NCBI GenBank assembly: GCA_949284715.1
Contig: CASDWH010000022.1
Location: 1-64,000 of the forward strand
From: an uncultured bacterium
GTDB taxonomy: Bacteria > Cyanobacteriota > Vampirovibrionia > Gastranaerophilales > Gastranaerophilaceae
Reading direction: 5' to 3'
DNA length: 64,000 bases
A model generated the notes under the pieces. It was not told the DNA's origin and made no database searches. It saw only the letters and a program-made list of their open reading frames with translations. This document shows, one piece after another, positions 1-64,000 of this stretch (position 1 is its first letter; every line of letters begins with the position of its first letter). The position numbers and the translations under genes were made by a program.

Positions 1-1608
1 AATATAGAAGATGATGATACCATCGGTGATGTCCTTCAAAAATTCCGCGATATCGGAGTTACTGCATACCTCGAAGACGGAGTAATAACCCTCCACAACG
101 GACTCGGGCAAATCCAAATCACAGGAGGTTCCTCTAACCTCATTGATAACCTCAAACTCAATAACGCAGGCGTCGAACAGTGGATGCAAAACGATGAGGA
201 AATTACTGTCGTATCCGATGAAGTCAGATACCTCTCCATCGTTAAATACGCCGATAACTCCACTACACTCGAAACCCTCGATGTTGTGTCAGGGGACTTC
301 TCTCTCGGCGTCAACGGCGCTATCGTTAACGTGTCCGTTGATTCAACTGATACCATCCAAAACGTCATCTCCAGAATTTCTAAGGCTACAAACGGCTCTG
401 TTACGGCCTCTCTTACTTCAGACGGCAGATTTACCCTCGAAGCAGCTGACGGCGTTGAACTGCTAATCGGTACCTCCACTGATACAACTAACATCGCTAC
501 TATCTTTAACTTAACATCCAACGGCTCTAACAAAATAGTCGGCGAAACCTCTCTCTACAAAGCCTCCGCCGCCTCCAAAATCACACAGAGCGGCATATTC
601 AGGCTCGGTGATGTCACAGAAGGAACCTTCACTATCGGGAACGCAGAATTCACTATTACATCAGAAACTACTATCTCCTCCCTCGTTAACGAAATTAACA
701 GAAATGAAGCCGCTAACGCCTCCGCTTACTGGGATAATATCAACGGTAAACTCGTTATTACCTCTAACTCCCTCGGCGCCTCTTACGTTAATATTCAATC
801 TGGTACAAGCAATATCGCTGAAATCTTCGGGTTAGTCACCGTCGACAATAACGTCGAAAGATTGGCTACTTACAACCAATCTCTCGGTAATAACGCTATC
901 GTTACTATTAACGGCACTAGAATCGTCGCTACCTCTAATACCATCACAAGTGATGTTTCAAGAATCGAAGGGCTTACTGTTAACGTTAAAGAAGTTACTG
1001 AATCCGGTTACGTTACTATTACCGTCGAACGCGATACCCAGGGCATTATCGACGCAGTTCAGGAAACCCTCGATGCGTATAATACCCTAATCTCTGAACT
1101 TACCTCCGCATTATCTATCTCCGGCGACCTCCACGGTGATACCGCACTCAACGGACTTAAAAACCAGATTGTTTCTATGCTCACCTCTAAAGGCACCAAC
1201 GGCACTACCAAATTTAGAAACCTCGCTGCCGTAGGTATCTCAACTGAAGGCGCAAGCTCTTCTATGACTTCCGATATCTACTCGCTTTACCTCAATACCG
1301 AAAAATTCACTAACGCTCTCAACGAGTCCGAAAACGACGTTAAACTCCTCCTTGTCGGTACCGTCGATAACCCCGGTATCTTCACTAGAGTCGAAAACCT
1401 CATCGAAGAAATGCTCTCCTCCGCCGGATACTTCACTACAAAAAACAACTCCATCAACAGAGATATCGCTAACTACGATACTCAAATCGCCAAAGCCTCC
1501 GCTAAAGTCGACTTCTACAAGTCCATGCTCGAAAACAAATTCTCCAACATGGAACTCCTCTACTCCAATATGAGATCTAATTACTCTAACTTCTTCTCCG
1601 GAATTTAA
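1..1608 (+). CDS. fliD: Flagellar hook-associated protein 2 (filament cap), 5' partial
   Basis: The reading frame is open from base 1, so the N-terminus lies outside the window; 535 codons are visible. FliD forms the cap at the tip of the flagellar filament and helps flagellin fold after export. Two stretches resemble the flagellin hook IN motif (around GDFSLGVNGA and GTFTIGNAEF). They are followed by a FliD C-terminal domain with the typical coiled end (INRDIANYDTQI, then VDFYKSMLENKFSNMELLYSN). The protein is rich in Thr, Ser and Asn, as expected for an exported axial protein. Codons are strongly biased to C-ending forms (ATC, ACC, AAC, GTC, CTC), unlike every neighbour. A bidirectional terminator follows. 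Identity is well supported by the C-terminal pattern. Confidence 0.88.
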   Translation, partial: NIEDDDTIGDVLQKFRDIGVTAYLEDGVITLHNGLGQIQITGGSSNLIDNLKLNNAGVEQWMQNDEEITVVSDEVRYLSIVKYADNSTTLETLDVVSGDFSLGVNGAIVNVSVDSTDTIQNVISRISKATNGSVTASLTSDGRFTLEAADGVELLIGTSTDTTNIATIFNLTSNGSNKIVGETSLYKASAASKITQSGIFRLGDVTEGTFTIGNAEFTITSETTISSLVNEINRNEAANASAYWDNINGKLVITSNSLGASYVNIQSGTSNIAEIFGLVTVDNNVERLATYNQSLGNNAIVTINGTRIVATSNTITSDVSRIEGLTVNVKEVTESGYVTITVERDTQGIIDAVQETLDAYNTLISELTSALSISGDLHGDTALNGLKNQIVSMLTSKGTNGTTKFRNLAAVGISTEGASSSMTSDIYSLYLNTEKFTNALNESENDVKLLLVGTVDNPGIFTRVENLIEEMLSSAGYFTTKNNSINRDIANYDTQIAKASAKVDFYKSMLENKFSNMELLYSNMRSNYSNFFSGI

Positions 1609-1610
1609 TA

Positions 1611-1642
1611 AAAAACTGCCGGCATAAACAGCCGGCAGTTTT
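1611..1642. terminator. Bidirectional intrinsic terminator between fliD and speE
   Basis: A 12-bp perfect stem (AAAACTGCCGGC with GCCGGCAGTTTT) encloses a 7-nt loop. A-runs on the left and T-runs on the right let it end transcription from both convergent genes. Confidence 0.85.
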
Positions 1643-1649
1643 ATAAAAT

Positions 1650-2495
1650 TCACTTATCTTCCAGCAGTTCAATCAAATAGTTTGGAAGTGCAAAGCGGGC
1701 ATTATGATACTCTTTATTATAAATCTTACAGGTTTTTATAATATCCGCAGCTCTATCCTCCGCATAGTATGACAGAGGTTTAACATCAACCGAACAGAAT
1801 GCCCACGCCCAATATCCGCCGGGATACGTCGGAATCGGCGAAGTATATGTAGCACACACCGGAAATACTTTCTTAAGTAATTTATACATCTTTTTAATTT
1901 CGTTTTTATTAACAACCGGAGATTCCGACTGAGCTGCAACTATCCCGCCCTGTTTCAGTGAGTTCTTTACATTAGTATAAAATTCTTCCGTAAACAACCC
2001 TTCTCCAGGCCCCATCGGATCGGTTGAATCAATTAATACTATATCAAATTCGTTCTTTTTATCCTTTATATACTCAATAGCATCCTGCACAAGGATTTCA
2101 ACACGTTCGTCACTTAAGCCGCAGGAAATTGACGGCAAGTACTCTTTACAAGCGTCTATTACCATACCGTCGATTTCGCACAGCACTACCTTCTTAACAC
2201 TGGAATGTTTTAAAACCTCTCTCACGGTTCCGCCGTCACCGCCGCCGATTACCAGCACAGTTTCCGGATTCTTATGATGCATCATAGGTATATGTGATAT
2301 CATTTCGTGATAATAAAATTCATCACCTTCAGTTGTCATCATCAAGTCATCAAGTGTTAAAACTCTGCCCAATTCACTGTCTGATTCTATTATTTCTACC
2401 TTCTGGAACGGCGACTGTTTAGAAAACAATACCTTCTTCTGTTTTATCGCAACCCCGAAACCTGCCGGTGTTATCTCTTTATAAAATTCACTCAT
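1650..2495 (-). CDS. speE: Polyamine aminopropyltransferase (spermidine synthase)
   Basis: The 281-aa protein transfers aminopropyl from decarboxylated S-adenosylmethionine to putrescine to make spermidine in the cytosol. The Rossmann nucleotide-binding motif GGGDGG is at residues 84-89, the acidic CEID is at 106-109, and the catalytic-aspartate motif DSTDP is at 156-160. The upstream YYHEMISH stretch (61-68) is also typical. Length matches bacterial SpeE (about 280). It is the last gene of a minus-strand run, 3 nt after the HIT gene, and ends against the bidirectional terminator shared with fliD. No speD or ornithine/arginine decarboxylase is in the window, so the substrate source is not shown. 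Confidence 0.93.
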   Translation of the reverse strand: MSEFYKEITPAGFGVAIKQKKVLFSKQSPFQKVEIIESDSELGRVLTLDDLMMTTEGDEFYYHEMISHIPMMHHKNPETVLVIGGGDGGTVREVLKHSSVKKVVLCEIDGMVIDACKEYLPSISCGLSDERVEILVQDAIEYIKDKKNEFDIVLIDSTDPMGPGEGLFTEEFYTNVKNSLKQGGIVAAQSESPVVNKNEIKKMYKLLKKVFPVCATYTSPIPTYPGGYWAWAFCSVDVKPLSYYAEDRAADIIKTCKIYNKEYHNARFALPNYLIELLEDK

Positions 2496-2498
2496 TTC

Positions 2499-2822
2499 CT
2501 ACACTCCTTTTATATTTCCTGATAGTACATGTATATGGAGGTGAAATACCTCCTGTCCTGCATCTTTTCCGGTATTTATAACCGTCTTATATGATTTTAA
2601 TCCGAGTTCTGCGGCTACTCGTTTTACTCCGCCTAGAAGTTTACCCAGAATTATTTCATCATCAAGTTCATTTAATGAATCATAATGTTTTTTAGGAACA
2701 ACAAGTACATGTGTATCGGCTTTGGGATTAATATCCCTAAACGCAACATAATCCTCCGTTTCAACTATAAACGGTGTATTAAATTCTCCGCCGGCAATCT
2801 TACAAAATATGCAGTCAGTCAT
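2499..2822 (-). CDS. HIT (histidine triad) family nucleotide-binding protein
   Basis: The 107-aa protein belongs to the HINT branch of the histidine triad family, which hydrolyses adenosine phosphoramidates and related nucleotides. Visible marks are Cys4 and Cys7 (CIFC, a zinc pair in many HINT proteins), the FRDINPKA stretch, and the C-terminal triad HLHIHV at residues 94-99 after GKDAGQEVF. Length is the family norm. The start codon overlaps the stop of the upstream YihY gene by 4 nt (ATGA), and speE follows 3 nt later, so the three are probably cotranslated. The physiological substrate is unknown. Confidence 0.9.
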   Translation of the reverse strand: MTDCIFCKIAGGEFNTPFIVETEDYVAFRDINPKADTHVLVVPKKHYDSLNELDDEIILGKLLGGVKRVAAELGLKSYKTVINTGKDAGQEVFHLHIHVLSGNIKGV

Positions 2823-3712
2823 TTATTCTCTTCCTCCTTATGTTTAATTTTCTTTTTCTCATATATAATATCTTTTCGTTCTAAAACATTATAGAGCTGC
2901 GAGTTTATTTCGCCGCCAATTAATATCAATGTAGAAGTGTAATACAGCCATACCATTAATACGGCAAACGCACCAATTGTTCCATAAACAAAATTATAAG
3001 TATGAAGGTTATTTACATAAACAGAAAACCACCATGACCCTGCCAGCCAGCATACGCAGAAAAATATTGTTCCGGGAAAAGCGCTCTTTCTCCGCAGCAA
3101 TTCTTTCCCGCTCAAATCCGGTAAAATATAATACTGCAAATAAGCAAGAACAAACAGCGCAAGAAACGCTACCGGCCATCTTAAAACTAATATCGCATTT
3201 GCTATATCTATATCCAGCCCCAGCGAGTTTGTTAAAAATTTCAAAATAACTTTGCCAAAAACTATCAAGTTAACCGTTAAAAACAGAATCGCTGTATTTA
3301 CAAATACCATTGTAAGAGAAAGAAGTCTTGTATATATAAAAGACCTTGTTTCCTCAACCTTATACGCCCTGTTCAACCCCTTTAATACAACAGCCATCGC
3401 ATTTGTAGAAAGAATTATTGTTATAATAAAACCGATTACGGCAAGCAGTCCGCCTTTTTCATAAAACGAAACTTCATTTATTACCGAACGAATTAAATCC
3501 AGTGCATCATTTGGCATAACTTTACTTAATGCAATAAATATCGGATTTACAAACGATTTTCTTCCTAGCCTGCTAAATACTTCTATCAAAAACAGAGCAA
3601 ACGGAAATATCCCGATAATCAGCATAAATCCCATCTCCGCTGCCATGCCGGGAAAATCATTGTCAATGACTGACTTAATTATACTTTTTATTACCTTTAA
3701 ATATTTTCTCAT
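2819..3712 (-). CDS. YihY/BrkB-family inner membrane protein
   Basis: The 297-aa integral membrane protein has about six hydrophobic segments (for example GLLAVIGFIITIILSTNAMAV and FAVLMVWLYYTSTLILIGGEI). The patterns GLNRAYKVEETRSF and YNFVYGTIGAFAVLMVWLYY are characteristic of the YihY/UPF0761 (formerly called ribonuclease BN) family. The molecular function is not established; old links to RNase BN and to serum resistance in Bordetella (BrkB) are not generally accepted. It overlaps both neighbours by 4 nt, so it is translationally coupled between NrnA-like and HIT genes. The C-terminus is a lysine/glutamate-rich cytosolic tail. Confidence 0.85.
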   Translation of the reverse strand: MRKYLKVIKSIIKSVIDNDFPGMAAEMGFMLIIGIFPFALFLIEVFSRLGRKSFVNPIFIALSKVMPNDALDLIRSVINEVSFYEKGGLLAVIGFIITIILSTNAMAVVLKGLNRAYKVEETRSFIYTRLLSLTMVFVNTAILFLTVNLIVFGKVILKFLTNSLGLDIDIANAILVLRWPVAFLALFVLAYLQYYILPDLSGKELLRRKSAFPGTIFFCVCWLAGSWWFSVYVNNLHTYNFVYGTIGAFAVLMVWLYYTSTLILIGGEINSQLYNVLERKDIIYEKKKIKHKEEENK

Positions 3713-4665
3713 ACTCTTTCTTTTATAAGGTTTAAAATCTTCTTAACCGTAGTATTAACCGAAGATTTCACCACACACCCTGCTGCGTATGTATGACCGC
3801 CGCCGCCAAATTGTGCGCATATCTCTGCTACATCCAAATATTTAGAACGCATCGACACTTTACTTGTTCCGGAATCAATTTCTTTAACCAGAAATGCCGC
3901 GTCTACACTGTCAATAGTCCTTAATTTTTCAACAAGTCCCTCTGTAAAGTCTTCTGTTGAACTATAGCCTTCCAAATCTTTTTTATAAACAGTAATATAC
4001 GCTATACTGTCATTCTCACAAAACTTCGCACGGCATACAGCTCCCGACTGAAACATTACATTATCTTTTGTTTTGGTTTCATATACAGATTTGTAAACTT
4101 TATTAGGGTTAACACCCAGCTCTACTAAGCCGCCGGCTATTCTTAATGTTTCAGCCGATGTATTTTCGTATTTAAACCCGCCGGTATCAGTTAGTATAGA
4201 AACGTACAAACACTCTGCTGTATCCTTAGATATCGGCCAGTTATTTTCACAAAAATATTTATACAATATCATACCGGCAGAAGAAGCATTGCTGTCTATT
4301 ATATTTATATCTGCATAACCGGGATTTGTCTTATGATGATCAATATTTATTGTACAATGCGCTCTGTTAAAAAGTTCAATGGCCTCACCCATCCGATCTT
4401 TTGCAGCTATATCCACGCATATAACCACATCATAAACAAGTGATTTGTCATATTGATTCCGCGCTAAATTAACAAATGGTAAATCTCTGTATGTATAAGG
4501 CAGTTTGGAGGGCATATACATATCCGCCTGTTTCTTATATTTGTCCTTTATTGCATTATATAATGCACACATCGAGCCTAATGTATCGCCGTCAGGGTTA
4601 ATATGTGATGTTATCAGTATCTTTGATGCCTGTTTTATGGTATCATCAATATTAATCTTACTCAT
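3709..4665 (-). CDS. nrnA: DHH-family phosphoesterase, NrnA-like (nanoRNase / pAp phosphatase)
   Basis: The 318-aa protein has the DHH/DHHA1 architecture. Metal-binding motifs are HINPDGD (residues 21-27), VDIA around 87-90, and the DHH signature IDHHKTNPG near 111. The C-terminal DHHA1 glycine motif FGGGGHTYAAG lies near 285-295. NrnA degrades 2-5 nt RNAs and in many bacteria also removes phosphate from 3'-phosphoadenosine 5'-phosphate; pGpG hydrolysis in c-di-GMP turnover is known for some members. Length is close to the usual 310-340. It heads the minus-strand run nrnA-yihY-HIT-speE and overlaps the next gene by 4 nt. The exact substrate cannot be told from sequence. Confidence 0.85.
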   Translation of the reverse strand: MSKINIDDTIKQASKILITSHINPDGDTLGSMCALYNAIKDKYKKQADMYMPSKLPYTYRDLPFVNLARNQYDKSLVYDVVICVDIAAKDRMGEAIELFNRAHCTINIDHHKTNPGYADINIIDSNASSAGMILYKYFCENNWPISKDTAECLYVSILTDTGGFKYENTSAETLRIAGGLVELGVNPNKVYKSVYETKTKDNVMFQSGAVCRAKFCENDSIAYITVYKKDLEGYSSTEDFTEGLVEKLRTIDSVDAAFLVKEIDSGTSKVSMRSKYLDVAEICAQFGGGGHTYAAGCVVKSSVNTTVKKILNLIKERV

Positions 4666-4694
4666 ACTAGTTTATCTTATCACAAAAAGGCAAA

Positions 4695-5021
4695 ATGAAA
4701 AAAATTCTTTACACCAACTTTGAATCCGCTGACGATATTATAGCTTCGCTTCTTGAAAATAAAGACATAAAAAAAGCTGTAACACGCTCAAATTTGTACT
4801 CGTTCTGGAAAAAAATTTCCGGCAAATACAAAGATAAATCCCGCCCCTGGGGGATGGGTGCCAACGGTTTAATGATAATCGCCTGTGAAAATTCTATTGT
4901 TGCTCAGGAGCTTGCAATGTCTAAGGCTATGCTGCTTACTAAGCTTGAACCTTACCTTAAAACGCTCAAAATAAAAGTCAAAGATTTAAAATTTGATGTT
5001 AAACGCTGGGATGAAACCTAG
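4695..5021 (+). CDS. DUF721/DciA-like protein
   Basis: The 108-aa protein matches the DUF721 pattern: an aromatic/acidic WKKISGKYKDKSRPW stretch, a hydrophobic strand (GLMIIACENSIVAQELAMSKAML) and a closing helix. DUF721 members include DciA, a loader or operator of the replicative helicase in bacteria lacking DnaC/DnaI. The key signature here is the run ending AQEL followed by a leucine-rich helix. A purine-rich AAAAAGG precedes the ATG. It is divergent from nrnA with about 30 bp between them, and rsgA follows after 42 bp. The helicase link is family knowledge and was not tested here. Confidence 0.72.
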   Translation: MKKILYTNFESADDIIASLLENKDIKKAVTRSNLYSFWKKISGKYKDKSRPWGMGANGLMIIACENSIVAQELAMSKAMLLTKLEPYLKTLKIKVKDLKFDVKRWDET

Positions 5022-5051
5022 CCCCGTATAGCAAATTTTACTATATTGCGT

Positions 5052-5057
5052 TACAAT
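5052..5057 (+). promoter_or_regulatory. Candidate -10 of a leaderless promoter for rsgA
   Basis: TACAAT ends 7 nt before the rsgA ATG at 5064, so initiation at the usual distance would place +1 on the ATG. No convincing -35 is visible and no Shine-Dalgarno precedes the start. Confidence 0.4.
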
Positions 5058-5063
5058 AGTTTT

Positions 5064-6062
5064 ATGAATAAAGGGCAGATTTTTAAAATTCATTCAGATT
5101 TTTATTATGTCTATTATAATAACATTTTACACGAGTGCAAACTTAGAGAAATTTTAAAAAAGCAGGGAACAAAACCGTTTGTCGGAGATTTTGTGCTGTT
5201 TGAAAATACTGCAATAACAGAGGTTCTGCCCCGCGCTAATTTCATTCCAAGACCCGCAGTTGCGAATGTCGACCAGCTTATTATTGTATCGGCTCTCAAA
5301 AATCCGGATTTAAACTACTTGCAGTTAAACAGGTATATTGCATTTGCTAAATACTATAAAATAACTCCCGTTCTTTGTTTTAACAAAGATGATCTTCTTT
5401 TAGATGATGTTCTCTTAAAAGAAGTTCAATCAATCTATGCTCCGCTAAATTATAAACTCGTGTTCACCTCGGCAAAAGAAAATGACGGAATATCAGATTT
5501 GCTGGATATCCTTGCCGATAAAACATCTGCATTATGCGGAACATCCGGAGTCGGTAAATCAAGTTTAATTAACGCTATTAATCCGAAGCTATCTCTTAAA
5601 ACAAAAGAAATCAGCAAAAAAACACTTAAAGGGACACACACAACAAGACATTGCGAAATTATTCCGATTGATAATTTCCGCATAATTGACACACCGGGTT
5701 TCTCGAACCTTAAGTTTGATTTTCTCTTCCCGAGAGATGTGGACTCGCTTTTCGTTGAAATGCTTCCATTTAAAGGACACTGCAAATACCCTGACTGCCT
5801 CCATATTTCAGAAAGCGGCTGCTGCGTTTTAGAAAATATTGATAACATTCATCCGTCGCGCTACCAGAGCTATCTCACTCTTATAGAAGAGGCTGAAAAC
5901 TACAAAACCAAAGTTAAATACGAAGGAAACAAAATAGAAGGAAAAAGCAAATTCAGCGGAGAAAAAAAATTGGCAAAAATTAGTGCTAAAAGCAGGACAA
6001 CCGCAAGAAAAACACACAAACAAAGTATCTATAAGGAATTAGAAAATGGAAACATTGATTAA
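5064..6062 (+). CDS. rsgA: Ribosome small subunit-dependent GTPase A
   Basis: The 332-aa circularly permuted GTPase acts late in 30S subunit maturation. Motifs occur in the permuted order: G4 NKDD (107-110), then P-loop GTSGVGKSS (159-167), then THTTRH (switch I) and DTPGF (G3). A C-terminal zinc knuckle (GHCKYPDCLH and GCCV) follows, and the N-terminus is an OB-like fold. I chose the ATG at 5064 rather than the in-frame TTG at 5046: the extra six residues are not family-like and a -10-like hexamer lies between the two. The C-terminal tail is Lys/Arg-rich. It overlaps the polyprenyl synthase gene by 17 nt. Confidence 0.93.
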   Translation: MNKGQIFKIHSDFYYVYYNNILHECKLREILKKQGTKPFVGDFVLFENTAITEVLPRANFIPRPAVANVDQLIIVSALKNPDLNYLQLNRYIAFAKYYKITPVLCFNKDDLLLDDVLLKEVQSIYAPLNYKLVFTSAKENDGISDLLDILADKTSALCGTSGVGKSSLINAINPKLSLKTKEISKKTLKGTHTTRHCEIIPIDNFRIIDTPGFSNLKFDFLFPRDVDSLFVEMLPFKGHCKYPDCLHISESGCCVLENIDNIHPSRYQSYLTLIEEAENYKTKVKYEGNKIEGKSKFSGEKKLAKISAKSRTTARKTHKQSIYKELENGNID

Positions 6063-6921
6063 ATTAGTAAATCAAAAGCTTGATGAGTATATTGAAATTA
6101 AATATCCTAAAACTATTTTTGAAGCAATGAAATATACTCTCTCTTTAAAAGGAAAAAGACTCCGGCCGGTTATGTGTCTTGAAACAGCTAAAATTCTGGG
6201 CGGAAATATAGAATCAGCCTTACCGGCTGCCTGCGCCATAGAAATGCTGCATGTACAAAGCTTAATCCATGATGATTTACCATGTATGGATAATGATGAT
6301 TTCAGGCGGGGCAAACCTTCTAATCATAAAGTCTTTGGAGAAGCCGCCGCAGTCCTTGCCGGAGATGCTCTTATAACTTACGCTATTCAAACAATTATTG
6401 AACAATCTAAAAATCTATCGGACTCTCAAATCCTAAATATGGTTCTTGAATACTCAAAAGCTGCCGGTGTATACGGGATTATAGGCGGACAAATTGTCGA
6501 TATAGAGAGTGAAAAGAAACACTTTGAAGATGGAAAAGAAAAAACTCTTTATTATATTCATCTAAAAAAAACAGCTTCGCTCTTCAGATTAGCAGTTAAG
6601 CTTGGATGCATTGCTGCAAATGCCTCTGCTGATACAACTATAGAATTAGACGAATTTGCTCTTGGTTTTGGATTAGCATTCCAAATATACGATGATATTA
6701 TGGATGAAATTTCTTCTTTTGAAGAAATGGGTAAAACCATCGGGAAAGATAAATCTGCTCAAAAGCTGACATACACAACTTTATACGGTTTAGACAATGC
6801 AAAAAATAAATGTTTTGAACTAATTAAAAAATGTCATGATATAATTGATAAGTACGAATCGAATGTATTTGAAGAAATACTCGGGATGGTTGAACATAGA
6901 TTGGAAGCGAGGACAAATTGA
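6046..6921 (+). CDS. ispA: Polyprenyl diphosphate synthase (farnesyl/geranylgeranyl type)
   Basis: The 291-aa trans-isoprenyl diphosphate synthase condenses IPP with allylic diphosphates. The first aspartate-rich motif DDLPCMDND is at residues 76-84 with FRRGKPS just after it. The second, DDIMD, is near 225, and GKRLRP near 36-41 binds diphosphate. The four residues between the aspartate pair and third aspartate (DDLPCMD) are typical of bacterial FPP/GGPP synthases (IspA/CrtE). Length fits. It overlaps rsgA by 17 nt and the PAP2-like gene by 4 nt, so the three form an operon. Product chain length (C15 or C20) cannot be fixed by eye. Confidence 0.9.
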   Translation: METLIKLVNQKLDEYIEIKYPKTIFEAMKYTLSLKGKRLRPVMCLETAKILGGNIESALPAACAIEMLHVQSLIHDDLPCMDNDDFRRGKPSNHKVFGEAAAVLAGDALITYAIQTIIEQSKNLSDSQILNMVLEYSKAAGVYGIIGGQIVDIESEKKHFEDGKEKTLYYIHLKKTASLFRLAVKLGCIAANASADTTIELDEFALGFGLAFQIYDDIMDEISSFEEMGKTIGKDKSAQKLTYTTLYGLDNAKNKCFELIKKCHDIIDKYESNVFEEILGMVEHRLEARTN

Positions 6922-7397
6922 CAGAATTTCTTTCAAAAATATACGGCACAGGTATGGAAGCACTTTTAATAGGATTAGCTTCAGCATTTACTGCTCAATG
7001 TATAAAATTCTTTTTACATTTAATAACAAAAAAAGAAGTTGATTTAACGTTATTTACAACGACCGGAGGTATGCCAAGCTCTCACTCGGCAGGAGTTGTC
7101 GCACTTGCTCTGGTAATCGGTTTATTATCCGGTTTTACATCGGTTGACTTCGCACTCTCGACAGGATTTGCACTTGTTGTTATGTATGATGCCGCAGGTG
7201 TAAGAAGAGCCGCCGGAAAACAAGCCGCCTGCCTTAATAGAATTATTCTTGATTTTTACAAACACGATGTAGCACAGTTTGGAGGAAGGCTAAAAGAACT
7301 CTTGGGACACACCCCGCTACAGGTCTTTGCTGGGGCTATCTACGGAGCTTGCTTTGCATTAATAATCCACCACTACTGGGGCGTTTTATTTAATTAA
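6918..7397 (+). CDS. Divergent PAP2 (DUF212) family membrane protein
   Basis: The 159-aa protein carries the acid-phosphatase-like signature of the divergent PAP2 group: GGMPSSHSAG, then YDAAGVRRAAGKQA, and a C-terminal LGHTPLQVFAGAIYG. Several hydrophobic helices suggest a membrane lipid-phosphate phosphatase-like protein. Such proteins occur in cyanobacteria, plants and Firmicutes; substrates are not established. I take the TTG at 6918, which overlaps the upstream stop as TTGA and is preceded by GCGAGG. An ATG at 6954 is an alternative. Its place after a prenyl diphosphate synthase suggests dephosphorylation of an isoprenoid phosphate, which is inference. The 3' end overlaps the convergent GNAT gene by 4 nt. 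Confidence 0.85.
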   Translation: MTEFLSKIYGTGMEALLIGLASAFTAQCIKFFLHLITKKEVDLTLFTTTGGMPSSHSAGVVALALVIGLLSGFTSVDFALSTGFALVVMYDAAGVRRAAGKQAACLNRIILDFYKHDVAQFGGRLKELLGHTPLQVFAGAIYGACFALIIHHYWGVLFN

Positions 7398-8377
7398 GAT
7401 TCCATATACGCTTGCGGATAACAATAATCTTCCTTAAAACCAACCTGTCTGTACATTTTTAATGCACGATAATTATTGGTTTCCGTTGTTACATTCAGTT
7501 CTTTACAATTATTTTCGCCAAGCTTAGCGGAATCTACAATACTGCGGACAGTCCGTTGTAAAAGATGTTTAGAAAATCCTTTTCCTCTATGTTTTTTTGC
7601 GATACCAACAAGCGGAATATTTGCTATCTCGGAGGTTGTCAGATTCGCAAATGAAATGCCGCACACTCTCTCCTCGCAGAGAAGCACACTTGTACTTCCC
7701 GGCAAAAACTCTCCGTATATATTTTCAACAATCTTATTTATTATATCTTCAACTCCGTTATAACTGCGAAACCTTGTGTCAAATAAAGCATCAGAGGTAT
7801 CACGGAAAGAGTCCAAAATAAGTTCAATTACCTGCTGGAGATAGTCATCAGACCAGCCTGTAACTTTGTATTGCGGAGGCAGTGTACTTAGTTTAACATT
7901 CTCTAATATTCTTTCACTCTGCGCATCACCCATTTTGAAGCGCAAAACGGCCTGTCCGATAAACTTAAAACCGAATTTTGATATTTCAGAAACAAAAGAG
8001 GCCTGTGTTCCAAGCATAGGATAACATATCACTTTTCTCTTACGTTCCTGTTCGGTTAATTCCAAGAATTTATCCATCAATACTTTAAATTTTATATTCT
8101 TATCATCTTTTCCGAGAAAGTGAATCATATTTAACTCTATCCCCTCGGATATAGAAGTTGTATAAGCAAGAAAGCCTGTAGGAATATCATTTTCAAGCAA
8201 GGATATACATTTTATGAGTTTTTCATCAATAGCCAATATAAAATCATTGTACTCCAACGGCTCTAGTTCAAATTGATAATCAGTTTTGGCTTTGTTTTTA
8301 AAATCGTTATAAACACCAGTAAAAAACTTATACATTGTCGGATTTAACAATTCCGCTTTGTAAATATTTTCGTTCAT
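7394..8377 (-). CDS. GNAT-family N-acetyltransferase
   Basis: In this 327-aa protein the C-terminal half has the GNAT acetyl-CoA loop pattern (VGIAKKHRGKGFSKHLLQ, equal to the Q/RxxGxG/A motif) and the closing NNYRALKMYRQVGFKE signature. The N-terminal 170 residues are not recognisable and may be a second degenerate GNAT fold. Acceptor substrate is unknown. The gene overlaps the ribBA stop by 4 nt, so it is the last gene of the ribE-ribBA transcription unit. Whether it acts on a flavin intermediate or is merely cotranscribed cannot be told. Confidence 0.78.
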   Translation of the reverse strand: MNENIYKAELLNPTMYKFFTGVYNDFKNKAKTDYQFELEPLEYNDFILAIDEKLIKCISLLENDIPTGFLAYTTSISEGIELNMIHFLGKDDKNIKFKVLMDKFLELTEQERKRKVICYPMLGTQASFVSEISKFGFKFIGQAVLRFKMGDAQSERILENVKLSTLPPQYKVTGWSDDYLQQVIELILDSFRDTSDALFDTRFRSYNGVEDIINKIVENIYGEFLPGSTSVLLCEERVCGISFANLTTSEIANIPLVGIAKKHRGKGFSKHLLQRTVRSIVDSAKLGENNCKELNVTTETNNYRALKMYRQVGFKEDYCYPQAYMES

Positions 8378-9600
8378 AAAACTCCTTTAAATGTATGCTG
8401 CATTCTGTCTTGTTTAGTTTTTAGATAGTACATGTTATACTTGGTAACATCAGCTTCCAGATTAATTGTTTCAACTATGTTTAAGCCATAACCTTTTAGA
8501 CCGATAATTTTTTTAGGATTATTAGTTATCAATTTAAAATTATTAAAACCCAAATCTAAAATAATCTGCGCACCAACCCCGTAATTTCTCAAATCCGGCG
8601 GAAACCCGAGAGATACATTTGCGTCAACCGTATCTAAACCTTCTTCTTGTAGATGATAGGCTTTTATTTTATTAATAAGTCCAATACCGCGGCCTTCATG
8701 ATTTCTAAGGTACACAACCGCGCCTTTTCCGTATTTATCAACCATCTGTAAAGCGTGGTGAAGCTGTGCATTACAATCACATTTCAAACTATGGAAAATA
8801 TCACCTGTAAGGCATTCGCTATGAACTCTTACAAGCGGTATTTTGTCAGAACCATCATCTTTTAATAAGGCAACATGCTCAAAACCGGTTAATTGATCCT
8901 TATAACCAATTATTTGAAATTCACCAAACTCTGTAGGTAAAAAGGCTTCCGCCTCTCTTGTAACCGTTCGTTCCGATTTTAGCCTGTAAGCAATCAAATC
9001 TGCAACTGTGATAAATTTGAATCCGTATTTTTTGGCAAATTCAGCAAGTTCATCCCGTCTTGCCATTGTCCCGTCATCAGACATAATTTCGCACATCACG
9101 CCGGCGGCGGTCAAACCGCATAAACGAGCCATATCAACAGCAGCCTCAGTATGTCCGGTTCTTGCAAGAACTCCGCCCTTTTTTGCCGTACAAGGGAACA
9201 TATGCCCAGGCCGTCTTAAGTCTGATGGAGTAGAATCAGGCGCTATAACTACTTCTACGGTTTTTGCTCTGTCAAATGCCGATATTCCTGTTGTTACGCC
9301 ATATTTCTCGTGGGCATCAACACTTACGGTAAATGCTGTCCGCATGCTCTCGCTATTTTCAGACACCATTTGATGCAAATCCAGTCTTTTAGCTATATCA
9401 TCGGATATTGCAAGACAAATCAGCCCTTTGCATTCTCCTGCCATAAATTTAATTATATCAGGGGTTGCATATTGGGCGGCAACAATTAAATCCCCCTCAT
9501 TTTCGCGATGCTCATCATCTGCAATAATCAGAGGTTTCCCTGCCTTGTAGTCTTCTAATGCTTCTTCTATTTTATCAAATTGAATTTGATTATTTTCCAT
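8374..9600 (-). CDS. ribBA: Bifunctional 3,4-dihydroxy-2-butanone 4-phosphate synthase / GTP cyclohydrolase II
   Basis: The 408-aa protein feeds both branches of riboflavin synthesis. The N-terminal RibB domain (about 1-200) shows DDEHRENEGDL, the acid-rich metal site, and GHTEAAVDMARLCG. The RibA domain (about 205-400) shows VRVHSECLTGDIFHSLKCDC, with its three zinc cysteines, and LRNHEGRGIGL. All hallmark residues of both activities are present, so both are expected to be active. It starts at the ribE stop (1-nt overlap) and is followed by a GNAT gene. ribD and ribH are not in the window. Confidence 0.95.
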   Translation of the reverse strand: MENNQIQFDKIEEALEDYKAGKPLIIADDEHRENEGDLIVAAQYATPDIIKFMAGECKGLICLAISDDIAKRLDLHQMVSENSESMRTAFTVSVDAHEKYGVTTGISAFDRAKTVEVVIAPDSTPSDLRRPGHMFPCTAKKGGVLARTGHTEAAVDMARLCGLTAAGVMCEIMSDDGTMARRDELAEFAKKYGFKFITVADLIAYRLKSERTVTREAEAFLPTEFGEFQIIGYKDQLTGFEHVALLKDDGSDKIPLVRVHSECLTGDIFHSLKCDCNAQLHHALQMVDKYGKGAVVYLRNHEGRGIGLINKIKAYHLQEEGLDTVDANVSLGFPPDLRNYGVGAQIILDLGFNNFKLITNNPKKIIGLKGYGLNIVETINLEADVTKYNMYYLKTKQDRMQHTFKGVL

Positions 9601-10226
9601 TATGCAAATCCGTTTTCTTCCAGAAATTCAAGATTAATTCTAGATTTATTATGATATATTATTAAGTTTTTTTCAATATACTTAGAAATTATATCGAATT
9701 CTATATTAACGCTGCTGCCGGCGTATAAATATCTAAGCGCGGAATTATTCCAGGTATGCGGAATTATAGCAATCTCTATGAATCCTGCTGACTCGCCCGC
9801 AATCGTTAAACTTACACCGTCTATTGCAATAGAGCCTTTTTTAACAACATAGTTCTTAAATTCTGACGGCAAAGCAATTCTTATTGTATGAAAATCATTA
9901 CTTTTAATAACATCAACAACTTTTGCAGTTGTATCAATATGCCCGTATACAAGATGTCCATCAATACGCGAAGAAAGCAGCATTGCCCTTTCTAAATTAA
10001 CAATATCACCTGCTTTTTTTTCCAAAAAATTAGTCACAGAAAAAGTTGCCGGTGATAAGTTTGCCAAAAACACATCTTCGCCAATATCTGCAACGGTAAG
10101 ACAAACACCATTCACTGCCACACTGTCGCCTATCTTTAATTCTCTTGATAATGAAGTATTAATCCTAACCTTATTTTTATCTATTCCTGTGATAGTTCCG
10201 GTCGCTTCTACTAACCCTGTAAACAT
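9600..10226 (-). CDS. ribE: Riboflavin synthase
   Basis: The 208-aa lumazine-binding protein dismutates two 6,7-dimethyl-8-ribityllumazine molecules into riboflavin. The two tandem lumazine-binding barrels are clear: MFTGLVEATGTI with VNGVCLTV in the first, and GHLVYGHIDTTAKV with KGSIAIDGVSLTI in the second. Length is the family norm. It is the first gene of the operon. A perfect TATAAT ends 7 nt upstream of the ATG and no Shine-Dalgarno is present, which suggests a leaderless mRNA. No FMN riboswitch consensus is visible upstream. Confidence 0.94.
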   Translation of the reverse strand: MFTGLVEATGTITGIDKNKVRINTSLSRELKIGDSVAVNGVCLTVADIGEDVFLANLSPATFSVTNFLEKKAGDIVNLERAMLLSSRIDGHLVYGHIDTTAKVVDVIKSNDFHTIRIALPSEFKNYVVKKGSIAIDGVSLTIAGESAGFIEIAIIPHTWNNSALRYLYAGSSVNIEFDIISKYIEKNLIIYHNKSRINLEFLEENGFA

Positions 10227-10232
10227 ACGTAA

Positions 10233-10238
10233 ATTATA
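10233..10238 (-). promoter_or_regulatory. Candidate -10 of a leaderless promoter for ribE
   Basis: A perfect TATAAT (minus strand) ends 7 nt before the ATG at 10226. A weak AAGACA lies 17 bp further upstream. The remaining 140 bp up to fliJ holds no other clear structure. Confidence 0.55.
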
Positions 10239-10379
10239 TCACAAAAATTGGACATTGTCTTAAAAAAACATGCCGGTAATAAAACTTGCCTTTTAAAGTA
10301 TCAACATTAATCATACAAACAGAGGTACGCAAATCACCTGCCTGTAAATCATAATAAATATGTATAGTGAGATAATTCG

Positions 10380-10853
10380 ATGCCGTTTTCATACAGGTTG
10401 CAGAAAGTCCTTGATTTCAGAATCAGAGAAAAAGAAAAACAGCTTCTCGTTGTTCAGGAAGCGCAGCAAAGAGTTGCAGAAGCAGAAGAAGCAATCTTAA
10501 GAAACAACGAAGAAATTGAAATAACTATAAAAAATAAACGAGTCGCGGACTTCAAACTAATGGAATATTATGACAAATATTTACACCATCTGTGGGACAA
10601 GGCTGAAGAATTAGAAGCACACAGGCAAGAAGTCCAAAAAATTTTGGATCAGGAACTCATAACATTAACACATATGGAACAAAGAGTTAAAGTTCTTGAA
10701 AAACATAAGGAAAAATTAAAAGAAGAATATGATTACGAACAAAAACAAATTGAAATGAAACAATTTTCAGAAATAGGCGTTCAGCGATTTTTCCAACGCA
10801 AGAACGAAGAACTTGAAGAACTTGAAAATATAAATAAACAGGAGCAGCAATGA
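10380..10853 (+). CDS. fliJ: Flagellar export protein FliJ
   Basis: The 157-aa protein is almost entirely heptad-rich coiled coil with the FliJ opening FSYRLQKVLDFRIREKEKQ and a central conserved run. FliJ is the stalk-like soluble component of the flagellar type III export gate; it contacts the FliI ATPase and the FlhA gate and escorts unladen chaperones. The start is the ATG at 10380; no Shine-Dalgarno is seen and TATAGT lies 12 nt upstream, so a very short leader is possible. The stop overlaps the next start by 4 nt (ATGA), linking it to the FliK-like gene. fliI and fliH are not adjacent in the window. Confidence 0.82.
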   Translation: MPFSYRLQKVLDFRIREKEKQLLVVQEAQQRVAEAEEAILRNNEEIEITIKNKRVADFKLMEYYDKYLHHLWDKAEELEAHRQEVQKILDQELITLTHMEQRVKVLEKHKEKLKEEYDYEQKQIEMKQFSEIGVQRFFQRKNEELEELENINKQEQQ

Positions 10854-11914
10854 ATATAGGAACAGAAACAGTATCAAATCTTAAACAAACTGAGCAAATC
10901 CATAAAACATCAGTACAGCCTAATGCAGATAAAAATTTCAAGTCAGAAATGGAAGAACTTAAGACTGAAAAAATAGCAGAAAAGGGGCAGACTCAGCACA
11001 ATGTATCCGAGGAAGAAGGCATTACAAAAAATTCGTTCGCGGAAGATGCAGACACGACAGACGATAACACAAAAACAATAGCTGAAACCGACACAAAAAA
11101 TCTTGTATCCGCAATTGAAGAAATTAATAATTCTCTCAATCAAACAGATGATTTTACTTCTGATTCACTAAACACCGGAGAGCAGCAGACCGATATTTAT
11201 AAAAACAAGGAGTTTAATAACCAATTGCTAAACAATGATATGAATATGCAAAGCATTAAAAACGACAAAATGTCTGAATTAAAAACAGACATTAACTTTG
11301 CACAAAATAGCAGTGAGTCCTTCTCCTCATTTTTTAATAATAATTTTCAGGAATCTACAGACGAAATGCAGGAAGATTCAGCCATATTATCTACAATGGC
11401 GGAAAATATTGCAATGGTCAACCGTGTACTCGCTGAAAAAACATCTTCTGTAAAAGCAGCAGACAAAACAGCTTCTGTAGGCGAAGTTATAGACAAGACA
11501 ATTAATGCATCCACTCTGAACATGACAAGGAATGATGTCCAATTTTTCATTAACCTTACAAGCGGAAATACTCAAGATTTCAATGAAATATTTCAGACGC
11601 AAGAAACAGCTAAAAGCAGTGCAATTTCTGAAACCCTCGCAAATTTGATTGCAGACAGTATGAAAACTGGAAAACCATTTAGAATAAATTTTGACAATGA
11701 CATTTCTGTCATTATAAAACTAAGCAGAGAAGGTAAAATATCCGCAAATTTTATACCCGGATCCGATGCGGCCGAAAATTACCTTAGAAATAATTTGTCC
11801 GGACTGGTTCAAAGATTTGAAGATGAAAATCTCCCCTACGATGATTTGAGCCGACAAAGACAAAAACGTGACAGTGAACAAGAACAAAACAAGAAAGGCA
11901 GCCAAAATGAATGA
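10850..11914 (+). CDS. FliK-like flagellar hook-length control protein (probable)
   Basis: The 354-aa protein has a long, low-complexity, polar N-terminal part (Thr/Asn/Glu/Lys-rich, residues 1-250) and a compact C-terminal domain (about 262-340). The domain starts FRINFDNDISVIIKLSREGKI and ends in a charged tail (RQRQKRDSEQEQNKK). A disordered exported ruler followed by a small beta-rich switch domain with the pattern of the Flg_hook domain is the FliK layout. Position between fliJ and a hook/rod gene supports this strongly. Sequence identity to FliK is low by eye, so the call rests on architecture plus context. It overlaps fliJ by 4 nt and the next gene by 8 nt. Confidence 0.65.
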   Translation: MNIGTETVSNLKQTEQIHKTSVQPNADKNFKSEMEELKTEKIAEKGQTQHNVSEEEGITKNSFAEDADTTDDNTKTIAETDTKNLVSAIEEINNSLNQTDDFTSDSLNTGEQQTDIYKNKEFNNQLLNNDMNMQSIKNDKMSELKTDINFAQNSSESFSSFFNNNFQESTDEMQEDSAILSTMAENIAMVNRVLAEKTSSVKAADKTASVGEVIDKTINASTLNMTRNDVQFFINLTSGNTQDFNEIFQTQETAKSSAISETLANLIADSMKTGKPFRINFDNDISVIIKLSREGKISANFIPGSDAAENYLRNNLSGLVQRFEDENLPYDDLSRQRQKRDSEQEQNKKGSQNE

Positions 11915-12740
11915 TTCTTTTACTACCGCACTTAATACGCAGCGTGCAACAAATCAATGGATAAATGTTCTTGCTGACAACATGACAAATATTTACACAC
12001 CCGGTTTTAAGGAAAATAAAGTTAATTTTCAAACATTCCTCGGCGGAGCAATAATTGATCACCCTTTAAAAAATCAGGGGCAAGGTAAATCAACCCCCGG
12101 AACATCAAATGAAAACTTATTTTTTGAAGGTTCAGGTTATTTTATAGTAAGAAATGCTGAAGGAAAGGTAGCCTATACACGTCACGGTGAATTTACTTTT
12201 GATGCAGAAGGTGTATACAGAGCCGCTGACGGAGATACCGTACAGGGCTACATATTAAATGATAAGGGTGAAATTATGTCTGGAACAAAATCTATCAGTT
12301 CCGACTTATATCAGGAAACAGCACTAAAAGGCGGCGCGCTAAGCATCCCAACAACAAATATTAAACTTTGGATTGACCCTAATAACGGTAAATTCCTTGG
12401 CAAGTATGATGAATATGAAATAAGAAACGACGGAACTATTTATGGTAAAGCCGATAACGGCAACCGCTCTGTTCCTCTATATAAAATAGCAACAGCTAAT
12501 TTTCATAATCCAAACGGCTTATATGAGATAAGCGACAGCAAGTATGTTGAAACCACAGAATCAGGGAAACCTGTCGTCGGGCGGGGGGAAATCCGTTCCG
12601 GTTTATTAGAAATGTCCAATACTGACTTTAAAAATAATATTGCAGAATATCAACAGGCAAAAGTTCAAATGGAACTTGTCAATGCTTTAATTAAATCAAA
12701 CAAAGAACTGCTTGAAAATGCTATGCAGCTTGTAACCTAG
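11907..12740 (+). CDS. Flagellar hook/basal-body rod protein (FlgE/FlgF/FlgG family)
   Basis: The 277-aa protein has the N-terminal flagellar rod motif (ALNTQRATNQWINVLADNMTNIYTPGFK), the middle hook-domain element (GSGYFIVRNAEGKVAYTRHGEFTFDAEG) and the C-terminal helix (GLLEMSNTDFKNNIAEYQQAKVQMELVNALIKSN). Both end helices form the coiled axial core. It could be FlgE, FlgF or FlgG: length is nearest FlgF/FlgG, while position after a FliK-like gene favours hook. I chose ATG at 11907; a start at 11868 would add an unrelated lysine-rich tail inside the FliK-like gene. A strong terminator follows. Confidence 0.83.
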   Translation: MNDSFTTALNTQRATNQWINVLADNMTNIYTPGFKENKVNFQTFLGGAIIDHPLKNQGQGKSTPGTSNENLFFEGSGYFIVRNAEGKVAYTRHGEFTFDAEGVYRAADGDTVQGYILNDKGEIMSGTKSISSDLYQETALKGGALSIPTTNIKLWIDPNNGKFLGKYDEYEIRNDGTIYGKADNGNRSVPLYKIATANFHNPNGLYEISDSKYVETTESGKPVVGRGEIRSGLLEMSNTDFKNNIAEYQQAKVQMELVNALIKSNKELLENAMQLVT

Positions 12741-12768
12741 ACTTAGCAAATATAGTTAAACTCCGTTT

Positions 12769-12797
12769 AAAAAGGAACTTTTTAGTTCCTTTTTTAT
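12769..12797. terminator. Intrinsic terminator after the flagellar operon
   Basis: AAAAAGGAACT and AGTTCCTTTTT form an 11-bp stem with a TTTT loop followed by a T-rich tail. A-rich and T-rich arms serve both convergent genes. Confidence 0.85.
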
Positions 12798-12802
12798 TTT
12801 AT

Positions 12803-13873
12803 TTATGCACCCCAGTCAAATACCGATGATATAGCATCATCTATTAATGATTGTACAGATTCTATTTCTGTTTCGATAGCAGATAATTCAGTTGAAAGAT
12901 TTTGAAGTTCAACGTCCCAATAATCTTCTTTTAACGCAATTTTTTCTTTCTCTGCATTATACCAGGCGGTAATTTCTTCCTGCTCAACAGAATCCCTGCG
13001 TTCTGTTACAAACGCAGCGTTCAAATAATATTGAAGCGAAGTTCCCGGTTCGTACTCACCGTAATCATCTACCGTTTGTAAATGAAAAATTCCGCTGGTA
13101 AGAGCGTTACTCATATAATCACTATCGCCAAGATTACTTGTATACTCGGTTGTCCACCCGTTTGAAGCGCATGCCTGAAATATTGGTTTATAAAAATCTA
13201 TCATTTGTTGATAAGCCTCTATTCTTGTAGAGGTCGTAAAACCGCCTTCAACAACAGTACCATCTTCTTTAGTACCGTCGATATTAGATGTTGATAATTC
13301 CAATTCTTCCAGAGCTGCTGTATCATTGTTATATACAGCTATTATTGCCTGATATTCTTTGGTCCCTTCAGCAAATCCCATATATGCAGCAATTATTTGA
13401 GGAATATAAGAAGCCTTGAAAGTACTGCCGCGGCCGTTGCCGTCACATTTGACATCCTCCCCGCAAGTTGCTATTATGGCGTTTGCATACTCATTATTTA
13501 AAACTACAAGACCTCTGTAATCAGTTAATATTACAGAAGTATCAGTTTTAGTCGCAGGAGTGCCGGAAGATGTAATTCCGTATTGTTCGGCTATATCGGA
13601 ATCTGTAATCATTGAGGCTGCATAATTATCAACAAAAGAACTCTTTAATGAGCTATCCCCCATTAAATAGCTGTATGTAATCGGTACATATGCTCCATTA
13701 TTATAATAATTAATTTTTTTAGATTGCAATTTACTGTAATACTCTTGCGATAGTTCGCTTTGTTCACGGGAAAGAGCTAATTTTTTGTTAGAAACCAGCA
13801 TCGTATCAAGCTCGTTTTGATTTTTACGGCTGATAAGAGTCATCAATCTAACTTGTGATGTAGCTAAACCCAT
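12803..13873 (-). CDS. Unknown protein under a sigma-28 promoter; possible flagellum-linked exported protein
   Basis: I do not recognise a characterised family in this 356-aa protein. The N-terminus reads MGLATSQVRLMTLISRKNQNE and continues as a predicted coiled helix (to about residue 55). The middle is a Tyr/Asn/Asp/Thr-rich globular part with one cysteine pair (CGEDVKC), and a second helical coil closes the C-terminus (about 300-345). Helical ends around a polar core recall flagellar axial proteins, but no flagellin signature is present. Its promoter is a perfect FliA site, so it is expected to be expressed late in flagellar assembly. A good Shine-Dalgarno (AAAGGAG) precedes the ATG. Function is unknown. 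Confidence 0.6.
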   Translation of the reverse strand: MGLATSQVRLMTLISRKNQNELDTMLVSNKKLALSREQSELSQEYYSKLQSKKINYYNNGAYVPITYSYLMGDSSLKSSFVDNYAASMITDSDIAEQYGITSSGTPATKTDTSVILTDYRGLVVLNNEYANAIIATCGEDVKCDGNGRGSTFKASYIPQIIAAYMGFAEGTKEYQAIIAVYNNDTAALEELELSTSNIDGTKEDGTVVEGGFTTSTRIEAYQQMIDFYKPIFQACASNGWTTEYTSNLGDSDYMSNALTSGIFHLQTVDDYGEYEPGTSLQYYLNAAFVTERRDSVEQEEITAWYNAEKEKIALKEDYWDVELQNLSTELSAIETEIESVQSLIDDAISSVFDWGA

Positions 13874-13906
13874 TTTGGCTCCTTTATCTTTTCCCTTATA
13901 TTAGTG

Positions 13907-13933
13907 TTATCGGCATTTTTACCGGAAACTTTA
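13907..13933 (-). promoter_or_regulatory. Sigma-28 (FliA) promoter
   Basis: On the minus strand TAAAGTTT (13933-13926), an 11-nt spacer and GCCGATAA (13914-13907) match the published FliA consensus at every position and in spacing. The 12803-13873 gene starts about 30 nt downstream of the predicted +1 with AAAGGAG before its ATG. Confidence 0.88.
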
Positions 13934-13951
13934 GTTTTTTAAACAAAAAAT

Positions 13952-13968
13952 TTACAAAAGTTAATATT
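13952..13968 (-). promoter_or_regulatory. TTACAAAAGTTAAT element, copy 1
   Basis: This element lies 79-95 bp upstream of the 13873 start and 18 bp behind the FliA -35. Near-identical copies sit at 19367-19383 and 54798-54814, each 65-96 bp upstream of another unknown minus-strand gene. Confidence 0.45.
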
Positions 13969-13999
13969 TCAAAACAGATTATGAAATTACCGGAAAAAT

Positions 14000-15358
14000 T
14001 TATTTGTTAATTTTTATAATTACTACATTTTCCACATGCGAAGTATTTGGAAACATATCGAACGGCTGTATAAATTTTACTGAACATCCTTTTTTTAAGA
14101 GAAACTTTAAATCCTGCGCGAGGCTTTTCGGGCTACAGCTTACGTAAATAATTGTACTTTTTGTAATTCTCAGTACATTATTTAAAACTTCTTCACCACA
14201 TCCTTTCCGCGGCGGATCAAGAATTGTAATATCAAATACATCTTTCGACTGTTTCATATATTCTAAACTATCAGATGAAATTATATCTATATTGTTTATA
14301 TTGTATTCTTTTGCTGTAGAAATAGCATTTTTAACAGAATTAGGATTCAATTCTACACTTACAGCTTTTTTACAGAGCGGGGCAAGTGTTATTCCAAACG
14401 CAGCGATTCCGGCATAAGCATCTAATAGGAGCGGCAAGGTAAAATTCTTTGAAATATAATCTTTAATAAAATTGAACATCAGATTAGCACAGGCAGGATT
14501 GACCTGAAAAAAGGTGTCAGCACCAACCTTAAAGACCACATTAAGAAGGTTTTCTTCAATATAATCTTGTCCGGCAGTTAATTGTGTATTTTCGCCAAGA
14601 ATAACATTAGTTTTCTTGTTATTAAAATTAACAGCAACACCTTTTATCACATCAAATTTAGCGTATATATTCAATGCCAGTTTTTTAATATTTTCAGGGA
14701 GTCCGGTACTAAGATTAAGTACAAGAACAACTAAAATCCGGTGATTATAATTAGAATATCTTAAAACAATATGCCTTAAAATACCTGAATTATCCAGTTC
14801 ATTATACCCGCCTACACCAAACCTGCTCGCTTCTGTCTTTATAAATTCTATTATTTCATCACAAATTTGAGGATGAATGGGACAATATTTTATATTTAAG
14901 AGTTCATGAGTTCCGGGCTTAAAGTATCCGGCCAAAAGTCTATCGCTTTCTTTCTTAGAGCGGACAGGATACTGTATTTTACACCTGTACCCGTAATTTT
15001 CACCGCTGCATAATGGAGAACGAACATCTAACTTCTCACCCAATATAGAATACAAAGTATCCTCTACAATTGTTTTTTTATACTCGATTTGTTTTTCATA
15101 AGAAATATGCTGTAAAGTGCAGCCGCCGCAGACTTTTTGAAGTTTACATTTTGGCTCTGTTCTATATTCGGATGGATTAATAATTTCAAGAATTTCACCT
15201 GACGCATAATTCTTTTTAACCTTAATAACTTTACATTTGATTCTGTCACCAGGGCAAGCATTATTAACAAAAACAACAAAATTATTATAACGTGCAAGTC
15301 CGGCGCCTTCACTATTAAGCTTTACAATATCAAGAATTATGACGTTTCCTGTTTCCAT
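14000..15358 (-). CDS. rlmD: 23S rRNA (uracil-C5)-methyltransferase, RlmD/TrmA family
   Basis: This 452-aa SAM-dependent RNA methyltransferase has an N-terminal TRAM domain (about 1-60) and a [4Fe-4S] cluster cysteine set (CKLQKVCGGC plus a later Cys). Further motifs are FFQVNP (QVNP binding), LLDAYAGIAAFG (SAM loop), DPPRKGC near residue 380 and IIYVSCSPKSLAQDL, which holds the nucleophilic and basic residues. It methylates C5 of a specific uridine in 23S rRNA (position 1939 or 747 in E. coli numbering). Which site is hit cannot be read from sequence. It lies 1 nt after mnmG, so these RNA-modification genes are cotranscribed. Confidence 0.88.
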   Translation of the reverse strand: METGNVIILDIVKLNSEGAGLARYNNFVVFVNNACPGDRIKCKVIKVKKNYASGEILEIINPSEYRTEPKCKLQKVCGGCTLQHISYEKQIEYKKTIVEDTLYSILGEKLDVRSPLCSGENYGYRCKIQYPVRSKKESDRLLAGYFKPGTHELLNIKYCPIHPQICDEIIEFIKTEASRFGVGGYNELDNSGILRHIVLRYSNYNHRILVVLVLNLSTGLPENIKKLALNIYAKFDVIKGVAVNFNNKKTNVILGENTQLTAGQDYIEENLLNVVFKVGADTFFQVNPACANLMFNFIKDYISKNFTLPLLLDAYAGIAAFGITLAPLCKKAVSVELNPNSVKNAISTAKEYNINNIDIISSDSLEYMKQSKDVFDITILDPPRKGCGEEVLNNVLRITKSTIIYVSCSPKSLAQDLKFLLKKGCSVKFIQPFDMFPNTSHVENVVIIKINK

Positions 15359-15359
15359 T

Positions 15360-17225
15360 TTATTTACCTAAAATAACCATCATAACCGAAATATCAGCAG
15401 GTTTAACACCGCCTATTCTTGATGCCTGAGCGAGATTTACGGGTCTTATTTTTTCAAGTTTTTCACGGCTTTCTGATGAAATACTTTTTACCCTGCTGTA
15501 ATCAAAATTTTCGGGAATTTTATATTTTTCAAGCTGTTCGGTATTTTCTATCTGGCTTTCTTGACGCTTAATATAACCGTCGTATTTAATTAAAATTTCA
15601 GCCTCCTGAGCAATATCATCAGGCAGGTTAAGACTTGCGGTTTGCTCATCAACAGCCTTCAACACAGAATAATCAATATTTGGGCGTTTTAATAATTCAG
15701 CAAGCCTTACACCTCTGTCTATAGATTCGCCATACTTAGCCAGAACACTATTAACTTGCTCACAGCAAGGAAGTTTTGTTTCTTTTAGGCGTTCTATTTC
15801 CTGTTTAATCTTTTCCTGCTTTGTCTTAAATATTGAGTATTGATTATCGTCAATAAGCCCGATTTTATATCCAAGCGGTGTTAACCGCTCATCAGCATTA
15901 TCCTGCCTTAGTAACAGGCGATACTCAGAGCGTGAAGTCAGCATTCTATAAGGTTCCTGAATATCCTTTGTTACTAAATCATCAATAAGCGTGCCGATAT
16001 ATGAGGAACTCCTGCTGAACGTAACCATTTCAGCATTATCGAGATATTTAACCGCATTAATTCCGGCAACAAGCCCCTGTGCAGCAGCCTCTTCATACCC
16101 GCTGGTACCGTTAATTTGTCCTGCAAAAAATAGTCCCTTTATTGGTTTTGACATTAAAGAATGAGTGGTTTGTACAGCGGGAATATAATCATATTCAACA
16201 GCATATGCAGGTTTTATTATATGTGCATTTTCCAACCCCGGAAGAGAACGAACCATCTTTACCTGAACATCCGCTGGCAAAGACGTTGAAAACCCTTGTA
16301 TATAAACTTCATAAGTATTCAGACCTTCCGGTTCGATAAATATATGATGTGAAGGATTTGATGAAAAACGTTTAACTTTATCTTCGATAGAAGGACAATA
16401 TCTCGGCCCCACACCTTCAATCAGCCCCTGATACATAGGCGACTTATCAAGATTATCTTTGATTATTTGATGAGTACGCTCATTAGTTCTTGTCAGGTAA
16501 CACGGAACCTGAGGTCTTACAGGTCTGTTGGGTTTAAACGAATAAAATGTTAGTTTTTCGTCCCCTGGCTGAATCGTCATTTTAGAATAATCAATAGTCC
16601 TTTTATCAACTCTGGCAGGTGTGCCTGTCTTTAATTTTTTTACAACAAATCCAAGTTTTTTAAGCGAATCAGAAAGCCCGATTGCCGGCATTTCGCCAAG
16701 ACGGCCGGCATTATATGATTTTAACCCTACATAAATTTTACCGTTTAACGAAGTACCCGTTGTTAAAATTACAGCACCGGCTCTGTACTCATTTCCAAAT
16801 TCATCTACAGCACCCGTTATAACATTCCCATCCGCAATTAACCCTGTTACCGTCGCTTGTTTTAACCAGATATTATCAATACTTTCAATCAAATTACGCA
16901 TATAGCGCATATATTCTTTTTTATCTGATTGCGCTCTTAATGCGCGGACAGCAGGTCCCTTAGAAGAATTTAATACTTTCATCTGTATATATGTAGCATC
17001 CGCGGCCTCACCCATTACTCCGCCAAGTGCATCAATTTCCCTTACAAGAGTAGATTTTGCCGGGCCGCCTATTGCAGGATTGCAAGGCATAAGCGCAATG
17101 TTATCAAGATTAAGACTGAACAGCAGGACCTTTGCACCAAGTCTTGCCGCGGATATTGCGGCTTCACAGCCGGCATGACCTGCGCCTACAACAATTATAT
17201 CAAATTTATTATCTAAATATTCCAT
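15360..17225 (-). CDS. mnmG: tRNA uridine-5-carboxymethylaminomethyl modification enzyme MnmG
   Basis: The 621-aa FAD protein works with MnmE to place (carboxymethyl)aminomethyl groups on wobble uridine U34. It shows the dinucleotide motif DIIVVGAGHAGCEAA near the start, the family signature GPRYCPSIEDKV, and TGTPAR and GYEEAAAQGLVAGINA further on. I chose ATG at 17225, giving MEYLDNKFDIIVVGAG. An upstream start at 17321 would add 32 residues unlike the family and cross the divergent promoter. TATAAT ends 7 nt before the ATG with no Shine-Dalgarno, so the mRNA may be leaderless. rlmD follows directly. Confidence 0.95.
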   Translation of the reverse strand: MEYLDNKFDIIVVGAGHAGCEAAISAARLGAKVLLFSLNLDNIALMPCNPAIGGPAKSTLVREIDALGGVMGEAADATYIQMKVLNSSKGPAVRALRAQSDKKEYMRYMRNLIESIDNIWLKQATVTGLIADGNVITGAVDEFGNEYRAGAVILTTGTSLNGKIYVGLKSYNAGRLGEMPAIGLSDSLKKLGFVVKKLKTGTPARVDKRTIDYSKMTIQPGDEKLTFYSFKPNRPVRPQVPCYLTRTNERTHQIIKDNLDKSPMYQGLIEGVGPRYCPSIEDKVKRFSSNPSHHIFIEPEGLNTYEVYIQGFSTSLPADVQVKMVRSLPGLENAHIIKPAYAVEYDYIPAVQTTHSLMSKPIKGLFFAGQINGTSGYEEAAAQGLVAGINAVKYLDNAEMVTFSRSSSYIGTLIDDLVTKDIQEPYRMLTSRSEYRLLLRQDNADERLTPLGYKIGLIDDNQYSIFKTKQEKIKQEIERLKETKLPCCEQVNSVLAKYGESIDRGVRLAELLKRPNIDYSVLKAVDEQTASLNLPDDIAQEAEILIKYDGYIKRQESQIENTEQLEKYKIPENFDYSRVKSISSESREKLEKIRPVNLAQASRIGGVKPADISVMMVILGK

Positions 17226-17231
17226 AAAATG

Positions 17232-17237
17232 ATTATA
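17232..17237 (-). promoter_or_regulatory. Candidate -10 of a leaderless promoter for mnmG
   Basis: A perfect TATAAT (minus strand) ends 7 nt before the ATG at 17225; TTGTAC lies 15 bp upstream as a suboptimal -35. Confidence 0.5.
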
Positions 17238-17290
17238 ATACAAAATCCCGCTGTACAATATCCGTTTAAATTTATTCTTAGCCAGATACA

Positions 17291-17299
17291 TGGTATAAT
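17291..17299 (+). promoter_or_regulatory. Extended -10 promoter for the 17321-18408 pair
   Basis: TGGTATAAT is a perfect extended -10 (TGnTATAAT). The start codon at 17321 is 22 nt downstream with GAGAGG before it. It is divergent to the mnmG promoter. Confidence 0.65.
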
Positions 17300-17320
17300 T
17301 ATTACAAACGAGAGGTTTCA

Positions 17321-17932
17321 ATGAAAAAAATAATATTTTGTTTTATAGCTTTAATACTACTTGCATCTGTAGTACGTGCAGAAGATTTACTATTTCAGGG
17401 TTCCATTGTTTTCAACTGGGATGAAATTACTCAGGAGGAACGGGATGAAGATATCAGACAAATGCAAAAAAATATCTTTGGAGAAACTCTTCCAGAAAAG
17501 AAAATTAAGATGGAAGAGTTTAAAGTTAAGTATAAAGACTATCTGAAAGATAAAGATTATAAAAAGCATTATATGGCTGCCGCCGCCGGCTACAAAGAGT
17601 ACAAAGAATACAATATTTCCGCAATGTATTTTAAACGTATGAACTCGCTTTATATGTACGGTTTACAAAAAAAAGATGAGCCGCGGACAATTTATTACTA
17701 TGATGCAATGGGAAACTTAAGATATGTAGACAACATAAAGGGGATGTATCCTGACTTCCCGTACTTTGCAGAACAATACAGAAGGAGCGGTACCCTTGCC
17801 GGTATAAGTTATTTTACTTCCCGTGAAACCCAGTATATTTTCAAGGGCAACGGAGATTTTAAAGGGGTCTGGAATCAACATAAATTCTATAATAAAAAAG
17901 GAAAAGTTATTATGCAGAGGAGTAATTATTAA
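17321..17932 (+). CDS. Exported protein of unknown function
   Basis: The 203-aa protein starts with a clear Sec signal peptide (MKKIIFCFIALILLASVVRA, predicted cleavage after VRA-ED). The mature part is rich in Lys, Tyr, Asp and Glu with no motif I recognise. Notable runs are KYKDYLKDKDYKKHYMAAAAGYKEYKEY and a C-terminal segment with repeated aromatic strands (ISYFTSRETQYIFKGNGDFKGVW). The YYYDAMGNLRYVDNIKGMYPDFP stretch loosely recalls beta-strand repeats. It is expected in the periplasm or outer membrane. Its stop overlaps the pncC start (TAATG), so the two are coupled. Confidence 0.6.
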   Translation: MKKIIFCFIALILLASVVRAEDLLFQGSIVFNWDEITQEERDEDIRQMQKNIFGETLPEKKIKMEEFKVKYKDYLKDKDYKKHYMAAAAGYKEYKEYNISAMYFKRMNSLYMYGLQKKDEPRTIYYYDAMGNLRYVDNIKGMYPDFPYFAEQYRRSGTLAGISYFTSRETQYIFKGNGDFKGVWNQHKFYNKKGKVIMQRSNY

Positions 17933-18408
17933 TGTTACCGGAAGAAGAAATCGGCAAAATATTAACAGATAATAATCTGACTATTTCAACAGCAGAATCC
18001 TGCACCGGTGGGCTTCTTAGTTCTAAATTAACAGATGTCCCCGGCAGTTCTAATTATATAACATACAATGCAGTTACCTACTCTAATGACATAAAAAACC
18101 GTATTCTGAATGTAACAGAATATACTCTTCAAAACTATGGTGCAGTCAGCCCTGAGTGTGCTAAAGAAATGGTTCAAGGACTACAAGCCCTGACAGGTGC
18201 AGATATTTGTGTTTCAACAACAGGAATCGCCGGCCCCGGAGGCGGCAGCCCGCAAAAACCTGTAGGACTATGCTACATAGCTGTTTTATACAAAGATAAA
18301 ATAGAAGTAAAAAAAATCCTGTTATCTCCGGATATTCCGCGAAAAGAAATGAAAGAACAGTTTGCCAATCAGGCGCTTGAACTTGTTAAAAAAGTTTTAT
18401 ATTCTTGA
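17932..18408 (+). CDS. pncC: CinA-type nicotinamide-nucleotide amidohydrolase
   Basis: This 158-aa stand-alone CinA C-terminal domain deamidates nicotinamide mononucleotide to nicotinate mononucleotide in NAD salvage. The signature ISTAESCTGGLLSSKLTDVPGSS is at residues 17-39, followed by GAVSPECAKEMV and STTGIAGPGGGSPQKPVG near 98-115. The N-terminal MoCF-like domain of full CinA is absent, as in PncC/YgaD. It is coupled to the upstream exported protein by a 1-nt overlap. Its last 12 bases overlap the 3' end of the convergent 18397-19302 gene. Confidence 0.92.
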   Translation: MLPEEEIGKILTDNNLTISTAESCTGGLLSSKLTDVPGSSNYITYNAVTYSNDIKNRILNVTEYTLQNYGAVSPECAKEMVQGLQALTGADICVSTTGIAGPGGGSPQKPVGLCYIAVLYKDKIEVKKILLSPDIPRKEMKEQFANQALELVKKVLYS

Positions 18409-19302
18409 TGCTATTTTTTCAAGAAACGGCTGACAATCCTTCATTAAATATTCTGCAAACAACTGCGTATCAACCTGAACCATTACTATTGATAAATAAT
18501 TTTCATCAAGCTGAGATATCATTTCCATCAATGTTTCCTTTTCCAATACCTCCATCGGTTTGATAATATCAGGCTTCATCAATGTACTGAGCATTTTTAT
18601 ATAAACCTCATTATCAAATAACTGTAAATATTCCGGTTCATCAGAGGACATAGAAAATATTATCTGACGAAGTATAAAAGGATCAATACTTGCCATAACA
18701 GCTTCATAATCTCTGTCGCCTAAAGATGTAATCTGGTTAATAATTTCTGTAGAATTAACCTGAAAAGAAGGCTGACCTGTCAATGATTCCATAAGCTGCT
18801 GCATTAATTCCGGCGGCAGGCTCTTTAAATACTTTGCAACATCCTTTTTCTCAACCTCGGTATTTGCAAAAAAGTTTTGAAGCTCCTCCTCAGGCATCAT
18901 TAACATGATTTCTTCAAGGTCAAATGTATTCAACATTAAATTAACCATTTCTTCCGGTTCAAGATCACTCAATAATGTTAATAATTTATCTTTGGTAAAA
19001 AATTGCATCCCTATTACCATATCTTCAGGGTCTAGCAACGGTAAGATTTCTTCCCGCATTTGATAATCCATCTCAGAAATTAATCTATATTTATTTTCAG
19101 GATCAAATAATCTAAAAAGTTCAATAAGTTCATCAGTACTGTTATATAGTTTTCTTGCATAATTAAGCGCATTTACATTCCCCTGTGCAGCTTCCGCCTC
19201 CAGGATTTCATCAACAGTAGAAGTTGCATAATTTCTCATTCTAGTATTAGATAAATTAAGCACACTTTGTAAATGAAAAATATTTGTATCTATTGCGACC
19301 AT
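18397..19302 (-). CDS. Unknown all-helical protein with MgtE-N/FliG-like repeats
   Basis: The 301-aa acidic protein is made of short amphipathic helices with recurring 'LxPEExxxLMxxxxLEExxxxMPEEELxxF' periodicity (for example DLEPEEMVNLML, DLEEIMLMMPEEELQNF, SLPPELMQQLME). That is the superhelical layout of MgtE N-terminal and FliG middle domains. No transmembrane segment follows, so it is not a full MgtE transporter. A link to the flagellar C-ring is possible but only inferred. An AAAGG lies 8 nt before the ATG, and its upstream region carries two motifs shared with the 54718 gene. Function is unknown. Confidence 0.55.
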   Translation of the reverse strand: MVAIDTNIFHLQSVLNLSNTRMRNYATSTVDEILEAEAAQGNVNALNYARKLYNSTDELIELFRLFDPENKYRLISEMDYQMREEILPLLDPEDMVIGMQFFTKDKLLTLLSDLEPEEMVNLMLNTFDLEEIMLMMPEEELQNFFANTEVEKKDVAKYLKSLPPELMQQLMESLTGQPSFQVNSTEIINQITSLGDRDYEAVMASIDPFILRQIIFSMSSDEPEYLQLFDNEVYIKMLSTLMKPDIIKPMEVLEKETLMEMISQLDENYLSIVMVQVDTQLFAEYLMKDCQPFLEKIASRI

Positions 19303-19322
19303 AATATACCTTTATTATATAA

Positions 19323-19337
19323 CTTATATATATAAAG
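19323..19337 (-). promoter_or_regulatory. CTTATATATATAAAG 15-mer, copy 1
   Basis: The same 15 bases occur at 54744-54758. They lie 20 and 25 nt upstream of the two start codons, so this is a likely part of a shared core promoter. Confidence 0.4.
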
Positions 19338-19366
19338 TATCTATGCATAAAATAATTGCTTTTTTG

Positions 19367-19383
19367 TTACAAAAGTTAATATT
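19367..19383 (-). promoter_or_regulatory. TTACAAAAGTTAAT element, copy 2
   Basis: The first 17 bases are identical to copy 1 at 13952-13968. It lies 65-81 bp upstream of the 19302 start and runs into the stop codon of the gene before it. Confidence 0.45.
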
Positions 19384-20239
19384 AGAAGAATTTCTCTTTT
19401 AATTCATAAATTGAATGACTTTCGCCAGAAAATACATAATTACCAATAACTCCCGTTGTATAATTTTTATTTGTGTTGTTTTCGTATCTCAAGTTAGTTG
19501 TTGGAGTCATAAGAATTTTATTGTAAACACCTGAGTTTCTAAGTTTATCAACCTCAAATAAAGCAGCTTCATATGTTCCTTCTATTACCTGAAAAATAAA
19601 CAAATAATCTACCGGAGCCTGCGAATGAAGAGCGTTAAAAAAGAAACACAGACGGGAATCAATTGTATCTATATTTGAAAAGCGATATACATATCCTTGT
19701 TTATATTTGACAGGAGCAGCGTTCAATTTTGAAGCAAGGTATTTATTTAACATTTCATACTGCTCTTCAAGATTAATTTTTTCCGAAATGTTTTCTTTTA
19801 CACGCAGCTCAATATATATTAAACAGGTAGTAATTTTCTTATTCATCTTTTGAATATTATTGTGCAGCTCCTTATTAATCCGTCTTTCTTCAGCTTTAAG
19901 ATAATCAAATTTCATATCATTAAACAATACTACCAGTTTGTGAAACCTTTGCATCAAAAACTGTGAAAAAAGAAAGATGGCGACAATTAAAAGAATTCCA
20001 GTAACAAATGTTCCTATCTGGCTTACAGCTGCCGAACCGTTTTTCCAAAAAATTCCGGCAATTGAGATTATTACATTGGCTATCGGTTCAAAGAAATCAA
20101 ACACACTCGAATTTGCAAGTGTAAACATCATATACAATGTATATAATAATAAATAAAATAATGCTACTATCGCAAAAAATTGAAATAAATTTTCAAGCCC
20201 TCTAGCAACAATAATTGCCAACGAAAAAAACTTCTTCAA
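19382..20239 (-). CDS. Membrane protein of unknown function (two or three N-terminal TM segments)
   Basis: In this 285-aa protein residues 15-45 and 75-95 are strongly hydrophobic (FFAIVALFYLLLYTLYMMF; GILLIVAIFLFSQFLM), with a weaker span between them. A lysine/glutamate-rich coiled stretch follows (about 105-165: LKAEERRINKELHNNIQKMNKK), then a mixed alpha/beta C-terminal domain (VDYLFIFQVIEGTYEAALFEVDKL). This looks like a membrane-anchored cytosolic sensor or scaffold, but I recognise no family. It lies 2 nt after panC on the same strand, so it is probably cotranscribed with the pan genes. Any role in pantothenate supply is unsupported. Confidence 0.55.
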   Translation of the reverse strand: MKKFFSLAIIVARGLENLFQFFAIVALFYLLLYTLYMMFTLANSSVFDFFEPIANVIISIAGIFWKNGSAAVSQIGTFVTGILLIVAIFLFSQFLMQRFHKLVVLFNDMKFDYLKAEERRINKELHNNIQKMNKKITTCLIYIELRVKENISEKINLEEQYEMLNKYLASKLNAAPVKYKQGYVYRFSNIDTIDSRLCFFFNALHSQAPVDYLFIFQVIEGTYEAALFEVDKLRNSGVYNKILMTPTTNLRYENNTNKNYTTGVIGNYVFSGESHSIYELKEKFF

Positions 20240-20241
20240 TG

Positions 20242-21102
20242 TTAATCCCCCAGTTTTATATTATCAATAAGTCTTACACCCTCTACTCTGCAAGCAATAA
20301 ATGCGCGTGAATTGTCATTTGCAAATTTTGTACATTCAAGACTGTCTGAATCATAAATTTCTAAATATTCTAACTCAACATTATTATTATTCAGAAAAGA
20401 AAAAGCCGTTTCTTTTAAGTATTCAATATCTGTTATTCCCTGTTTATAACATTTTCTAATATTTTGCAAAATTTTTGATAAAACCAGGGCATCGTTCTTT
20501 CCAGACTCAGTAAGATATTTGTTTCTGGAACTTAATGCCAGTCCGGTATCTTCTCTAACTATAGGGCAGCCTATGATTTCAATTGGAATATTCAAATCTT
20601 TCACCATCTTTTTTATAATAATCAACTGCTGCGCATCTTTTTCTCCAAAAAACGCAAGATCAGGCTGTACTATATTGAATAATTTGTTAACAACAGTACA
20701 AACACCGTCAAAGTGACCGATACGAGATTTACCGCAGAGTTTATCAGTATAGCTAAAAGGAGGGCATACATAAGTAAGATTATCATTAGATAGAATGTTT
20801 CCTTCTCCGTACATTTCCGCAGGAGATGGAGAAAAAACTACATCCACCCCGTTAGCAGAACACAACTCATAATCCGCATCCAAAGTTCTTGGATATTTAT
20901 TGTAATCCTCATTTGGCCCAAACTGTATAGGATTAACAAAAACAGACACAACAACACGGTCACATTTTTCTTTTGCAGCTTTTATCAAGCTTAAATGCCC
21001 GTTATGCAATGCTCCCATCGTCGGAACCAATCCGATAGATTCATTATTTGACTTATAAGGTGATATATATTCCCTTAATTCATTTATCTTCTTAATTAAC
21101 AA
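20242..21102 (-). CDS. panC: Pantothenate synthetase
   Basis: This 286-aa ATP-dependent ligase joins pantoate and beta-alanine. Conserved marks are VPTMGALHNGHLSLIKAA (HIGH-like ATP site), VSVFVNPIQFGPNEDYNKYPR, FGEKDAQQL near 150-158, and the KMSKS-like LALSSRNKYL. Length matches the family. It overlaps panB by 11 nt; panD (beta-alanine source) is not in the window. Confidence 0.95.
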   Translation of the reverse strand: MLIKKINELREYISPYKSNNESIGLVPTMGALHNGHLSLIKAAKEKCDRVVVSVFVNPIQFGPNEDYNKYPRTLDADYELCSANGVDVVFSPSPAEMYGEGNILSNDNLTYVCPPFSYTDKLCGKSRIGHFDGVCTVVNKLFNIVQPDLAFFGEKDAQQLIIIKKMVKDLNIPIEIIGCPIVREDTGLALSSRNKYLTESGKNDALVLSKILQNIRKCYKQGITDIEYLKETAFSFLNNNNVELEYLEIYDSDSLECTKFANDNSRAFIACRVEGVRLIDNIKLGD

Positions 21103-21934
21103 AATATTTATCCTCTCTTAATTTATTATATTCTTCTTCAGGCAGTTTAAATATTTCCGATTCTGACGGGAAATTATTATCCCGCACATCTTTGGCATAT
21201 GCAGATATCGAATTTAAAACTACATCATTTATATTTGCATATTTTCTTGCAAATTTGGGGGTAAAATCAGTATATTTGCCTAACACATCATCTGATACAA
21301 GAATTTGCCCCGAGCAGTAACGTCCGGCGCCAATTCCAAGGGTAGGAACAGAAAGGTTGTCTGTAATATACTTTGCACTCTCCTCCGGAACCATTTCGAG
21401 AACAATACCAAAAACACCTGCATCTACAAGTCTGTTTGCCCATTCTAAGAGTTTAATAGTTGACTCATACGTTTTCCCCTGAATTTTATACCCGCCGAGA
21501 GTATTCATAAACTGAGGAGTAAATCCTAAGTGTCCTAATACAGGAATACCACTCTGAACACATCTCGATACAAGTTTTAAAAGATGATTATTTGCACCTT
21601 CGATTTTTATTGCAGAAGCACCTGATTTAAGCATTTTCCCTGCATTTTCCAACCCTTGCTCAAGTGATACATTATAGCTCATAAACGGCATATCACCGAC
21701 AACAAAAGAGTTTTTAGCACCTTTTGAAACAGCTTTAACAAAAACAATCATTTCGTCAATTCCAATAACATAAGTATCCCTATAACCAAGAGCGACCATA
21801 GCCAGAGAATCACCGACAAGAATCAAATCAACTCCGGACTGCTCGATTATTTTAGCAGTAGAATAATCATAGGCGGTTATTCCAACAATTTTTGTCCCGT
21901 TTTCTTTTAATTTTTGCAATTTTGGTATATTCAT
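21092..21934 (-). CDS. panB: 3-methyl-2-oxobutanoate hydroxymethyltransferase
   Basis: The 280-aa TIM-barrel enzyme adds a hydroxymethyl from methylene-tetrahydrofolate to alpha-ketoisovalerate, the first committed pantothenate step. Key motifs are ITAYDYSTAKIIEQSGVDLILVGDSLAMV, GDMPFMSYN, KIEGANN, PVLGHLGFTPQ and the late LSVPTLGIGAGRYCSGQILVSDD. Metal-binding aspartates are in VGDS and GDMP. It overlaps panC by 11 nt and follows yvcK by 2 nt. Confidence 0.95.
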   Translation of the reverse strand: MNIPKLQKLKENGTKIVGITAYDYSTAKIIEQSGVDLILVGDSLAMVALGYRDTYVIGIDEMIVFVKAVSKGAKNSFVVGDMPFMSYNVSLEQGLENAGKMLKSGASAIKIEGANNHLLKLVSRCVQSGIPVLGHLGFTPQFMNTLGGYKIQGKTYESTIKLLEWANRLVDAGVFGIVLEMVPEESAKYITDNLSVPTLGIGAGRYCSGQILVSDDVLGKYTDFTPKFARKYANINDVVLNSISAYAKDVRDNNFPSESEIFKLPEEEYNKLREDKYFVN

Positions 21935-21936
21935 TT

Positions 21937-23268
21937 TTACCTCTTAAAACAATGGAAAATTATTTTTTTGTTTTTTTTCTTAAACCAGTAATAAATAGCT
22001 CTTGCAACGCGGTTAGAACTATGTCTTACAAGTCCGGACTTGTTTTCCATTATTAATTTTGACGAAATTATTTCAATATTTAAAGATGCGAGTTTATCAT
22101 CATCAATAGCAACAGGGAAGGAGCCGGCTTCAGCATACCCTTCGGAAATCACATCAGGCAAAACATTATTAACTAACACGGCATCAATAATTCTTTTCCC
22201 GCCCGCATGTTTAATAAGCGCTTTAATATGATCAGAAACGGTATAATCATCAGTTTCACCGGGTTGAGTCATAATATTACATACATAAAGCTTTTTAGCT
22301 TTCGACACGGCTATCGCCTCTGCTATCTCACTGATTAAAAGATTAGGAATAACACTTGTATACAAACTTCCCGGGCCTAAAATAATCAAATCCGCCCCTT
22401 TAATTGCTGTTAAAACATCAGGCAGCGGCTTACATTTTTCAGGTTCTGTATAAAGACGTTTAATAACTCCGCCAGCCTCAGGTATATTAGATTCACCGTG
22501 GATAATCCGGCCATCCTCAAACTTGGCTACAAGCTTCATATCATCTAATGTTGCAGGTAAAACAACTCCGCGGATTGAAAGAACTTTTGAAGATTCTTTA
22601 ACAGCCGTAACCATATCTCCGGTTATAGAACAGAGTGCTGTTAAAAACAAATTACCAAAACTATGCCCTTCAAGCCCTTCACCGTTTTGAAAACGGTATT
22701 GGAAAAGCTGTGTTACTAAATCCTCATCATCAGCTAATGCAGCAATACAGTTTCTTATATCGCCGGGCGGCAAAACTCCAAGCTCCTCCCTCAAGCGGCC
22801 AGAGCTGCCGCCGTCATCTCCAACAGTAACAACGGCTGTTATATTATTCGTAAAACGTTTTATTCCCTTAAGAAGCATTGATAAACCCGTACCGCCGCCG
22901 ATTGCTACAATATGAGGGCCTCTGTTTAATTTCCTGCGCCTGTATAATATTTCTAAAACAGAACTCCGGTCTTTCTCAGTCCTTAAATCCATAATAGACA
23001 TATTTGTTTTTTGCCACCCAAGGAAAAATAACACCATTCCGGCAATAATTAATATTAATGCAAGAATATCATTTGGAATATAATTAACCGTTGATTTTGC
23101 AAACGCAAGCAGCCAGGATAGTATACCTATATTTAAAAGAATAAGAATACCAAATAAAATCAAAAATGACCCGAGTAAAATAAGCACAAACCATCGTTTA
23201 ACCTCTAGTCCCGGTATCAACCATCCAACATTCTTTGGAACTCTTATATGTCTGAATTTTTTTAACAT
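21937..23268 (-). CDS. yvcK: YvcK-type gluconeogenesis factor (CofD-like, UDP-sugar-binding)
   Basis: The 443-aa protein has an N-terminal membrane anchor of two hydrophobic helices (about 25-55 and 65-85). The CofD/YvcK fold follows: PHIVAIGGGTGLSMLLKG near 117-134, VTVGDDGGSSGRLREELGVLPPGDIRNC near 147-174, and later LGPGSLYTSVIPNLL. In Bacillus, YvcK binds UDP-GlcNAc and is needed for cell wall and morphology control on gluconeogenic carbon. Membrane-anchored forms exist in several phyla. The usual partners rapZ and whiA are not adjacent here; pxpA precedes it by 1 nt and panBC follow. Confidence 0.85.
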   Translation of the reverse strand: MLKKFRHIRVPKNVGWLIPGLEVKRWFVLILLGSFLILFGILILLNIGILSWLLAFAKSTVNYIPNDILALILIIAGMVLFFLGWQKTNMSIMDLRTEKDRSSVLEILYRRRKLNRGPHIVAIGGGTGLSMLLKGIKRFTNNITAVVTVGDDGGSSGRLREELGVLPPGDIRNCIAALADDEDLVTQLFQYRFQNGEGLEGHSFGNLFLTALCSITGDMVTAVKESSKVLSIRGVVLPATLDDMKLVAKFEDGRIIHGESNIPEAGGVIKRLYTEPEKCKPLPDVLTAIKGADLIILGPGSLYTSVIPNLLISEIAEAIAVSKAKKLYVCNIMTQPGETDDYTVSDHIKALIKHAGGKRIIDAVLVNNVLPDVISEGYAEAGSFPVAIDDDKLASLNIEIISSKLIMENKSGLVRHSSNRVARAIYYWFKKKNKKIIFHCFKR

Positions 23269-23269
23269 G

Positions 23270-24064
23270 CTACTCTGCCCAACCTGCTTCTTTTGCTGCG
23301 ATGTAGTTTATCGGATAAGGTTTTATTAACTCATTTGCTTGTTTTATAAGCGCTAAAGATGCCGGATATTTATTATTAAAATGGATTGTCTGAACATTAA
23401 CACCGGTCATCCCTTGATTAATAGTCCTAATCTGGGAGGTATGCATAAAATGCTGCAAACGCTTCATTATAGAATAATTATCCATATTATCCGCAATAGA
23501 ATAATCAATAGTTAAATCAGTATTATAAGTTTTTTCCGGAAGCAATTCCTGAACAACTCTTATATTAACAGCTTCAGATGTTTTTTCGGCAACATCACCT
23601 AACGGAGAATAAAGGGATAACCAGTTTGAACATTTTTTTACTGCTCGAGCTACAGAGCAGGAAAATTGAAAATCTTCACCCATTTTCTTATACATAGCAC
23701 CATGAGGGCGAACAAACTCAATATCAAGACTGTAAGCCCTGGCAAAAGAGATTAAAGCACCAACCTGATATACAACTAATGTTTCAATTTCCTCAGCGGT
23801 CAAATCCACATGTCTGTAGCCAAATCCCTGAATATCCGCATACCCGATATGAGCGCCTATTGCAATACCTCTGTTCTTTGCTTCAAAAAGAGCAGATTTA
23901 ATAACAACTGGATCCCCTGCGTGAAATCCGCAGGAAATTGCAGCAGAACTAACATAGTCCAATATTTCTAATTCGGTAGAATTCTTATATACACCAAACC
24001 CTTGCGCAAGGTCACAGTTAAAATCTATATTTTTGACTTGTTTTCTCTCTAAAGTTTCTTGCAT
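23270..24064 (-). CDS. pxpA: 5-oxoprolinase subunit A (LamB/YcsF family)
   Basis: The 264-aa protein has the family opening NIDFNCDLAQGFGVYK, then AAISCGFHAGDPVVIKSA, IGAHIGYADIQGFGYR and VRPHGAMYKKM. PxpA works with PxpB and PxpC in ATP-dependent hydrolysis of 5-oxoproline to glutamate. The B and C genes are not in the window. I prefer ATG at 24064 (GAGG 9 nt upstream) over the TTG at 24079. A TGTTATAAT extended -10 lies just upstream at 24089-24097. It is followed 1 nt later by yvcK. Confidence 0.88.
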   Translation of the reverse strand: MQETLERKQVKNIDFNCDLAQGFGVYKNSTELEILDYVSSAAISCGFHAGDPVVIKSALFEAKNRGIAIGAHIGYADIQGFGYRHVDLTAEEIETLVVYQVGALISFARAYSLDIEFVRPHGAMYKKMGEDFQFSCSVARAVKKCSNWLSLYSPLGDVAEKTSEAVNIRVVQELLPEKTYNTDLTIDYSIADNMDNYSIMKRLQHFMHTSQIRTINQGMTGVNVQTIHFNNKYPASLALIKQANELIKPYPINYIAAKEAGWAE

Positions 24065-24088
24065 TATTTCCAACCTCAATGTAATACT

Positions 24089-24097
24089 ATTATAACA
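24089..24097 (-). promoter_or_regulatory. Extended -10 promoter for pxpA-yvcK-panBC
   Basis: On the minus strand TGTTATAAT (TGnTATAAT) is followed by about 7 nt to the predicted +1 near 24082. It lies inside the short gap after prfB. Confidence 0.6.
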
Positions 24098-24107
24098 TAA
24101 ATATGAA

Positions 24108-25182
24108 TCACGTTTGAATTTGTGATTTTAAAAATGACTCGATAAATCCATCTATTTCCCCGTCCATAACGGCATCAACATTGCCTGTTTCAAATCCTGT
24201 ACGGTGATCTTTCACCATTTTATACGGATGAAAAACATAAGAACGTATTTGCGAGCCAAAATTTATATCAAATGCTTCACCTTTTAATTCCGCCAATTTT
24301 TTTTCATGTTCAAGCTGTTTTAGCTCTAACAGTTTTGAAGCAAGCATTTGCATTGCATTTTCTTTATTTTGCAGTTGAGAACGTTCCTGCTGGCACTTAA
24401 CAACAATACCTGTCGGTTTATGTACTATTCTTACTGCGGTTTCTACTTTGTTAACATTCTGACCGCCGGCACCGCCCGAACGCATTGTATCAACTTCTAT
24501 ATCTTCAGGAGGAATATGTATTTTCTTTTCCACATCGGGAATAATCGGGGATACCTCACATGATGCAAAACTTGTCTGTCTTTTATTATTTGCATTAAAC
24601 GGTGACAGCCTTACAAGTCTATGGACTCCTTTTTCTGCTTTTAAATATCCATAGACATATTTACCTGTTATTTTTAATGTGGCTGATTTTATTCCGGCTT
24701 CTTCACCATCCGATTTTTCTATTAATTCTATTTTATAATTATGCATCTCAGCCCATCTTATATACATTCTTAAAAGCATATTTGCCCAATCTTGTGCATC
24801 GGTACCGCCTGCACCGGCATTTATACTCAAAAAAGCATCCGCATAATCATACTCACCATTTAACAGTTTTTCAAACTCATATTTATCAAGCTGTTCATTA
24901 ACTATTTTTAAATTTGATTCTGTTTCTTTTAAAAAATCTTCATCACCCAGTTCTAAAGCAGCTTCAGCATCACAAATCGTTTCTTCCCAGTATGCGAACT
25001 GTTCAAGAATATCTTTTATCTCTCTTATCCTTGCGCCAAGTTCAGAAGCTTTACGCTGATTTGCCCATACTTCAGGTTTTTCCAGCTCTGCTTGCAGATT
25101 ATTAAGTCTTTTATTTAAATCTGCGAAGTCAAAGACACTCCTTATTTTTTTCTATACGTTGTTTTAATTCAGATATATTCAT
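24108..25182 (-). CDS. prfB: Peptide chain release factor 2 with programmed +1 frameshift
   Basis: RF2 ends translation at UGA and UAA. The start is ATG at 25182; 17 codons lead to an in-frame TGA at 25131-25129 inside CTTTGAC, where a +1 shift moves ribosomes into the long frame. The full product is 357 aa (17 + 340). The RF2 stop-recognition tripeptide is in RLSPFNANN and the peptidyl-hydrolase motif is [11 protein letters not shown]. Reading only from 24830 would give a truncated protein lacking domain 1. TAGAAT ends 7 nt before the ATG with no Shine-Dalgarno, so the mRNA may be leaderless. Confidence 0.95.
25129..25143 (-). promoter_or_regulatory. prfB: RF2 programmed +1 frameshift site
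   Basis: The minus-strand order is AAGGAG (25143-25138), a 3-nt spacer TGT, then CTT TGA C. The internal Shine-Dalgarno, its spacing and the slippery CUU before UGA-C match the classical autoregulatory prfB site. Low RF2 favours the shift. Confidence 0.95.
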
Positions 25183-25188
25183 AAAATA

Positions 25189-25194
25189 ATTCTA
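25189..25194 (-). promoter_or_regulatory. Candidate -10 of a leaderless promoter for prfB
   Basis: TAGAAT ends 7 nt before ATG 25182. TTGTAT lies 17 bp upstream as a weak -35. Confidence 0.45.
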
Positions 25195-25220
25195 GTATAA
25201 ATTTTTTACAAATACAAGCA

Positions 25221-25248
25221 AGCAGCACCCCTGAAAAGGAGTGCTGCT
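25221..25248 (-). terminator. Probable terminator after the parvulin gene
   Basis: On the minus strand a 12-bp stem (AGCAGCAC... with one G-U pair) has a 4-nt loop and a weak T-containing tail. The 85 bp downstream to prfB also hold the prfB promoter. Confidence 0.6.
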
Positions 25249-25276
25249 ATTTAAAGTCTAATGAACAATAATTTAG

Positions 25277-26365
25277 TTATTCTTCTTCATCAAATTCATT
25301 ATTATCAACCAATTTTTGAAGTTCTGACGGTTCATAATCTTTATTCACAAACTCAATTGTCGCAGCATTTTTCAATGATGTCAGCAGTCCGTTGATAACA
25401 TTCATTTGTCTTTGCATTTTTATAGTTTGTTCAATTTCATTCTTAACTTTGCTGAACGGATATGTTCCAGGCTCCATTCTGTCTGTTACAAGAATAATAT
25501 GATATCCGTATTTAGATTTAACAAGTCCGCTTATTTGACCTATTCCAAGCGAAAATGCAGCATCAGAAAATTCTTTTACCATTTCTTTTCTGGAGAAGAA
25601 ACCGAGTTCCCCGCCCTGTTTAGCACTTGTCCTATCGTCTGATTTAGCTTTAGCTATTTTAGCAAATTCTTTTGGGTTATTCTTAACATCTGCAAGAATT
25701 CCTTCTGCTTTTGCTTTCCTTGCCGCCATTTCTTCATCCACGCGTTTTTTTAATTCTTCCTCTGTTATATCAGGACTTTTCTTTTTTAATTCTGCTGCAT
25801 ATTCGTCGGCATCAGCAAGCACTAAAATATGCGATGCACGTACTTGCTCCGGATAAGAGAAATTTGCAATTCTTTTTTTATAGTAATTAGAAATATCTTC
25901 TTCAGTTACATTTGTCTTTGATATTGAATCAGCAAGTTTACTTACTTGCAACTGATTCATTGTAAACCTTTTAAACTGCGAAGGTGAAATATTCCTGGCT
26001 CTTAAGGATTTATTCAATTCATTTTTAGAACCTACCGTTTTGATTAATTTTTCAACCTCTTTTTCATACTCTTCATTTGTTACAACAATATTACGTTTTT
26101 TTATTTCCTGTTCAAGAAGTTTATCGTAAATCAATTCATTAACAACTTTGTCTTTAAATATGGTATAAAGCATATTATTAGGATCTTTTACCGCATCTTT
26201 ATTTTGTGCAAAGATAGATCCGCCGACCCACTCATCAAATCTTTTGTCAAACTGTCCCTGTGTAATAGGCTCTCCGTTGACCTTCATAATTACGTTTCCA
26301 CTGTTTAAAGAACAACCTGTCGCAAGCAGTCCAACAAACATTAATGACAGTAGTAATTTTTTCAT
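25277..26365 (-). CDS. Parvulin-type peptidyl-prolyl isomerase lipoprotein (PrsA/SurA-like)
   Basis: The 362-aa protein starts with a lipoprotein signal peptide and lipobox LATGC (lipidated Cys18). A SurA-N-like helical region (about 25-170) precedes the parvulin domain (about 175-305: RASHILVLADA, then GGELGFFSRKEMVKEF, then SKYGYHIILVTDR). It should help fold exported proteins, either at the outer face of the inner membrane or at the outer membrane. An unusual Lys/Glu-rich insertion (about 190-225) splits the first parvulin strand from the rest. It starts 1 nt after the mfd stop and is followed by a hairpin terminator. Confidence 0.88.
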   Translation of the reverse strand: MKKLLLSLMFVGLLATGCSLNSGNVIMKVNGEPITQGQFDKRFDEWVGGSIFAQNKDAVKDPNNMLYTIFKDKVVNELIYDKLLEQEIKKRNIVVTNEEYEKEVEKLIKTVGSKNELNKSLRARNISPSQFKRFTMNQLQVSKLADSISKTNVTEEDISNYYKKRIANFSYPEQVRASHILVLADADEYAAELKKKSPDITEEELKKRVDEEMAARKAKAEGILADVKNNPKEFAKIAKAKSDDRTSAKQGGELGFFSRKEMVKEFSDAAFSLGIGQISGLVKSKYGYHIILVTDRMEPGTYPFSKVKNEIEQTIKMQRQMNVINGLLTSLKNAATIEFVNKDYEPSELQKLVDNNEFDEEE

Positions 26366-29300
26366 TTAAATGCCCTCTCCCTTATATTTGTAACTAACCT
26401 CTTTTATATGATAAAACAAACCGGTCAAAATGTTAAATAATTCATCAAAATTTGAATATACATTTTTTAACAAAAGAATTGATTTGGTATTTTCTATATT
26501 TTTAGGCGCCTGCGTAAATTTTATACATCTGGAGATTTCAGGTTTTAGTTTGATTTTAATTAAATTCCATTCATAAGCAGTGTAAGGCGTATATATCCGG
26601 ATATTATCTTCTGTTTCTCTAACAACATAAATACCGGCTGCCGTCGCTAGAAGTCTTATTCTTATCAGTTTAGTAAGGTTGTCGACTTCATCAGGAAGTT
26701 TTCTTGAAAACCTATCTCTCCATTCAGACATAATATAATCAAGCTCTGTTTCAGAATTTACATCGCTCAATCGTTTATATTCAATCATTTTCTGTTCTGT
26801 ATCACCAACCCAATCATCAGGTATAAACGCTGTAACATTAATATCAACTATTGCCTGCTTAACATCTTTAACAGCTTCACCTTTTAACTCATTAACGGTG
26901 TCTTCTAATAACTGGCAATATGTATCAAAACCAACATTTACCATGTGACCATGCTGTTTGGTTCCTAAAATATTACCGACACCTCTGATTTCAACATCTC
27001 GCATTGCAATTCTATAGCCGCTGCTTAATGTTGTAAATTCTTTTATCGCTTTTAATCGCTCTTTTGCTTCATTTGTTAATTCTTTATTTTGTTTATAAAA
27101 ACAATAGCAATATGCCTGACGTTCGCTTCTGCCGACGCGTCCGCGGATTTGATAAAGCTGAGCAAGTCCGAGTTTATCAGCATTATGGATAATTATTGTA
27201 TTTGCATTTGGAATATCAATTCCGTTTTCAATAATTGTTGTACAAAGCAAAATATCATATTCATGATTTGAAAAATCAACAATTATCTTTTCAAGTTCTT
27301 TTTCCTCCATCTGCCCATGCCCTATGGCTATCCTTGCATTTGGAACAAGATTTTGCAATTTAACTTTAAAATCCATAATTGTTTCTACACGGTTATAAAG
27401 ATAGAATACCTGTCCATCTCTGTCTATTTCGTGTAAAACAGCGTTTCTTAAAACCTGTTCATTATATACCCCGACAAATGTTTTTATCGGAAGCCGGTTA
27501 GAGGGCGGAGTATTAATAACGGAAATATCTTTTATACCGGAAAGTGACATATAAAGAGTCCGCGGAATTGGTGTTGCAGACATTGAAATAATATCAATAT
27601 TCTCTCTCATTTCTTTTATTTTTTCTTTATGCCTTACCCCGAATCTGTGTTCTTCATCAATAACCAGCAGTCCTAAATCTTTAAATATAATATCTTTTTG
27701 TAAAAGCCTGTGTGTCCCTATTACAACATCACATTGCCCCGTTGCCATACGTTTTAATGTTTCATGCTGTTCTTTTTTTGTTCGGAATCGGCTTAATAAT
27801 TCTACATTAACCCCGAATGGTTTAAATCTTTCCTGCATAGTGTTAAAATGCTGGAACGCAAGAAGTGTTGTAGGAACAATAACTGCCGTTTGTTTTCCGG
27901 ATGCGGCAGCTTTAAATATCGCGCGCATGGCTACCTCTGTTTTACCAAACCCGACATCACCGCAAATCAGTCTATCCATCGGAGTGCTGCTTTCCATATC
28001 TGCCTTTACATCATTTATAGCTTTTAACTGGTCAGGGGTTTCCATATATTCAAAACTCTCTTCAAGCTCTATCTGCATAGGCGTATCAGGCAAAAACTCT
28101 ATTCCCTGCTTCATTTTTCGTCTTGCATAAAGTCTTAAAAGGTCATAAGCAATTGTTTCTACTTCCTTTTTAACTCTGCTTTTTGTTGTTTCCCAATCAC
28201 TTCCGCCCATTCGTGATAGCTTAGGTTTAATATTGCCTGCACCGCGGTATCGTGAAAGCAGATTTATTTGCTCAGCCGGTATATGCAGCCTGTCTTTTCC
28301 TGCGTATTCAATAGTTAAATAATCTTTTAACTGCCCGTCAATTTCCTGTTTTGAAAGACCTGCATATATCCCTATACCATGAACTGAATGGACTATAAAA
28401 TCTCCTACGGATATATCATTAAGGCTTTCAATATATTCCATCTTGGTCTTATAAGGACGTTTTTTTGTTGTCGTAACATTTTTGCCGGACTTGTTAAATA
28501 ACTCCCGATCGGTAAGGTAAATCAAATTTAATTCTTCAATAAGGCATCCGGAGGCCGAAGTATTCTCGATTAATTCAAATTCAAAAACCCCTAGTTCGTT
28601 TAATTCTTCTTTAACTCTGTCAGGATAGTCCGTTGCTATTACAAGCCTATAATCCCTGTATGTATTAACATATTCAGCCAGTTTTTCAAAGTCAGCATCA
28701 AAAAGAGGGACAGAAAGTGCATTTAAATCAATTACTTCCAAATCAGCATCATCCAGAAAATTATTAAGATAAATCTTAGGATTTCCTGCTATTCCGGCTA
28801 ATACTTCTTTCCCGGACAGATGGTTTTTACCTTGAATGGGCTGTATTAAGCCGCCTTTAACATTTTCCGATAACTGGTTATTGAAATTTTCATCTAAATT
28901 TTCGAGGCGCGTAACTACTTCACTATACTCGTCTATTATGTATGTGTAATCAGTAAAATATTCACTAACCGGTCTTAGATTATTATTAAAGTAATTTTGA
29001 TAGACATTTATCCCCTCAAAGAACCCCTCCTCTTGTACGTCAGTACGTAAAAAATCAGGCAGTGATAAAAGATTCTCAGGTAAAATAAATTTAAACAAAG
29101 GATATACGATAACCTCATCAACTTTTTCTATAGAACGCTGGGTTTCGTTATTAAAATATCTTATATCAACAATCTCATCTCCCCAAAATTCTATTCTTAC
29201 AGGAGAATCCGTAAATGGAAATATATCTGTAATATCACCTCTGATACTGAACTCCCCAACATCCGAAACCATTGTTACCCTTTTGTATCCAAGTTTAACA

Positions 29301-29704
29301 AGTTTTTCGGATAATACTTGCGGGGATACTTCATCCCCTGTTTTGAATTTTAAAGCATTATTGTTATAAAATTCCTTATCAGGAAAACACTCCATAAGCG
29401 TTCTCACCGGGATTATAACAAGCTGCGGCGGATTAACAAGAGTTCTTATCTGATTAGATAAATCGTAAAAATCAGGATATAAAAGTTCATACGGTGAAAT
29501 GCTTTGATAAGGTAAAACAGCAGCGTCTTTATTAAAAATCTTTTTTATATCACTACGGTATTTTTGGGCATTAATATCGGTTGATGTAAGTAATACAACT
29601 TTTCTCCCCTCATCAAGACATTTATTCACAATATATAATCTTAAATAAGAAGTAAGTCCGGTAATTATAAAAGACGATTGTTTAAACTTATTAAGGATAC
29701 TCAT
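26366..29704 (-). CDS. mfd: Transcription-repair coupling factor
   Basis: The 1112-aa protein displaces stalled RNA polymerase and recruits UvrA. It has UvrB-like N-terminal domains, the RNA polymerase interaction domain (VGDFIVHSVHGIGIYAGLSK near residue 427-446), helicase motif I GDVGFGKTE, motif II IDEEHRFGVRHKEK, motif III MSATPIPRTLYMSLSG, and motif VI QIRGRVGRSERQAYCY. The TRG region (RDVEIRGVGNILGTKQHGHM) is present. Length is near the norm of 1150. It overlaps the upstream RWYD-repeat gene by 1 nt and is followed directly by the parvulin gene. Confidence 0.96.
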   Translation of the reverse strand: MSILNKFKQSSFIITGLTSYLRLYIVNKCLDEGRKVVLLTSTDINAQKYRSDIKKIFNKDAAVLPYQSISPYELLYPDFYDLSNQIRTLVNPPQLVIIPVRTLMECFPDKEFYNNNALKFKTGDEVSPQVLSEKLVKLGYKRVTMVSDVGEFSIRGDITDIFPFTDSPVRIEFWGDEIVDIRYFNNETQRSIEKVDEVIVYPLFKFILPENLLSLPDFLRTDVQEEGFFEGINVYQNYFNNNLRPVSEYFTDYTYIIDEYSEVVTRLENLDENFNNQLSENVKGGLIQPIQGKNHLSGKEVLAGIAGNPKIYLNNFLDDADLEVIDLNALSVPLFDADFEKLAEYVNTYRDYRLVIATDYPDRVKEELNELGVFEFELIENTSASGCLIEELNLIYLTDRELFNKSGKNVTTTKKRPYKTKMEYIESLNDISVGDFIVHSVHGIGIYAGLSKQEIDGQLKDYLTIEYAGKDRLHIPAEQINLLSRYRGAGNIKPKLSRMGGSDWETTKSRVKKEVETIAYDLLRLYARRKMKQGIEFLPDTPMQIELEESFEYMETPDQLKAINDVKADMESSTPMDRLICGDVGFGKTEVAMRAIFKAAASGKQTAVIVPTTLLAFQHFNTMQERFKPFGVNVELLSRFRTKKEQHETLKRMATGQCDVVIGTHRLLQKDIIFKDLGLLVIDEEHRFGVRHKEKIKEMRENIDIISMSATPIPRTLYMSLSGIKDISVINTPPSNRLPIKTFVGVYNEQVLRNAVLHEIDRDGQVFYLYNRVETIMDFKVKLQNLVPNARIAIGHGQMEEKELEKIIVDFSNHEYDILLCTTIIENGIDIPNANTIIIHNADKLGLAQLYQIRGRVGRSERQAYCYCFYKQNKELTNEAKERLKAIKEFTTLSSGYRIAMRDVEIRGVGNILGTKQHGHMVNVGFDTYCQLLEDTVNELKGEAVKDVKQAIVDINVTAFIPDDWVGDTEQKMIEYKRLSDVNSETELDYIMSEWRDRFSRKLPDEVDNLTKLIRIRLLATAAGIYVVRETEDNIRIYTPYTAYEWNLIKIKLKPEISRCIKFTQAPKNIENTKSILLLKNVYSNFDELFNILTGLFYHIKEVSYKYKGEGI

Positions 29705-30036
29705 TATGATCTAGATGTAGACTCGTAAGAAATGCCCATTTCTTTTAATGCCTGAATAAATCTTTCAGCACACGCAGACTGAACCTCCGGGGGAACAACC
29801 CTTAAAATTTCTACAGTCTTTGATATAACAGGATCCTTGTCATACCATCTGCTGCCATTTACAGGTTTAACCATATCATAAAAACGGTCGATTGCTTCCG
29901 GGGAAACTTTTTGCGCCAATTTATCCAAAAACAATTTTGCATGGGAATGCAGTTCTTCCGGATAATTTTTCAACAGCTCGATAACTTCTAAAAGCTTTGG
30001 ATCATGGTCATACCATCTTTTATAAGCGGGAGTCAT
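29704..30036 (-). CDS. Unknown small protein with two RWYDxDP repeats
   Basis: The 110-aa protein contains an internal duplication. Both halves open with RWYD-H/K-DP and continue with a helix pattern ending in a hydrophobic F-hxx-L (KLLEVIELLKNYPEELHSH; VISKTVEILRVVPPEVQSA). I do not recognise the family. No signal peptide or membrane segment is present, so it is expected in the cytosol. Its start lies inside the 3' end of murA (17-nt overlap) and its stop overlaps the mfd start by 1 nt, so expression is tied to both. It could be a small adaptor; that is a guess. Confidence 0.65.
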   Translation of the reverse strand: MTPAYKRWYDHDPKLLEVIELLKNYPEELHSHAKLFLDKLAQKVSPEAIDRFYDMVKPVNGSRWYDKDPVISKTVEILRVVPPEVQSACAERFIQALKEMGISYESTSRS

Positions 30037-31345
30037 TTTTCACAACCTCCTCTGCCGAAATAACCGGACTGTCAGTATCAGTTACTCTTACAATTTTAGC
30101 ACCGAGGGTTCTCAATTTTTCGTCAAAATGTTCATACCCTCTGTCAATATGATACAGATTTGTAACTTCAGAAACGCCCTCCGCCATAAGCGCAGCAACA
30201 ACCAAACCGGCCCCGGCTCTCAAATCACAAGCTTTAAGAGTCGTTCCGGTAAGTTTTTTAACTCCTTTAACAATAGCATGGTTTCTATCCTGATGAATAT
30301 CAGCACCCATTCTGCGAAGATCCGGAACCTGCATAAAGCGGTTTTCATAAAGGCTTTCAGTTATAATACCAACACCTGCGGCCGTTGTTAGCAGTGTCAT
30401 AGCCATTGACTGCAAATCTGTAGGAAATCCGGGATACGGCTGAGTAACAAAATTAATTGAATTAAGCCTGTTTTTGCATGAAACTTCTATAGCCGTTGGT
30501 TCCAGAAGCTTAATATGCGCACCCATTTTTATTAATTTATCATTAAAGAAAGTTAAATGGGCAGGAAAAACATTCCTTATTATCGCTTTCCCTTTTGTTG
30601 CAACAACAGCAGCCATAAATGTACCGGCTTCAATTCGGTCAGGAATAGTAGTATATTCTATAGAATGCAAATCATTTTGTTTAACACCGTTTATAACAAT
30701 TTCAGAAGTACCGGCACCGGAAACATCAGCCCCCATTGTATTAAGGAAATTAGCCAAATCAACAATTTCGGGTTCCTGTGCTGCATTCTGTATCCGTGTT
30801 GCACCCTCAGCAGTTATAGCAGCAAGCATTAGATTCTCTGTTGCACCGACAGAAGGTATATCAAGGTAGATATCAGTACCGGTTAATTTTGAAGCTTTGG
30901 CATGAACATATCCATTTTCTATTTTAATTTTCGCACCGAGGGCTTCAAGCCCTTTAATGTGGAAATCGACTCTGCGTTCACCAATCGCACACCCGCCCGG
31001 AAGAGCAACGACCGCTTCGCCGCAGCGTGCCATTAACGCCCCTAAAACAATAAACGACGCCCTCATTTTGCTGACATATTCATACTTTGCAGTTACAGAA
31101 TTCAAAGATTCTGCATCAATTACTACAGATTTTTCTGTTTTATCATAAATTGTTCTAGCGCCAAGTCCCTCAATGACATCAAGCATAATATTAACATCAG
31201 TTAATTCAGGAACATTATAAATTTTAGTTTGCCCCTTTGCAATTATAGATGCCGCCAACAATTTAAGGACAGCGTTTTTAGCACCGCCTATAGAAACTTC
31301 TCCTCTAAGAGAATATCCGCCTTTTATGTTGTATGATTCTGCCAA
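30020..31345 (-). CDS. murA: UDP-N-acetylglucosamine 1-carboxyvinyltransferase
   Basis: The 441-aa protein transfers enolpyruvate from PEP to UDP-GlcNAc, the first committed peptidoglycan step. The catalytic cysteine loop LPGGCAIGERRVDFH is intact, so fosfomycin sensitivity is expected by family knowledge. GGAKNAVLKLLAASI near the N-terminus and LRAGAGLVVAALMAEG near the C-terminus are also conserved. I prefer a TTG start at 31345, preceded by GGAG at 5-nt spacing; a GTG at 31351 has no room for a ribosome site. It overlaps the RWYD-repeat gene by 17 nt. A TATAAT at 31367-31372 lies upstream. Confidence 0.94.
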   Translation of the reverse strand: MAESYNIKGGYSLRGEVSIGGAKNAVLKLLAASIIAKGQTKIYNVPELTDVNIMLDVIEGLGARTIYDKTEKSVVIDAESLNSVTAKYEYVSKMRASFIVLGALMARCGEAVVALPGGCAIGERRVDFHIKGLEALGAKIKIENGYVHAKASKLTGTDIYLDIPSVGATENLMLAAITAEGATRIQNAAQEPEIVDLANFLNTMGADVSGAGTSEIVINGVKQNDLHSIEYTTIPDRIEAGTFMAAVVATKGKAIIRNVFPAHLTFFNDKLIKMGAHIKLLEPTAIEVSCKNRLNSINFVTQPYPGFPTDLQSMAMTLLTTAAGVGIITESLYENRFMQVPDLRRMGADIHQDRNHAIVKGVKKLTGTTLKACDLRAGAGLVVAALMAEGVSEVTNLYHIDRGYEHFDEKLRTLGAKIVRVTDTDSPVISAEEVVKNDSRL

Positions 31346-31438
31346 TGTCACTCCAATTCTTACAATTATTATAATACAACTATATTAACAAAATGTAAAG
31401 GTTTGTTACATTTTATAACCTTTTTGGAGGACAAAATA

Positions 31439-32638
31439 CTACTTATTATCGGCCGTTTGGGGAATTGAGGTTTTTATAATATTTATAACAAAATCAAGTG
31501 CGCCATGCTGCGCCTCAAAAACATTCCTGCACGCCTGTGAAACTTTATCATAGAAATTATTATCTGATAAAAGTTTATCTGCAATCTGTTCAAATTCCTC
31601 AGAAGATTTAACAACAAATCCCGCGTTGAAATTTATCAACAGTTTGTATATATCTTTAAAATTATGAGTATCAGGGCCGGATATAACAGGTTTATCCCAT
31701 ATTGCAGCCTCAAGCGGGTTATGTCCGCCTGTTTTGCAAAAACTCCCGCCGATAAAAGCTGCATATGCAAAACTGTACATTTTTGCAAGCTCGCCTAATG
31801 TATCAAGGAGAATTATATCATATTCCTTAAAACTATCATTATTTGAACGCAAGCCGTATTTTAACCCCATGCCTGACAATATTTTTTTTATATCATCAAG
31901 CCGCGTAAGATGTCTTGAAGCGTGTAAAAGCTTTAAATCGGGATGTTTACTTTTTAATTTTTTATAAACATCAAAAACTATTTCATCCTCACCCGGATGG
32001 GTAGAACCTGCAAGCAGTATTCTGCCGCCTCCATCATCAATAGATACATCAACAGCAGGAGGAGTTATATCAAATTTTAGATTTCCCATTACGTTTGTCG
32101 TATCAGGAGATGCCCCCAGATATAAAAATTTTTCATTATCATCCTCTGACTGGGTAAAAACTCCGGAATAATTGTTAAGTACGCGTTTAAAGAAGAATTT
32201 AAACGGCTTATAGTATTTGAATGACGAGTCTGAAATTCTGCCGTTAATTGTATATATTTTTATCCCTCTGCGCTTACACACAGATGAAAAATACGGCCAT
32301 ATTTCCGTTTCAGCGATAAAGACAATATCAGGTTTTATTTTGTTTAAAAACTTTTCCACAATAACAGGCAAATCAGCTGGAAAGTATGTAATAAAGTCTG
32401 CTATTTTTCCCAATTTCTTATGCGCAATTTCTTGTCCTGTTACAGTACCCGTTGTTAAAACCATTTTTATATCAGGAAAAACTTCTCTGGTTTTCTTGAG
32501 AAGTTTTTCCAATGCAATTACTTCGCCGACAGAAACGCCATGAAACATAACAACCGGCTTTTTATCATTATTCCAGTTTTCAGGAGCTTTAAAGCAGCCA
32601 AGCTGCGTTAGGTATCGGACTTTTCTGTTAAATTCCAT
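31439..32638 (-). CDS. waaA: 3-deoxy-D-manno-octulosonic acid (Kdo) transferase
   Basis: The 399-aa GT30 glycosyltransferase adds Kdo to lipid IVA at the inner membrane. Conserved marks are MFHGVSVGEV, TTGTVTGQEIA, FIAETEIWPYF, LLAGSTHPGEDEIV and GGSFCKTGGHNPLEAA. Its presence shows a lipid A-based outer membrane. The N-terminal membrane helix of longer homologues (about 420 aa) is short or missing, and an earlier start was not seen. It follows pepA by 5 nt. An 87-bp gap with no hairpin separates it from murA. Confidence 0.92.
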   Translation of the reverse strand: MEFNRKVRYLTQLGCFKAPENWNNDKKPVVMFHGVSVGEVIALEKLLKKTREVFPDIKMVLTTGTVTGQEIAHKKLGKIADFITYFPADLPVIVEKFLNKIKPDIVFIAETEIWPYFSSVCKRRGIKIYTINGRISDSSFKYYKPFKFFFKRVLNNYSGVFTQSEDDNEKFLYLGASPDTTNVMGNLKFDITPPAVDVSIDDGGGRILLAGSTHPGEDEIVFDVYKKLKSKHPDLKLLHASRHLTRLDDIKKILSGMGLKYGLRSNNDSFKEYDIILLDTLGELAKMYSFAYAAFIGGSFCKTGGHNPLEAAIWDKPVISGPDTHNFKDIYKLLINFNAGFVVKSSEEFEQIADKLLSDNNFYDKVSQACRNVFEAQHGALDFVINIIKTSIPQTADNK

Positions 32639-32643
32639 ATTTT

Positions 32644-34038
32644 TTAGCCTGCTATATACTTAACAAGAGTTCTGACCCCAGCACCTGTTCCGCCTTCGAT
32701 AAACTCTTTCTGCGGTTTTTCAAAATATGCCGTTCCTGCAATATCAATATGCGCCCATTTTACATCTTTTACAAATTTTTTAAGGAACACACCGGCAGTA
32801 GAAGCACCGCCCCAGCGGGAGCCGGTATTTTTCATATCAGCAATTGAACTTTTTAAACTATCGCCGTACTCATCCCAGAGCGGAAGCTCCCAGAACCTTT
32901 CGCCGGCTTGTTTTGCTGTTTCTATTAAGGCTCTTACAAACTCTTCATCATTTCCCATAATACCCGCTGCATAAGTACCCAAGGCAACCATACAAGCGCC
33001 TGTCAAGGTTGCAACATCTATTACTTCATCAACGCCTAATTCGCAGGCATAACATAAAGCATCAGCCAGCGTTAAACGACCTTCCGCATCGGTATTATCT
33101 ACTTCAATAGTTTTGCCATTTTTTGCTGTTAAAATGTCGCCGGGTTTGTACGCTCCGCCTCCAATCATATTTTCGCATGCAGCAATAATACCATGGACTT
33201 CTACATTCGGATTTAATGCCGTAATAGCTTTCATTGTCGCAATTACGCACGCTGCACCGGACATATCATCTTTCATTGTCAACATTGATGAAGGCGGTTT
33301 TAAATCCATACCACCGCTGTCAAAGGTTATACCTTTACCAATAATTGCAATCCTTTTAACCGGATTATCACAAGAATATCTCATATGTATAAACTTGGGC
33401 GGCTGGACACTACCCTGTGCAACTGCAAGGTATGCCCCCATGCCGAGTTTTTCTATTTCATCGGTTTCATATACTCTTACATCCAAATCAAGTGATTCTG
33501 CTACATCAGCCAGGAACTGCGGTGTAATTATCTGCGCGGATTCATTAATTAAATTTCTAGCAAGAGTCATAGCCTCAGCTATTTTTTCTGTTCTTTCTAC
33601 AATTTGTTGATTTGCCTGTACAAATATGGTGTCTACTTTATCACTTTTTTCTGATTTATATTTGTCAAAACTGTAATCTGCAATAGTTACACCGTATACA
33701 AACTGCTCTGAATAATCAAAGTCAACGCCTTCAAGAGAAAAAGCAACCGTTTTAGCTTTCATCTGCATAGCTTTTTTGATAGCTTTAGCAACAGCCTCAC
33801 GCAATCTATCGGGTGTAAACTCTTCTTTCTTTCCCAACCCCAGAACCAAAATTTTACTTGCGGGGACTTTATCATAAGTTTGCAGCAGGTATGTATTACC
33901 AAACTTTCCTTCAAATCCGTCTTTATCTATTGCATAATAGTTTGCAATTTCATTATTCGTCTTTTCACCTTCAAACTGGTTAACAACCAGTATATTACAA
34001 TGTATTTCGTTTACATTATGAACTACTTGTATATTCAT
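32644..34038 (-). CDS. pepA: Leucyl aminopeptidase (M17)
   Basis: The 464-aa cytosolic metallopeptidase removes N-terminal residues. The M17 signature NTDAEGRL near 318-325, the metal/active-site GKGITFDSGGMDLKP, and MKDDMSGAACV are all present. The N-terminal 150 residues form the usual macro-like domain. It is the first gene of a pepA-waaA unit with GAGGAG before the ATG and a TATAAT at 34055-34060. Confidence 0.95.
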   Translation of the reverse strand: MNIQVVHNVNEIHCNILVVNQFEGEKTNNEIANYYAIDKDGFEGKFGNTYLLQTYDKVPASKILVLGLGKKEEFTPDRLREAVAKAIKKAMQMKAKTVAFSLEGVDFDYSEQFVYGVTIADYSFDKYKSEKSDKVDTIFVQANQQIVERTEKIAEAMTLARNLINESAQIITPQFLADVAESLDLDVRVYETDEIEKLGMGAYLAVAQGSVQPPKFIHMRYSCDNPVKRIAIIGKGITFDSGGMDLKPPSSMLTMKDDMSGAACVIATMKAITALNPNVEVHGIIAACENMIGGGAYKPGDILTAKNGKTIEVDNTDAEGRLTLADALCYACELGVDEVIDVATLTGACMVALGTYAAGIMGNDEEFVRALIETAKQAGERFWELPLWDEYGDSLKSSIADMKNTGSRWGGASTAGVFLKKFVKDVKWAHIDIAGTAYFEKPQKEFIEGGTGAGVRTLVKYIAG

Positions 34039-34092
34039 ATAACACTCCTCTTTTATTATAATTCTATCACTTATTAAAGATAATGTAAAATA

Positions 34093-34746
34093 TTAGACTT
34101 TCATACTATCTGTATGCCGGGGGTATAATACAGGCCTGTACTTTAATTGCAATGCCTTTGAATCCTTATTATCTATATCCTTTTTAGTGAGAATTTGGCT
34201 TGTGCCTTCGTTTGCACGATTGACTATAGTTTTATGAGAAATTGATGCAAGTTCATTTCTTAGTATCGGTGTGATAACATTGCAGGACAAAACAGACGCA
34301 GCAGTAGTTGCTCCAGTTGTAAAAATGTTTTTGAACGCTGTATACTGCTTTTTATACGGTTCAAAAGAAACTAAAGGCTTCATCTCTTTTTCCATATCAA
34401 AATTACTTTTACCGTAAGATGTTTTAAATGGTGATTTATCCATAAAATCTTTTATTGATTTTGGAAGTACTTTCCCTGTTGTTACAAGTTTTTTTGAAAA
34501 ATTTTTTATACCGGTAGTCAAGAGATAAAACGAACCAATATTGACCAGAGCATCAAAAGTTTCCTGCGGTATTAAAAAGGTTTTTTCTTTTGCTGAAATT
34601 TTATCATTGAATAAAATTGCAGTAATTTGCGCTGCAGAAGATAATGCCCAGCCTATTGTTCCTGTATGTATCAGTATTTTAGAAAGGTCTTTACTGTAGT
34701 TATTCCAAATATTTTCAAGGTATCTGTCAAAATTAAATTTAAACAT
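34093..34746 (-). CDS. Unknown membrane-associated protein A
   Basis: The 217-aa protein has hydrophobic or amphipathic stretches (about 25-45 TGTIGWALSSAAQITAILF; 65-85 FDALVNIGSFYLLTTGIKNF; 140-165 FTTGATTAASVLSCNVITPIL) separated by Lys/Ser-rich loops. I do not recognise a family; there is no signal peptide. It overlaps the next upstream gene (protein B) by 8 nt, so the two are probably made together and may form a complex. It has no visible terminator before pepA, 54 bp away. Confidence 0.5.
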   Translation of the reverse strand: MFKFNFDRYLENIWNNYSKDLSKILIHTGTIGWALSSAAQITAILFNDKISAKEKTFLIPQETFDALVNIGSFYLLTTGIKNFSKKLVTTGKVLPKSIKDFMDKSPFKTSYGKSNFDMEKEMKPLVSFEPYKKQYTAFKNIFTTGATTAASVLSCNVITPILRNELASISHKTIVNRANEGTSQILTKKDIDNKDSKALQLKYRPVLYPRHTDSMKV

Positions 34747-35272
34747 GAATACCTTCTTTCCTTTGTTCTTTTGCTTTAGTTCTTGCGATAAACTTGTTTG
34801 TTAAAATAGCTGTTAAAGGGGCATCTACAGCAAAGTTTGTAAATAGCATAACCCCTAGAGCAAGGAGAGTAGATACAACAATTCTATGACCTTTTAAAAA
34901 CACACTATCTTCCTTCAGCCCTTGCAGCTTATGCTTTGGAATCAGCCATTTTGAATATTTTTTATCACCTTCAGGATGTGTCATTGCTTCAACGAGATTA
35001 TAACTTGGCTGCCTTACGCCAATACCTGCCAGCGTTCCAATAATTACTTTTGCTCTTGTTCTATCTTTTGAAATATCACGCGTTGTTTCGTTTACATGCT
35101 TGTTATGCCCGTCAATATAAGGCTGGGTAAGATATGCTGTCCCGCCCATAATAAGGCGATTGGGCGCCGGTCTGGATATCCAGTCTGCTACTTTATTCCA
35201 GGTTTCAGGATTTCCATTACCCATTGATATATTAGGCAGGTGATTAAAAAAATTATTAATACTTATTGGCAT
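34739..35272 (-). CDS. Unknown membrane-associated protein B
   Basis: In this 177-aa protein the N-terminal part reads ISINNFFNHLPNISMGNG and includes PNRLIMGGTAYLTQPYIDGHNKHVNE. A hydrophobic helix lies near 80-95 (AKVIIGTLAGIGV) and another near 130-155 (HRIVVSTLLALGVMLFTNFAVDAPL). No known family is evident. I chose ATG at 35272; a GTG at 35284 is possible. It is coupled to protein A by an 8-nt overlap. The upstream region carries GTCAATTTTTTATC, a motif also found upstream of other unknown genes, and a TTGACG near 35307-35312. Confidence 0.5.
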   Translation of the reverse strand: MPISINNFFNHLPNISMGNGNPETWNKVADWISRPAPNRLIMGGTAYLTQPYIDGHNKHVNETTRDISKDRTRAKVIIGTLAGIGVRQPSYNLVEAMTHPEGDKKYSKWLIPKHKLQGLKEDSVFLKGHRIVVSTLLALGVMLFTNFAVDAPLTAILTNKFIARTKAKEQRKEGIHV

Positions 35273-35315
35273 ACAACGACACACTCACTACTACAGTCAT
35301 AAAACGCGTCAAGAT

Positions 35316-35333
35316 AAAAAATTGACTTTTTTT
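35316..35333 (-). promoter_or_regulatory. GTCAATTTTTT element, copy upstream of protein B
   Basis: On the minus strand AAAAAAAGTCAATTTTTT matches 58826-58842 upstream of the 54-aa ORF and resembles AAAAAGCAATTATTTT at 19349-19365. Confidence 0.3.
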
Positions 35334-35359
35334 GAAACAATATTACAAAATTTTTACAA

Positions 35360-37162
35360 TTATTCTTCATTAAGACTCAGAACAGCCATGAAAGCTTCCT
35401 GCGGAACTTCGACTTTACCAACAGCTTTCATACGTTTTTTACCGCGTTTTTGTTTCTCTAACAATTTTCTTTTTCTTGTAATATCCCCGCCGTAACATTT
35501 ATCAAGAACGCTCTTCCTCATTGCTTTGATTGTAGTCCGGGCTATCACTCTGCCGCCGATTGCCGCCTGGATAGGAACTTCAAATAATTGTCTTGGAATA
35601 ATATCTTTTAACTTCGCTGTCAGTTTCTGCCCTATATAATATGCACTGTCTTCATGACAGATAACAGACAGAGCATCAACAGTTTCGCCGGCTAATAGAA
35701 TATCAAGCTTAACAAGTTTTGAACGCTTATAATCTTCAAATTCATAATCCATACTTGCGTATCCTTTAGAACGGGATTTTAACTGATCATAAAAATCTGT
35801 AATTACCTCGCTTAACGGGATATGATAAATAAGTTCTGCTCTTATTTTGTCAAGATAATTCATATTTATAAATATTCCGCGCTTAGTTTGCGCTAAATCC
35901 ATTAATGTACCGACGTAATCATTTGGCGCTATTATAGAAACTTTTACATAAGGTTCTTCAATATAATCTCTATATTGAGCAGCGGGAAGGTTCGCCGGAT
36001 TATCTATTTCAACTACTTCACCATTTGTTTTATGAACTCTGTAAACTACAGAAGGAGCTGTTGTTACAATTGAAAGATTGTATTCTCTCTCAAGCCTCTC
36101 CTGAGCAATTTCCATATGCAGCATTCCTAAGAATCCGCACCTAAAACCAAAGCCAAGAGCAGAGGATGTTTCCGGCTCAAAAGTTATACTGCTGTCATTG
36201 AGTTTTAATTTTTCCAATGATTCCTTTAATTCATGATAATCCTCATTATCAACGGGATAAAGGCCTGAAAATACCATAGGCAGCGCCTCTTTATATCCCG
36301 GCAGTGGTTCTGATGCAGGATTATCAACATGCGTAACTGTATCACCTACAAACCTCGTCAATTCTTTAATTGATGCAGCAAAATATCCAACATCACCGCA
36401 GACAAGTTCATCCACCTGAACCCTGTTAGGAGTCAAATACCCCAGCTCTACAACTTCATACTCCTTTTTAGAGGCCATGAATCTGATTTTATCACCATTC
36501 CTTAGTTTTCCGTCCATTATTTTAAAGAAACACAAAGTTCCGAGATACTGGTCATAAGCACTGTCAAAAATTAACGCACGCAGCGGCTTCTCTGTCGTAT
36601 CCTCTGGCGGAGGAATAAAATCAACAATTGCTTCTAAGACATTTTCTATTCCTAATCCGGTCTTTGCACTCACAGGTATCGCCATAGAAGTATCAATTCC
36701 AAGAATTTCTTCAATCTCGGCCTTTACACGTTCAACATCTGCTGATGGCAAATCTATCTTATTAATAATTGGAATTATTTCAAGATTTTGTTCTATTGCC
36801 ATATAAACATTTGCCAATGTCTGAGCCTCAACCCCTTGTGTTGCATCAACAATAAGCAACGCCCCCTCACAGGCAGCAAGAGAACGGGAAACCTCATAAG
36901 AAAAATCAACGTGTCCGGGCGTATCAATAAGGTTCAAAATATAATCCTTACCGTCTTTTGCTTGATACTTCATCCGCGCGGCATTTAATTTTATTGTAAT
37001 TCCGCGCTCACGCTCAATATCCATTGTATCAAGAAGCTGCTCCTGCATATCACGTTCAGCAATCGTACCTGTTGCTTCCAGCAGTCTATCGGCTAAAGTT
37101 GACTTCCCATGGTCAATATGTGCTATTATACAAAAATTTCTTACATTATCTCTATACTTCAT
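35360..37162 (-). CDS. lepA: Elongation factor 4 (back-translocating GTPase)
   Basis: The 600-aa translational GTPase remodels stalled or mistranslocated ribosomes. Motifs are [20 protein letters not shown] (P-loop), RERGITIK (G2 region), DTPGHVDF (G3) and NKIDLP (G4). The LepA-specific C-terminal domain ([20 protein letters not shown]) is intact, and length is the family norm. TATAAT ends 7 nt before the ATG at 37162 with no Shine-Dalgarno, so a leaderless mRNA is likely. It is divergent from the calpain-like gene across a 77-bp gap. Confidence 0.96.
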
Positions 37163-37168
37163 AATTCA

Positions 37169-37174
37169 ATTATA
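37169..37174 (-). promoter_or_regulatory. Candidate -10 of a leaderless promoter for lepA
   Basis: A perfect TATAAT ends 7 nt before ATG 37162. No clear -35 is visible. Confidence 0.5.
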
Positions 37175-37191
37175 ACCAAAACAAAAAAATA

Positions 37192-37240
37192 TTTATTTAC
37201 ATAAGGCAATTTTTATCATTTACCTGTTTTACTACCTATA
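37192..37240 (+). promoter_or_regulatory. Promoter shared with the M16 protease gene
   Basis: GGCAATTTTTATC (37205-37217) and the extended -10-like TGTTTTACT (37225-37233) recur as GCAATTTTTATC and TGTTTTAAT before the M16 gene. In both, 22 nt separate the first element from the ATG. The hexamer ends 7 nt before ATG 37240. Confidence 0.6.
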
Positions 37241-37971
37241 TGAAACCAATAGGAACTGATGAAATAAAAAATCTTAAATATGCAATACAATACTTTCAAG
37301 ACTGTTATCTTGTATCCTCAATAGGCGCTTTGGCACATTCAGCTAACGGCAGAAAAATTTTATCAGAAAATATTGCACATACTAAAGACGGGTTTCGTAT
37401 ACGATTTAGAAATATAAACCAGAACAGCGAAGATTTTTTTGTTACGCAAAAAGAAATGGATGATTTAATTTACATGGATAAATTTCTAAATCCTATTCCT
37501 ATAAATAAATATTTTCCGCATAATCCCATTGTTAAAGCTATAGAAGTAGCAATGAATAAACTGCTCTGTCTTTATCCCTCAAAAAAACCTTGGATTTGCC
37601 GTTTTCCAAACTGCAATGAAAAATTTGAATACAATAAACCCTCAAACTTCCTTGAAATGTTTACAGGAAAGCCCCCGTTAAAATTAAATGAAGGAAGTTT
37701 TAGTATGACTCTTAAATCAAAACGAAAAGAAAGTACAGCTCTTTTTGATAAAATAAAAAGCGATAATAATTGCAGTTTTGTTGCGGGAACAGCATTCAGC
37801 ACAAACAAAAATTTCAGCGATTACCACTGTTACAGTATAACAAAAATTACTAAAAACAATATGTTAGGACTATTTGACCACAGATTATCAGGTTCAAATT
37901 ATCTTACCTATAATGAAGCTATAAAAAAATTAAAATTCATTGTAGGATATTTTAACAAAGATTTGATTTAA
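37240..37971 (+). CDS. Calpain-like (C2) cysteine protease, probable
   Basis: The 243-aa protein is a candidate papain-fold protease. QDCYLVSSIGALA (residues 20-32) resembles the calpain Gln-x-Cys active-site helix, with Cys22. YHCYSITKI (195-203) resembles the calpain HAYS histidine strand, with His196. The third position, usually Asn before Pro-Trp, would be Asp213 in GLFDHR. Spacing from Cys to His (174) is shorter than in animal calpains but plausible for bacterial C2 proteins. There is no signal peptide. Several cysteines (110, 120, 125, 178) are scattered. Its promoter is nearly identical to that of the M16 peptidase gene at 58972. Confidence 0.5.
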   Translation: MKPIGTDEIKNLKYAIQYFQDCYLVSSIGALAHSANGRKILSENIAHTKDGFRIRFRNINQNSEDFFVTQKEMDDLIYMDKFLNPIPINKYFPHNPIVKAIEVAMNKLLCLYPSKKPWICRFPNCNEKFEYNKPSNFLEMFTGKPPLKLNEGSFSMTLKSKRKESTALFDKIKSDNNCSFVAGTAFSTNKNFSDYHCYSITKITKNNMLGLFDHRLSGSNYLTYNEAIKKLKFIVGYFNKDLI

Positions 37972-38006
37972 CAAGAAAACGGGCTTTAAAAAGCCCGTTT
38001 TCTTGT
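37971..38006. terminator. Bidirectional terminator between calpain-like gene and rpsI
   Basis: A perfect 16-bp stem (ACAAGAAAACGGGCTT with its complement) has a TAAA loop and A- and T-rich arms on either side. Confidence 0.9.
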
Positions 38007-38024
38007 AATATGTAAATAAAGAGA

Positions 38025-38426
38025 TTAACGTTTTGAGAATTGGAAATGTTTTCTTGCTCTTTTTCTACCGTATTTCTTACGTTCTTTAACACGCGGGTCA
38101 CGGGTTAAAAGACCTTCTGAACGAAGAACGCTCTTATATTCTTCATTAGATTTTAACAACGCTCTTGCAATACCATGTCTGATAGCCCCGGATTGTGAAA
38201 CAATACCGCCGCCTAATGTCTTAACTCTTACATCATATTTATCTTGATTTTCAGTCAAAACTAAAGGTCTGTATATCATCATTTCAACAGCAGGTCTGTT
38301 TCCTATATATGCCTTTAATGTTTTACCGTTAACAAAAATTCTGCCTTTTCCTCTTACCAGAGTAACAACAGCGACAGAAGTTTTTCTGCGGCCGGTAGCT
38401 TTAATTTCTTCTTTATTAAGCGCCAT
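38025..38426 (-). CDS. rpsI: 30S ribosomal protein S9
   Basis: This 133-aa uS9 ends in the expected KKYGRKRARKHFQFSKR tail, whose last residues contact P-site tRNA. It has the signature GGGIVSQSGAIRHGIARALL. Its start overlaps the rplM stop by 1 nt (conserved rplM-rpsI pair), and it is the last gene before the terminator. Confidence 0.97.
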   Translation of the reverse strand: MALNKEEIKATGRRKTSVAVVTLVRGKGRIFVNGKTLKAYIGNRPAVEMMIYRPLVLTENQDKYDVRVKTLGGGIVSQSGAIRHGIARALLKSNEEYKSVLRSEGLLTRDPRVKERKKYGRKRARKHFQFSKR

Positions 38427-38863
38427 TATTTAGCCTCCTTTTCTAACAAGATAGGTTTTTGTGCAGCATGCGGATGCTCAGAACCGGCATATACTTTTAA
38501 TTTTGTAAATTGAGTATCGCCTAAAGTATTGTGTTGTAACATACCTTTAACTGCTTTTTCAATAGCCAATTTAGGATCTTTTTCCATTAAGGCTCTAAAA
38601 CTGGCACTTTTTAAACCGCCGGGATAACCGGTATGGTGATAGTAAATTTTAGAATTTTCTTTGTCACCTGATACTCTAACCTTGTCAGCATTGATTATAA
38701 TAACAAAATCACCTGTATCAACGTTAGGAGTATACTGTGGTTTATGTTTTCCTCTTAAGATGTTAGCAGCTCTTACAGCCAGACGGCCAAGAATTTCGCC
38801 TTCTGCATCAAGAACATACCATTTTCTTTCAACTTCAAGAGGTTTTGCTGAATATGTTTTCAT
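38426..38863 (-). CDS. rplM: 50S ribosomal protein L13
   Basis: This 145-aa uL13 shows [35 protein letters not shown] and [10 protein letters not shown], and the [24 protein letters not shown] ending. It lies 22 nt after truA and overlaps rpsI by 1 nt. Gene order truA-rplM-rpsI is common in bacteria. Confidence 0.97.
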
Positions 38864-38885
38864 GCGTATTCTCCAATATAATTAA

Positions 38886-39662
38886 TTAGTATTCTACTTT
38901 CATCAAAGTCAATCCGTACGGACTAACTGTTTGTCCGGCTTTAGACCGGTCTTTCGCCTCTAAAACATCTTTCATATGCCAAGGTGAAAGATTATGCCCT
39001 TCTATTTTTAGAAGAGTACCGACAATAGTCCTTACCATATTATAAAGGAACCTGTTCCCGATAATATCAATAAAAACTTTGTCATCAACCCGGCTGCATT
39101 TTACATCATACAGCGTACAGACTCTGCTCGGGTTCAGCGTACCGGAACTCTTAAACGAAGAAAAATCATGCTCGCCTAACAAGTAATTCAAAGCCTCCTG
39201 CATTCTAGAAAGATTTATAGGAAATTTAACTCTTAATAAATCTCCGTCAAACGCTTGTTTGTACTTTCTATTTACAAACTCATACCGGTAATATCTTTTT
39301 TTTGCCGATTTCTGAGCATGAAAATCATCCGGTACAATCCTTAAATTAGAAACAGAAATGTCGGGCGGTAAAATTTCATTTAACTGATAAACAAATTTTG
39401 AAGCAACAATATCATTGTCCCAGTCAAAATGAGCAACCTGTCCTTTTGCATTAACACCTCTGTCTGTTCTTCCGGAAAAGACTGTCTTTACGGGTCTTAT
39501 TTTATTAAAGGATTCTATCAGAACCCCGGTTAACAATGTACAAATTCCTCTTTCCAGTTCACCTTGTATAGTCGGCTTTATTTCTAAACCATCTTTATCA
39601 AACTGTATCTGACTTCCGGCATACTGCTTACCGACATACTGAACGTCAAGAGCGTACCTCAC
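38886..39662 (-). CDS. truA: tRNA pseudouridine(38-40) synthase
   Basis: The 258-aa enzyme isomerises uridines 38-40 in the anticodon stem. The catalytic aspartate is in FSGRTDRGVNAKGQVAHFDW (GRTDxGVHA pattern). Also visible are ARYRY-like KKRYYRYEFVNRK, and NRFLYNMVRTIVGTLLKIEG. Length matches. It lies 9 nt after rplQ in the ribosomal operon. Confidence 0.96.
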   Translation of the reverse strand: MRYALDVQYVGKQYAGSQIQFDKDGLEIKPTIQGELERGICTLLTGVLIESFNKIRPVKTVFSGRTDRGVNAKGQVAHFDWDNDIVASKFVYQLNEILPPDISVSNLRIVPDDFHAQKSAKKRYYRYEFVNRKYKQAFDGDLLRVKFPINLSRMQEALNYLLGEHDFSSFKSSGTLNPSRVCTLYDVKCSRVDDKVFIDIIGNRFLYNMVRTIVGTLLKIEGHNLSPWHMKDVLEAKDRSKAGQTVSPYGLTLMKVEY

Positions 39663-39671
39663 AGCATAACC

Positions 39672-40100
39672 CTAAACTAATTGGATTAAAGCCATTTCAG
39701 CAGCATCACCACGGCGTGGCGGGATACGATAAATTCTTGTATATCCGCCTTGTCTTGATGAGTATTTTTTGCCGATAACTAAGAACAATTTTCTTAATAC
39801 TGTTTGAGGAGCAAGTTTTTTGTTATCTTCAGCTTTGTCAAAAACTTCGCCTGTAGATAAATCCATAAACTTGCCAGTTTCTTTATCAAATATATACTTG
39901 GAAGCGATTCTTCTTGAGTTCAAATCCCCTTTTTTTGCAAGAGTGATAACCTGTTCAGCATATGGCTTTAACGCTTTTGCACGTGCCATAGTTGTTTTGA
40001 TTTCACCGTGTACAAAAAGTTCGGTAGCAAGTGAACGCAAAAGAGCCTTTCTCTGGTCTTGAGCTTTTCCAAGCGTATGTTTTTTTGTTTGGTGTCTCAT
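39672..40100 (-). CDS. rplQ: 50S ribosomal protein L17
   Basis: This 142-aa bL17 opens with MRHQTKKHTLGKAQDQRKALLRSLA and has AKALKPYAEQVITLAKKG and the GGYTRI ending. It is slightly longer than the shortest homologues because of the DKETGKFMDLSTGEVFDKAEDNKK insertion, which is also seen in some other phyla. It follows rpoA by 29 nt. Confidence 0.96.
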   Translation of the reverse strand: MRHQTKKHTLGKAQDQRKALLRSLATELFVHGEIKTTMARAKALKPYAEQVITLAKKGDLNSRRIASKYIFDKETGKFMDLSTGEVFDKAEDNKKLAPQTVLRKLFLVIGKKYSSRQGGYTRIYRIPPRRGDAAEMALIQLV

Positions 40101-40129
40101 TGTCTTTATTCCTTTTATCTAAATAGTTA

Positions 40130-41128
40130 CTAATCGTTTGTTATAACAACACCATTTTCATCAGTTTCTGGATTTGGAGCCAAATCTAAACCAAAATGGT
40201 GAAGTCTTTCAATTACTTCGTCTGAAGATTTTTTGCCGAAGTTCTTAATATTAAGAAGATCATGTTCAGACTTCTTAAGAAGTTCCGCCATTGAATTGAT
40301 ACTTGCTCTCTTCAAGCAGTTATAAGCTCTTACAGATAGTTCAAGTTCATCAATTGTAATTGAAGGTTCTTCACTTGCAGCTTCTTCAGCAACAGCAGGT
40401 TCGGGTTCTGCTACAGAATCAACAATAGCAGAAGACTTGCCTGTTATATTAGAAATTTGTACAAAATGTTCGATTAACAAATCAGCAGCCTGTGTAAGCG
40501 CGGTTGTTACATCTATACAACCATTTGACCAAATTTCGATAGTTAATTTGTCATAATCAATACTGTCACCAACACGTGTACTTTCTACTTCATAACTTAC
40601 ACGCTTGATAGGCATAAATGTTGCATCAATCGGCAACATATCAATTGCCTGACCAGCCTTGGCATTTCTTGGTACATCGTGTGCAACATAACCTTTACCG
40701 GTTTCTACAATAACATCGGCATGGAAACTGCCGCCGTCTGCAATTGTACAAATTAACCAGTCAGGGTTAACAACTTTAACACCTGCGGGCAATTGAATAT
40801 CACTTGCAAGAACCGGGCCGGGTCTGTCAACATCAATTCTTAAATGCTGAGGTTCCTTAGAATCGGTTTTAATAGCTAATCCTTTAAGGTTAAGCATAAC
40901 GTCAATAACGTCTTCTAATACACCAGGAATTGCTGTATATTCGTGAGTAATACCTTCAATTCTTGCAGATGTAACAGCCGTACCTTCAAGACTTGATAAC
41001 AAAACTCTTCTCAAAGAGTTACCAATAGTGGTGCCAAATCCTCTTTCAAGCGGTTCGATAACGAATTTACCGTATTGTGAACCGTCAGAGCTTGTCATAG
41101 TATTAACTGTTTTAATTTTTAATTCCAT
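40130..41128 (-). CDS. rpoA: RNA polymerase alpha subunit
   Basis: The 332-aa alpha subunit has the N-terminal dimerisation domain (FVIEPLERGFGTTIGNSLRRVLLSSLEGTAV) and the C-terminal domain with helix-hairpin-helix (LSVRAYNCLKRASINSMAELL; LLNIKNFGKKSSDEVIERL). A short acidic linker (PEPAVAEEAASEE) joins them. It lies between rpsD and rplQ as in most bacteria. Confidence 0.98.
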   Translation of the reverse strand: MELKIKTVNTMTSSDGSQYGKFVIEPLERGFGTTIGNSLRRVLLSSLEGTAVTSARIEGITHEYTAIPGVLEDVIDVMLNLKGLAIKTDSKEPQHLRIDVDRPGPVLASDIQLPAGVKVVNPDWLICTIADGGSFHADVIVETGKGYVAHDVPRNAKAGQAIDMLPIDATFMPIKRVSYEVESTRVGDSIDYDKLTIEIWSNGCIDVTTALTQAADLLIEHFVQISNITGKSSAIVDSVAEPEPAVAEEAASEEPSITIDELELSVRAYNCLKRASINSMAELLKKSEHDLLNIKNFGKKSSDEVIERLHHFGLDLAPNPETDENGVVITND

Positions 41129-41154
41129 ATTTAATATCTCCTATCAGAATTAGC

Positions 41155-41757
41155 TTACTTAGAGTAGTACTCAATTACGAGTTGTTCTTTGAAATCAGGA
41201 TCGAGTTCTTCGCGTTCCGGAATTCTATCGAATACAATTTTTAATGCATCTTTATCAATAGTCATCCACGCCGGTGCGCAAGGCATATCAATTAAGCCTG
41301 TAACACTCTTAAGGAATTCAACGCTCTTTGTTCTGATTGTAATAACATCGCCTGCTTTAATTAAATATGACGGGATATCAACTTTTTTACCGTTAACTAA
41401 TACGTGACCGTGGTTAACGATTTGTCTTGACTGCTTACGGGTAATACCAAACCCTGCTCTGAAAAGAATATTATCTAATCTTGATTCAAGGATTTGAAGT
41501 AAGATTGTACCTGTTACGCCTTTTCTTCTTGCAGCTTCGTGGTAGTACTTAGCAAACTGTTTTTCACTTACAAGATATGTAAGTCTGATTTTTTGTTTTT
41601 CATTTAAGTGTATTGCATACTCAGAAAGTTTTTTTCTGACTGCACCGTGCTGTCCGGAAGCTGTTTGCCTCATAGAAACAGTCAGCTTTCTGTTAGACAG
41701 GTCTTTTACTCCGTAGTTGCGGAATAATTTATTGGTTGGCCCTGTGTATCTTGCCAT
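41155..41757 (-). CDS. rpsD: 30S ribosomal protein S4
   Basis: In this 200-aa uS4 I chose ATG at 41757 (MARYTGPTNKLFRNYG, with AAAGGAG upstream); an extended frame to 41790 reads through a leader hairpin. The S4 RNA-binding domain LESRLDNILFRAGFGITRKQSRQIVNHGHVLVNG is near 88-121. In many bacteria S4 represses its own operon by binding an mRNA structure; the hairpin directly upstream is a candidate target. Confidence 0.96.
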   Translation of the reverse strand: MARYTGPTNKLFRNYGVKDLSNRKLTVSMRQTASGQHGAVRKKLSEYAIHLNEKQKIRLTYLVSEKQFAKYYHEAARRKGVTGTILLQILESRLDNILFRAGFGITRKQSRQIVNHGHVLVNGKKVDIPSYLIKAGDVITIRTKSVEFLKSVTGLIDMPCAPAWMTIDKDALKIVFDRIPEREELDPDFKEQLVIEYYSK

Positions 41758-41779
41758 TGTAATTTCTCCTTTAACTTGC

Positions 41780-41820
41780 CGGTGAGGCACCTATGACTTG
41801 CTTATTGCAAGCTCTCACCG
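41780..41820 (-). promoter_or_regulatory. Nested hairpin in the rpsD leader
   Basis: On the minus strand CGGTGAG and CTCACCG form an outer stem (41820-41814 / 41786-41780). Inside, CTTGC and GCAAG form an inner hairpin with a 5-nt loop. It sits between the rpsK stop and the rpsD ribosome-binding site, so it could be an S4-binding autoregulatory leader or a processing site. Confidence 0.45.
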
Positions 41821-41822
41821 CA

Positions 41823-42209
41823 CTATACTCTACGTTTTTTAGGAGGACGGCATCCGTTGTGCGGAATAGGTGTTACGTCCTTTATTAATGTAATTTCAAG
41901 GCCAGCGGCTTGAATTGCTCTTATAGCTGTTTCTCTGCCTGAACCCGGGCCTTTAATATAAACTTCTACCTTTTTCATACCCTGGTCAATTGATTTTTTA
42001 GCAACAAGTTCAGCCGCAGACTGAGCAGCGAACGGGGTGCCTTTTCTTGCACCTTTAAAACCGGTAGCTCCGGCAGATGCCCATGCAATAGCATTACCTT
42101 GAGTATCAGTAGAAGTTACTATCGTATTGTTAAAGGTGGATTGAATATGTACAACACCTTGCAATACGTTTTTCTTTTCTTTTTTCTTTGTTTTTTGTGG
42201 TCTTGCCAT
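41823..42209 (-). CDS. rpsK: 30S ribosomal protein S11
   Basis: This 128-aa uS11 shows [47 protein letters not shown] and the [18 protein letters not shown] ending, all canonical. It follows rpsM by 39 nt. Confidence 0.98.
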
Positions 42210-42248
42210 TTTATTTATCCTTTATCTTTTCTTTAATTAATTTCTAAA

Positions 42249-42620
42249 CTATGCTTTTTTCTTACCTGCAATCGGGCCGCCTTTTTTACCGCGTCTTGTT
42301 CTTGCATTGGTCTTAGTTCTTTGTCCTCTGCAAGGAAGACCTCTTTTATGACGCATACCTCTGTAAGAATTAATTTCTTGTAGACGTTTAATATGCATTG
42401 TAACTTCACGTCTTAAATCACCTTCTATATGATAAGCTGATAAAGCTTCACGAAGTTGTTTAATATCATCGTCGGTTAAATCATCTGTTCTTAAGTCCGG
42501 AGAGATACCGGTTGCTTCAAGAACTTTTGCAGCTCTGGAAGGCCCTATTCCGTATATATAGGTTAATGCAACTTCCAGTCTTTTGTTACGGGGCAAATCA
42601 ACCCCTGCTAATCTTGCCAT
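42249..42620 (-). CDS. rpsM: 30S ribosomal protein S13
   Basis: This 123-aa uS13 has [26 protein letters not shown] and the [24 protein letters not shown] signature. It lies 42 nt after rpmJ. Confidence 0.98.
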
Positions 42621-42662
42621 TTATTTTCTCCTTTGTTATTTTATTTAAATCTTTTAGTGTAA

Positions 42663-42776
42663 TTACCCTTGTCTTTGTCTGTGCTTAGGGTTATCACAAA
42701 TAACGGCAACTCTGCCTTTTCTTCTGATAACTTTGCATTTGTCACACATTTTTTTGACTGATGCTCTAACTTTCAT
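42663..42776 (-). CDS. rpmJ: 50S ribosomal protein L36
   Basis: This 37-aa bL36 begins [20 protein letters not shown] and ends [13 protein letters not shown]. The zinc ligands (CDKC, then Cys and His of CDNPKH) are intact, so this is the zinc-binding C+ form. It sits between infA and rpsM, as in most bacteria. Confidence 0.97.
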
Positions 42777-42802
42777 TGTTCTATTCCTTTATATTTACTA
42801 CG

Positions 42803-43018
42803 TTACTTTAATCTGAATGTAATTCTGCCTTTTGACAAATCATACGGTGTCATTTCTACTTTAACCTTATCGCCCGGCAAAATTCTTATGAAGTTCTTTC
42901 TGATTTTTCCTGAAATATGAGCCAGAATTTCATGCCCGTTTTCAAGTTGTACACGAAACATTGCATTTGGCATTGCTTCCAGAATAGTACCTTCAATTTC
43001 TATGACATCTTTAGACAT
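42803..43018 (-). CDS. infA: Translation initiation factor IF-1
   Basis: The 71-aa S1-fold protein shows [48 protein letters not shown], the canonical IF-1. It is the first gene of the alpha-type operon here; secY, adk and map, which often precede it, are absent, so the operon is split upstream. TGAGGAC lies before the ATG. Confidence 0.98.
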
Positions 43019-43068
43019 ATTGTCCTCATTTTTCGGCTATCAACGTGCGTAATTAAACGCTTATTTTT

Positions 43069-43096
43069 ATCATATCTGCTAAAATTCAAAATGCAA
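43069..43096 (-). promoter_or_regulatory. Sigma-70-type promoter for the infA-rpsI operon
   Basis: On the minus strand TTGCAT (43096-43091), 16 bp, then TATGAT (43074-43069). The predicted +1 is near 43062, giving a leader of about 45 nt to the infA ATG. The rest of the 283-bp gap up to surE holds only the surE terminator. Confidence 0.6.
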
Positions 43097-43244
43097 GCAA
43101 TTTTGAGGTTAATCATACAAAAAACCGAAATAAAATCTTAGATTGTTTTTATAATACTAGCACGCATTCCTTGTATTATGCCTTCTTCCGAACTCAATAG
43201 TTTTAGTCGTTTTAAGTTTTTTGCTTAATATTTCTTAATAAATT

Positions 43245-43280
43245 TAAAAAGTGATTGTTTATAAAAACAATCACTTTTAG
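43245..43280 (-). terminator. Terminator after surE
   Basis: A 14-bp AT-rich perfect stem (AAAAGTGATTGTTT with complement) has an ATAA loop and T-runs on either side. Confidence 0.8.
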
Positions 43281-43301
43281 AAACCAGTTTTTTATAATTA
43301 T

Positions 43302-44102
43302 TTACGCGTGATGAAACCAATTACAAAAATCTTCGCTGCATAAATTTTTATTTAGCAGATTCATAACCTCTACATTTGTCATTTCAAACGTAATTGGTGT
43401 TACTGATATCTTATTACTGCGGACTGCTGAAATATCCGTATTAGCATCTTCAGGCTCGTTTATTAATTCACCGGCCATCCAATAATAAACTTTTCCCCTC
43501 GGGTCAATACGTTTTTCATAAGCATCCGTAAACATACGTTTTCCAAGCTCAGTAATCGCTATCCCGCCAATATCTTCTAAATCCAATCCCGGAACATTAA
43601 TATTCAAAATCGTTTTAGGAGGTATTATTTTAGTATCAAGCTTATCTACAAACGCCGCTATACACGCCGCGGATACCTTAAAATCTTCATATTCATTTCG
43701 CATACTCGCCAGCGAAGTAGCAATACTTGGAAATCCAAGCATAGCACCTTCCATCGCACAGCTTACTGTACCTGAATACAAAATATCTGCCCCTAAATTA
43801 GGCCCGTGATTTATACCTGAAATGACCAAATCCGGCATTTCTTCCTCTGAAAGTATAGCATTCAATGCTATTTTAACACAGTCACCAGGGGTTCCTGTTG
43901 TCATCCAGCAGCGCTTTGTACCGTATTTTGCATCAACCTCTTCAACACGCAGAGGAGTATGCAGGGTTAACGAATGCCCCGCAGCACTTCTTTCACGGTC
44001 AGGTGCAACTATATACACATCATTCTTTAGGCTCAATGCCTCTGCCAGCGCACGGATGCCATTTGCTAGTATACCGTCGTCATTTGAAATCAAAATCTTC
44101 AT
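43302..44102 (-). CDS. surE: 5'/3'-nucleotidase SurE
   Basis: The 266-aa phosphatase acts on nucleoside monophosphates. The family start [19 protein letters not shown] holds the metal-binding DD pair; [22 protein letters not shown] and [28 protein letters not shown] follow in the usual order. I chose ATG at 44102 (GGGAG upstream) because the frame upstream adds an unrelated segment. It lies 70 nt after prs on the same strand. Confidence 0.94.
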   Translation of the reverse strand: [266 protein letters not shown]

Positions 44103-44172
44103 GATAAGCTCCCTATACAATATCCACCTATTATATAGTACCACAATTTTTAGATTTTGTATCGCAAAATAA

Positions 44173-45183
44173 TTAAACTTTCATCTCTTTCTCAAACCCA
44201 AATAAAGAACTTACGGATTCTTCATCATGAATTCTGGAAATAGCCTGCCCTAACAACGGAGCTACTGATAGCTGCACAATATTTTCAGGCAATTTATCTT
44301 TATCCCATGGAATAGAATTTGTAACAATACAAAGCTCAATGGGTGCATTTTTTAGTCTTTCAATAGCAGGCCCCGAAAAAATAGCATGTGATGCGCATAC
44401 ATAAACCTGTTTTGCACCTTTTGTTTTAAGAAGCTTTGCAGCCTCACAAATGGTTCCGGCAGTGTCTATCATATCATCAAACATTATACATACTTTGCCA
44501 TCAACATCGCCAATAACGTGAGAAGCAATTGCTTCATTATGTTTATCCCGTCTTTTATCAATAATTGCAAGCGGACAATCAATTTTTTTAGCAAATTGTC
44601 TAGTTCTTTGTACACCGCCTGTATCTGGACTTACCGCAACCATATCATCAGCCGGAATATTAAGACTTTTGATATAATCAACAAGTATTGGTGTTGCAAA
44701 AATATGGTCTACAAGAATATTGAAAAACCCTTGAATTTGCCCTGTATGCAAATCCATTGCTAAGACCCTGTCAGTACCTGCCGTTGTCAGTAAATCTGCG
44801 ACCAATTTTGCTGTAATCGCTTCTCTGCCGGAGGTTTTTCTATCCTGTCTTGCGTATCCATAATAAGGGATAACAGCAGTAATACTCTTTGCACTTGCGC
44901 GTTTAAATGCGTCTATAATTATTAAAAGTTCCATCAAGTTTTCATTAACAGGATTACAAAGCGGCTGAATGATAAAAACATCATCTCCGCGTACACTTTC
45001 CTTTACCTGTACATAAATTTCTCCGTCAGCAAAGTTTTTAACAACCATCGGGCCTACAGTTGTACCCAGATAATCCGCGATTTCCTGAGCAAGCTTTGGA
45101 TTTGAACGTCCCGCAAAAAGCTTTATATCGTGAGTTGGATTGACTGCTTTTTCAAGCTGCGGATAAGAAACTTCAAGAACCAT
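44173..45183 (-). CDS. prs: Ribose-phosphate pyrophosphokinase
   Basis: The 336-aa PRPP synthetase shows DIKLFAGRSNPKLAQEIADYLG, VFIIQPLCNPVNENLMELLI, YGYARQDRK (flexible ATP loop) and the PRPP loop IMFDDMIDTAGTI. I chose ATG at 45183, preceded by GAAAGGAT, over the ATG 15 nt upstream. It is expressed in the same direction as surE. Prs supplies PRPP for nucleotide, His, Trp and NAD pathways. Confidence 0.95.
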   Translation of the reverse strand: MVLEVSYPQLEKAVNPTHDIKLFAGRSNPKLAQEIADYLGTTVGPMVVKNFADGEIYVQVKESVRGDDVFIIQPLCNPVNENLMELLIIIDAFKRASAKSITAVIPYYGYARQDRKTSGREAITAKLVADLLTTAGTDRVLAMDLHTGQIQGFFNILVDHIFATPILVDYIKSLNIPADDMVAVSPDTGGVQRTRQFAKKIDCPLAIIDKRRDKHNEAIASHVIGDVDGKVCIMFDDMIDTAGTICEAAKLLKTKGAKQVYVCASHAIFSGPAIERLKNAPIELCIVTNSIPWDKDKLPENIVQLSVAPLLGQAISRIHDEESVSSLFGFEKEMKV

Positions 45184-45262
45184 TTTAAATCCTTTCATAC
45201 GATTTGTGATGTCTTTATAATAATAGAAAATTATATATATTAATAGTATTTTTTAAGAAAAA

Positions 45263-45293
45263 TTAAGAAGGGCTGATAATAATACCAGCCCCC
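45263..45293 (-). terminator. Terminator after the 45313-45759 gene
   Basis: GGGCTG and CAGCCC flank a short AT loop with A- and T-rich sides on the minus strand. Confidence 0.7.
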
Positions 45294-45312
45294 ATTATTT
45301 TTATATTATAAC

Positions 45313-45759
45313 TTATACCGCAGCACCGCCGTCATCAACACCGCCGCCTTTCTTTGTAAATAACTTTGCAATCGGATCATACGTATGTGTTTTTACAAAT
45401 TTGGCTGAATTGTATGCACCGTCAATACATTTATTTATTCCCCTTTGCATAAAATTCAAGTCTTTGCCTTCTTTTGCCACAAACTTACCAAAAGTATGTT
45501 TACCAATTTTCAAGCCTTTACCACGGCCTAACAGTGCCGCCAGGGTATATAAGCCAGCCGCAGCAACAACGCCTGCCCCAATTGCTACATTTCTGCCAAC
45601 ATGTGATTCTTCTTTTTCAAAAGAATCATAATCCCGCCGGCCTTCAAAATTTGCAGTCCCAACTGGCGGCTGTTCAATACCCTTATCTGGTTTTTGAACG
45701 GTTGTTTGCTCCTCAACAGGCGAAATTCCATAATTCTTATAGCCGATACCTTCAACCAT
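45313..45759 (-). CDS. Unknown protein with one transmembrane helix
   Basis: In this 148-aa protein the first 50 residues are polar and Pro/Glu-rich. One hydrophobic segment follows near 55-77 (NVAIGAGVVAAAGLYTLAALLG), then a Lys-rich tail ending in a Gly/Asp run (KKGGGVDDGGAAV). No family is recognised. AGGAGG, the strongest ribosome-binding site in the window, lies 8 nt before the ATG, so it may be highly expressed. A hairpin terminator follows. The upstream 100 bp contain a TTACAAATATTTACAATA tract that loosely recalls the elements before other unknown genes. Confidence 0.5.
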   Translation of the reverse strand: MVEGIGYKNYGISPVEEQTTVQKPDKGIEQPPVGTANFEGRRDYDSFEKEESHVGRNVAIGAGVVAAAGLYTLAALLGRGKGLKIGKHTFGKFVAKEGKDLNFMQRGINKCIDGAYNSAKFVKTHTYDPIAKLFTKKGGGVDDGGAAV

Positions 45760-45908
45760 AATGTTACCTCCTAAATATAATATAATTAAACACTAACCTT
45801 TTTTATTATACTTTTATAAAGTTTCAGTAAATTTATTTATTGCTAAATTTTAACAGAAAATTTACAAATATTTACAATACATCATATAATTATTTTTTAA
45901 TTTAATAC

Positions 45909-45938
45909 TTGACAAATTTCCTGCCGATATAAGATAAT
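45909..45938 (+). promoter_or_regulatory. Strong sigma-70-type promoter
   Basis: A perfect TTGACA (45909-45914), 18 bp, then GATAAT (45933-45938). The predicted +1 is near 45946, more than 200 nt before the next start codon. Confidence 0.65.
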
Positions 45939-45945
45939 ATTTTTA

Positions 45946-46021
45946 GGAACATAATGGTTCCACATACTTACAATGCTTTTAAACGCTGCATTCAATTTAT
46001 TGATTGCAGTTTTTCTTTTTT
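45946..46021 (+). ncRNA. Candidate small RNA, about 76 nt
   Basis: The 5' end forms hairpin GGAAC/GTTCC (45946-45961). After a linker, CTGCA-TCAA/TTGA-TGCAG (45986-46009) forms a 10-bp interrupted stem followed by an 11-nt T-rich run ending at 46021, the shape of an intrinsic terminator. The promoter at 45909 fits. I do not recognise the family; it is too short for 6S RNA. Confidence 0.45.
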
Positions 46022-46174
46022 ATGATAGGCACAAAATAAATTAAAATTATTAGAAGGACTTAATCACTCTGGTGCAAAGACACGATAAAAAGCATATATG
46101 TAGGCAAATCAATTGTCACAAGTAGTGTTTAACAATGGGATTATTTATGTTATATTTCTTGTAAGGAGTAATAT

Positions 46175-46765
46175 ATGCAAAAAAAATATAAATATATAGA
46201 TACGAATTCTGTAGAATTGTGCAAAATAAGAGGAAATGCAAGAGCTTTGATGAGAAAGTACGATTCATTAGATTTTAACGATGAGCGTCAAAAACATCAA
46301 ACTCTTGAACAATTATTCGGTTCAATAGGCTCTAATGTTGTAATTGATGAGAAATTTCACTGTGAATATGGAAAAAATATTTTTATAGGTAAGGATGTTA
46401 TAATAGGACCTAATTGTACATTTATTGATAATGAAAAAATTATTATCGGAAACTGTGTTATGATTGCGCCTAATGTTCAGATTTATACTGCATATCATCC
46501 GGTTTTGCCGGAAGAAAGATATATTCTTAAAAGGGCTGAAGATGATCCGATTTATTATAACACCTGTGCTGACCCTGTAGAGATAAAAGATGGGGCGTGG
46601 ATTGGCGGAGGTGTAATAATTCTGCCGGGTGTAACTATCGGTAAAAACAGTATAGTCGGCGCAGGAAGCGTGGTAAATAAATCAATTCCTGATAATTGTG
46701 TAGCTGTCGGCAATCCCTGCCGCGGTATAAAATACTTTGACGATATAAGGAAACATAATGTATAA
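46175..46765 (+). CDS. Maltose/galactoside O-acetyltransferase-like hexapeptide acetyltransferase
   Basis: The 196-aa left-handed beta-helix enzyme has many [I/V]-G-x4 turns (NIFIGKDVIIGPNC, VEIKDGAWIGGGVIILPGVTIGKNSIVGAGSVV) and an N-terminal helical cap with NARALMRKYDSLDFNDERQ. The catalytic His is in IYTAYHPVLPEER. It belongs to the Maa/NodL/LacA group, which acetylates free or linked sugars. Specific acceptor is unknown; with a HAD phosphatase overlapping it by 8 nt, a sugar-phosphate or envelope role is possible. AAGGAG precedes the ATG. Confidence 0.88.
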   Translation: MQKKYKYIDTNSVELCKIRGNARALMRKYDSLDFNDERQKHQTLEQLFGSIGSNVVIDEKFHCEYGKNIFIGKDVIIGPNCTFIDNEKIIIGNCVMIAPNVQIYTAYHPVLPEERYILKRAEDDPIYYNTCADPVEIKDGAWIGGGVIILPGVTIGKNSIVGAGSVVNKSIPDNCVAVGNPCRGIKYFDDIRKHNV

Positions 46766-47378
46766 ACATATGGTTTTTGATGTTGACGGAACTTTAATAA
46801 ATACGGAATATGCCGTTTTGCACTCATTGCAAGACACATTGAAAGAAGTACAAAATAAAAATTATAAAATTGAACAATTAGAATTTGTACTCGGTATTAC
46901 AGGCGAGGCTGCAATAAAACAGCTTGGTATTACAAACATAACTGAAACCGTTGATTTATGGAATAAAAATCTGAATAGTTACAAAAATTCTGTATGTGTT
47001 TTTGACGGGATAAAAGATTTGCTGCAAAAACTTTCACTTAATTATAAATTAGGAATAGTAACATCTAAAACAAAAGCTGAATTTGACGAAGAAGTTACGC
47101 ATTTTGGGCTTAACAACTATTTTGGAATTATTATCTGTGCGGATGATACTAAAAACCATAAGCCGAACCCTGAACCTCTCCTAAAATATATGGAACTTGC
47201 AGACGCAAAGCCAAAAGAAACTCTTTATATCGGCGACAGTATTTATGATATGCAGTGTGCAAAATCCTGTAATATTGACTTCGCCTTTGCAAAATGGGGA
47301 AACAGAAGGCAAAATATTGAAGCCAAATATATTCTTTTAAACCCGGCTGATTTATTAAATTACCTGTCAAAAGACTGA
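46758..47378 (+). CDS. HAD-family phosphatase (phosphoglycolate phosphatase-like)
   Basis: The 206-aa HAD hydrolase shows motif I DVDGTLINT (nucleophile D), motif II TSK, lysine of motif III in HKPNPEPLL, and motif IV YIGDSIYDMQCA. A helical C1-type cap (residues about 15-85) sits between motifs I and II, as in Gph/PgmB-like enzymes. The substrate cannot be fixed; phosphoglycolate, beta-phosphoglucose or similar are options. It overlaps the acetyltransferase stop by 8 nt, so they are made together. Confidence 0.9.
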   Translation: MYKHMVFDVDGTLINTEYAVLHSLQDTLKEVQNKNYKIEQLEFVLGITGEAAIKQLGITNITETVDLWNKNLNSYKNSVCVFDGIKDLLQKLSLNYKLGIVTSKTKAEFDEEVTHFGLNNYFGIIICADDTKNHKPNPEPLLKYMELADAKPKETLYIGDSIYDMQCAKSCNIDFAFAKWGNRRQNIEAKYILLNPADLLNYLSKD

Positions 47379-47429
47379 CTCAAAATATCAAAGAGAACAC
47401 ACAAAACTAGATAAAAAACAACAAAAAAT

Positions 47430-47500
47430 AGACCAGGTGGGATTCGAACCCACGACCAAAAGATTAAGAGTCTTCTGCGCTACCACTGCGCCACTGGTCT
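47430..47500 (-). tRNA. tRNA-Lys (anticodon CUU)
   Basis: The 71-nt gene folds as acceptor AGACCAG/CTGGTCT, D arm with GTGGTAGCGC, anticodon stem GAAGA/TCTTT around loop CTCTTAA (anticodon CTT), and T arm GTGGG-TTCGAAT-CCCAC. The 3' CCA is not encoded. Its 5' end also occurs in two tandem repeats immediately upstream; the same promoter should transcribe repeats and tRNA. A T-rich stretch follows the 3' end. Confidence 0.95.
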
Positions 47501-47702
47501 ATATTTAATTGTAAAACTTGTTTGGTGGTAGCGCCTGCGCTACCTTCCTCTCCTCGAACGTGACATTTAGTCACCTTCTCGTCGGCAGAGTGCCACTGGT
47601 CTATATTTAATTGTAAAACTTGCTTGGTGGTAGCGCCTGCGCTACCTTCCTCTCCTTGAACGTGACATTTAGTCACCTTCTCGTCGGCAGAGTACCACTG
47701 GT
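47499..47702 (-). repeat. Two tandem 102-bp repeats carrying tRNA-Lys 5' ends
   Basis: Copy 1 (47499-47600) and copy 2 (47601-47702) differ at three positions by my count. The tRNA 5' decamer AGACCAGTGG occurs at the tRNA itself (47491-47500), at the copy junction (47593-47602) and at the outer end (47695-47704). Each unit also contains GGTAGCGCAG, found in the tRNA D arm, and two strong hairpins (GGTAGCG/CGCTACC with a 4-nt loop; GTGAC/GTCAC with a 5-nt loop). It lies between the tRNA promoter and the tRNA. Confidence 0.9.
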
Positions 47703-47719
47703 CTATACCAACAACCGTA

Positions 47720-47747
47720 ATCATACCGCATAAATAATTTTGTGCAA
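47720..47747 (-). promoter_or_regulatory. Promoter for the repeat-tRNA-Lys transcript
   Basis: On the minus strand TTGCAC (47747-47742), 16 bp, then TATGAT (47725-47720). The predicted +1 is near 47713, only about 10 nt before the outermost copy of the tRNA 5' sequence. The 90 bp further upstream hold no gene. Confidence 0.65.
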
Positions 47748-47837
47748 GTTTTTTATTAATATTTTTTAATATATCATTGTAGTATACTATTACATATATT
47801 ACAATAATACCATTAAAATAGCTTTTGGAGAATTGGA

Positions 47838-48230
47838 ATGTTAAAAGTTCAAGAATTACCCTTTAAACAAATAAAACAAAGTATGCTTGTTATAAAAAAT
47901 AAGTTATCCTCTAAACCGCAAAAAGCAATGAATAAACTGGAAAAATTAATCTCCACGCAAGATGATTTCGCTATGCAGGTAAAGCAGGATTATTCTAAGG
48001 GCAGCATTACTCTTACTTTATATAATCCTGTAGTTTATGTTTCCTCAAAAGGGATTCAGGGGTACCCTGTATACAATATAAAAAACATTCCGGTCACAAG
48101 CGCGGAAAAAACATATCTGAAAACTGCAAAACAAATGCTTGATGAAACAAACGCTGCTGTAAAACTATCAGGAAAAGACTTCATAAATCATCCGCTGATA
48201 AAAAAATTCAAGGATACATTTATTAAATAA
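47838..48230 (+). CDS. Unknown small protein
   Basis: The 130-aa Lys-rich protein has no recognisable domain, signal peptide or membrane segment. A helical N-terminus (MLVIKNKLSSKPQKAMNKLEKLI) precedes a short beta-rich core (GSITLTLYNPVVYVSSKGIQGYPVYNIKNIPV) and a helical C-terminus. GGAG lies 7 nt before the ATG. It is flanked by the divergent repeat-tRNA promoter and by a convergent TPR gene 2 nt away; no terminator separates them. Confidence 0.55.
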   Translation: MLKVQELPFKQIKQSMLVIKNKLSSKPQKAMNKLEKLISTQDDFAMQVKQDYSKGSITLTLYNPVVYVSSKGIQGYPVYNIKNIPVTSAEKTYLKTAKQMLDETNAAVKLSGKDFINHPLIKKFKDTFIK

Positions 48231-48232
48231 CG

Positions 48233-48937
48233 TCAGTTTTTATTAAATCTAAGCTGCTCAGATTTTATCCAGTCTTTACGGGCTTTTCCGGTTCTCAGCA
48301 TTGTATTGTGTATTTCGGCTCGTTTTTCATATGCAGAGTAATTCTTTGGATTTAATTCTATAGCTTTATCATAATCTTTCATAGCCTCACGGTATTTTCG
48401 CATATAAGCTTTCGCGTACCCTCTGCGAAGATACAAATCAGAATTATCCGGATACAATTCAATAGCTTTATCATATTGTAAAACAGCACCTGAGTAATCT
48501 TGATAAGCAATACAAATAAGCGCACGTGTTAAAAAGATTTTCAAGTCTTTTTTATTTTTTGTTTCTGCTATAGCCAAATATTCATTGGCCGATTGAATAT
48601 CACGATTAAAAACAGAAACATAAGCAAGTTCCGAATACAATTCCGGATAATCCGGATTAAGTTCTGCAACTTTCTTAAAATCCGTTATCGCACCGGGATA
48701 ATCTTTAAAAGCATCATATCTCAGCACCCCTCGGGTAAACAAGTAAAGCTCATTTTCCGGCTCTTCTGTTATTGCTTTATTCAATGATTTTAAAGCCGGA
48801 ACATACTTTGCTTCTTTATAATCAGAAATTGCTGAATTATAAAGTTCAACAGACTTATTTAAATTTGCCTGCTCATCTGCTATTGCCGGAATTATACACA
48901 ATAACATAAAAAACAAAACAGGAACTAATCTTTTCAT
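48233..48937 (-). CDS. Exported TPR-repeat protein
   Basis: The 234-aa protein has a signal peptide (MKRLVPVLFFMLLCIIPAIA, cleavage before DEQ) followed by five to six tetratricopeptide repeats. Repeat marks include YVPALKSLNKAITEEPENELYLFTRG, YPGAITDFKKVAELNPDYPELYSEL and YREAMKDYDKAIELNPKNYSAYEKR. It is expected in the periplasm as a protein-interaction scaffold. I chose ATG at 48937, which gives the clean signal peptide; GGGGGGG lies before it. It is convergent with the 47838 gene and divergent from the sigma-factor operon. Confidence 0.8.
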   Translation of the reverse strand: MKRLVPVLFFMLLCIIPAIADEQANLNKSVELYNSAISDYKEAKYVPALKSLNKAITEEPENELYLFTRGVLRYDAFKDYPGAITDFKKVAELNPDYPELYSELAYVSVFNRDIQSANEYLAIAETKNKKDLKIFLTRALICIAYQDYSGAVLQYDKAIELYPDNSDLYLRRGYAKAYMRKYREAMKDYDKAIELNPKNYSAYEKRAEIHNTMLRTGKARKDWIKSEQLRFNKN

Positions 48938-49090
48938 ACAGCCCCCCCTAAAAAATAATATCACTCAAAAAAATGATAAACAATAAAATAATAACAATTA
49001 TGAAGTTTGTTAATTACAATCAAAACCTAATTTATCACCACTTGCATACTGTTTGCTATTATCCCCTCTTTACCCGTATTGTTTTTGGAG

Positions 49091-49096
49091 TATGAT
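49091..49096 (+). promoter_or_regulatory. Candidate -10 of a leaderless promoter for the sigma-factor operon
   Basis: TATGAT ends 7 nt before ATG 49103; TTTACC lies 16 bp upstream as a weak -35. A GGAG at 49087 is 12 nt from the ATG and would not be on a leaderless transcript. Confidence 0.4.
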
Positions 49097-49102
49097 ATAA
49101 GT

Positions 49103-49696
49103 ATGGGCGAAGCTATTGATAACAAAAAGAAGATAGACATATCACAATACAAAGAATTGATTGAAACAATAAGCAAAGTAGAGTTTAAAAAATTCTCTTC
49201 GCTCGGTTTAATTGAATACAGCGAAGTTGTAAATGTCGGGAACTACACTGTTTACTATTTATTTAAGAACGCTCGCTCAAATTCTTTCTTTAACAACGCA
49301 TATTTATCAAACGCTATAAAGTGGGCTATCAGAAACGAAGTTCGCAGACGTTATAAGTGGTATCTTTTAAAAACGCAGGAAAATGCAGCACCGCATTATA
49401 CACCAATCCTGTCAATTGATGATGTTAATGATAACGAAAACCCTATTGTACTTAAAGATACATCCGCGACACCGGAAAATTATGCGCAAATGGCAGAAAT
49501 TAGGAGATGCATAGATTTAGCTATAAATGAACTGCCTGAAAAAGAACGGGAAATTATTAAAGCAAAATTCTTTTATAATAAAAAGCTTAAAGATATATCA
49601 TCAGAATTTAACCTTTCACAATCACGTATATCAAGAATTATCCAGTATGCACTGGAAAAAATAAAAAAGGAACTAATAAAACAGGAGTGTGAATGA
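49103..49696 (+). CDS. Sigma-70 family RNA polymerase sigma factor (sigma-28-like, tentative)
   Basis: The 197-aa protein has region 2 (about 55-95, AYLSNAIKWAIRNEVRRRYKW matches the 2.3-2.4 DNA-melting helix) and region 4 (about 135-190, INELPEKEREIIKAKFF then helix-turn-helix KDISSEFNLSQSRISRIIQYALEKI). Region 1.1 is absent and region 3 is short or missing. The QSRISRI recognition helix is like those of the FliA/WhiG branch. Since a FliA promoter is in the window, it could be the sigma-28 of this organism, but a general-stress or accessory sigma is possible. Its stop overlaps the gcvPB start (ATGA). Confidence 0.65.
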   Translation: MGEAIDNKKKIDISQYKELIETISKVEFKKFSSLGLIEYSEVVNVGNYTVYYLFKNARSNSFFNNAYLSNAIKWAIRNEVRRRYKWYLLKTQENAAPHYTPILSIDDVNDNENPIVLKDTSATPENYAQMAEIRRCIDLAINELPEKEREIIKAKFFYNKKLKDISSEFNLSQSRISRIIQYALEKIKKELIKQECE

Positions 49697-51114
49697 AAAC
49701 CATTTTTGAAAAAAGCAACGGAGTAGACGGGATATTATTAGGTAACTGTGTTAAATCCTGCGAATGTATTTCATCAAAATATTTAAGACAGGGAAATATA
49801 GGCTTGCCGCAGCTTAGCGAACTTGAAGTAATGCGGCATTACAAAGAATTATCCGACAGAAATTTTTGTATAGAAAAGGGATTCTATCCGCTCGGCTCAT
49901 GCACAATGAAATACAATCCCAAAGTTAATGAACTTTTAGCATCATTAGAAGGTTTTACAAACCTGCACCCGCTCCTAAATGATGACGATTCTCAGGGGGC
50001 GCTGGAGTTAATGTACAGGCTGCAAGAAGCACTCAAAACCATAACAGGAATGCAAGCCGTAAGTTTACAGCCATGCGCTGGCGCACACGGTGAACTTAGC
50101 GGAATGATGGTTATAAAAAAATATTTTGAAGTAAAAAATGAAAAGCGTACAAAAGTTCTTGTTCCTGATTCTGCACACGGGACTAATCCGGCAAGTGCAA
50201 AAATGTGCGGATTTGAAATTATCCAAATAAAATCGAACGAACGCGGACAGGTTGATATAGAAAATCTTAAAACCAACCTTGATAATAATGTAGCCGCAAT
50301 TATGATGACAAACCCGAATACACTCGGTTTGTTTGAAGAAAATGTACTTGAAATATCAAAATTAATGCACGATAACGGCTCTTTACTCTATTATGACGGT
50401 GCAAACTTTAATGCGGTAATGGGATATACTAATCCTTATATAATGGGATTTGATGTAGTTCATTTAAACCTGCACAAAACTTTTGCCACCCCGCACGGAG
50501 GCGGCGGCCCGGGTGCCGGCCCGATTTGCGTTACCGAAGAGTTAAAAGAATATCTGCCTTCGCCTGTCATAGATTTTGACGGGGAAAAATACTATAGAAA
50601 CTACAACCTTAAACACTCTATCGGGAAAGTAAAAGCATTTTTCGGAAATTTCGGAGTGCTGGTAAAAGCTTACGCATACATTCTTATGATGGGTAATAAT
50701 CTCAAGAAAGCCAGTGCTGATGCTGTTCTCAACGCCAACTACATAAAAGAAAAGTTAAAAGGGACATACCTGCTCCCCTACGATGAACCGTGTATGCACG
50801 AATTTGTACTAAGCGGAGATTGGCAAAAAGAGATGGGCGTAAATACTATCGGCATAGCCAAAAGGCTTATGGACTATGGTATACACCCGCCTACAGTATA
50901 TTTCCCGCTTATTGTTCACGAAGCAATAATGATAGAACCAACCGAATCAGAATCAAAAGCTGTATTAGATAATTTTATAGACGTTATGCTAAAAATTGCA
51001 GATGAAATAAAAGAAAATCCGGATTTTGTAATGGAATCTCCTCATACAGCGCCAGTCAAACGTGTTGACGAAACACTCGCTGCCCGTCACCCTGATTTAA
51101 AATACAATGAATAA
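49693..51114 (+). CDS. gcvPB: Glycine dehydrogenase (decarboxylating) subunit 2
   Basis: The 473-aa P-protein C-terminal half decarboxylates glycine with PLP in the glycine cleavage system. The PLP lysine lies in LNLHKTFATPHGGGGPGAGP; YPLGSCTMKYNPK and LVPDSAHGTNPASAKM are also diagnostic. In many bacteria P-protein is split into GcvPA and GcvPB; GcvPA, T and H are not in the window. It overlaps the sigma-factor gene by 4 nt and is followed after 12 nt by an activase-like gene, so an odd operon is formed. Confidence 0.93.
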   Translation: MKTIFEKSNGVDGILLGNCVKSCECISSKYLRQGNIGLPQLSELEVMRHYKELSDRNFCIEKGFYPLGSCTMKYNPKVNELLASLEGFTNLHPLLNDDDSQGALELMYRLQEALKTITGMQAVSLQPCAGAHGELSGMMVIKKYFEVKNEKRTKVLVPDSAHGTNPASAKMCGFEIIQIKSNERGQVDIENLKTNLDNNVAAIMMTNPNTLGLFEENVLEISKLMHDNGSLLYYDGANFNAVMGYTNPYIMGFDVVHLNLHKTFATPHGGGGPGAGPICVTEELKEYLPSPVIDFDGEKYYRNYNLKHSIGKVKAFFGNFGVLVKAYAYILMMGNNLKKASADAVLNANYIKEKLKGTYLLPYDEPCMHEFVLSGDWQKEMGVNTIGIAKRLMDYGIHPPTVYFPLIVHEAIMIEPTESESKAVLDNFIDVMLKIADEIKENPDFVMESPHTAPVKRVDETLAARHPDLKYNE

Positions 51115-51126
51115 AATGAGGCATAT

Positions 51127-52260
51127 ATGAATAATAAAGAAAAAAAAATTAAAGTAGCATTTCCACATATGGGAACAATATCAATCGCCTGGGCAGCAGC
51201 TCTGCGAAAAGTAGGGGTAGAACCCTACATTCCGCCATACACCAATAAAAAAACACTTTCTCTTGGAACAAAAAATTCACCGGAGGCTATCTGCCTGCCC
51301 TACAAGCTTATTTTAGGCAACTTTATTGAAGCAATCGAAGGCGGTGCTGATTATGTTGCAATGATTACATCTCCTGGGATTTGCAGATTAGGCGAATACG
51401 GACAGAATATCCACAAAACTTTACAGGACATGGGCTATAACGCTAACTATATTGAACTTTCCCTGTATGACGGTATAAAAGGTATTTATAATTTTTTAAA
51501 AGAACTTACTCAAAAAAATGACCCGATTTTATTTATGCGCGCTATCAATATTGGCATAAGAAAAGTTTTTGTAGTAGATGATTTGGACTCAGCACTCTCA
51601 TACTACCGTGCAAGAGAAATTACGCCCGGAACGGCAGAAAAAAATTACAAAAAAGCTATAAAGCTTATTGATAAAGTAAACAGCACACACGAATTAAAAA
51701 AAGCTTACCATAAAGCTCTTGCTGAAATAGAAAAAACACCGATTGACCCTAAGCGTGAAGTATTAAACGTTGATATTACGGGAGAAATTTATCTTGTAAA
51801 CGACGACTTTTCAAACCAGAATATTGAACGGGAATTAGGCAGAATGGGTGTTCAAACAAGACGAAGCCTTACGGTAAGCAGCTTTTTAAAGGATGCAATA
51901 ATACCTAAAGCTTTCAGAAAGGGAGAAACGCACCTTCAGAGAGCCGAACGTCTTGCTAAACCGTATCTTATGAGGGATATCGGCGGTGATGCGCTTGAAT
52001 GCGTATCAGATGTCGCTTACGCTAACGAGCAGCACAAAGACGGGATTATCCATATAAGTCCGTTTACCTGTATGCCTGAAATTATGTCACAAAACATTTT
52101 CCCGGCAATGCGCAAAGACTGCGAAGTACCTATTCTTACACTAATCATGGATGAACAAACAGGAAGAGCAGGCTATATCACAAGGCTTGAAGCTTTTGTA
52201 GACCTGATGAGAAGAAAACAGCGCAAAGCTAAACAGTCAAAAACAGCCGCTACAGTATAA
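51127..52260 (+). CDS. Acyl-CoA dehydratase activase-related protein (DUF2229-like)
   Basis: The 377-aa protein resembles the 2-hydroxyacyl-CoA dehydratase/activase-associated family: VAFPHMGTISIAWAAALRKVGVEPYIPP, then ICLPYKLILGNFIEAIEGGADYVAMITSPGICRLGEYG. Cysteines in ICLPYK, GICR and FTCMP are well placed for an iron-sulfur cluster. These proteins occur in anaerobes and their reaction is not established; benzoyl- or hydroxyglutaryl-CoA dehydratase partners are not in the window. It follows gcvPB by 12 nt. Anaerobic metabolism is suggested. Confidence 0.72.
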   Translation: MNNKEKKIKVAFPHMGTISIAWAAALRKVGVEPYIPPYTNKKTLSLGTKNSPEAICLPYKLILGNFIEAIEGGADYVAMITSPGICRLGEYGQNIHKTLQDMGYNANYIELSLYDGIKGIYNFLKELTQKNDPILFMRAINIGIRKVFVVDDLDSALSYYRAREITPGTAEKNYKKAIKLIDKVNSTHELKKAYHKALAEIEKTPIDPKREVLNVDITGEIYLVNDDFSNQNIERELGRMGVQTRRSLTVSSFLKDAIIPKAFRKGETHLQRAERLAKPYLMRDIGGDALECVSDVAYANEQHKDGIIHISPFTCMPEIMSQNIFPAMRKDCEVPILTLIMDEQTGRAGYITRLEAFVDLMRRKQRKAKQSKTAATV

Positions 52261-52263
52261 AAT

Positions 52264-53592
52264 TTATCTGGTTTTATAATCAGCGGGTGCAAGCTTTTGC
52301 CACTCACGATATTTTAAAATAAGTTTAGTAATCATAATAACGCACAAAAGAACAGCCGCTATACCAATTGCATACCAGTAGCCCATAATATTCAGATTAA
52401 AACGGAAAGCAAAAAGCGTACCTAAGGGCAGAGATACAATCCAGTAGCTTATAAAATTTGCAAGCATTACAATATTTGTATCCTTAAGCCCTTTAAAAAT
52501 TCCGGCAAGCGTTACCTGCATACCGTCAAATATTTGGAAAAGCGCCAGAATATACACAATAGGAACGGTTACCGCGATAAGTTCTTTATCCGGCGTAAAC
52601 AAACCAATCCAAAAATGCGGAAATGATGCAACTGTCACTGCGCTGCAAAACATAAATATTTCTGACATTATAATTCCGGAAACAGCAAAACGCCGCACCC
52701 CAAGATAATTTTTTGCGCCGTTTGAATATCCTACTTTTACCGACAGGCCGTTTGCAATTGCAAGCGGCACCATAAACGAAACAGTTGTTAAAGTAGAAAC
52801 TATATTCTGAGCCGCAGCATAAAGTCCTGAAATTCTGCCCATAATAACCGTTACAAGATTGAATGCAACAAACTCTATTAGTATTGCAAACGCTATTGGT
52901 GTTCCTATTATAAGCAGGTTTTTATAATACGAAGTATCAGTATACATAGAAATAGAGAGCCTGTACAAAGCATAAAAATACAAGCCAAACCCCATAATAT
53001 ATCTGGTAATTAAACTTGCAAGCGCAAGCCCAGCTACTCCCATTTCAGGAAGACCGAAGTAACCGAATACAAAAATAATGTTCAATCCAAGGTTTAAAAA
53101 TACGGCTATAACAGTTAGAATATTTGGGAAAAGTACAATTTCAAACGACTGCAAAAAGTCCTTAATAGAACTATGCAGCAGCACGCCAAATGTTGAAAAT
53201 GCCGTAATAATTGAATATGTTTTTATAAGTTTTGCAAGTTCCGGCTCATATCCTAAACGGTCAATAATCGGAACAGTGGCAAATATACAGAGCGATATAA
53301 AAAGACTCATTACAAGAGCGAATTTAACTGTGGGATAAAAATATTTTTCAGGCTGCTTACCCTCACCGCGCATATTAGAAACAATAGGAGCAACAGCAGA
53401 AAGAATACCTATTCCTATCATCATAATGCAGTTAAGAATAGCATTTGCAATACTAACCGCAGCAAGTGTTTCAGTTGAATGTCTGCCGGCCACGATAACA
53501 TCACCAACTCCGATAAAAATAAAACCCAGATTTCCCATAATAATCGGAGCGGATATTTCAGCTATCTCTTTCATATAACGTGTAAATCTCAT
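52264..53592 (-). CDS. MATE-family multidrug/toxin exporter
   Basis: The 442-aa protein has twelve hydrophobic segments in the MATE pattern (two six-helix bundles), opening IAEISAPIIMGNLGFIFIGVGDVIVAGRHSTETLAAVSIANAI. A second matching block lies near 230-260 (IIGTPIAFAILIEFVAFNLVTVIMGRISGLYAAAQNIVSTLTTVSF). It is expected to expel cationic compounds using Na+ or H+. Substrate is unknown. It is convergent with the activase-like gene. TCGACA, 17 bp, TAGAAT ends 7 nt before the ATG, so a leaderless mRNA is likely. Confidence 0.92.
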   Translation of the reverse strand: MRFTRYMKEIAEISAPIIMGNLGFIFIGVGDVIVAGRHSTETLAAVSIANAILNCIMMIGIGILSAVAPIVSNMRGEGKQPEKYFYPTVKFALVMSLFISLCIFATVPIIDRLGYEPELAKLIKTYSIITAFSTFGVLLHSSIKDFLQSFEIVLFPNILTVIAVFLNLGLNIIFVFGYFGLPEMGVAGLALASLITRYIMGFGLYFYALYRLSISMYTDTSYYKNLLIIGTPIAFAILIEFVAFNLVTVIMGRISGLYAAAQNIVSTLTTVSFMVPLAIANGLSVKVGYSNGAKNYLGVRRFAVSGIIMSEIFMFCSAVTVASFPHFWIGLFTPDKELIAVTVPIVYILALFQIFDGMQVTLAGIFKGLKDTNIVMLANFISYWIVSLPLGTLFAFRFNLNIMGYWYAIGIAAVLLCVIMITKLILKYREWQKLAPADYKTR

Positions 53593-53598
53593 AAAGAA

Positions 53599-53627
53599 AT
53601 TCTAAGATAAACACAAGAATTTGTCGA
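53599..53627 (-). promoter_or_regulatory. Leaderless promoter for the MATE gene
   Basis: TCGACA (53627-53622), 17 bp, TAGAAT (53604-53599), then 7 nt to ATG 53592. Both hexamers match sigma-70 consensus at five of six positions. Confidence 0.6.
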
Positions 53628-53633
53628 TAAAGT

Positions 53634-53664
53634 AAAAGACCTGTAGTATATTAACAGGTCTTTT
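53634..53664 (-). terminator. Terminator after the coiled-coil gene
   Basis: AAAAGACCTGT and ACAGGTCTTTT form an 11-bp stem with a 9-nt loop and T-rich sides on the minus strand. Confidence 0.8.
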
Positions 53665-53671
53665 CTTTGAA

Positions 53672-54718
53672 TTATGATGCCAATGGATCCGGTGCTATTT
53701 CATCTTTTCCATTGTATAAATTTACAAGCCCTTGAAGTTCAGAATATTTTGTAGATGCAACACCATCAGTGAATGTAATCAACCCTTGCTCTTGAGCATA
53801 TTTCAATGCTTCTGCACGTCCGTCTTTTTTAAGTTTTCTCAGACATTTTGCAATATTTGCATCAGGTGTACTCTTATCAGCACCCCATAGACCGCCTTTC
53901 TTATTAAACCAGTTTTCAGGGTTAATTACAGTACGATTCCACCATTTACCTGCTTCTCTTGAATCTGCCGCCCTATCCTGTATAACGGCTTCTTGAGATG
54001 CTTCTCTTGCAAGCGCGCTAGTATACGCTTTTGATAACTCGGTATAGCGTTTATATGCTTCTTCTTTTTTAGCAAAAATTTCTTCTTTTAATTTTTTATC
54101 TTCAGATTTTGCTATATTAAAAGCATCCAAATTTTGTTTTGCCTCTTCTAATGCTTTTTGTGCAGCAGCTTTTTCAGCTTCAGCTTCTTTAATTTCTTTT
54201 TGTTTAGCTTGTATTTGAACATTCAGATTATTTAGCTCTGTTTGCTGTTCCAATGTTAATTTAGATTTATTTTTGACATCAAGCAGCGGATTTCCTTGCA
54301 AATTTTTTAATTCCGATAATAATCGGCTTAAATCTTTATCTTTATTTAATAAATTCTGTTCAGCATTTGTTACTGCTGCTTTTAAATCAGCAGCTTTAGT
54401 TGTTGTATCAGCTTCGTATTCAGAAATTTTTGAACAAAGATTTATATATTGTTCATATTCTGCATAAGCAGCATCCATCTGAGTTTTCAATGCTGCCGCA
54501 GATTGATTTTCTAAAGGTACATTTGTTGTTACGCGTTGATTATTTGTATAAGGAGTTACGCCCATTGAGCCAAAGATACCAGGCATACCACACTGCATAG
54601 CAGTTTGCAAACCGGCAATACTCCAGATATTCATCATTGTTCCCATTGTACCGGGTGACATTCCGAATGAACCGTACCCGCCAAAACATCCGCTCATTAA
54701 GTTCATAAATGGAATCAT
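53672..54718 (-). CDS. Unknown coiled-coil protein with Gly/Met-rich N-terminus
   Basis: In this 348-aa protein residues 1-60 are Gly/Met/Ser-rich with scattered cysteines (SGCFGGYGSFGMSPGTMGTMMN). Residues about 75-265 are a long Ala/Lys/Glu coiled coil (AEAEKAAAQKALEEAKQNLDAF). The C-terminus is globular and charged. It has no signal peptide that I can see and no known family. AGGATAAAG precedes the ATG. Its upstream region shares both the TTACAAAA(C)TTAAT element and the 15-mer CTTATATATATAAAG with the 19302 gene, so the two may be coregulated. A terminator follows. Confidence 0.55.
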   Translation of the reverse strand: MIPFMNLMSGCFGGYGSFGMSPGTMGTMMNIWSIAGLQTAMQCGMPGIFGSMGVTPYTNNQRVTTNVPLENQSAAALKTQMDAAYAEYEQYINLCSKISEYEADTTTKAADLKAAVTNAEQNLLNKDKDLSRLLSELKNLQGNPLLDVKNKSKLTLEQQTELNNLNVQIQAKQKEIKEAEAEKAAAQKALEEAKQNLDAFNIAKSEDKKLKEEIFAKKEEAYKRYTELSKAYTSALAREASQEAVIQDRAADSREAGKWWNRTVINPENWFNKKGGLWGADKSTPDANIAKCLRKLKKDGRAEALKYAQEQGLITFTDGVASTKYSELQGLVNLYNGKDEIAPDPLAS

Positions 54719-54743
54719 AACTTTATCCTCATATATCTTACAT

Positions 54744-54758
54744 CTTATATATATAAAG
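54744..54758 (-). promoter_or_regulatory. CTTATATATATAAAG 15-mer, copy 2
   Basis: This is identical to 19323-19337. The next shared element (54798-54814) is 39 bp away, against 29 bp at the other locus, a difference of one helical turn. Confidence 0.4.
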
Positions 54759-54797
54759 AATATAGCCTCACCCTAATTTCATCAGTTTAAAAAATCG

Positions 54798-54814
54798 TTA
54801 CAAAACTTAATAAT
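54798..54814 (-). promoter_or_regulatory. TTACAAAACTTAATAATT element, copy 3
   Basis: This is the third copy of the element, with one G-to-C change in its core. It lies 80-96 bp upstream of the 54718 start. Confidence 0.4.
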
Positions 54815-54987
54815 TATTCTATCTTTTTTCAATCTTTTATCAGCAGAAACCTCAATATTTATAAGAAAAAACAGGATACTGCCCGATAATCTTAATTCTA
54901 TAATTTTCTTGTAAAATGTTTGCTGCCATGCTAGTATCAAATTACAACTATCATATAAATAAGATATATATTAAGGAGCTGTCACAA

Positions 54988-57267
54988 ATGCTGAATTTTT
55001 TATTCAAAAAAGAAACAAAAGTGGACAAGGCCGCCCAATTAACAGAATTTGTTATCAAATTAAAAGAAATTTATTCTTATGATTCAATATCTGAGGAGCG
55101 GAAAAATTACTTAAATTCGTTATTAGAAAATAATGGTTATCTTCCATACCCGCATATAAGAGCGCTGGAAGAAATCAGCGACGCAGAAGCACTTTATTGT
55201 CTGGAATACAAATGGAAACAAAATAAAGTCTATGATGAACATAACGAGTTTCATTTTGATAATCCATCAGTACTTGCAAGAAACAATGTCCAAAACTCTG
55301 ACTGGATAAAAAAAGAAGGACACAATATTAAACTTATTAATCTGGCAGGCCTTGGAAACGGGAATGAAAAATCCGACACCGGCAAGCTTGCTGACTGGCT
55401 AAAACAGATTGCCATACTGCCTACAGGCAATCTTGAAAATAATATTTTTTCAACAACCGTTTATCTTATTCCTTTTCATCCGCGCGAGTTTGGCTGTGCA
55501 TATCTGCCAATGTCATCAAGCGTAAGTAAAAATTTGGAAGATAAAAATATTACAGAAAAAACCGGATTTGATGAAAACGGGCAGGTAAAACTATTTATAG
55601 AAATGGCTCAGCTTGCCGGACACCCGGTAATTTATGACATTCTGCCGCAGACTGCAAGGTATTCTAAAATTGTACTTGCAAACCCTGAATGCGCCAGATG
55701 GTTTGATATTAATGCTTTAATAGCAGAAATAGAAAAAAATGTCGATATTGTCTGTGAATCCTTAAAAGAAAAATATTCACAGGAAGATATTAATATCGCA
55801 AAAGATTTATATAAAAAATCACTTCACTCCGGCATCGGAGATTTAGCAGAAAATTATAAAAATATTTACAATGATATTGATGAAGCCCTCATTGAAAAGA
55901 AAAAATACCTTTCCAATGCTATGCTTGAAAAAGATATTCAAGTAAAACTTCACCGTAAGGCAAGAAATATAATTGCATCTGTTTTGAATAACCATTCTAA
56001 AAAATTGAAAGAATCCGATATAACAAATCAGGATGGAGTAATACAGAAATTAATTGCCGAAGGTATGTGGCCGGCACCCGGCGGGGCATGGTGTTCTGCC
56101 GGCGTTCCAGTGTTTAACAAAATGAGCGACTGCGGTTCTTATCCGATGTTCAAACATTATAATTACAAAGGTGAAGATGTTTCACAATTTGCAAATCTGG
56201 ACTGCCAGACCCCATACTATTTTGTTAACCTTGAAACAGGTGAATATAACAACAACGTAATATACTTCTTTATCAATTATATGAAAGACTTACAATCTGA
56301 ATTCAATTTTGACGGGTTCAGAGTTGACCATATTGATCATATAGTTGATGATGTTTCTGAAAAAGACGGAGTACCAATCAGTTACAGGGCGCCAAGGAAA
56401 GTTCTCGGCAAACTTAACACGGCTCTTAAAAATAAAATACCGTACTTCGGTACTCTTGCTGAATATATGCTCTGGGATAATTATCTAAAAGAATATCACG
56501 AGGACATGAATTTTGACCTTCTCTGGGGCAGCGACATCGTTGCACAAAGTGATAAAACACCGGAAAGAATCGCAAATGATAACCTTGAGCTTGCAAATTA
56601 TAATACCTCAAGGAATGCGAAGAATTGTTTATCAATCCTGAAAACATACAATAATCAAGATGGAGAATTTTCTGCAATAGACAGATATCCCGGGCAATTG
56701 GGAGAGCAGGGTGCTTTGTTCAAATGGTTTAAATACAAATTTTTACCCGGCGGTAAATTTGCCCAACGTTCTGTTATGTATATTGACGGAGATGAATCCT
56801 TTACAACAAGGGGGATTGAAAGTGTTATCGGTGCAGAAATTTCAATGCCAAGGGAAAAGGATTATGAATTCTATGCTAAATTTAATGCAATAGACCGCTT
56901 TGTTAAAAATTCACCAATAATCTCCGGCGGAGAAGCCCATATTATACGCCAGGATGATGACGGCTTTGTTGTATGGCAGGTTTCAAAAGAAGGACTCAAA
57001 ACTTCCATACTTGTTGCTGCTAACTACCACAACCCCTCAGAAAAATTCTGGGTTTGGGAAGGCAGCGAACAGCATATCGAAGTTCGTGAAGGCAGAGAAG
57101 TTTTTGACAAAAATATTTCTCTCTCCTGTGATTATAAAATAACCGGACAATATGTATTTGACGGAGATAACTATGTAGAAGAAAAATTCCAAACACCGAC
57201 AGATCAGCTAATGTTCAGTAAAATCATGCCGGCGGAATTTAAGTTCTATACAGTTGAACAGGTGTAA
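54988..57267 (+). CDS. GH13-like alpha-glucan-active enzyme, divergent
   Basis: The 759-aa protein has recognisable alpha-amylase family regions. Region II is FDGFRVDHIDH with candidate nucleophile Asp447, and region III is GTLAEYMLWDN with acid/base Glu492. Region I, normally DxVxNH, reads YDILPQTA with Asp217 and no His. A clear region IV was not found. About 200 residues precede the barrel and a beta domain (VVWQVSKEGLKTSILVAANYHNP) closes it. It may be a glucanotransferase, phosphorylase or debranching-type enzyme. I chose ATG at 54988 with AAGGAG 9 nt upstream. A terminator follows. Confidence 0.6.
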   Translation: MLNFLFKKETKVDKAAQLTEFVIKLKEIYSYDSISEERKNYLNSLLENNGYLPYPHIRALEEISDAEALYCLEYKWKQNKVYDEHNEFHFDNPSVLARNNVQNSDWIKKEGHNIKLINLAGLGNGNEKSDTGKLADWLKQIAILPTGNLENNIFSTTVYLIPFHPREFGCAYLPMSSSVSKNLEDKNITEKTGFDENGQVKLFIEMAQLAGHPVIYDILPQTARYSKIVLANPECARWFDINALIAEIEKNVDIVCESLKEKYSQEDINIAKDLYKKSLHSGIGDLAENYKNIYNDIDEALIEKKKYLSNAMLEKDIQVKLHRKARNIIASVLNNHSKKLKESDITNQDGVIQKLIAEGMWPAPGGAWCSAGVPVFNKMSDCGSYPMFKHYNYKGEDVSQFANLDCQTPYYFVNLETGEYNNNVIYFFINYMKDLQSEFNFDGFRVDHIDHIVDDVSEKDGVPISYRAPRKVLGKLNTALKNKIPYFGTLAEYMLWDNYLKEYHEDMNFDLLWGSDIVAQSDKTPERIANDNLELANYNTSRNAKNCLSILKTYNNQDGEFSAIDRYPGQLGEQGALFKWFKYKFLPGGKFAQRSVMYIDGDESFTTRGIESVIGAEISMPREKDYEFYAKFNAIDRFVKNSPIISGGEAHIIRQDDDGFVVWQVSKEGLKTSILVAANYHNPSEKFWVWEGSEQHIEVREGREVFDKNISLSCDYKITGQYVFDGDNYVEEKFQTPTDQLMFSKIMPAEFKFYTVEQV

Positions 57268-57271
57268 TATT

Positions 57272-57303
57272 AAAAAAGCCCCGAAATCTTTCGGGGCTTT
57301 TAA
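57272..57303. terminator. Bidirectional terminator after the GH13-like gene
   Basis: AAAAGCCCCGAA and TTCGGGGCTTTT form a 12-bp stem with an ATCT loop, A-rich before and T-rich after. It serves prmC (minus) as well. Confidence 0.9.
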
Positions 57304-57314
57304 TTTTTATATAC

Positions 57315-58151
57315 CTATAACGGCAGCAACTGTGCGGATATAACCCGTTCTATACCTGCTAAATCCTTATCTATCTCAATATTTCCAAAACCGTTTTTAG
57401 CAAGTATTCTTTTAATTTTCTGCGCCTGCCCCAAGCCGCATTCAAAAAGCAAATAACCGCCCTCTTTTAATATACCCCTTGCTCCTTCAGTAATCCTCTG
57501 GTAATACTCAAGCCCCTCACTATCCTTTGTAAACAGTGCAAGCGGAGGATCAAACTCCACCTCTTTCTGCAAAACTGTCCCCGCCGGAATATATGGCGGA
57601 TTAGATATAATCATATCAAAAGTTTCTCCGGGATTGATTTTACTGTAAACATCAGATTTTCTAAAAACAGCTTTGTTATTAAGATTTAACATAGATGCAT
57701 TTTCAAGAGCAATCCTTAGTGCATCTGATGAAATATCTACACCTAAAACATAGGTATCGGAATTAATAGCAACAGAACAGGCAATACAGCCGCTTCCGGT
57801 ACCTATATCGAGAATTGTTTTAAAGCTGTTTGCGGAAATTATCTTTAAAGCCTTTTGTACAAGGAGTTCAGTTTCATCTCTGGGAATAAGAACATCCTCC
57901 GTAACCCTGTACCTGTTACCATAAAAATACGCAAAACCGAGTATCTGCTGGATTGGTTTTCTGCTTTCCGCCCGCCTTCTTGCATACTCAGCAACTTCAT
58001 CAAGACGCGAAGTATCAAGCGGGCGTTCCAATAGTATATCTACCGGATTCCATTTACAAATATCTCTCAGCATTAATTTAACTTCCGCTTCTGCTTCATT
58101 TAATTCAATTCCAGCTTCCGTTAATATTTTTATAATCTCCTGAATGTTCAT
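57315..58151 (-). CDS. prmC: Peptide chain release factor N5-glutamine methyltransferase
   Basis: The 278-aa enzyme methylates the Gln of the GGQ motif in RF1/RF2. Motifs are the helical N-domain, SAM loop ILDIGTGSGCIACSVAIN and catalytic SNPPYIP. RIPRDETELLVQ-like LIPRDETELLVQKALK is present. It overlaps the upstream unknown gene by 47 nt, an unusually long coupling, and prfA, its frequent neighbour, is absent. Its RF2 substrate is encoded at 24108-25182. Confidence 0.94.
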   Translation of the reverse strand: MNIQEIIKILTEAGIELNEAEAEVKLMLRDICKWNPVDILLERPLDTSRLDEVAEYARRRAESRKPIQQILGFAYFYGNRYRVTEDVLIPRDETELLVQKALKIISANSFKTILDIGTGSGCIACSVAINSDTYVLGVDISSDALRIALENASMLNLNNKAVFRKSDVYSKINPGETFDMIISNPPYIPAGTVLQKEVEFDPPLALFTKDSEGLEYYQRITEGARGILKEGGYLLFECGLGQAQKIKRILAKNGFGNIEIDKDLAGIERVISAQLLPL

Positions 58152-58623
58152 CTAATATTCTCTCTATTTCATTTCTCAAATCCAGCCTGCTTGCTGTTTT
58201 GGTTTCTATACCTTCTATATTATACCTTTTACATAGTTTTTCGTAATAGTAAAGTTGTTTTTTGGTGGGTTTTTCTTTTGACATCTTTACTTCCTGCAAA
58301 AATTTGCGTTTCTTTTTTTCAAATTCCTTGTTTGCAGCGATAATTGGTGCCTGCGCTTTTTTATATTCATAATACTTTTTACACTCTTTTATATACAATA
58401 TTGTATCTGTATAAAACTGATTATCATCAATCATTTCTACCAGAAATTCAAACTTTGAAACATTAAGTTCTTCGTAATACTTTTCATCCTCCACGAATTT
58501 ATCATATATTTCATCTACAGTTAAATCCAAATTCTGTTTAACAAGCGCCCGCAGAAAATTACAGAGTCCTGTTTTCTGAACTCTGTTTAATTTTCCGTAA
58601 ATTCTGTTTTTTATTTCATACAT
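58105..58623 (-). CDS. Unknown charged helical protein
   Basis: The 172-aa protein is Lys/Glu/Tyr-rich and mostly helical. The C-terminal part reads EKPTKKQLYYYEKLCKRYNIE and then SRLDLRNEIERIL, a layout found in small nucleic-acid-associated modules, but I cannot name a family. It overlaps prmC by 47 nt and starts 1 nt after the 54-aa ORF, so the three form one unit. A role with release-factor methylation is possible from position only. Confidence 0.55.
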   Translation of the reverse strand: MYEIKNRIYGKLNRVQKTGLCNFLRALVKQNLDLTVDEIYDKFVEDEKYYEELNVSKFEFLVEMIDDNQFYTDTILYIKECKKYYEYKKAQAPIIAANKEFEKKKRKFLQEVKMSKEKPTKKQLYYYEKLCKRYNIEGIETKTASRLDLRNEIERILDEHSGDYKNINGSWN

Positions 58624-58624
58624 A

Positions 58625-58789
58625 CTATACTAAATCTTTTGGCATCATTTTTTTTGCATGCCTGAACTCTAAAAACTTTTCCAACATAGGGTTAGTCTGA
58701 TGTCGTGATGTTCGTATCTTATTCTCCGACTCAATACGTTCTTTATTTTCTATCACTCGATACTCAAACTTTTTTAAATCTTTTTCCAT
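58625..58789 (-). CDS. Small unknown protein, 54 aa
   Basis: The ORF begins MEKDLKKFEYRVIENKERIE and ends RHAKKMMPKDLV. It is highly charged and helical. GAGGTG lies 6 nt before the ATG, and the stop is 1 nt from the next start. Upstream are a GTCAATTTTTT element and an ACTTTATATATA core similar to those before the 19302 gene. Ribosome site, coupling and motif all support a real gene. Confidence 0.65.
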   Translation of the reverse strand: MEKDLKKFEYRVIENKERIESENKIRTSRHQTNPMLEKFLEFRHAKKMMPKDLV

Positions 58790-58825
58790 TTTTCACCTCG
58801 TGTATATATAAAGTATATAAATGTT

Positions 58826-58842
58826 AAAAAATTGACTTTTTT
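58826..58842 (-). promoter_or_regulatory. GTCAATTTTTT element upstream of the 54-aa ORF
   Basis: On the minus strand AAAAAAGTCAATTTTTT is shared with 35316-35333 and, loosely, 19349-19365. TATATACTTTATATATA follows before the ORF. Confidence 0.3.
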
Positions 58843-58922
58843 GTTTGAGTTTTCTTAACATCTCTTAACATTTTAACCCATTTTTCTCTAAAATTCAATT
58901 ATATAGACCTCCCGTGTAAAAA

Positions 58923-58972
58923 AATATTTACAAATAAGCAATTTTTATCTTTAAACTGTTTTAATAATAATA
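58923..58972 (+). promoter_or_regulatory. Promoter shared with the calpain-like gene
   Basis: GCAATTTTTATC (58938-58949) and the extended -10-like TGTTTTAAT (58957-58965) match the 37192-37240 promoter, with equal 22-nt distance to the ATG. TTTAAT ends 7 nt before ATG 58972, so a leaderless mRNA is likely. The 180-bp gap to the 54-aa ORF holds no gene. Confidence 0.6.
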
Positions 58973-61773
58973 TGATAAGGTTTGATACGATTAGTCCTGC
59001 CGTTTATAATACGGTAAAGCAAAATAACGTAAATAACAAAAGCGAAAAAACAGAGAATAAACAATACCGGCAAGTTTTAACATTGCCGGATATTAAAGCG
59101 CCGCTTACCGTAAATATTCCATCCGGTTATACAAAACTCGGAGTTCTTAAACTTGAAAACGGACAGGAAATTCATAACTATAAATTATCAAACGGTCTAA
59201 GAGTATCTATTCTCCCGATGGATACCAATTTTACAATGATTAGAACATTTGTTAATACCGGAGCAATTAATGAGGATGATAATCAGAGAGGAATAAGTCA
59301 TTTTCTTGAACACATGGCCTTTAACGGAACCCTCGGTCAAGACGGCTATAAAAAATTATCAACAGGAGATGTTTTTAAAATTGTAGGTAACATAGGAGGT
59401 GATACTAATGCTTCTACAAACTTTGCTCTCACTGATTATTATATACAAGCCCCAATTTTCTATGATAGCGATCTGGAGGAAATAATCAGTATTCAGGGGG
59501 CTATGATGAATAATCTGGCTTTGCCTGATAGTATGATAGAAAAAGAACGCGGCCCGGTTATTTCTGAAATAAATATGTACAAAGATTTTCCCGATACAAA
59601 AGCTTTTAATCTCGCGCTTAAAAATCTTTATAATCTTAACAGCACATCGGAAGATTACATTGCTGGCCGGGTTGAGAATATAAAAAACTTAACAAGGGAA
59701 GATGTACTAAATTATTACAGAAATAACTACTATCCGGCAAATATGTATACAACGCTTGCCGGAGATGTAGAGCCTGATGAGGCAATTAAATTAATTGCAA
59801 AACACTTTCATACAAAAATCGCCCCCCCGCCAAATAAAAAAGTTAACAAGCTCACCCCTACAGAAAAACCGATACGACGGGATTTTGTATCCTCAAAAAC
59901 TAATAATGCAAACGGATACATAGTATTTAACGGCCCTGAAAATAAAAATCTCAAAGATTCAGTCACTTTACAATTTATTTCTGCACTATTAATAAAAAAT
60001 TCCAATTCACGTCTGCGTAAACATTTTATAAATGAAAATGTTTCAGTCAACATCGGACTGGAAAAAATAAGCACACGCAAAGATGACCCGCAGGCTTTAT
60101 ACTTTGAATACACATCACCTGAAAGTAAAAATGATTTTGCGCTTAATACAATTTATGATGAACTGGCAAATTTTAAGAAACCCACAACAGAAGAAGTTGA
60201 ACTAATAAAAAAATCACTGTTGAGTAAATTTGACAGACTTATACAAACTCCGGATAATATGCTTACAGTATTAGGGGCGCTTCATTTCAAATCAGGCGAC
60301 GGCTCTATTGCAGAATACACCAATACAATACGCAGTATTACTCCGGATGATATAGTCAATTGTGTTAATAAATATCTGGATTTAAACAAAGCATCTATTG
60401 CAATAGTTCACCCGAAATCGCCGGATAAAACTTCTAATCCCGCTTTTACAGGAATAAAAGAAAAACAAATCATAAAACCGGAAAATTTACATATCTATAC
60501 CCTATCAAACAATTATGATACAGCTGCCTATGACACTCAAAGAGATTACAGGTATCTGGATTGTAAAATTACATGTGAAAAGGTTCCAAAGTCTAAACCA
60601 GGAACCGCTGAATTATTGAATATAATGCTAAATAACGGAACAGCAAATATTTCAAAAGAAAATTTAACTTCAATTTTCTCTTCTAAATTAATCTCTAATT
60701 ATATCAGCGCAACTCCTTACAGCATAAATATATCAACAAATGCAGACAAAAAAGATATGAAGCTGGCTGTAAACATTTTAAAAGAACAATTTCTCCATCC
60801 GGCACTGGAAGAAGAAAGTTTGATGCTAGCAAAAAAAATATTAAAAGAATCATTAGCTAACTCTCGGCCGACACCAAAAAAAATGATTTATAGCCACACC
60901 TTCCCAAATTCACCTGTATACAGTTCTGATAAAGAGATTTTAAACAATCTTGATAATATAACTATTGAAGATATTAAAGCTCTTTACAAAACAATTATGA
61001 CAAATGGATGCGGGAGTATTGCTTTTTCGACATCTAAAGATGAACCTGAGTATACAGAAGAGATTCTGTCAATCATCAGTACATTACCAAAAACTGAACG
61101 CAGAACTTATAAATTAGAAAACAATTTTACTCCGGAAAAAAATCCTGTTGTTTTAACCCATCCAAATAATAATGCTCAGGCAAATATAAGAATCGGATAC
61201 AAATATAAAACCAATCTTAATTTAAGAGATGATATTACGTTTAATCTTTTAGGATTATTACTAAACAAAAACGCTTTCAATGATTTGCGTGAGAAGCAGC
61301 AATTAGCCTACAGCGTATACAGTTACAACAGCTATAGCCTGGGTAATACAGGATTCCTGTTCTGTAATATTCTAACAACAACAGAAGATTCAGAAACCGG
61401 TGAAACATTTTACAACAACATATCCAAATCAATTGACGGTTATCAAAAATTAATTAATGACTTAAGAAACGGCCGCTTTAGCAATGAAGAATTGAATGCG
61501 GTTAAACTTGAATATAAAAGCAGCCTATTGGACAAAGGAGAAACTCTACTAGATAAAATATATACACTATCGTCATATTTAGCTTCTCCATATGGCGCGT
61601 TAAGTACAAATCTTGAATTTTCGATTATAGATACAATTACAAAAGATGAAATAATTGCAGCTGCAAATTATATTTTCAATAACAATCCAATATATGCAAT
61701 AACAGCCACACAAAAAACATTAGACGAAAACGCAGAGTATTTTAAAGAGCTGGAAAATAGAAACAAGAATTAA
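58972..61773 (+). CDS. M16-family zinc metallopeptidase (two-domain)
   Basis: The 933-aa protein carries the inverted zinc motif HFLEH (His110, Glu113, His114) and the distal glutamate near 190-192 (SMIEKERGPVISEI). The first half is a catalytic M16 domain plus its partner; the second half (about 500-933) is a second M16-like pair without a zinc motif. The R/Y substrate-binding pair region DLREKQQLAYSVYSY near 775-790 is present. No signal peptide is visible; the first 45 residues are Asn/Lys-rich. It may act on peptides in the cytosol. Its promoter twin is that of the calpain-like gene. Confidence 0.88.
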   Translation: MIRFDTISPAVYNTVKQNNVNNKSEKTENKQYRQVLTLPDIKAPLTVNIPSGYTKLGVLKLENGQEIHNYKLSNGLRVSILPMDTNFTMIRTFVNTGAINEDDNQRGISHFLEHMAFNGTLGQDGYKKLSTGDVFKIVGNIGGDTNASTNFALTDYYIQAPIFYDSDLEEIISIQGAMMNNLALPDSMIEKERGPVISEINMYKDFPDTKAFNLALKNLYNLNSTSEDYIAGRVENIKNLTREDVLNYYRNNYYPANMYTTLAGDVEPDEAIKLIAKHFHTKIAPPPNKKVNKLTPTEKPIRRDFVSSKTNNANGYIVFNGPENKNLKDSVTLQFISALLIKNSNSRLRKHFINENVSVNIGLEKISTRKDDPQALYFEYTSPESKNDFALNTIYDELANFKKPTTEEVELIKKSLLSKFDRLIQTPDNMLTVLGALHFKSGDGSIAEYTNTIRSITPDDIVNCVNKYLDLNKASIAIVHPKSPDKTSNPAFTGIKEKQIIKPENLHIYTLSNNYDTAAYDTQRDYRYLDCKITCEKVPKSKPGTAELLNIMLNNGTANISKENLTSIFSSKLISNYISATPYSINISTNADKKDMKLAVNILKEQFLHPALEEESLMLAKKILKESLANSRPTPKKMIYSHTFPNSPVYSSDKEILNNLDNITIEDIKALYKTIMTNGCGSIAFSTSKDEPEYTEEILSIISTLPKTERRTYKLENNFTPEKNPVVLTHPNNNAQANIRIGYKYKTNLNLRDDITFNLLGLLLNKNAFNDLREKQQLAYSVYSYNSYSLGNTGFLFCNILTTTEDSETGETFYNNISKSIDGYQKLINDLRNGRFSNEELNAVKLEYKSSLLDKGETLLDKIYTLSSYLASPYGALSTNLEFSIIDTITKDEIIAAANYIFNNNPIYAITATQKTLDENAEYFKELENRNKN

Positions 61774-61776
61774 TTG

Positions 61777-62976
61777 CTACTCATCAGCATACTCATCCGC
61801 GTACTCTTGTAACTGAGCCTGACGCTGAGCAATAATTCGTTTTCGCTCCTCCTGGCGCTTATCAGCTGCATAAGTAATCATATTAATAGCATCCTGAACA
61901 TTGCTCATTCTCGGATCTATAGTTTCTAAATCCGTACGATAAAAAACACCCAGCTCATTATCAAGAATACAGAATTTATTACAATTATCAACAATAAACT
62001 TTGTATATATATCTTCAGCATTATTAGAGAGCGGCACTTTACCGCCGAGTGTAGTCTTTAAGAACATTCTGCGCGGGGAAACAAATACAATATTATAATC
62101 ATAGCTTTGATCTTTAAATGAATAGAGCGCCTTACGCAAGTTACCTACGAAATGCGAGCTGTGAGCGCCGTCAAAAACAATAATTTGCAGCCCTTTTTGT
62201 TTAAATACATCTTTAAAGGGATCCGTAATAGTAGAATACTCATTTAACGCAGTTTTTAAATTTTTAGGGACAGTTAGCATTTTGTATTCCGGCAAAGCTT
62301 TTGACTCTCTTTTCTCGTTCAGAGAAATAGAAGCAGGAAGCACAAGACAAAATACAATGACTGATAATACAACAACCGAAGTTATAAAAGTAAACAGCGG
62401 ATTTTCGATAGTAGCCTGAGTAAAAGAAGAATCATACTCTACTTTAGTATAATTTTTTAACCATTCTACTACTTCACGGAATTTATTTATATCATTTGTT
62501 TCATAATAAATCGAACGAGATCTAGAACCTTCTTCAGAAAGAAATATTTCCATTTTACAAGAAGGGCTGGTACGTTTAAAACATCTCCTAATGTTAACCT
62601 GAGATACAAGGGCTACAGGGAAACTATTACCATCTAACACAAAAAATTTCTTTCTTTTTTGGATTTCAAACGGCTGTGATTCGGAATAAATCGGCAGAAC
62701 ACAAATAAAAGTCATAAGCCCTGCAAGAAGGTATAGCATCGGCTTATAGTAATCTGCCGGAGAAGAATTCGTTAAAAGAGATATCACTGCACCTACAGAG
62801 CATAAAGCGAAAACCATAGCGCCAAGAGAGAGCGCTCTGTCTTCATACAAAATATTAGTAAGCTTCAAGATTAACCAGACCGCCGGCACACCCAATAATA
62901 CGAACAAAAATTCCAATGAATGGCTCGTTACCTGAAATATCAAAAATTGTATATAAGAAAATAATACCTCTAGCAC
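61777..62976 (-). CDS. Multi-pass membrane protein of unknown function
   Basis: The 399-aa protein has three or four N-terminal hydrophobic helices (about 1-110) and another near 195-220 (TFITSVVVLSVIVFCLVLPA). A C-terminal domain (about 260-370: KGLQIIVFDGAHSSHFVGNLR, YNIVFVSPRRMF) could be a Rossmann-like or thioredoxin-like fold, but no active-site motif is seen. I take GTG at 62976. TTTACA, 17 bp, TAAAAT ends 7 nt before it, so a leaderless mRNA is likely. The tail ends in an acidic repeat (YADEYADE). Convergent with the M16 gene. Confidence 0.5.
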   Translation of the reverse strand: MLEVLFSYIQFLIFQVTSHSLEFLFVLLGVPAVWLILKLTNILYEDRALSLGAMVFALCSVGAVISLLTNSSPADYYKPMLYLLAGLMTFICVLPIYSESQPFEIQKRKKFFVLDGNSFPVALVSQVNIRRCFKRTSPSCKMEIFLSEEGSRSRSIYYETNDINKFREVVEWLKNYTKVEYDSSFTQATIENPLFTFITSVVVLSVIVFCLVLPASISLNEKRESKALPEYKMLTVPKNLKTALNEYSTITDPFKDVFKQKGLQIIVFDGAHSSHFVGNLRKALYSFKDQSYDYNIVFVSPRRMFLKTTLGGKVPLSNNAEDIYTKFIVDNCNKFCILDNELGVFYRTDLETIDPRMSNVQDAINMITYAADKRQEERKRIIAQRQAQLQEYADEYADE

Positions 62977-62982
62977 AGATAT

Positions 62983-63011
62983 ATTTTACAATAAAATAAA
63001 AAATATGTAAA
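62983..63011 (-). promoter_or_regulatory. Leaderless promoter for the 61777-62976 gene
   Basis: TTTACA (63011-63006), 17 bp, TAAAAT (62988-62983), then 7 nt to the GTG start at 62976. Both hexamers match sigma-70 consensus at five of six positions. Confidence 0.55.
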
Positions 63012-63037
63012 TATTATATTCTTTTTGAAATATATAT

Positions 63038-63211
63038 CTACATTTCTTCCGGAATATAAATAACTGCATCCGATAATGCCGAACGTATTTCTCTACAGGT
63101 CATACAACCGCGTGTTATATTTTGATATTCTCTTACTATACTTATCACATCATCAGTTGATAATTTAATCATTTTGCGTTTTCCATCAATATTTTCAATT
63201 ACTTGTGCCAT
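63038..63211 (-). CDS. Small unknown protein with a CxxC pair
   Basis: The 57-aa protein begins MAQVIENIDGKRKMIKL and contains CMTC near residue 36-39. I chose ATG at 63211, with AAGGATGG upstream, over an ATG 9 nt earlier that has no room for a ribosome site and a longer frame of unlikely composition. It lies on the opposite strand just upstream of the MBL-fold gene. Function is unknown; the CxxC could bind metal. Confidence 0.45.
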   Translation of the reverse strand: MAQVIENIDGKRKMIKLSTDDVISIVREYQNITRGCMTCREIRSALSDAVIYIPEEM

Positions 63212-63301
63212 CTTTTCCATCCTTTCATTTTTTATAACGGCACTATTAAAAAATCCTTTAAAAATATCCTTTATTAGCTTTATAAAGAGTGGTTTTAATG
63301 A

Positions 63302-63307
63302 TATAAT
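63302..63307 (+). promoter_or_regulatory. -10 element for the MBL-fold gene
   Basis: A perfect TATAAT; a weak TTTATA is 17 bp upstream. The gene starts 21 nt downstream with AAGGAG in between. Confidence 0.5.
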
Positions 63308-63328
63308 GGATTTGAAGGAGAAACTTCT

Positions 63329-63991
63329 ATGCAAATAAAATATCTGGGACACAGCGCATTTGAATTCAATTCAAAATCCGGAAATATTCTTGTGGATCCG
63401 TTTCTTGCGGCAAACAGAAATTATACACCTGCCGGCATAATTGATATTTTTGTAACCCACGGACACGGGGATCATCTGGGTTCAGCTATTGAAATTTCTA
63501 AAGAGCATAAAGCACTGATTACAACTATTTTTGAACTTGCAAACTATTGCCAGAGCAAAGGAGGGTTTGCAAATGGCGTATCCTTCGGCGGGAAACTCTC
63601 TTTCTCCTGGGGATGGGCCGTTTTTACACCGGCATTTCACTCTTCCTCCACTCCTGACGGACAATACGCCGGAGAGCCTGCAAGTATTGTTTTTCATATT
63701 GACGGCGTAACAATCTATCACGCAGGAGATACATGCCTTAATTCAGAAATGGACATTATAAGAGATGTCTATGCACCAAAAGCCGCAATACTGCCTATTG
63801 GCGGACATTTTACAATGGATGTGGATCACGCTGCACTTGCAGCAAAAAAACTTGGTGCTGAAATAATTATTCCAATGCATTATAACACTTTCCCTGCAAT
63901 TACAGCTAATCCGTACGAATTTAAAAACATTGTAGAAAGCAATGGACAGCACGTAGAAATTTTAGAAATAAACCAGACTCTAAATCTTTAA
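63329..63991 (+). CDS. UPF0173-type metallo-beta-lactamase-fold hydrolase
   Basis: In this 220-aa protein the metal motif THGHGDHLG is near residue 44-52, preceded by LGHSAFEFNSKSGNILVDPFL. Later metal ligands are in YHAGDTCLNSEM and the closing IIPMHYNTFPAI. Length and order match the UPF0173/YtkL family of metal-dependent hydrolases, whose substrate is not established. AAGGAG precedes the ATG at good spacing. The stop is 9 bases before the window end, so downstream context is missing. Confidence 0.9.
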   Translation: MQIKYLGHSAFEFNSKSGNILVDPFLAANRNYTPAGIIDIFVTHGHGDHLGSAIEISKEHKALITTIFELANYCQSKGGFANGVSFGGKLSFSWGWAVFTPAFHSSSTPDGQYAGEPASIVFHIDGVTIYHAGDTCLNSEMDIIRDVYAPKAAILPIGGHFTMDVDHAALAAKKLGAEIIIPMHYNTFPAITANPYEFKNIVESNGQHVEILEINQTLNL

Positions 63992-64000
63992 TAAGAAGGC

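Follow-up and report, generated by a model that had tools for sequence, protein, structure and literature searches.

A lineage-specific palindromic repeat in tandem between a promoter and tRNA-Lys in a Gastranaerophilales genome

In the 64,000-nt stretch of DNA analysed here (the window), two 102-bp units on the minus strand stand in tandem upstream of an intact tRNA-Lys(CTT) gene, separating it from its conserved promoter. We consider it probable that this array represents two copies of a lineage-specific, DNA-level palindromic repeat, whose signature is a 45-bp strand-specific hairpin (EL). Since EL also occurs in other, dispersed palindromes, it is most likely a mobile or selfish hairpin of REP-like character, and we read EL as defining a new family of palindromic repeats, short and dispersed, whose distinctive habit is to form tandem arrays at tRNA ends. 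The array is not a product of chance: RNA folding of the two units gives z = -6.8, and many genomes contain the 45-nt core, with covariation among the copies.

The tRNA-Lys locus

The original prediction placed two tandem 102-bp units upstream of tRNA-Lys, with the tRNA decamer at each of three junctions and the promoter outside the outermost copy, and each of these points is borne out. TRF reports a tandem array at 47490-47707 (period 102, 97% matches, score 415), and the decamer AGACCAGTGG is found on the minus strand at 47491-47500, 47593-47602 and 47695-47704. Read toward the tRNA, a unit consists of X, a copy of tRNA nucleotides 1-12, followed by EL, a D-arm piece with its inverted copy, and the leader (Table 1), the second hairpin GGTAGCGCAGGCGCTACC being present in both units. 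What the units take from the tRNA is limited to its first ~11 nt and parts of the D arm, to which the foreign conserved hairpin is added. The tRNA itself scores 74.5 bits, and the fold predicted for the whole transcript preserves its cloverleaf, separate from the array. The other tandem array detected by TRF in the window, one of two in all, is a weak 25-bp repeat of 1.9 copies at 6037-6084.

Table 1. Features of the tRNA-Lys locus, listed from the promoter to the tRNA (positions in the window)
Feature	Position	Strand	Basis
-35-like box TTGCAC, tRNA-Lys promoter	47742..47747	-	same box in same-genus relatives with complete upstream sequence
-10-like box TATGAT	47720..47725	-	similar boxes in same-genus relatives
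X, distal unit: copy of tRNA-Lys nt 1-12, 11/12 identical	47694..47705	-	sequence match
EL hairpin, distal unit, 45 nt	47649..47693	-	covariance model R1, 67 bits; near-family-wide
Second hairpin, distal unit: D-arm piece GGTAGCGC and inverted copy GCGCTACC	47629..47646	-	
Linker, distal unit: copy of tRNA-proximal leader, CAAGTTTTACAATTAAATA	47604..47622	-	
X, proximal unit: exact copy of tRNA-Lys nt 1-12	47592..47603	-	
EL hairpin, proximal unit, 45 nt	47547..47591	-	covariance model R1, 69 bits
Second hairpin, proximal unit	47527..47544	-	
tRNA-proximal leader; 3' end is ACAATTAAATA	47502..47520	-	
tRNA-Lys(CTT), intact	47428..47501	-	cloverleaf in whole-transcript fold

Promoter boxes closely similar to those of the window precede the same tRNA in four same-genus relatives with complete upstream sequence; a consensus promoter scanner missed the TTGCAC/TATGAT pair. 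The boxes lie outside the array, which is therefore expected to be transcribed within the tRNA leader. At the orthologous tRNA-Lys of the same genus, the number of units is two in the window's genome, two in G063, one (degenerate) in G111 and none in G090 and G029, while one further locus is cut by a contig end; most assemblies are drafts in which arrays often break contigs, so that these and all other copy numbers are to be taken as minima. Close relatives thus share this tRNA and its promoter but carry 0, 1 or 2 units, and this comparison, which had been proposed at the outset, supports the original idea of an insertion or amplification tied to the tRNA end, between promoter and tRNA. The leader end ACAATTAAATA is common to the unit-free relatives G090 and G029 and is therefore ancestral. 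Directly before many tRNAs of the family stands a leader motif like TTGAAAACTAAATA, weak in the window (47502-47520), which we take to resemble the cyanobacterial boxA antiterminator.

The EL hairpin and its distribution

EL is a 45-nt hairpin of the form ACTCTGCCGA-stem-TAAAT-stem-GAGAGG. An alignment of 36 distinct copies, which served as the basis of a covariance model, has the consensus A-CUCU-GCCGA-[stem]-GAC-UAAAU-GUC-[stem']-G-AGAG-G, and the aligned copies end in ACTC and GAGAGG. The hairpin covaries, with 91 two-sided cells against 29 in shuffles and compensatory changes in 9 of 16 pairs. The elements GCCGA, TAAAT and GAGAGG are highly conserved, implying recognition by some factor; this could be an RNA-binding protein, which would weigh against the DNA-level reading.

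A covariance search had been suggested as a check in the original prediction, and the model of EL matches 166 of the 170 genomes scanned from the same family (Gastranaerophilales-type) and one of three from other families of the order, with no match in 213 genomes outside the order. Likewise, a pattern scan of named genomes finds EL almost exclusively in Candidatus Gastranaerophilales assemblies, to which the window's genome presumably belongs as well. Such near-universal presence in the family would also fit a host function. EL was also seen on two contigs binned as Muribaculaceae and Acinetobacter (L054 and L120), which are probably misbinned Gastranaerophilales. Rfam matched only the tRNA in the window, and a search of three tRNA loci at E<=10 gave no convincing match for EL, so that identity with an Rfam family was rejected; a virus, phage or plasmid origin was rejected as well, no EL match being found in the phage, plasmid and viral-contig sets searched.

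In other genera the same foot carries an apical loop of TAAGT type. A second subfamily, exemplified by tRNA-Pro(GGG) of the window's genome, retains this head but has another foot (AAGGACTCC...TGGANGG), and its position in the tRNA is the same. In G063, one EL copy (L031, about 1501-1700) has its apical loop replaced by ~60 bp of other sequence next to a normal copy.

The window's genome holds six EL copies, all at tRNAs (two at Lys, one at Met and three at Leu(TAA)). Three genomes carry 41-66 copies, scattered and in palindromes; in the EL-rich genomes, which have 49 and 66 copies, the majority belong to unrelated palindromes dispersed in the genome, such as GTCATCCTGAGC-EL-GCGAAGGATC. Copies in G000, G047 and G104 were taken from whole-genome match lists and hence are free of selection for EL loci. 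Many copies are not near any tRNA, and the genes flanking these are randomly oriented (41/44 and 25/26).

Units at tRNA and tmRNA ends

The location of EL was tallied for 149 instances in loci chosen for containing EL, whose tRNA fraction is not that of a random sample. Of these instances, 85 are upstream of a tRNA and on its strand, 19 are downstream of a tRNA or tmRNA and on the other strand, 26 stand at the ends of loci and 19 have other positions. In both the upstream and the downstream position, the orientation of EL is invariably toward the tRNA. X matches the tRNA's own 5' end at 59 of 76 distinct upstream sites, as against 2.3% in mismatched-tRNA controls; at 16 of 17 distinct downstream sites it is the 3' end in reverse complement, in most cases with TGG corresponding to the encoded CCA. 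EL lies about 8-26 nt into the tRNA-end copy, most often at 11-12, and is followed by an inverted tRNA-end copy (score >=10) in 41% of upstream units versus 6% of controls. A closing stem between X and its complement after EL had looked universal by eye but is only weakly above control, and the inverted tRNA-end copy describes the units better. The duplicated stretch often continues into the leader or trailer; an RNA intermediate, with X starting exactly at the mature tRNA end, was therefore rejected.

In the window's genome an additional copy of a tRNA end lies close to 10 of the 41 tRNAs, in some cases with a non-EL insert, as compared with 0 of 17 in an EL-free genome of the same family and 1 of 18 in a genome of another family, the last being a partial tRNA pseudocopy and not a unit of the EL kind. 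A different insert follows the tRNA-end copy at the 3' ends of tRNAs for Gly, Asp, Val, Asn and Leu (L307, L315 and L327 in the window's genome, L138, L051 and others); these inserts share CTTG...CTCG, and most of them also TTAAACGGCAATTCCG. At tRNA-Phe (L309) and tRNA-Asn (L314) of the window's genome, tRNA 5'-end copies carry an insert with a GCGGAACG core and then an inverted tRNA-end copy, the tRNA-Asn unit having TCCTCA closed by TGAGGA.

In outline, a unit at a tRNA or tmRNA gene comprises a copy of the gene end, EL inserted at the D stem (5' ends) or the T stem (3' ends), a tRNA-arm remnant, the inverted tRNA-end copy and a leader, with the intact tRNA behind it. Template switching or tandem duplication may have given rise to the units, which would duplicate in tandem and turn over fast. 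RNase P removes the 5' leader of a tRNA; the units may be neutral, since their place is outside the mature tRNA and they would be removed with that leader, which would explain why they are tolerated. EL itself may spread as single-stranded DNA, with no dedicated transposase identified. A more specific and less probable proposal is that throughout the family some enzyme inserts single-stranded DNA hairpins into copies of tRNA and tmRNA gene ends that fold back on themselves; the non-coding mobile element would then bring the end of its target gene with it, and the tRNA would come through each insertion intact.

The same anatomy can be read as site-specific integration, in which small circles with a tRNA-end copy integrate at tRNA ends in the manner of integrons or islands; EL would then be an attachment site in folded form and X a duplicate of the att core. 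X together with the restored intact tRNA and the tandem arrays does resemble att-site integration, and other types of insert occur at the same site. Integron attC sites are folded single-stranded hairpins in which mismatches mark one strand, and their cassettes stand in tandem. EL shares the folded hairpin, the strand-marking mismatches and the tandem arrangement; however, no attC-type core (GTTRRRY/RYYYAAC) was seen by eye in the EL alignment, and EL has neither cassette genes nor an integrase found nearby. Integration of this kind is also hard to reconcile with duplicated stretches running into leader or trailer, with tRNA remnants and inverted copies after EL, and with the many EL sites that are not tRNAs, and we regard it as unlikely. 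Integrative elements likewise leave partial tRNA copies adjoining the intact tRNA (PMC9897764), yet the EL units are ~100 bp long, without coding capacity or a recombinase and long element between att copies, use both 5' and 3' ends, and include an inverted tRNA-end copy.

Folded strand, mobilisation and known elements

The stems of EL bear on another explanation, that EL is a cis-acting structured leader RNA which controls how the tRNA precursor is transcribed, folded or processed and is repeated for dosage. It would account for the position of the array between promoter and tRNA, the covarying hairpin, a leader that folds well (z -5.6) and the co-orientation of most tRNA-linked copies with their tRNA. 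However, mismatches in EL stems are strongly strand-asymmetric, with G.G 51 versus C.C 0 and G.A/A.G 86 versus C.T/T.C 1 (these and the following counts treat related sequences as independent), and therefore one given EL strand is the folded form. The downstream copies, antisense to the tRNA, carry the same strand signature (G.G 7 versus C.C 0), and over all copies G.T 22 stands against A.C 20, so that there is no wobble (G-U) preference. Judged from these sequence patterns, strand asymmetry, lack of G-U preference and random flanking genes favour single-stranded DNA folding over a leader RNA. With copies far from tRNAs, and same-genus relatives lacking units at the same tRNA, a regulatory leader appears improbable. 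The original prediction had also offered a structured leader with an RNase P cut at each decamer, which is not supported, as the pseudo-5' ends have no matching 3' acceptor strand and T arm; the identical elements on the opposite strand downstream of tRNAs and tmRNAs and the copies far from any tRNA led us to reject an RNase P-processed repeat RNA as the main reading.

If EL is a mobile palindromic repeat, a RAYT (Y1, HUH) transposase could be its mobiliser, with EL as a REP/REPIN family. Like the GTAG and CGTC families of REPs and REPINs (PMC3733652, PMC8049555), EL is a short imperfect palindrome, strand-asymmetric, intergenic, conserved in its lineage and dispersed in many extragenic copies, and Y1_Tnp genes are present in 39 of 117 genomes of the family. 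Nevertheless, only one of 23 Y1 loci has EL nearby, about the chance level by a rough estimate, and the EL-rich genome G020 has no Y1 match. The RAYT-like Y1 transposase gene of the window's genome (L245, G000:C1:46200-49800, at 1407-2069) is flanked by its own GTAG-ended palindromes, a REPIN-like pair GGTGCAATAAATTGCACCCTAC / GTAGGGTGCAATTTATTGCACC that is a separate palindromic family in the same genome. EL does not adjoin RAYT genes and has no GTAG or CGTC tag at its end, GTAG following some tRNA units only as tRNA sequence; moreover, it differs from REPs and REPINs in being tied to tRNA and tmRNA ends with target-derived flanks and tandem arrays. With 22 of 23 Y1 loci devoid of EL, mobilisation by RAYT is largely refuted and highly improbable, and we rejected RAYT/Y1 as the mobiliser; no other mobilising enzyme for EL was found. 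Palindromic repeats without a dedicated transposase are also known from the CGTC REPs (PMC3733652).

An ordinary decayed tRNA-array duplication or an assembly artefact, which the original prediction had allowed for and which the tandem, tRNA-derived sequence might suggest, is refuted, because the units lack most of the tRNA and combine mere pieces of it with a foreign hairpin conserved in well over 150 genomes, and the same layout in many independent assemblies makes assembly error very unlikely.

Mobile double-hairpin elements and GC clusters of mitochondria insert into tRNA genes. Those of fungal and algal mitochondria (PMC5910586, PMC4478555) are, like EL, small non-coding hairpins that vary among close relatives; unlike them, EL is bacterial, has a single conserved apical loop and leaves the tRNA intact because it occupies an additional, incomplete copy of that tRNA's end. 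The literature searched on Gastranaerophilales/Melainabacteria repeats and on the EL core sequence held nothing relevant, in keeping with the original statement that no described element of this layout was known to its author. As far as that literature shows, a repeat family that copies the end of its neighbouring tRNA or tmRNA, with one strand-specific hairpin and tandem arrays between promoter and tRNA, is undescribed. Short palindromic repeats in general are common in bacteria; EL, which nearly all genomes of a widespread family of gut relatives of Cyanobacteria contain, offers a testable case for the spread of short non-coding hairpins where no transposase is evident. In this family, tRNA leaders contain tRNA-like sequence, which could confuse annotation or the mapping of tRNA fragments.
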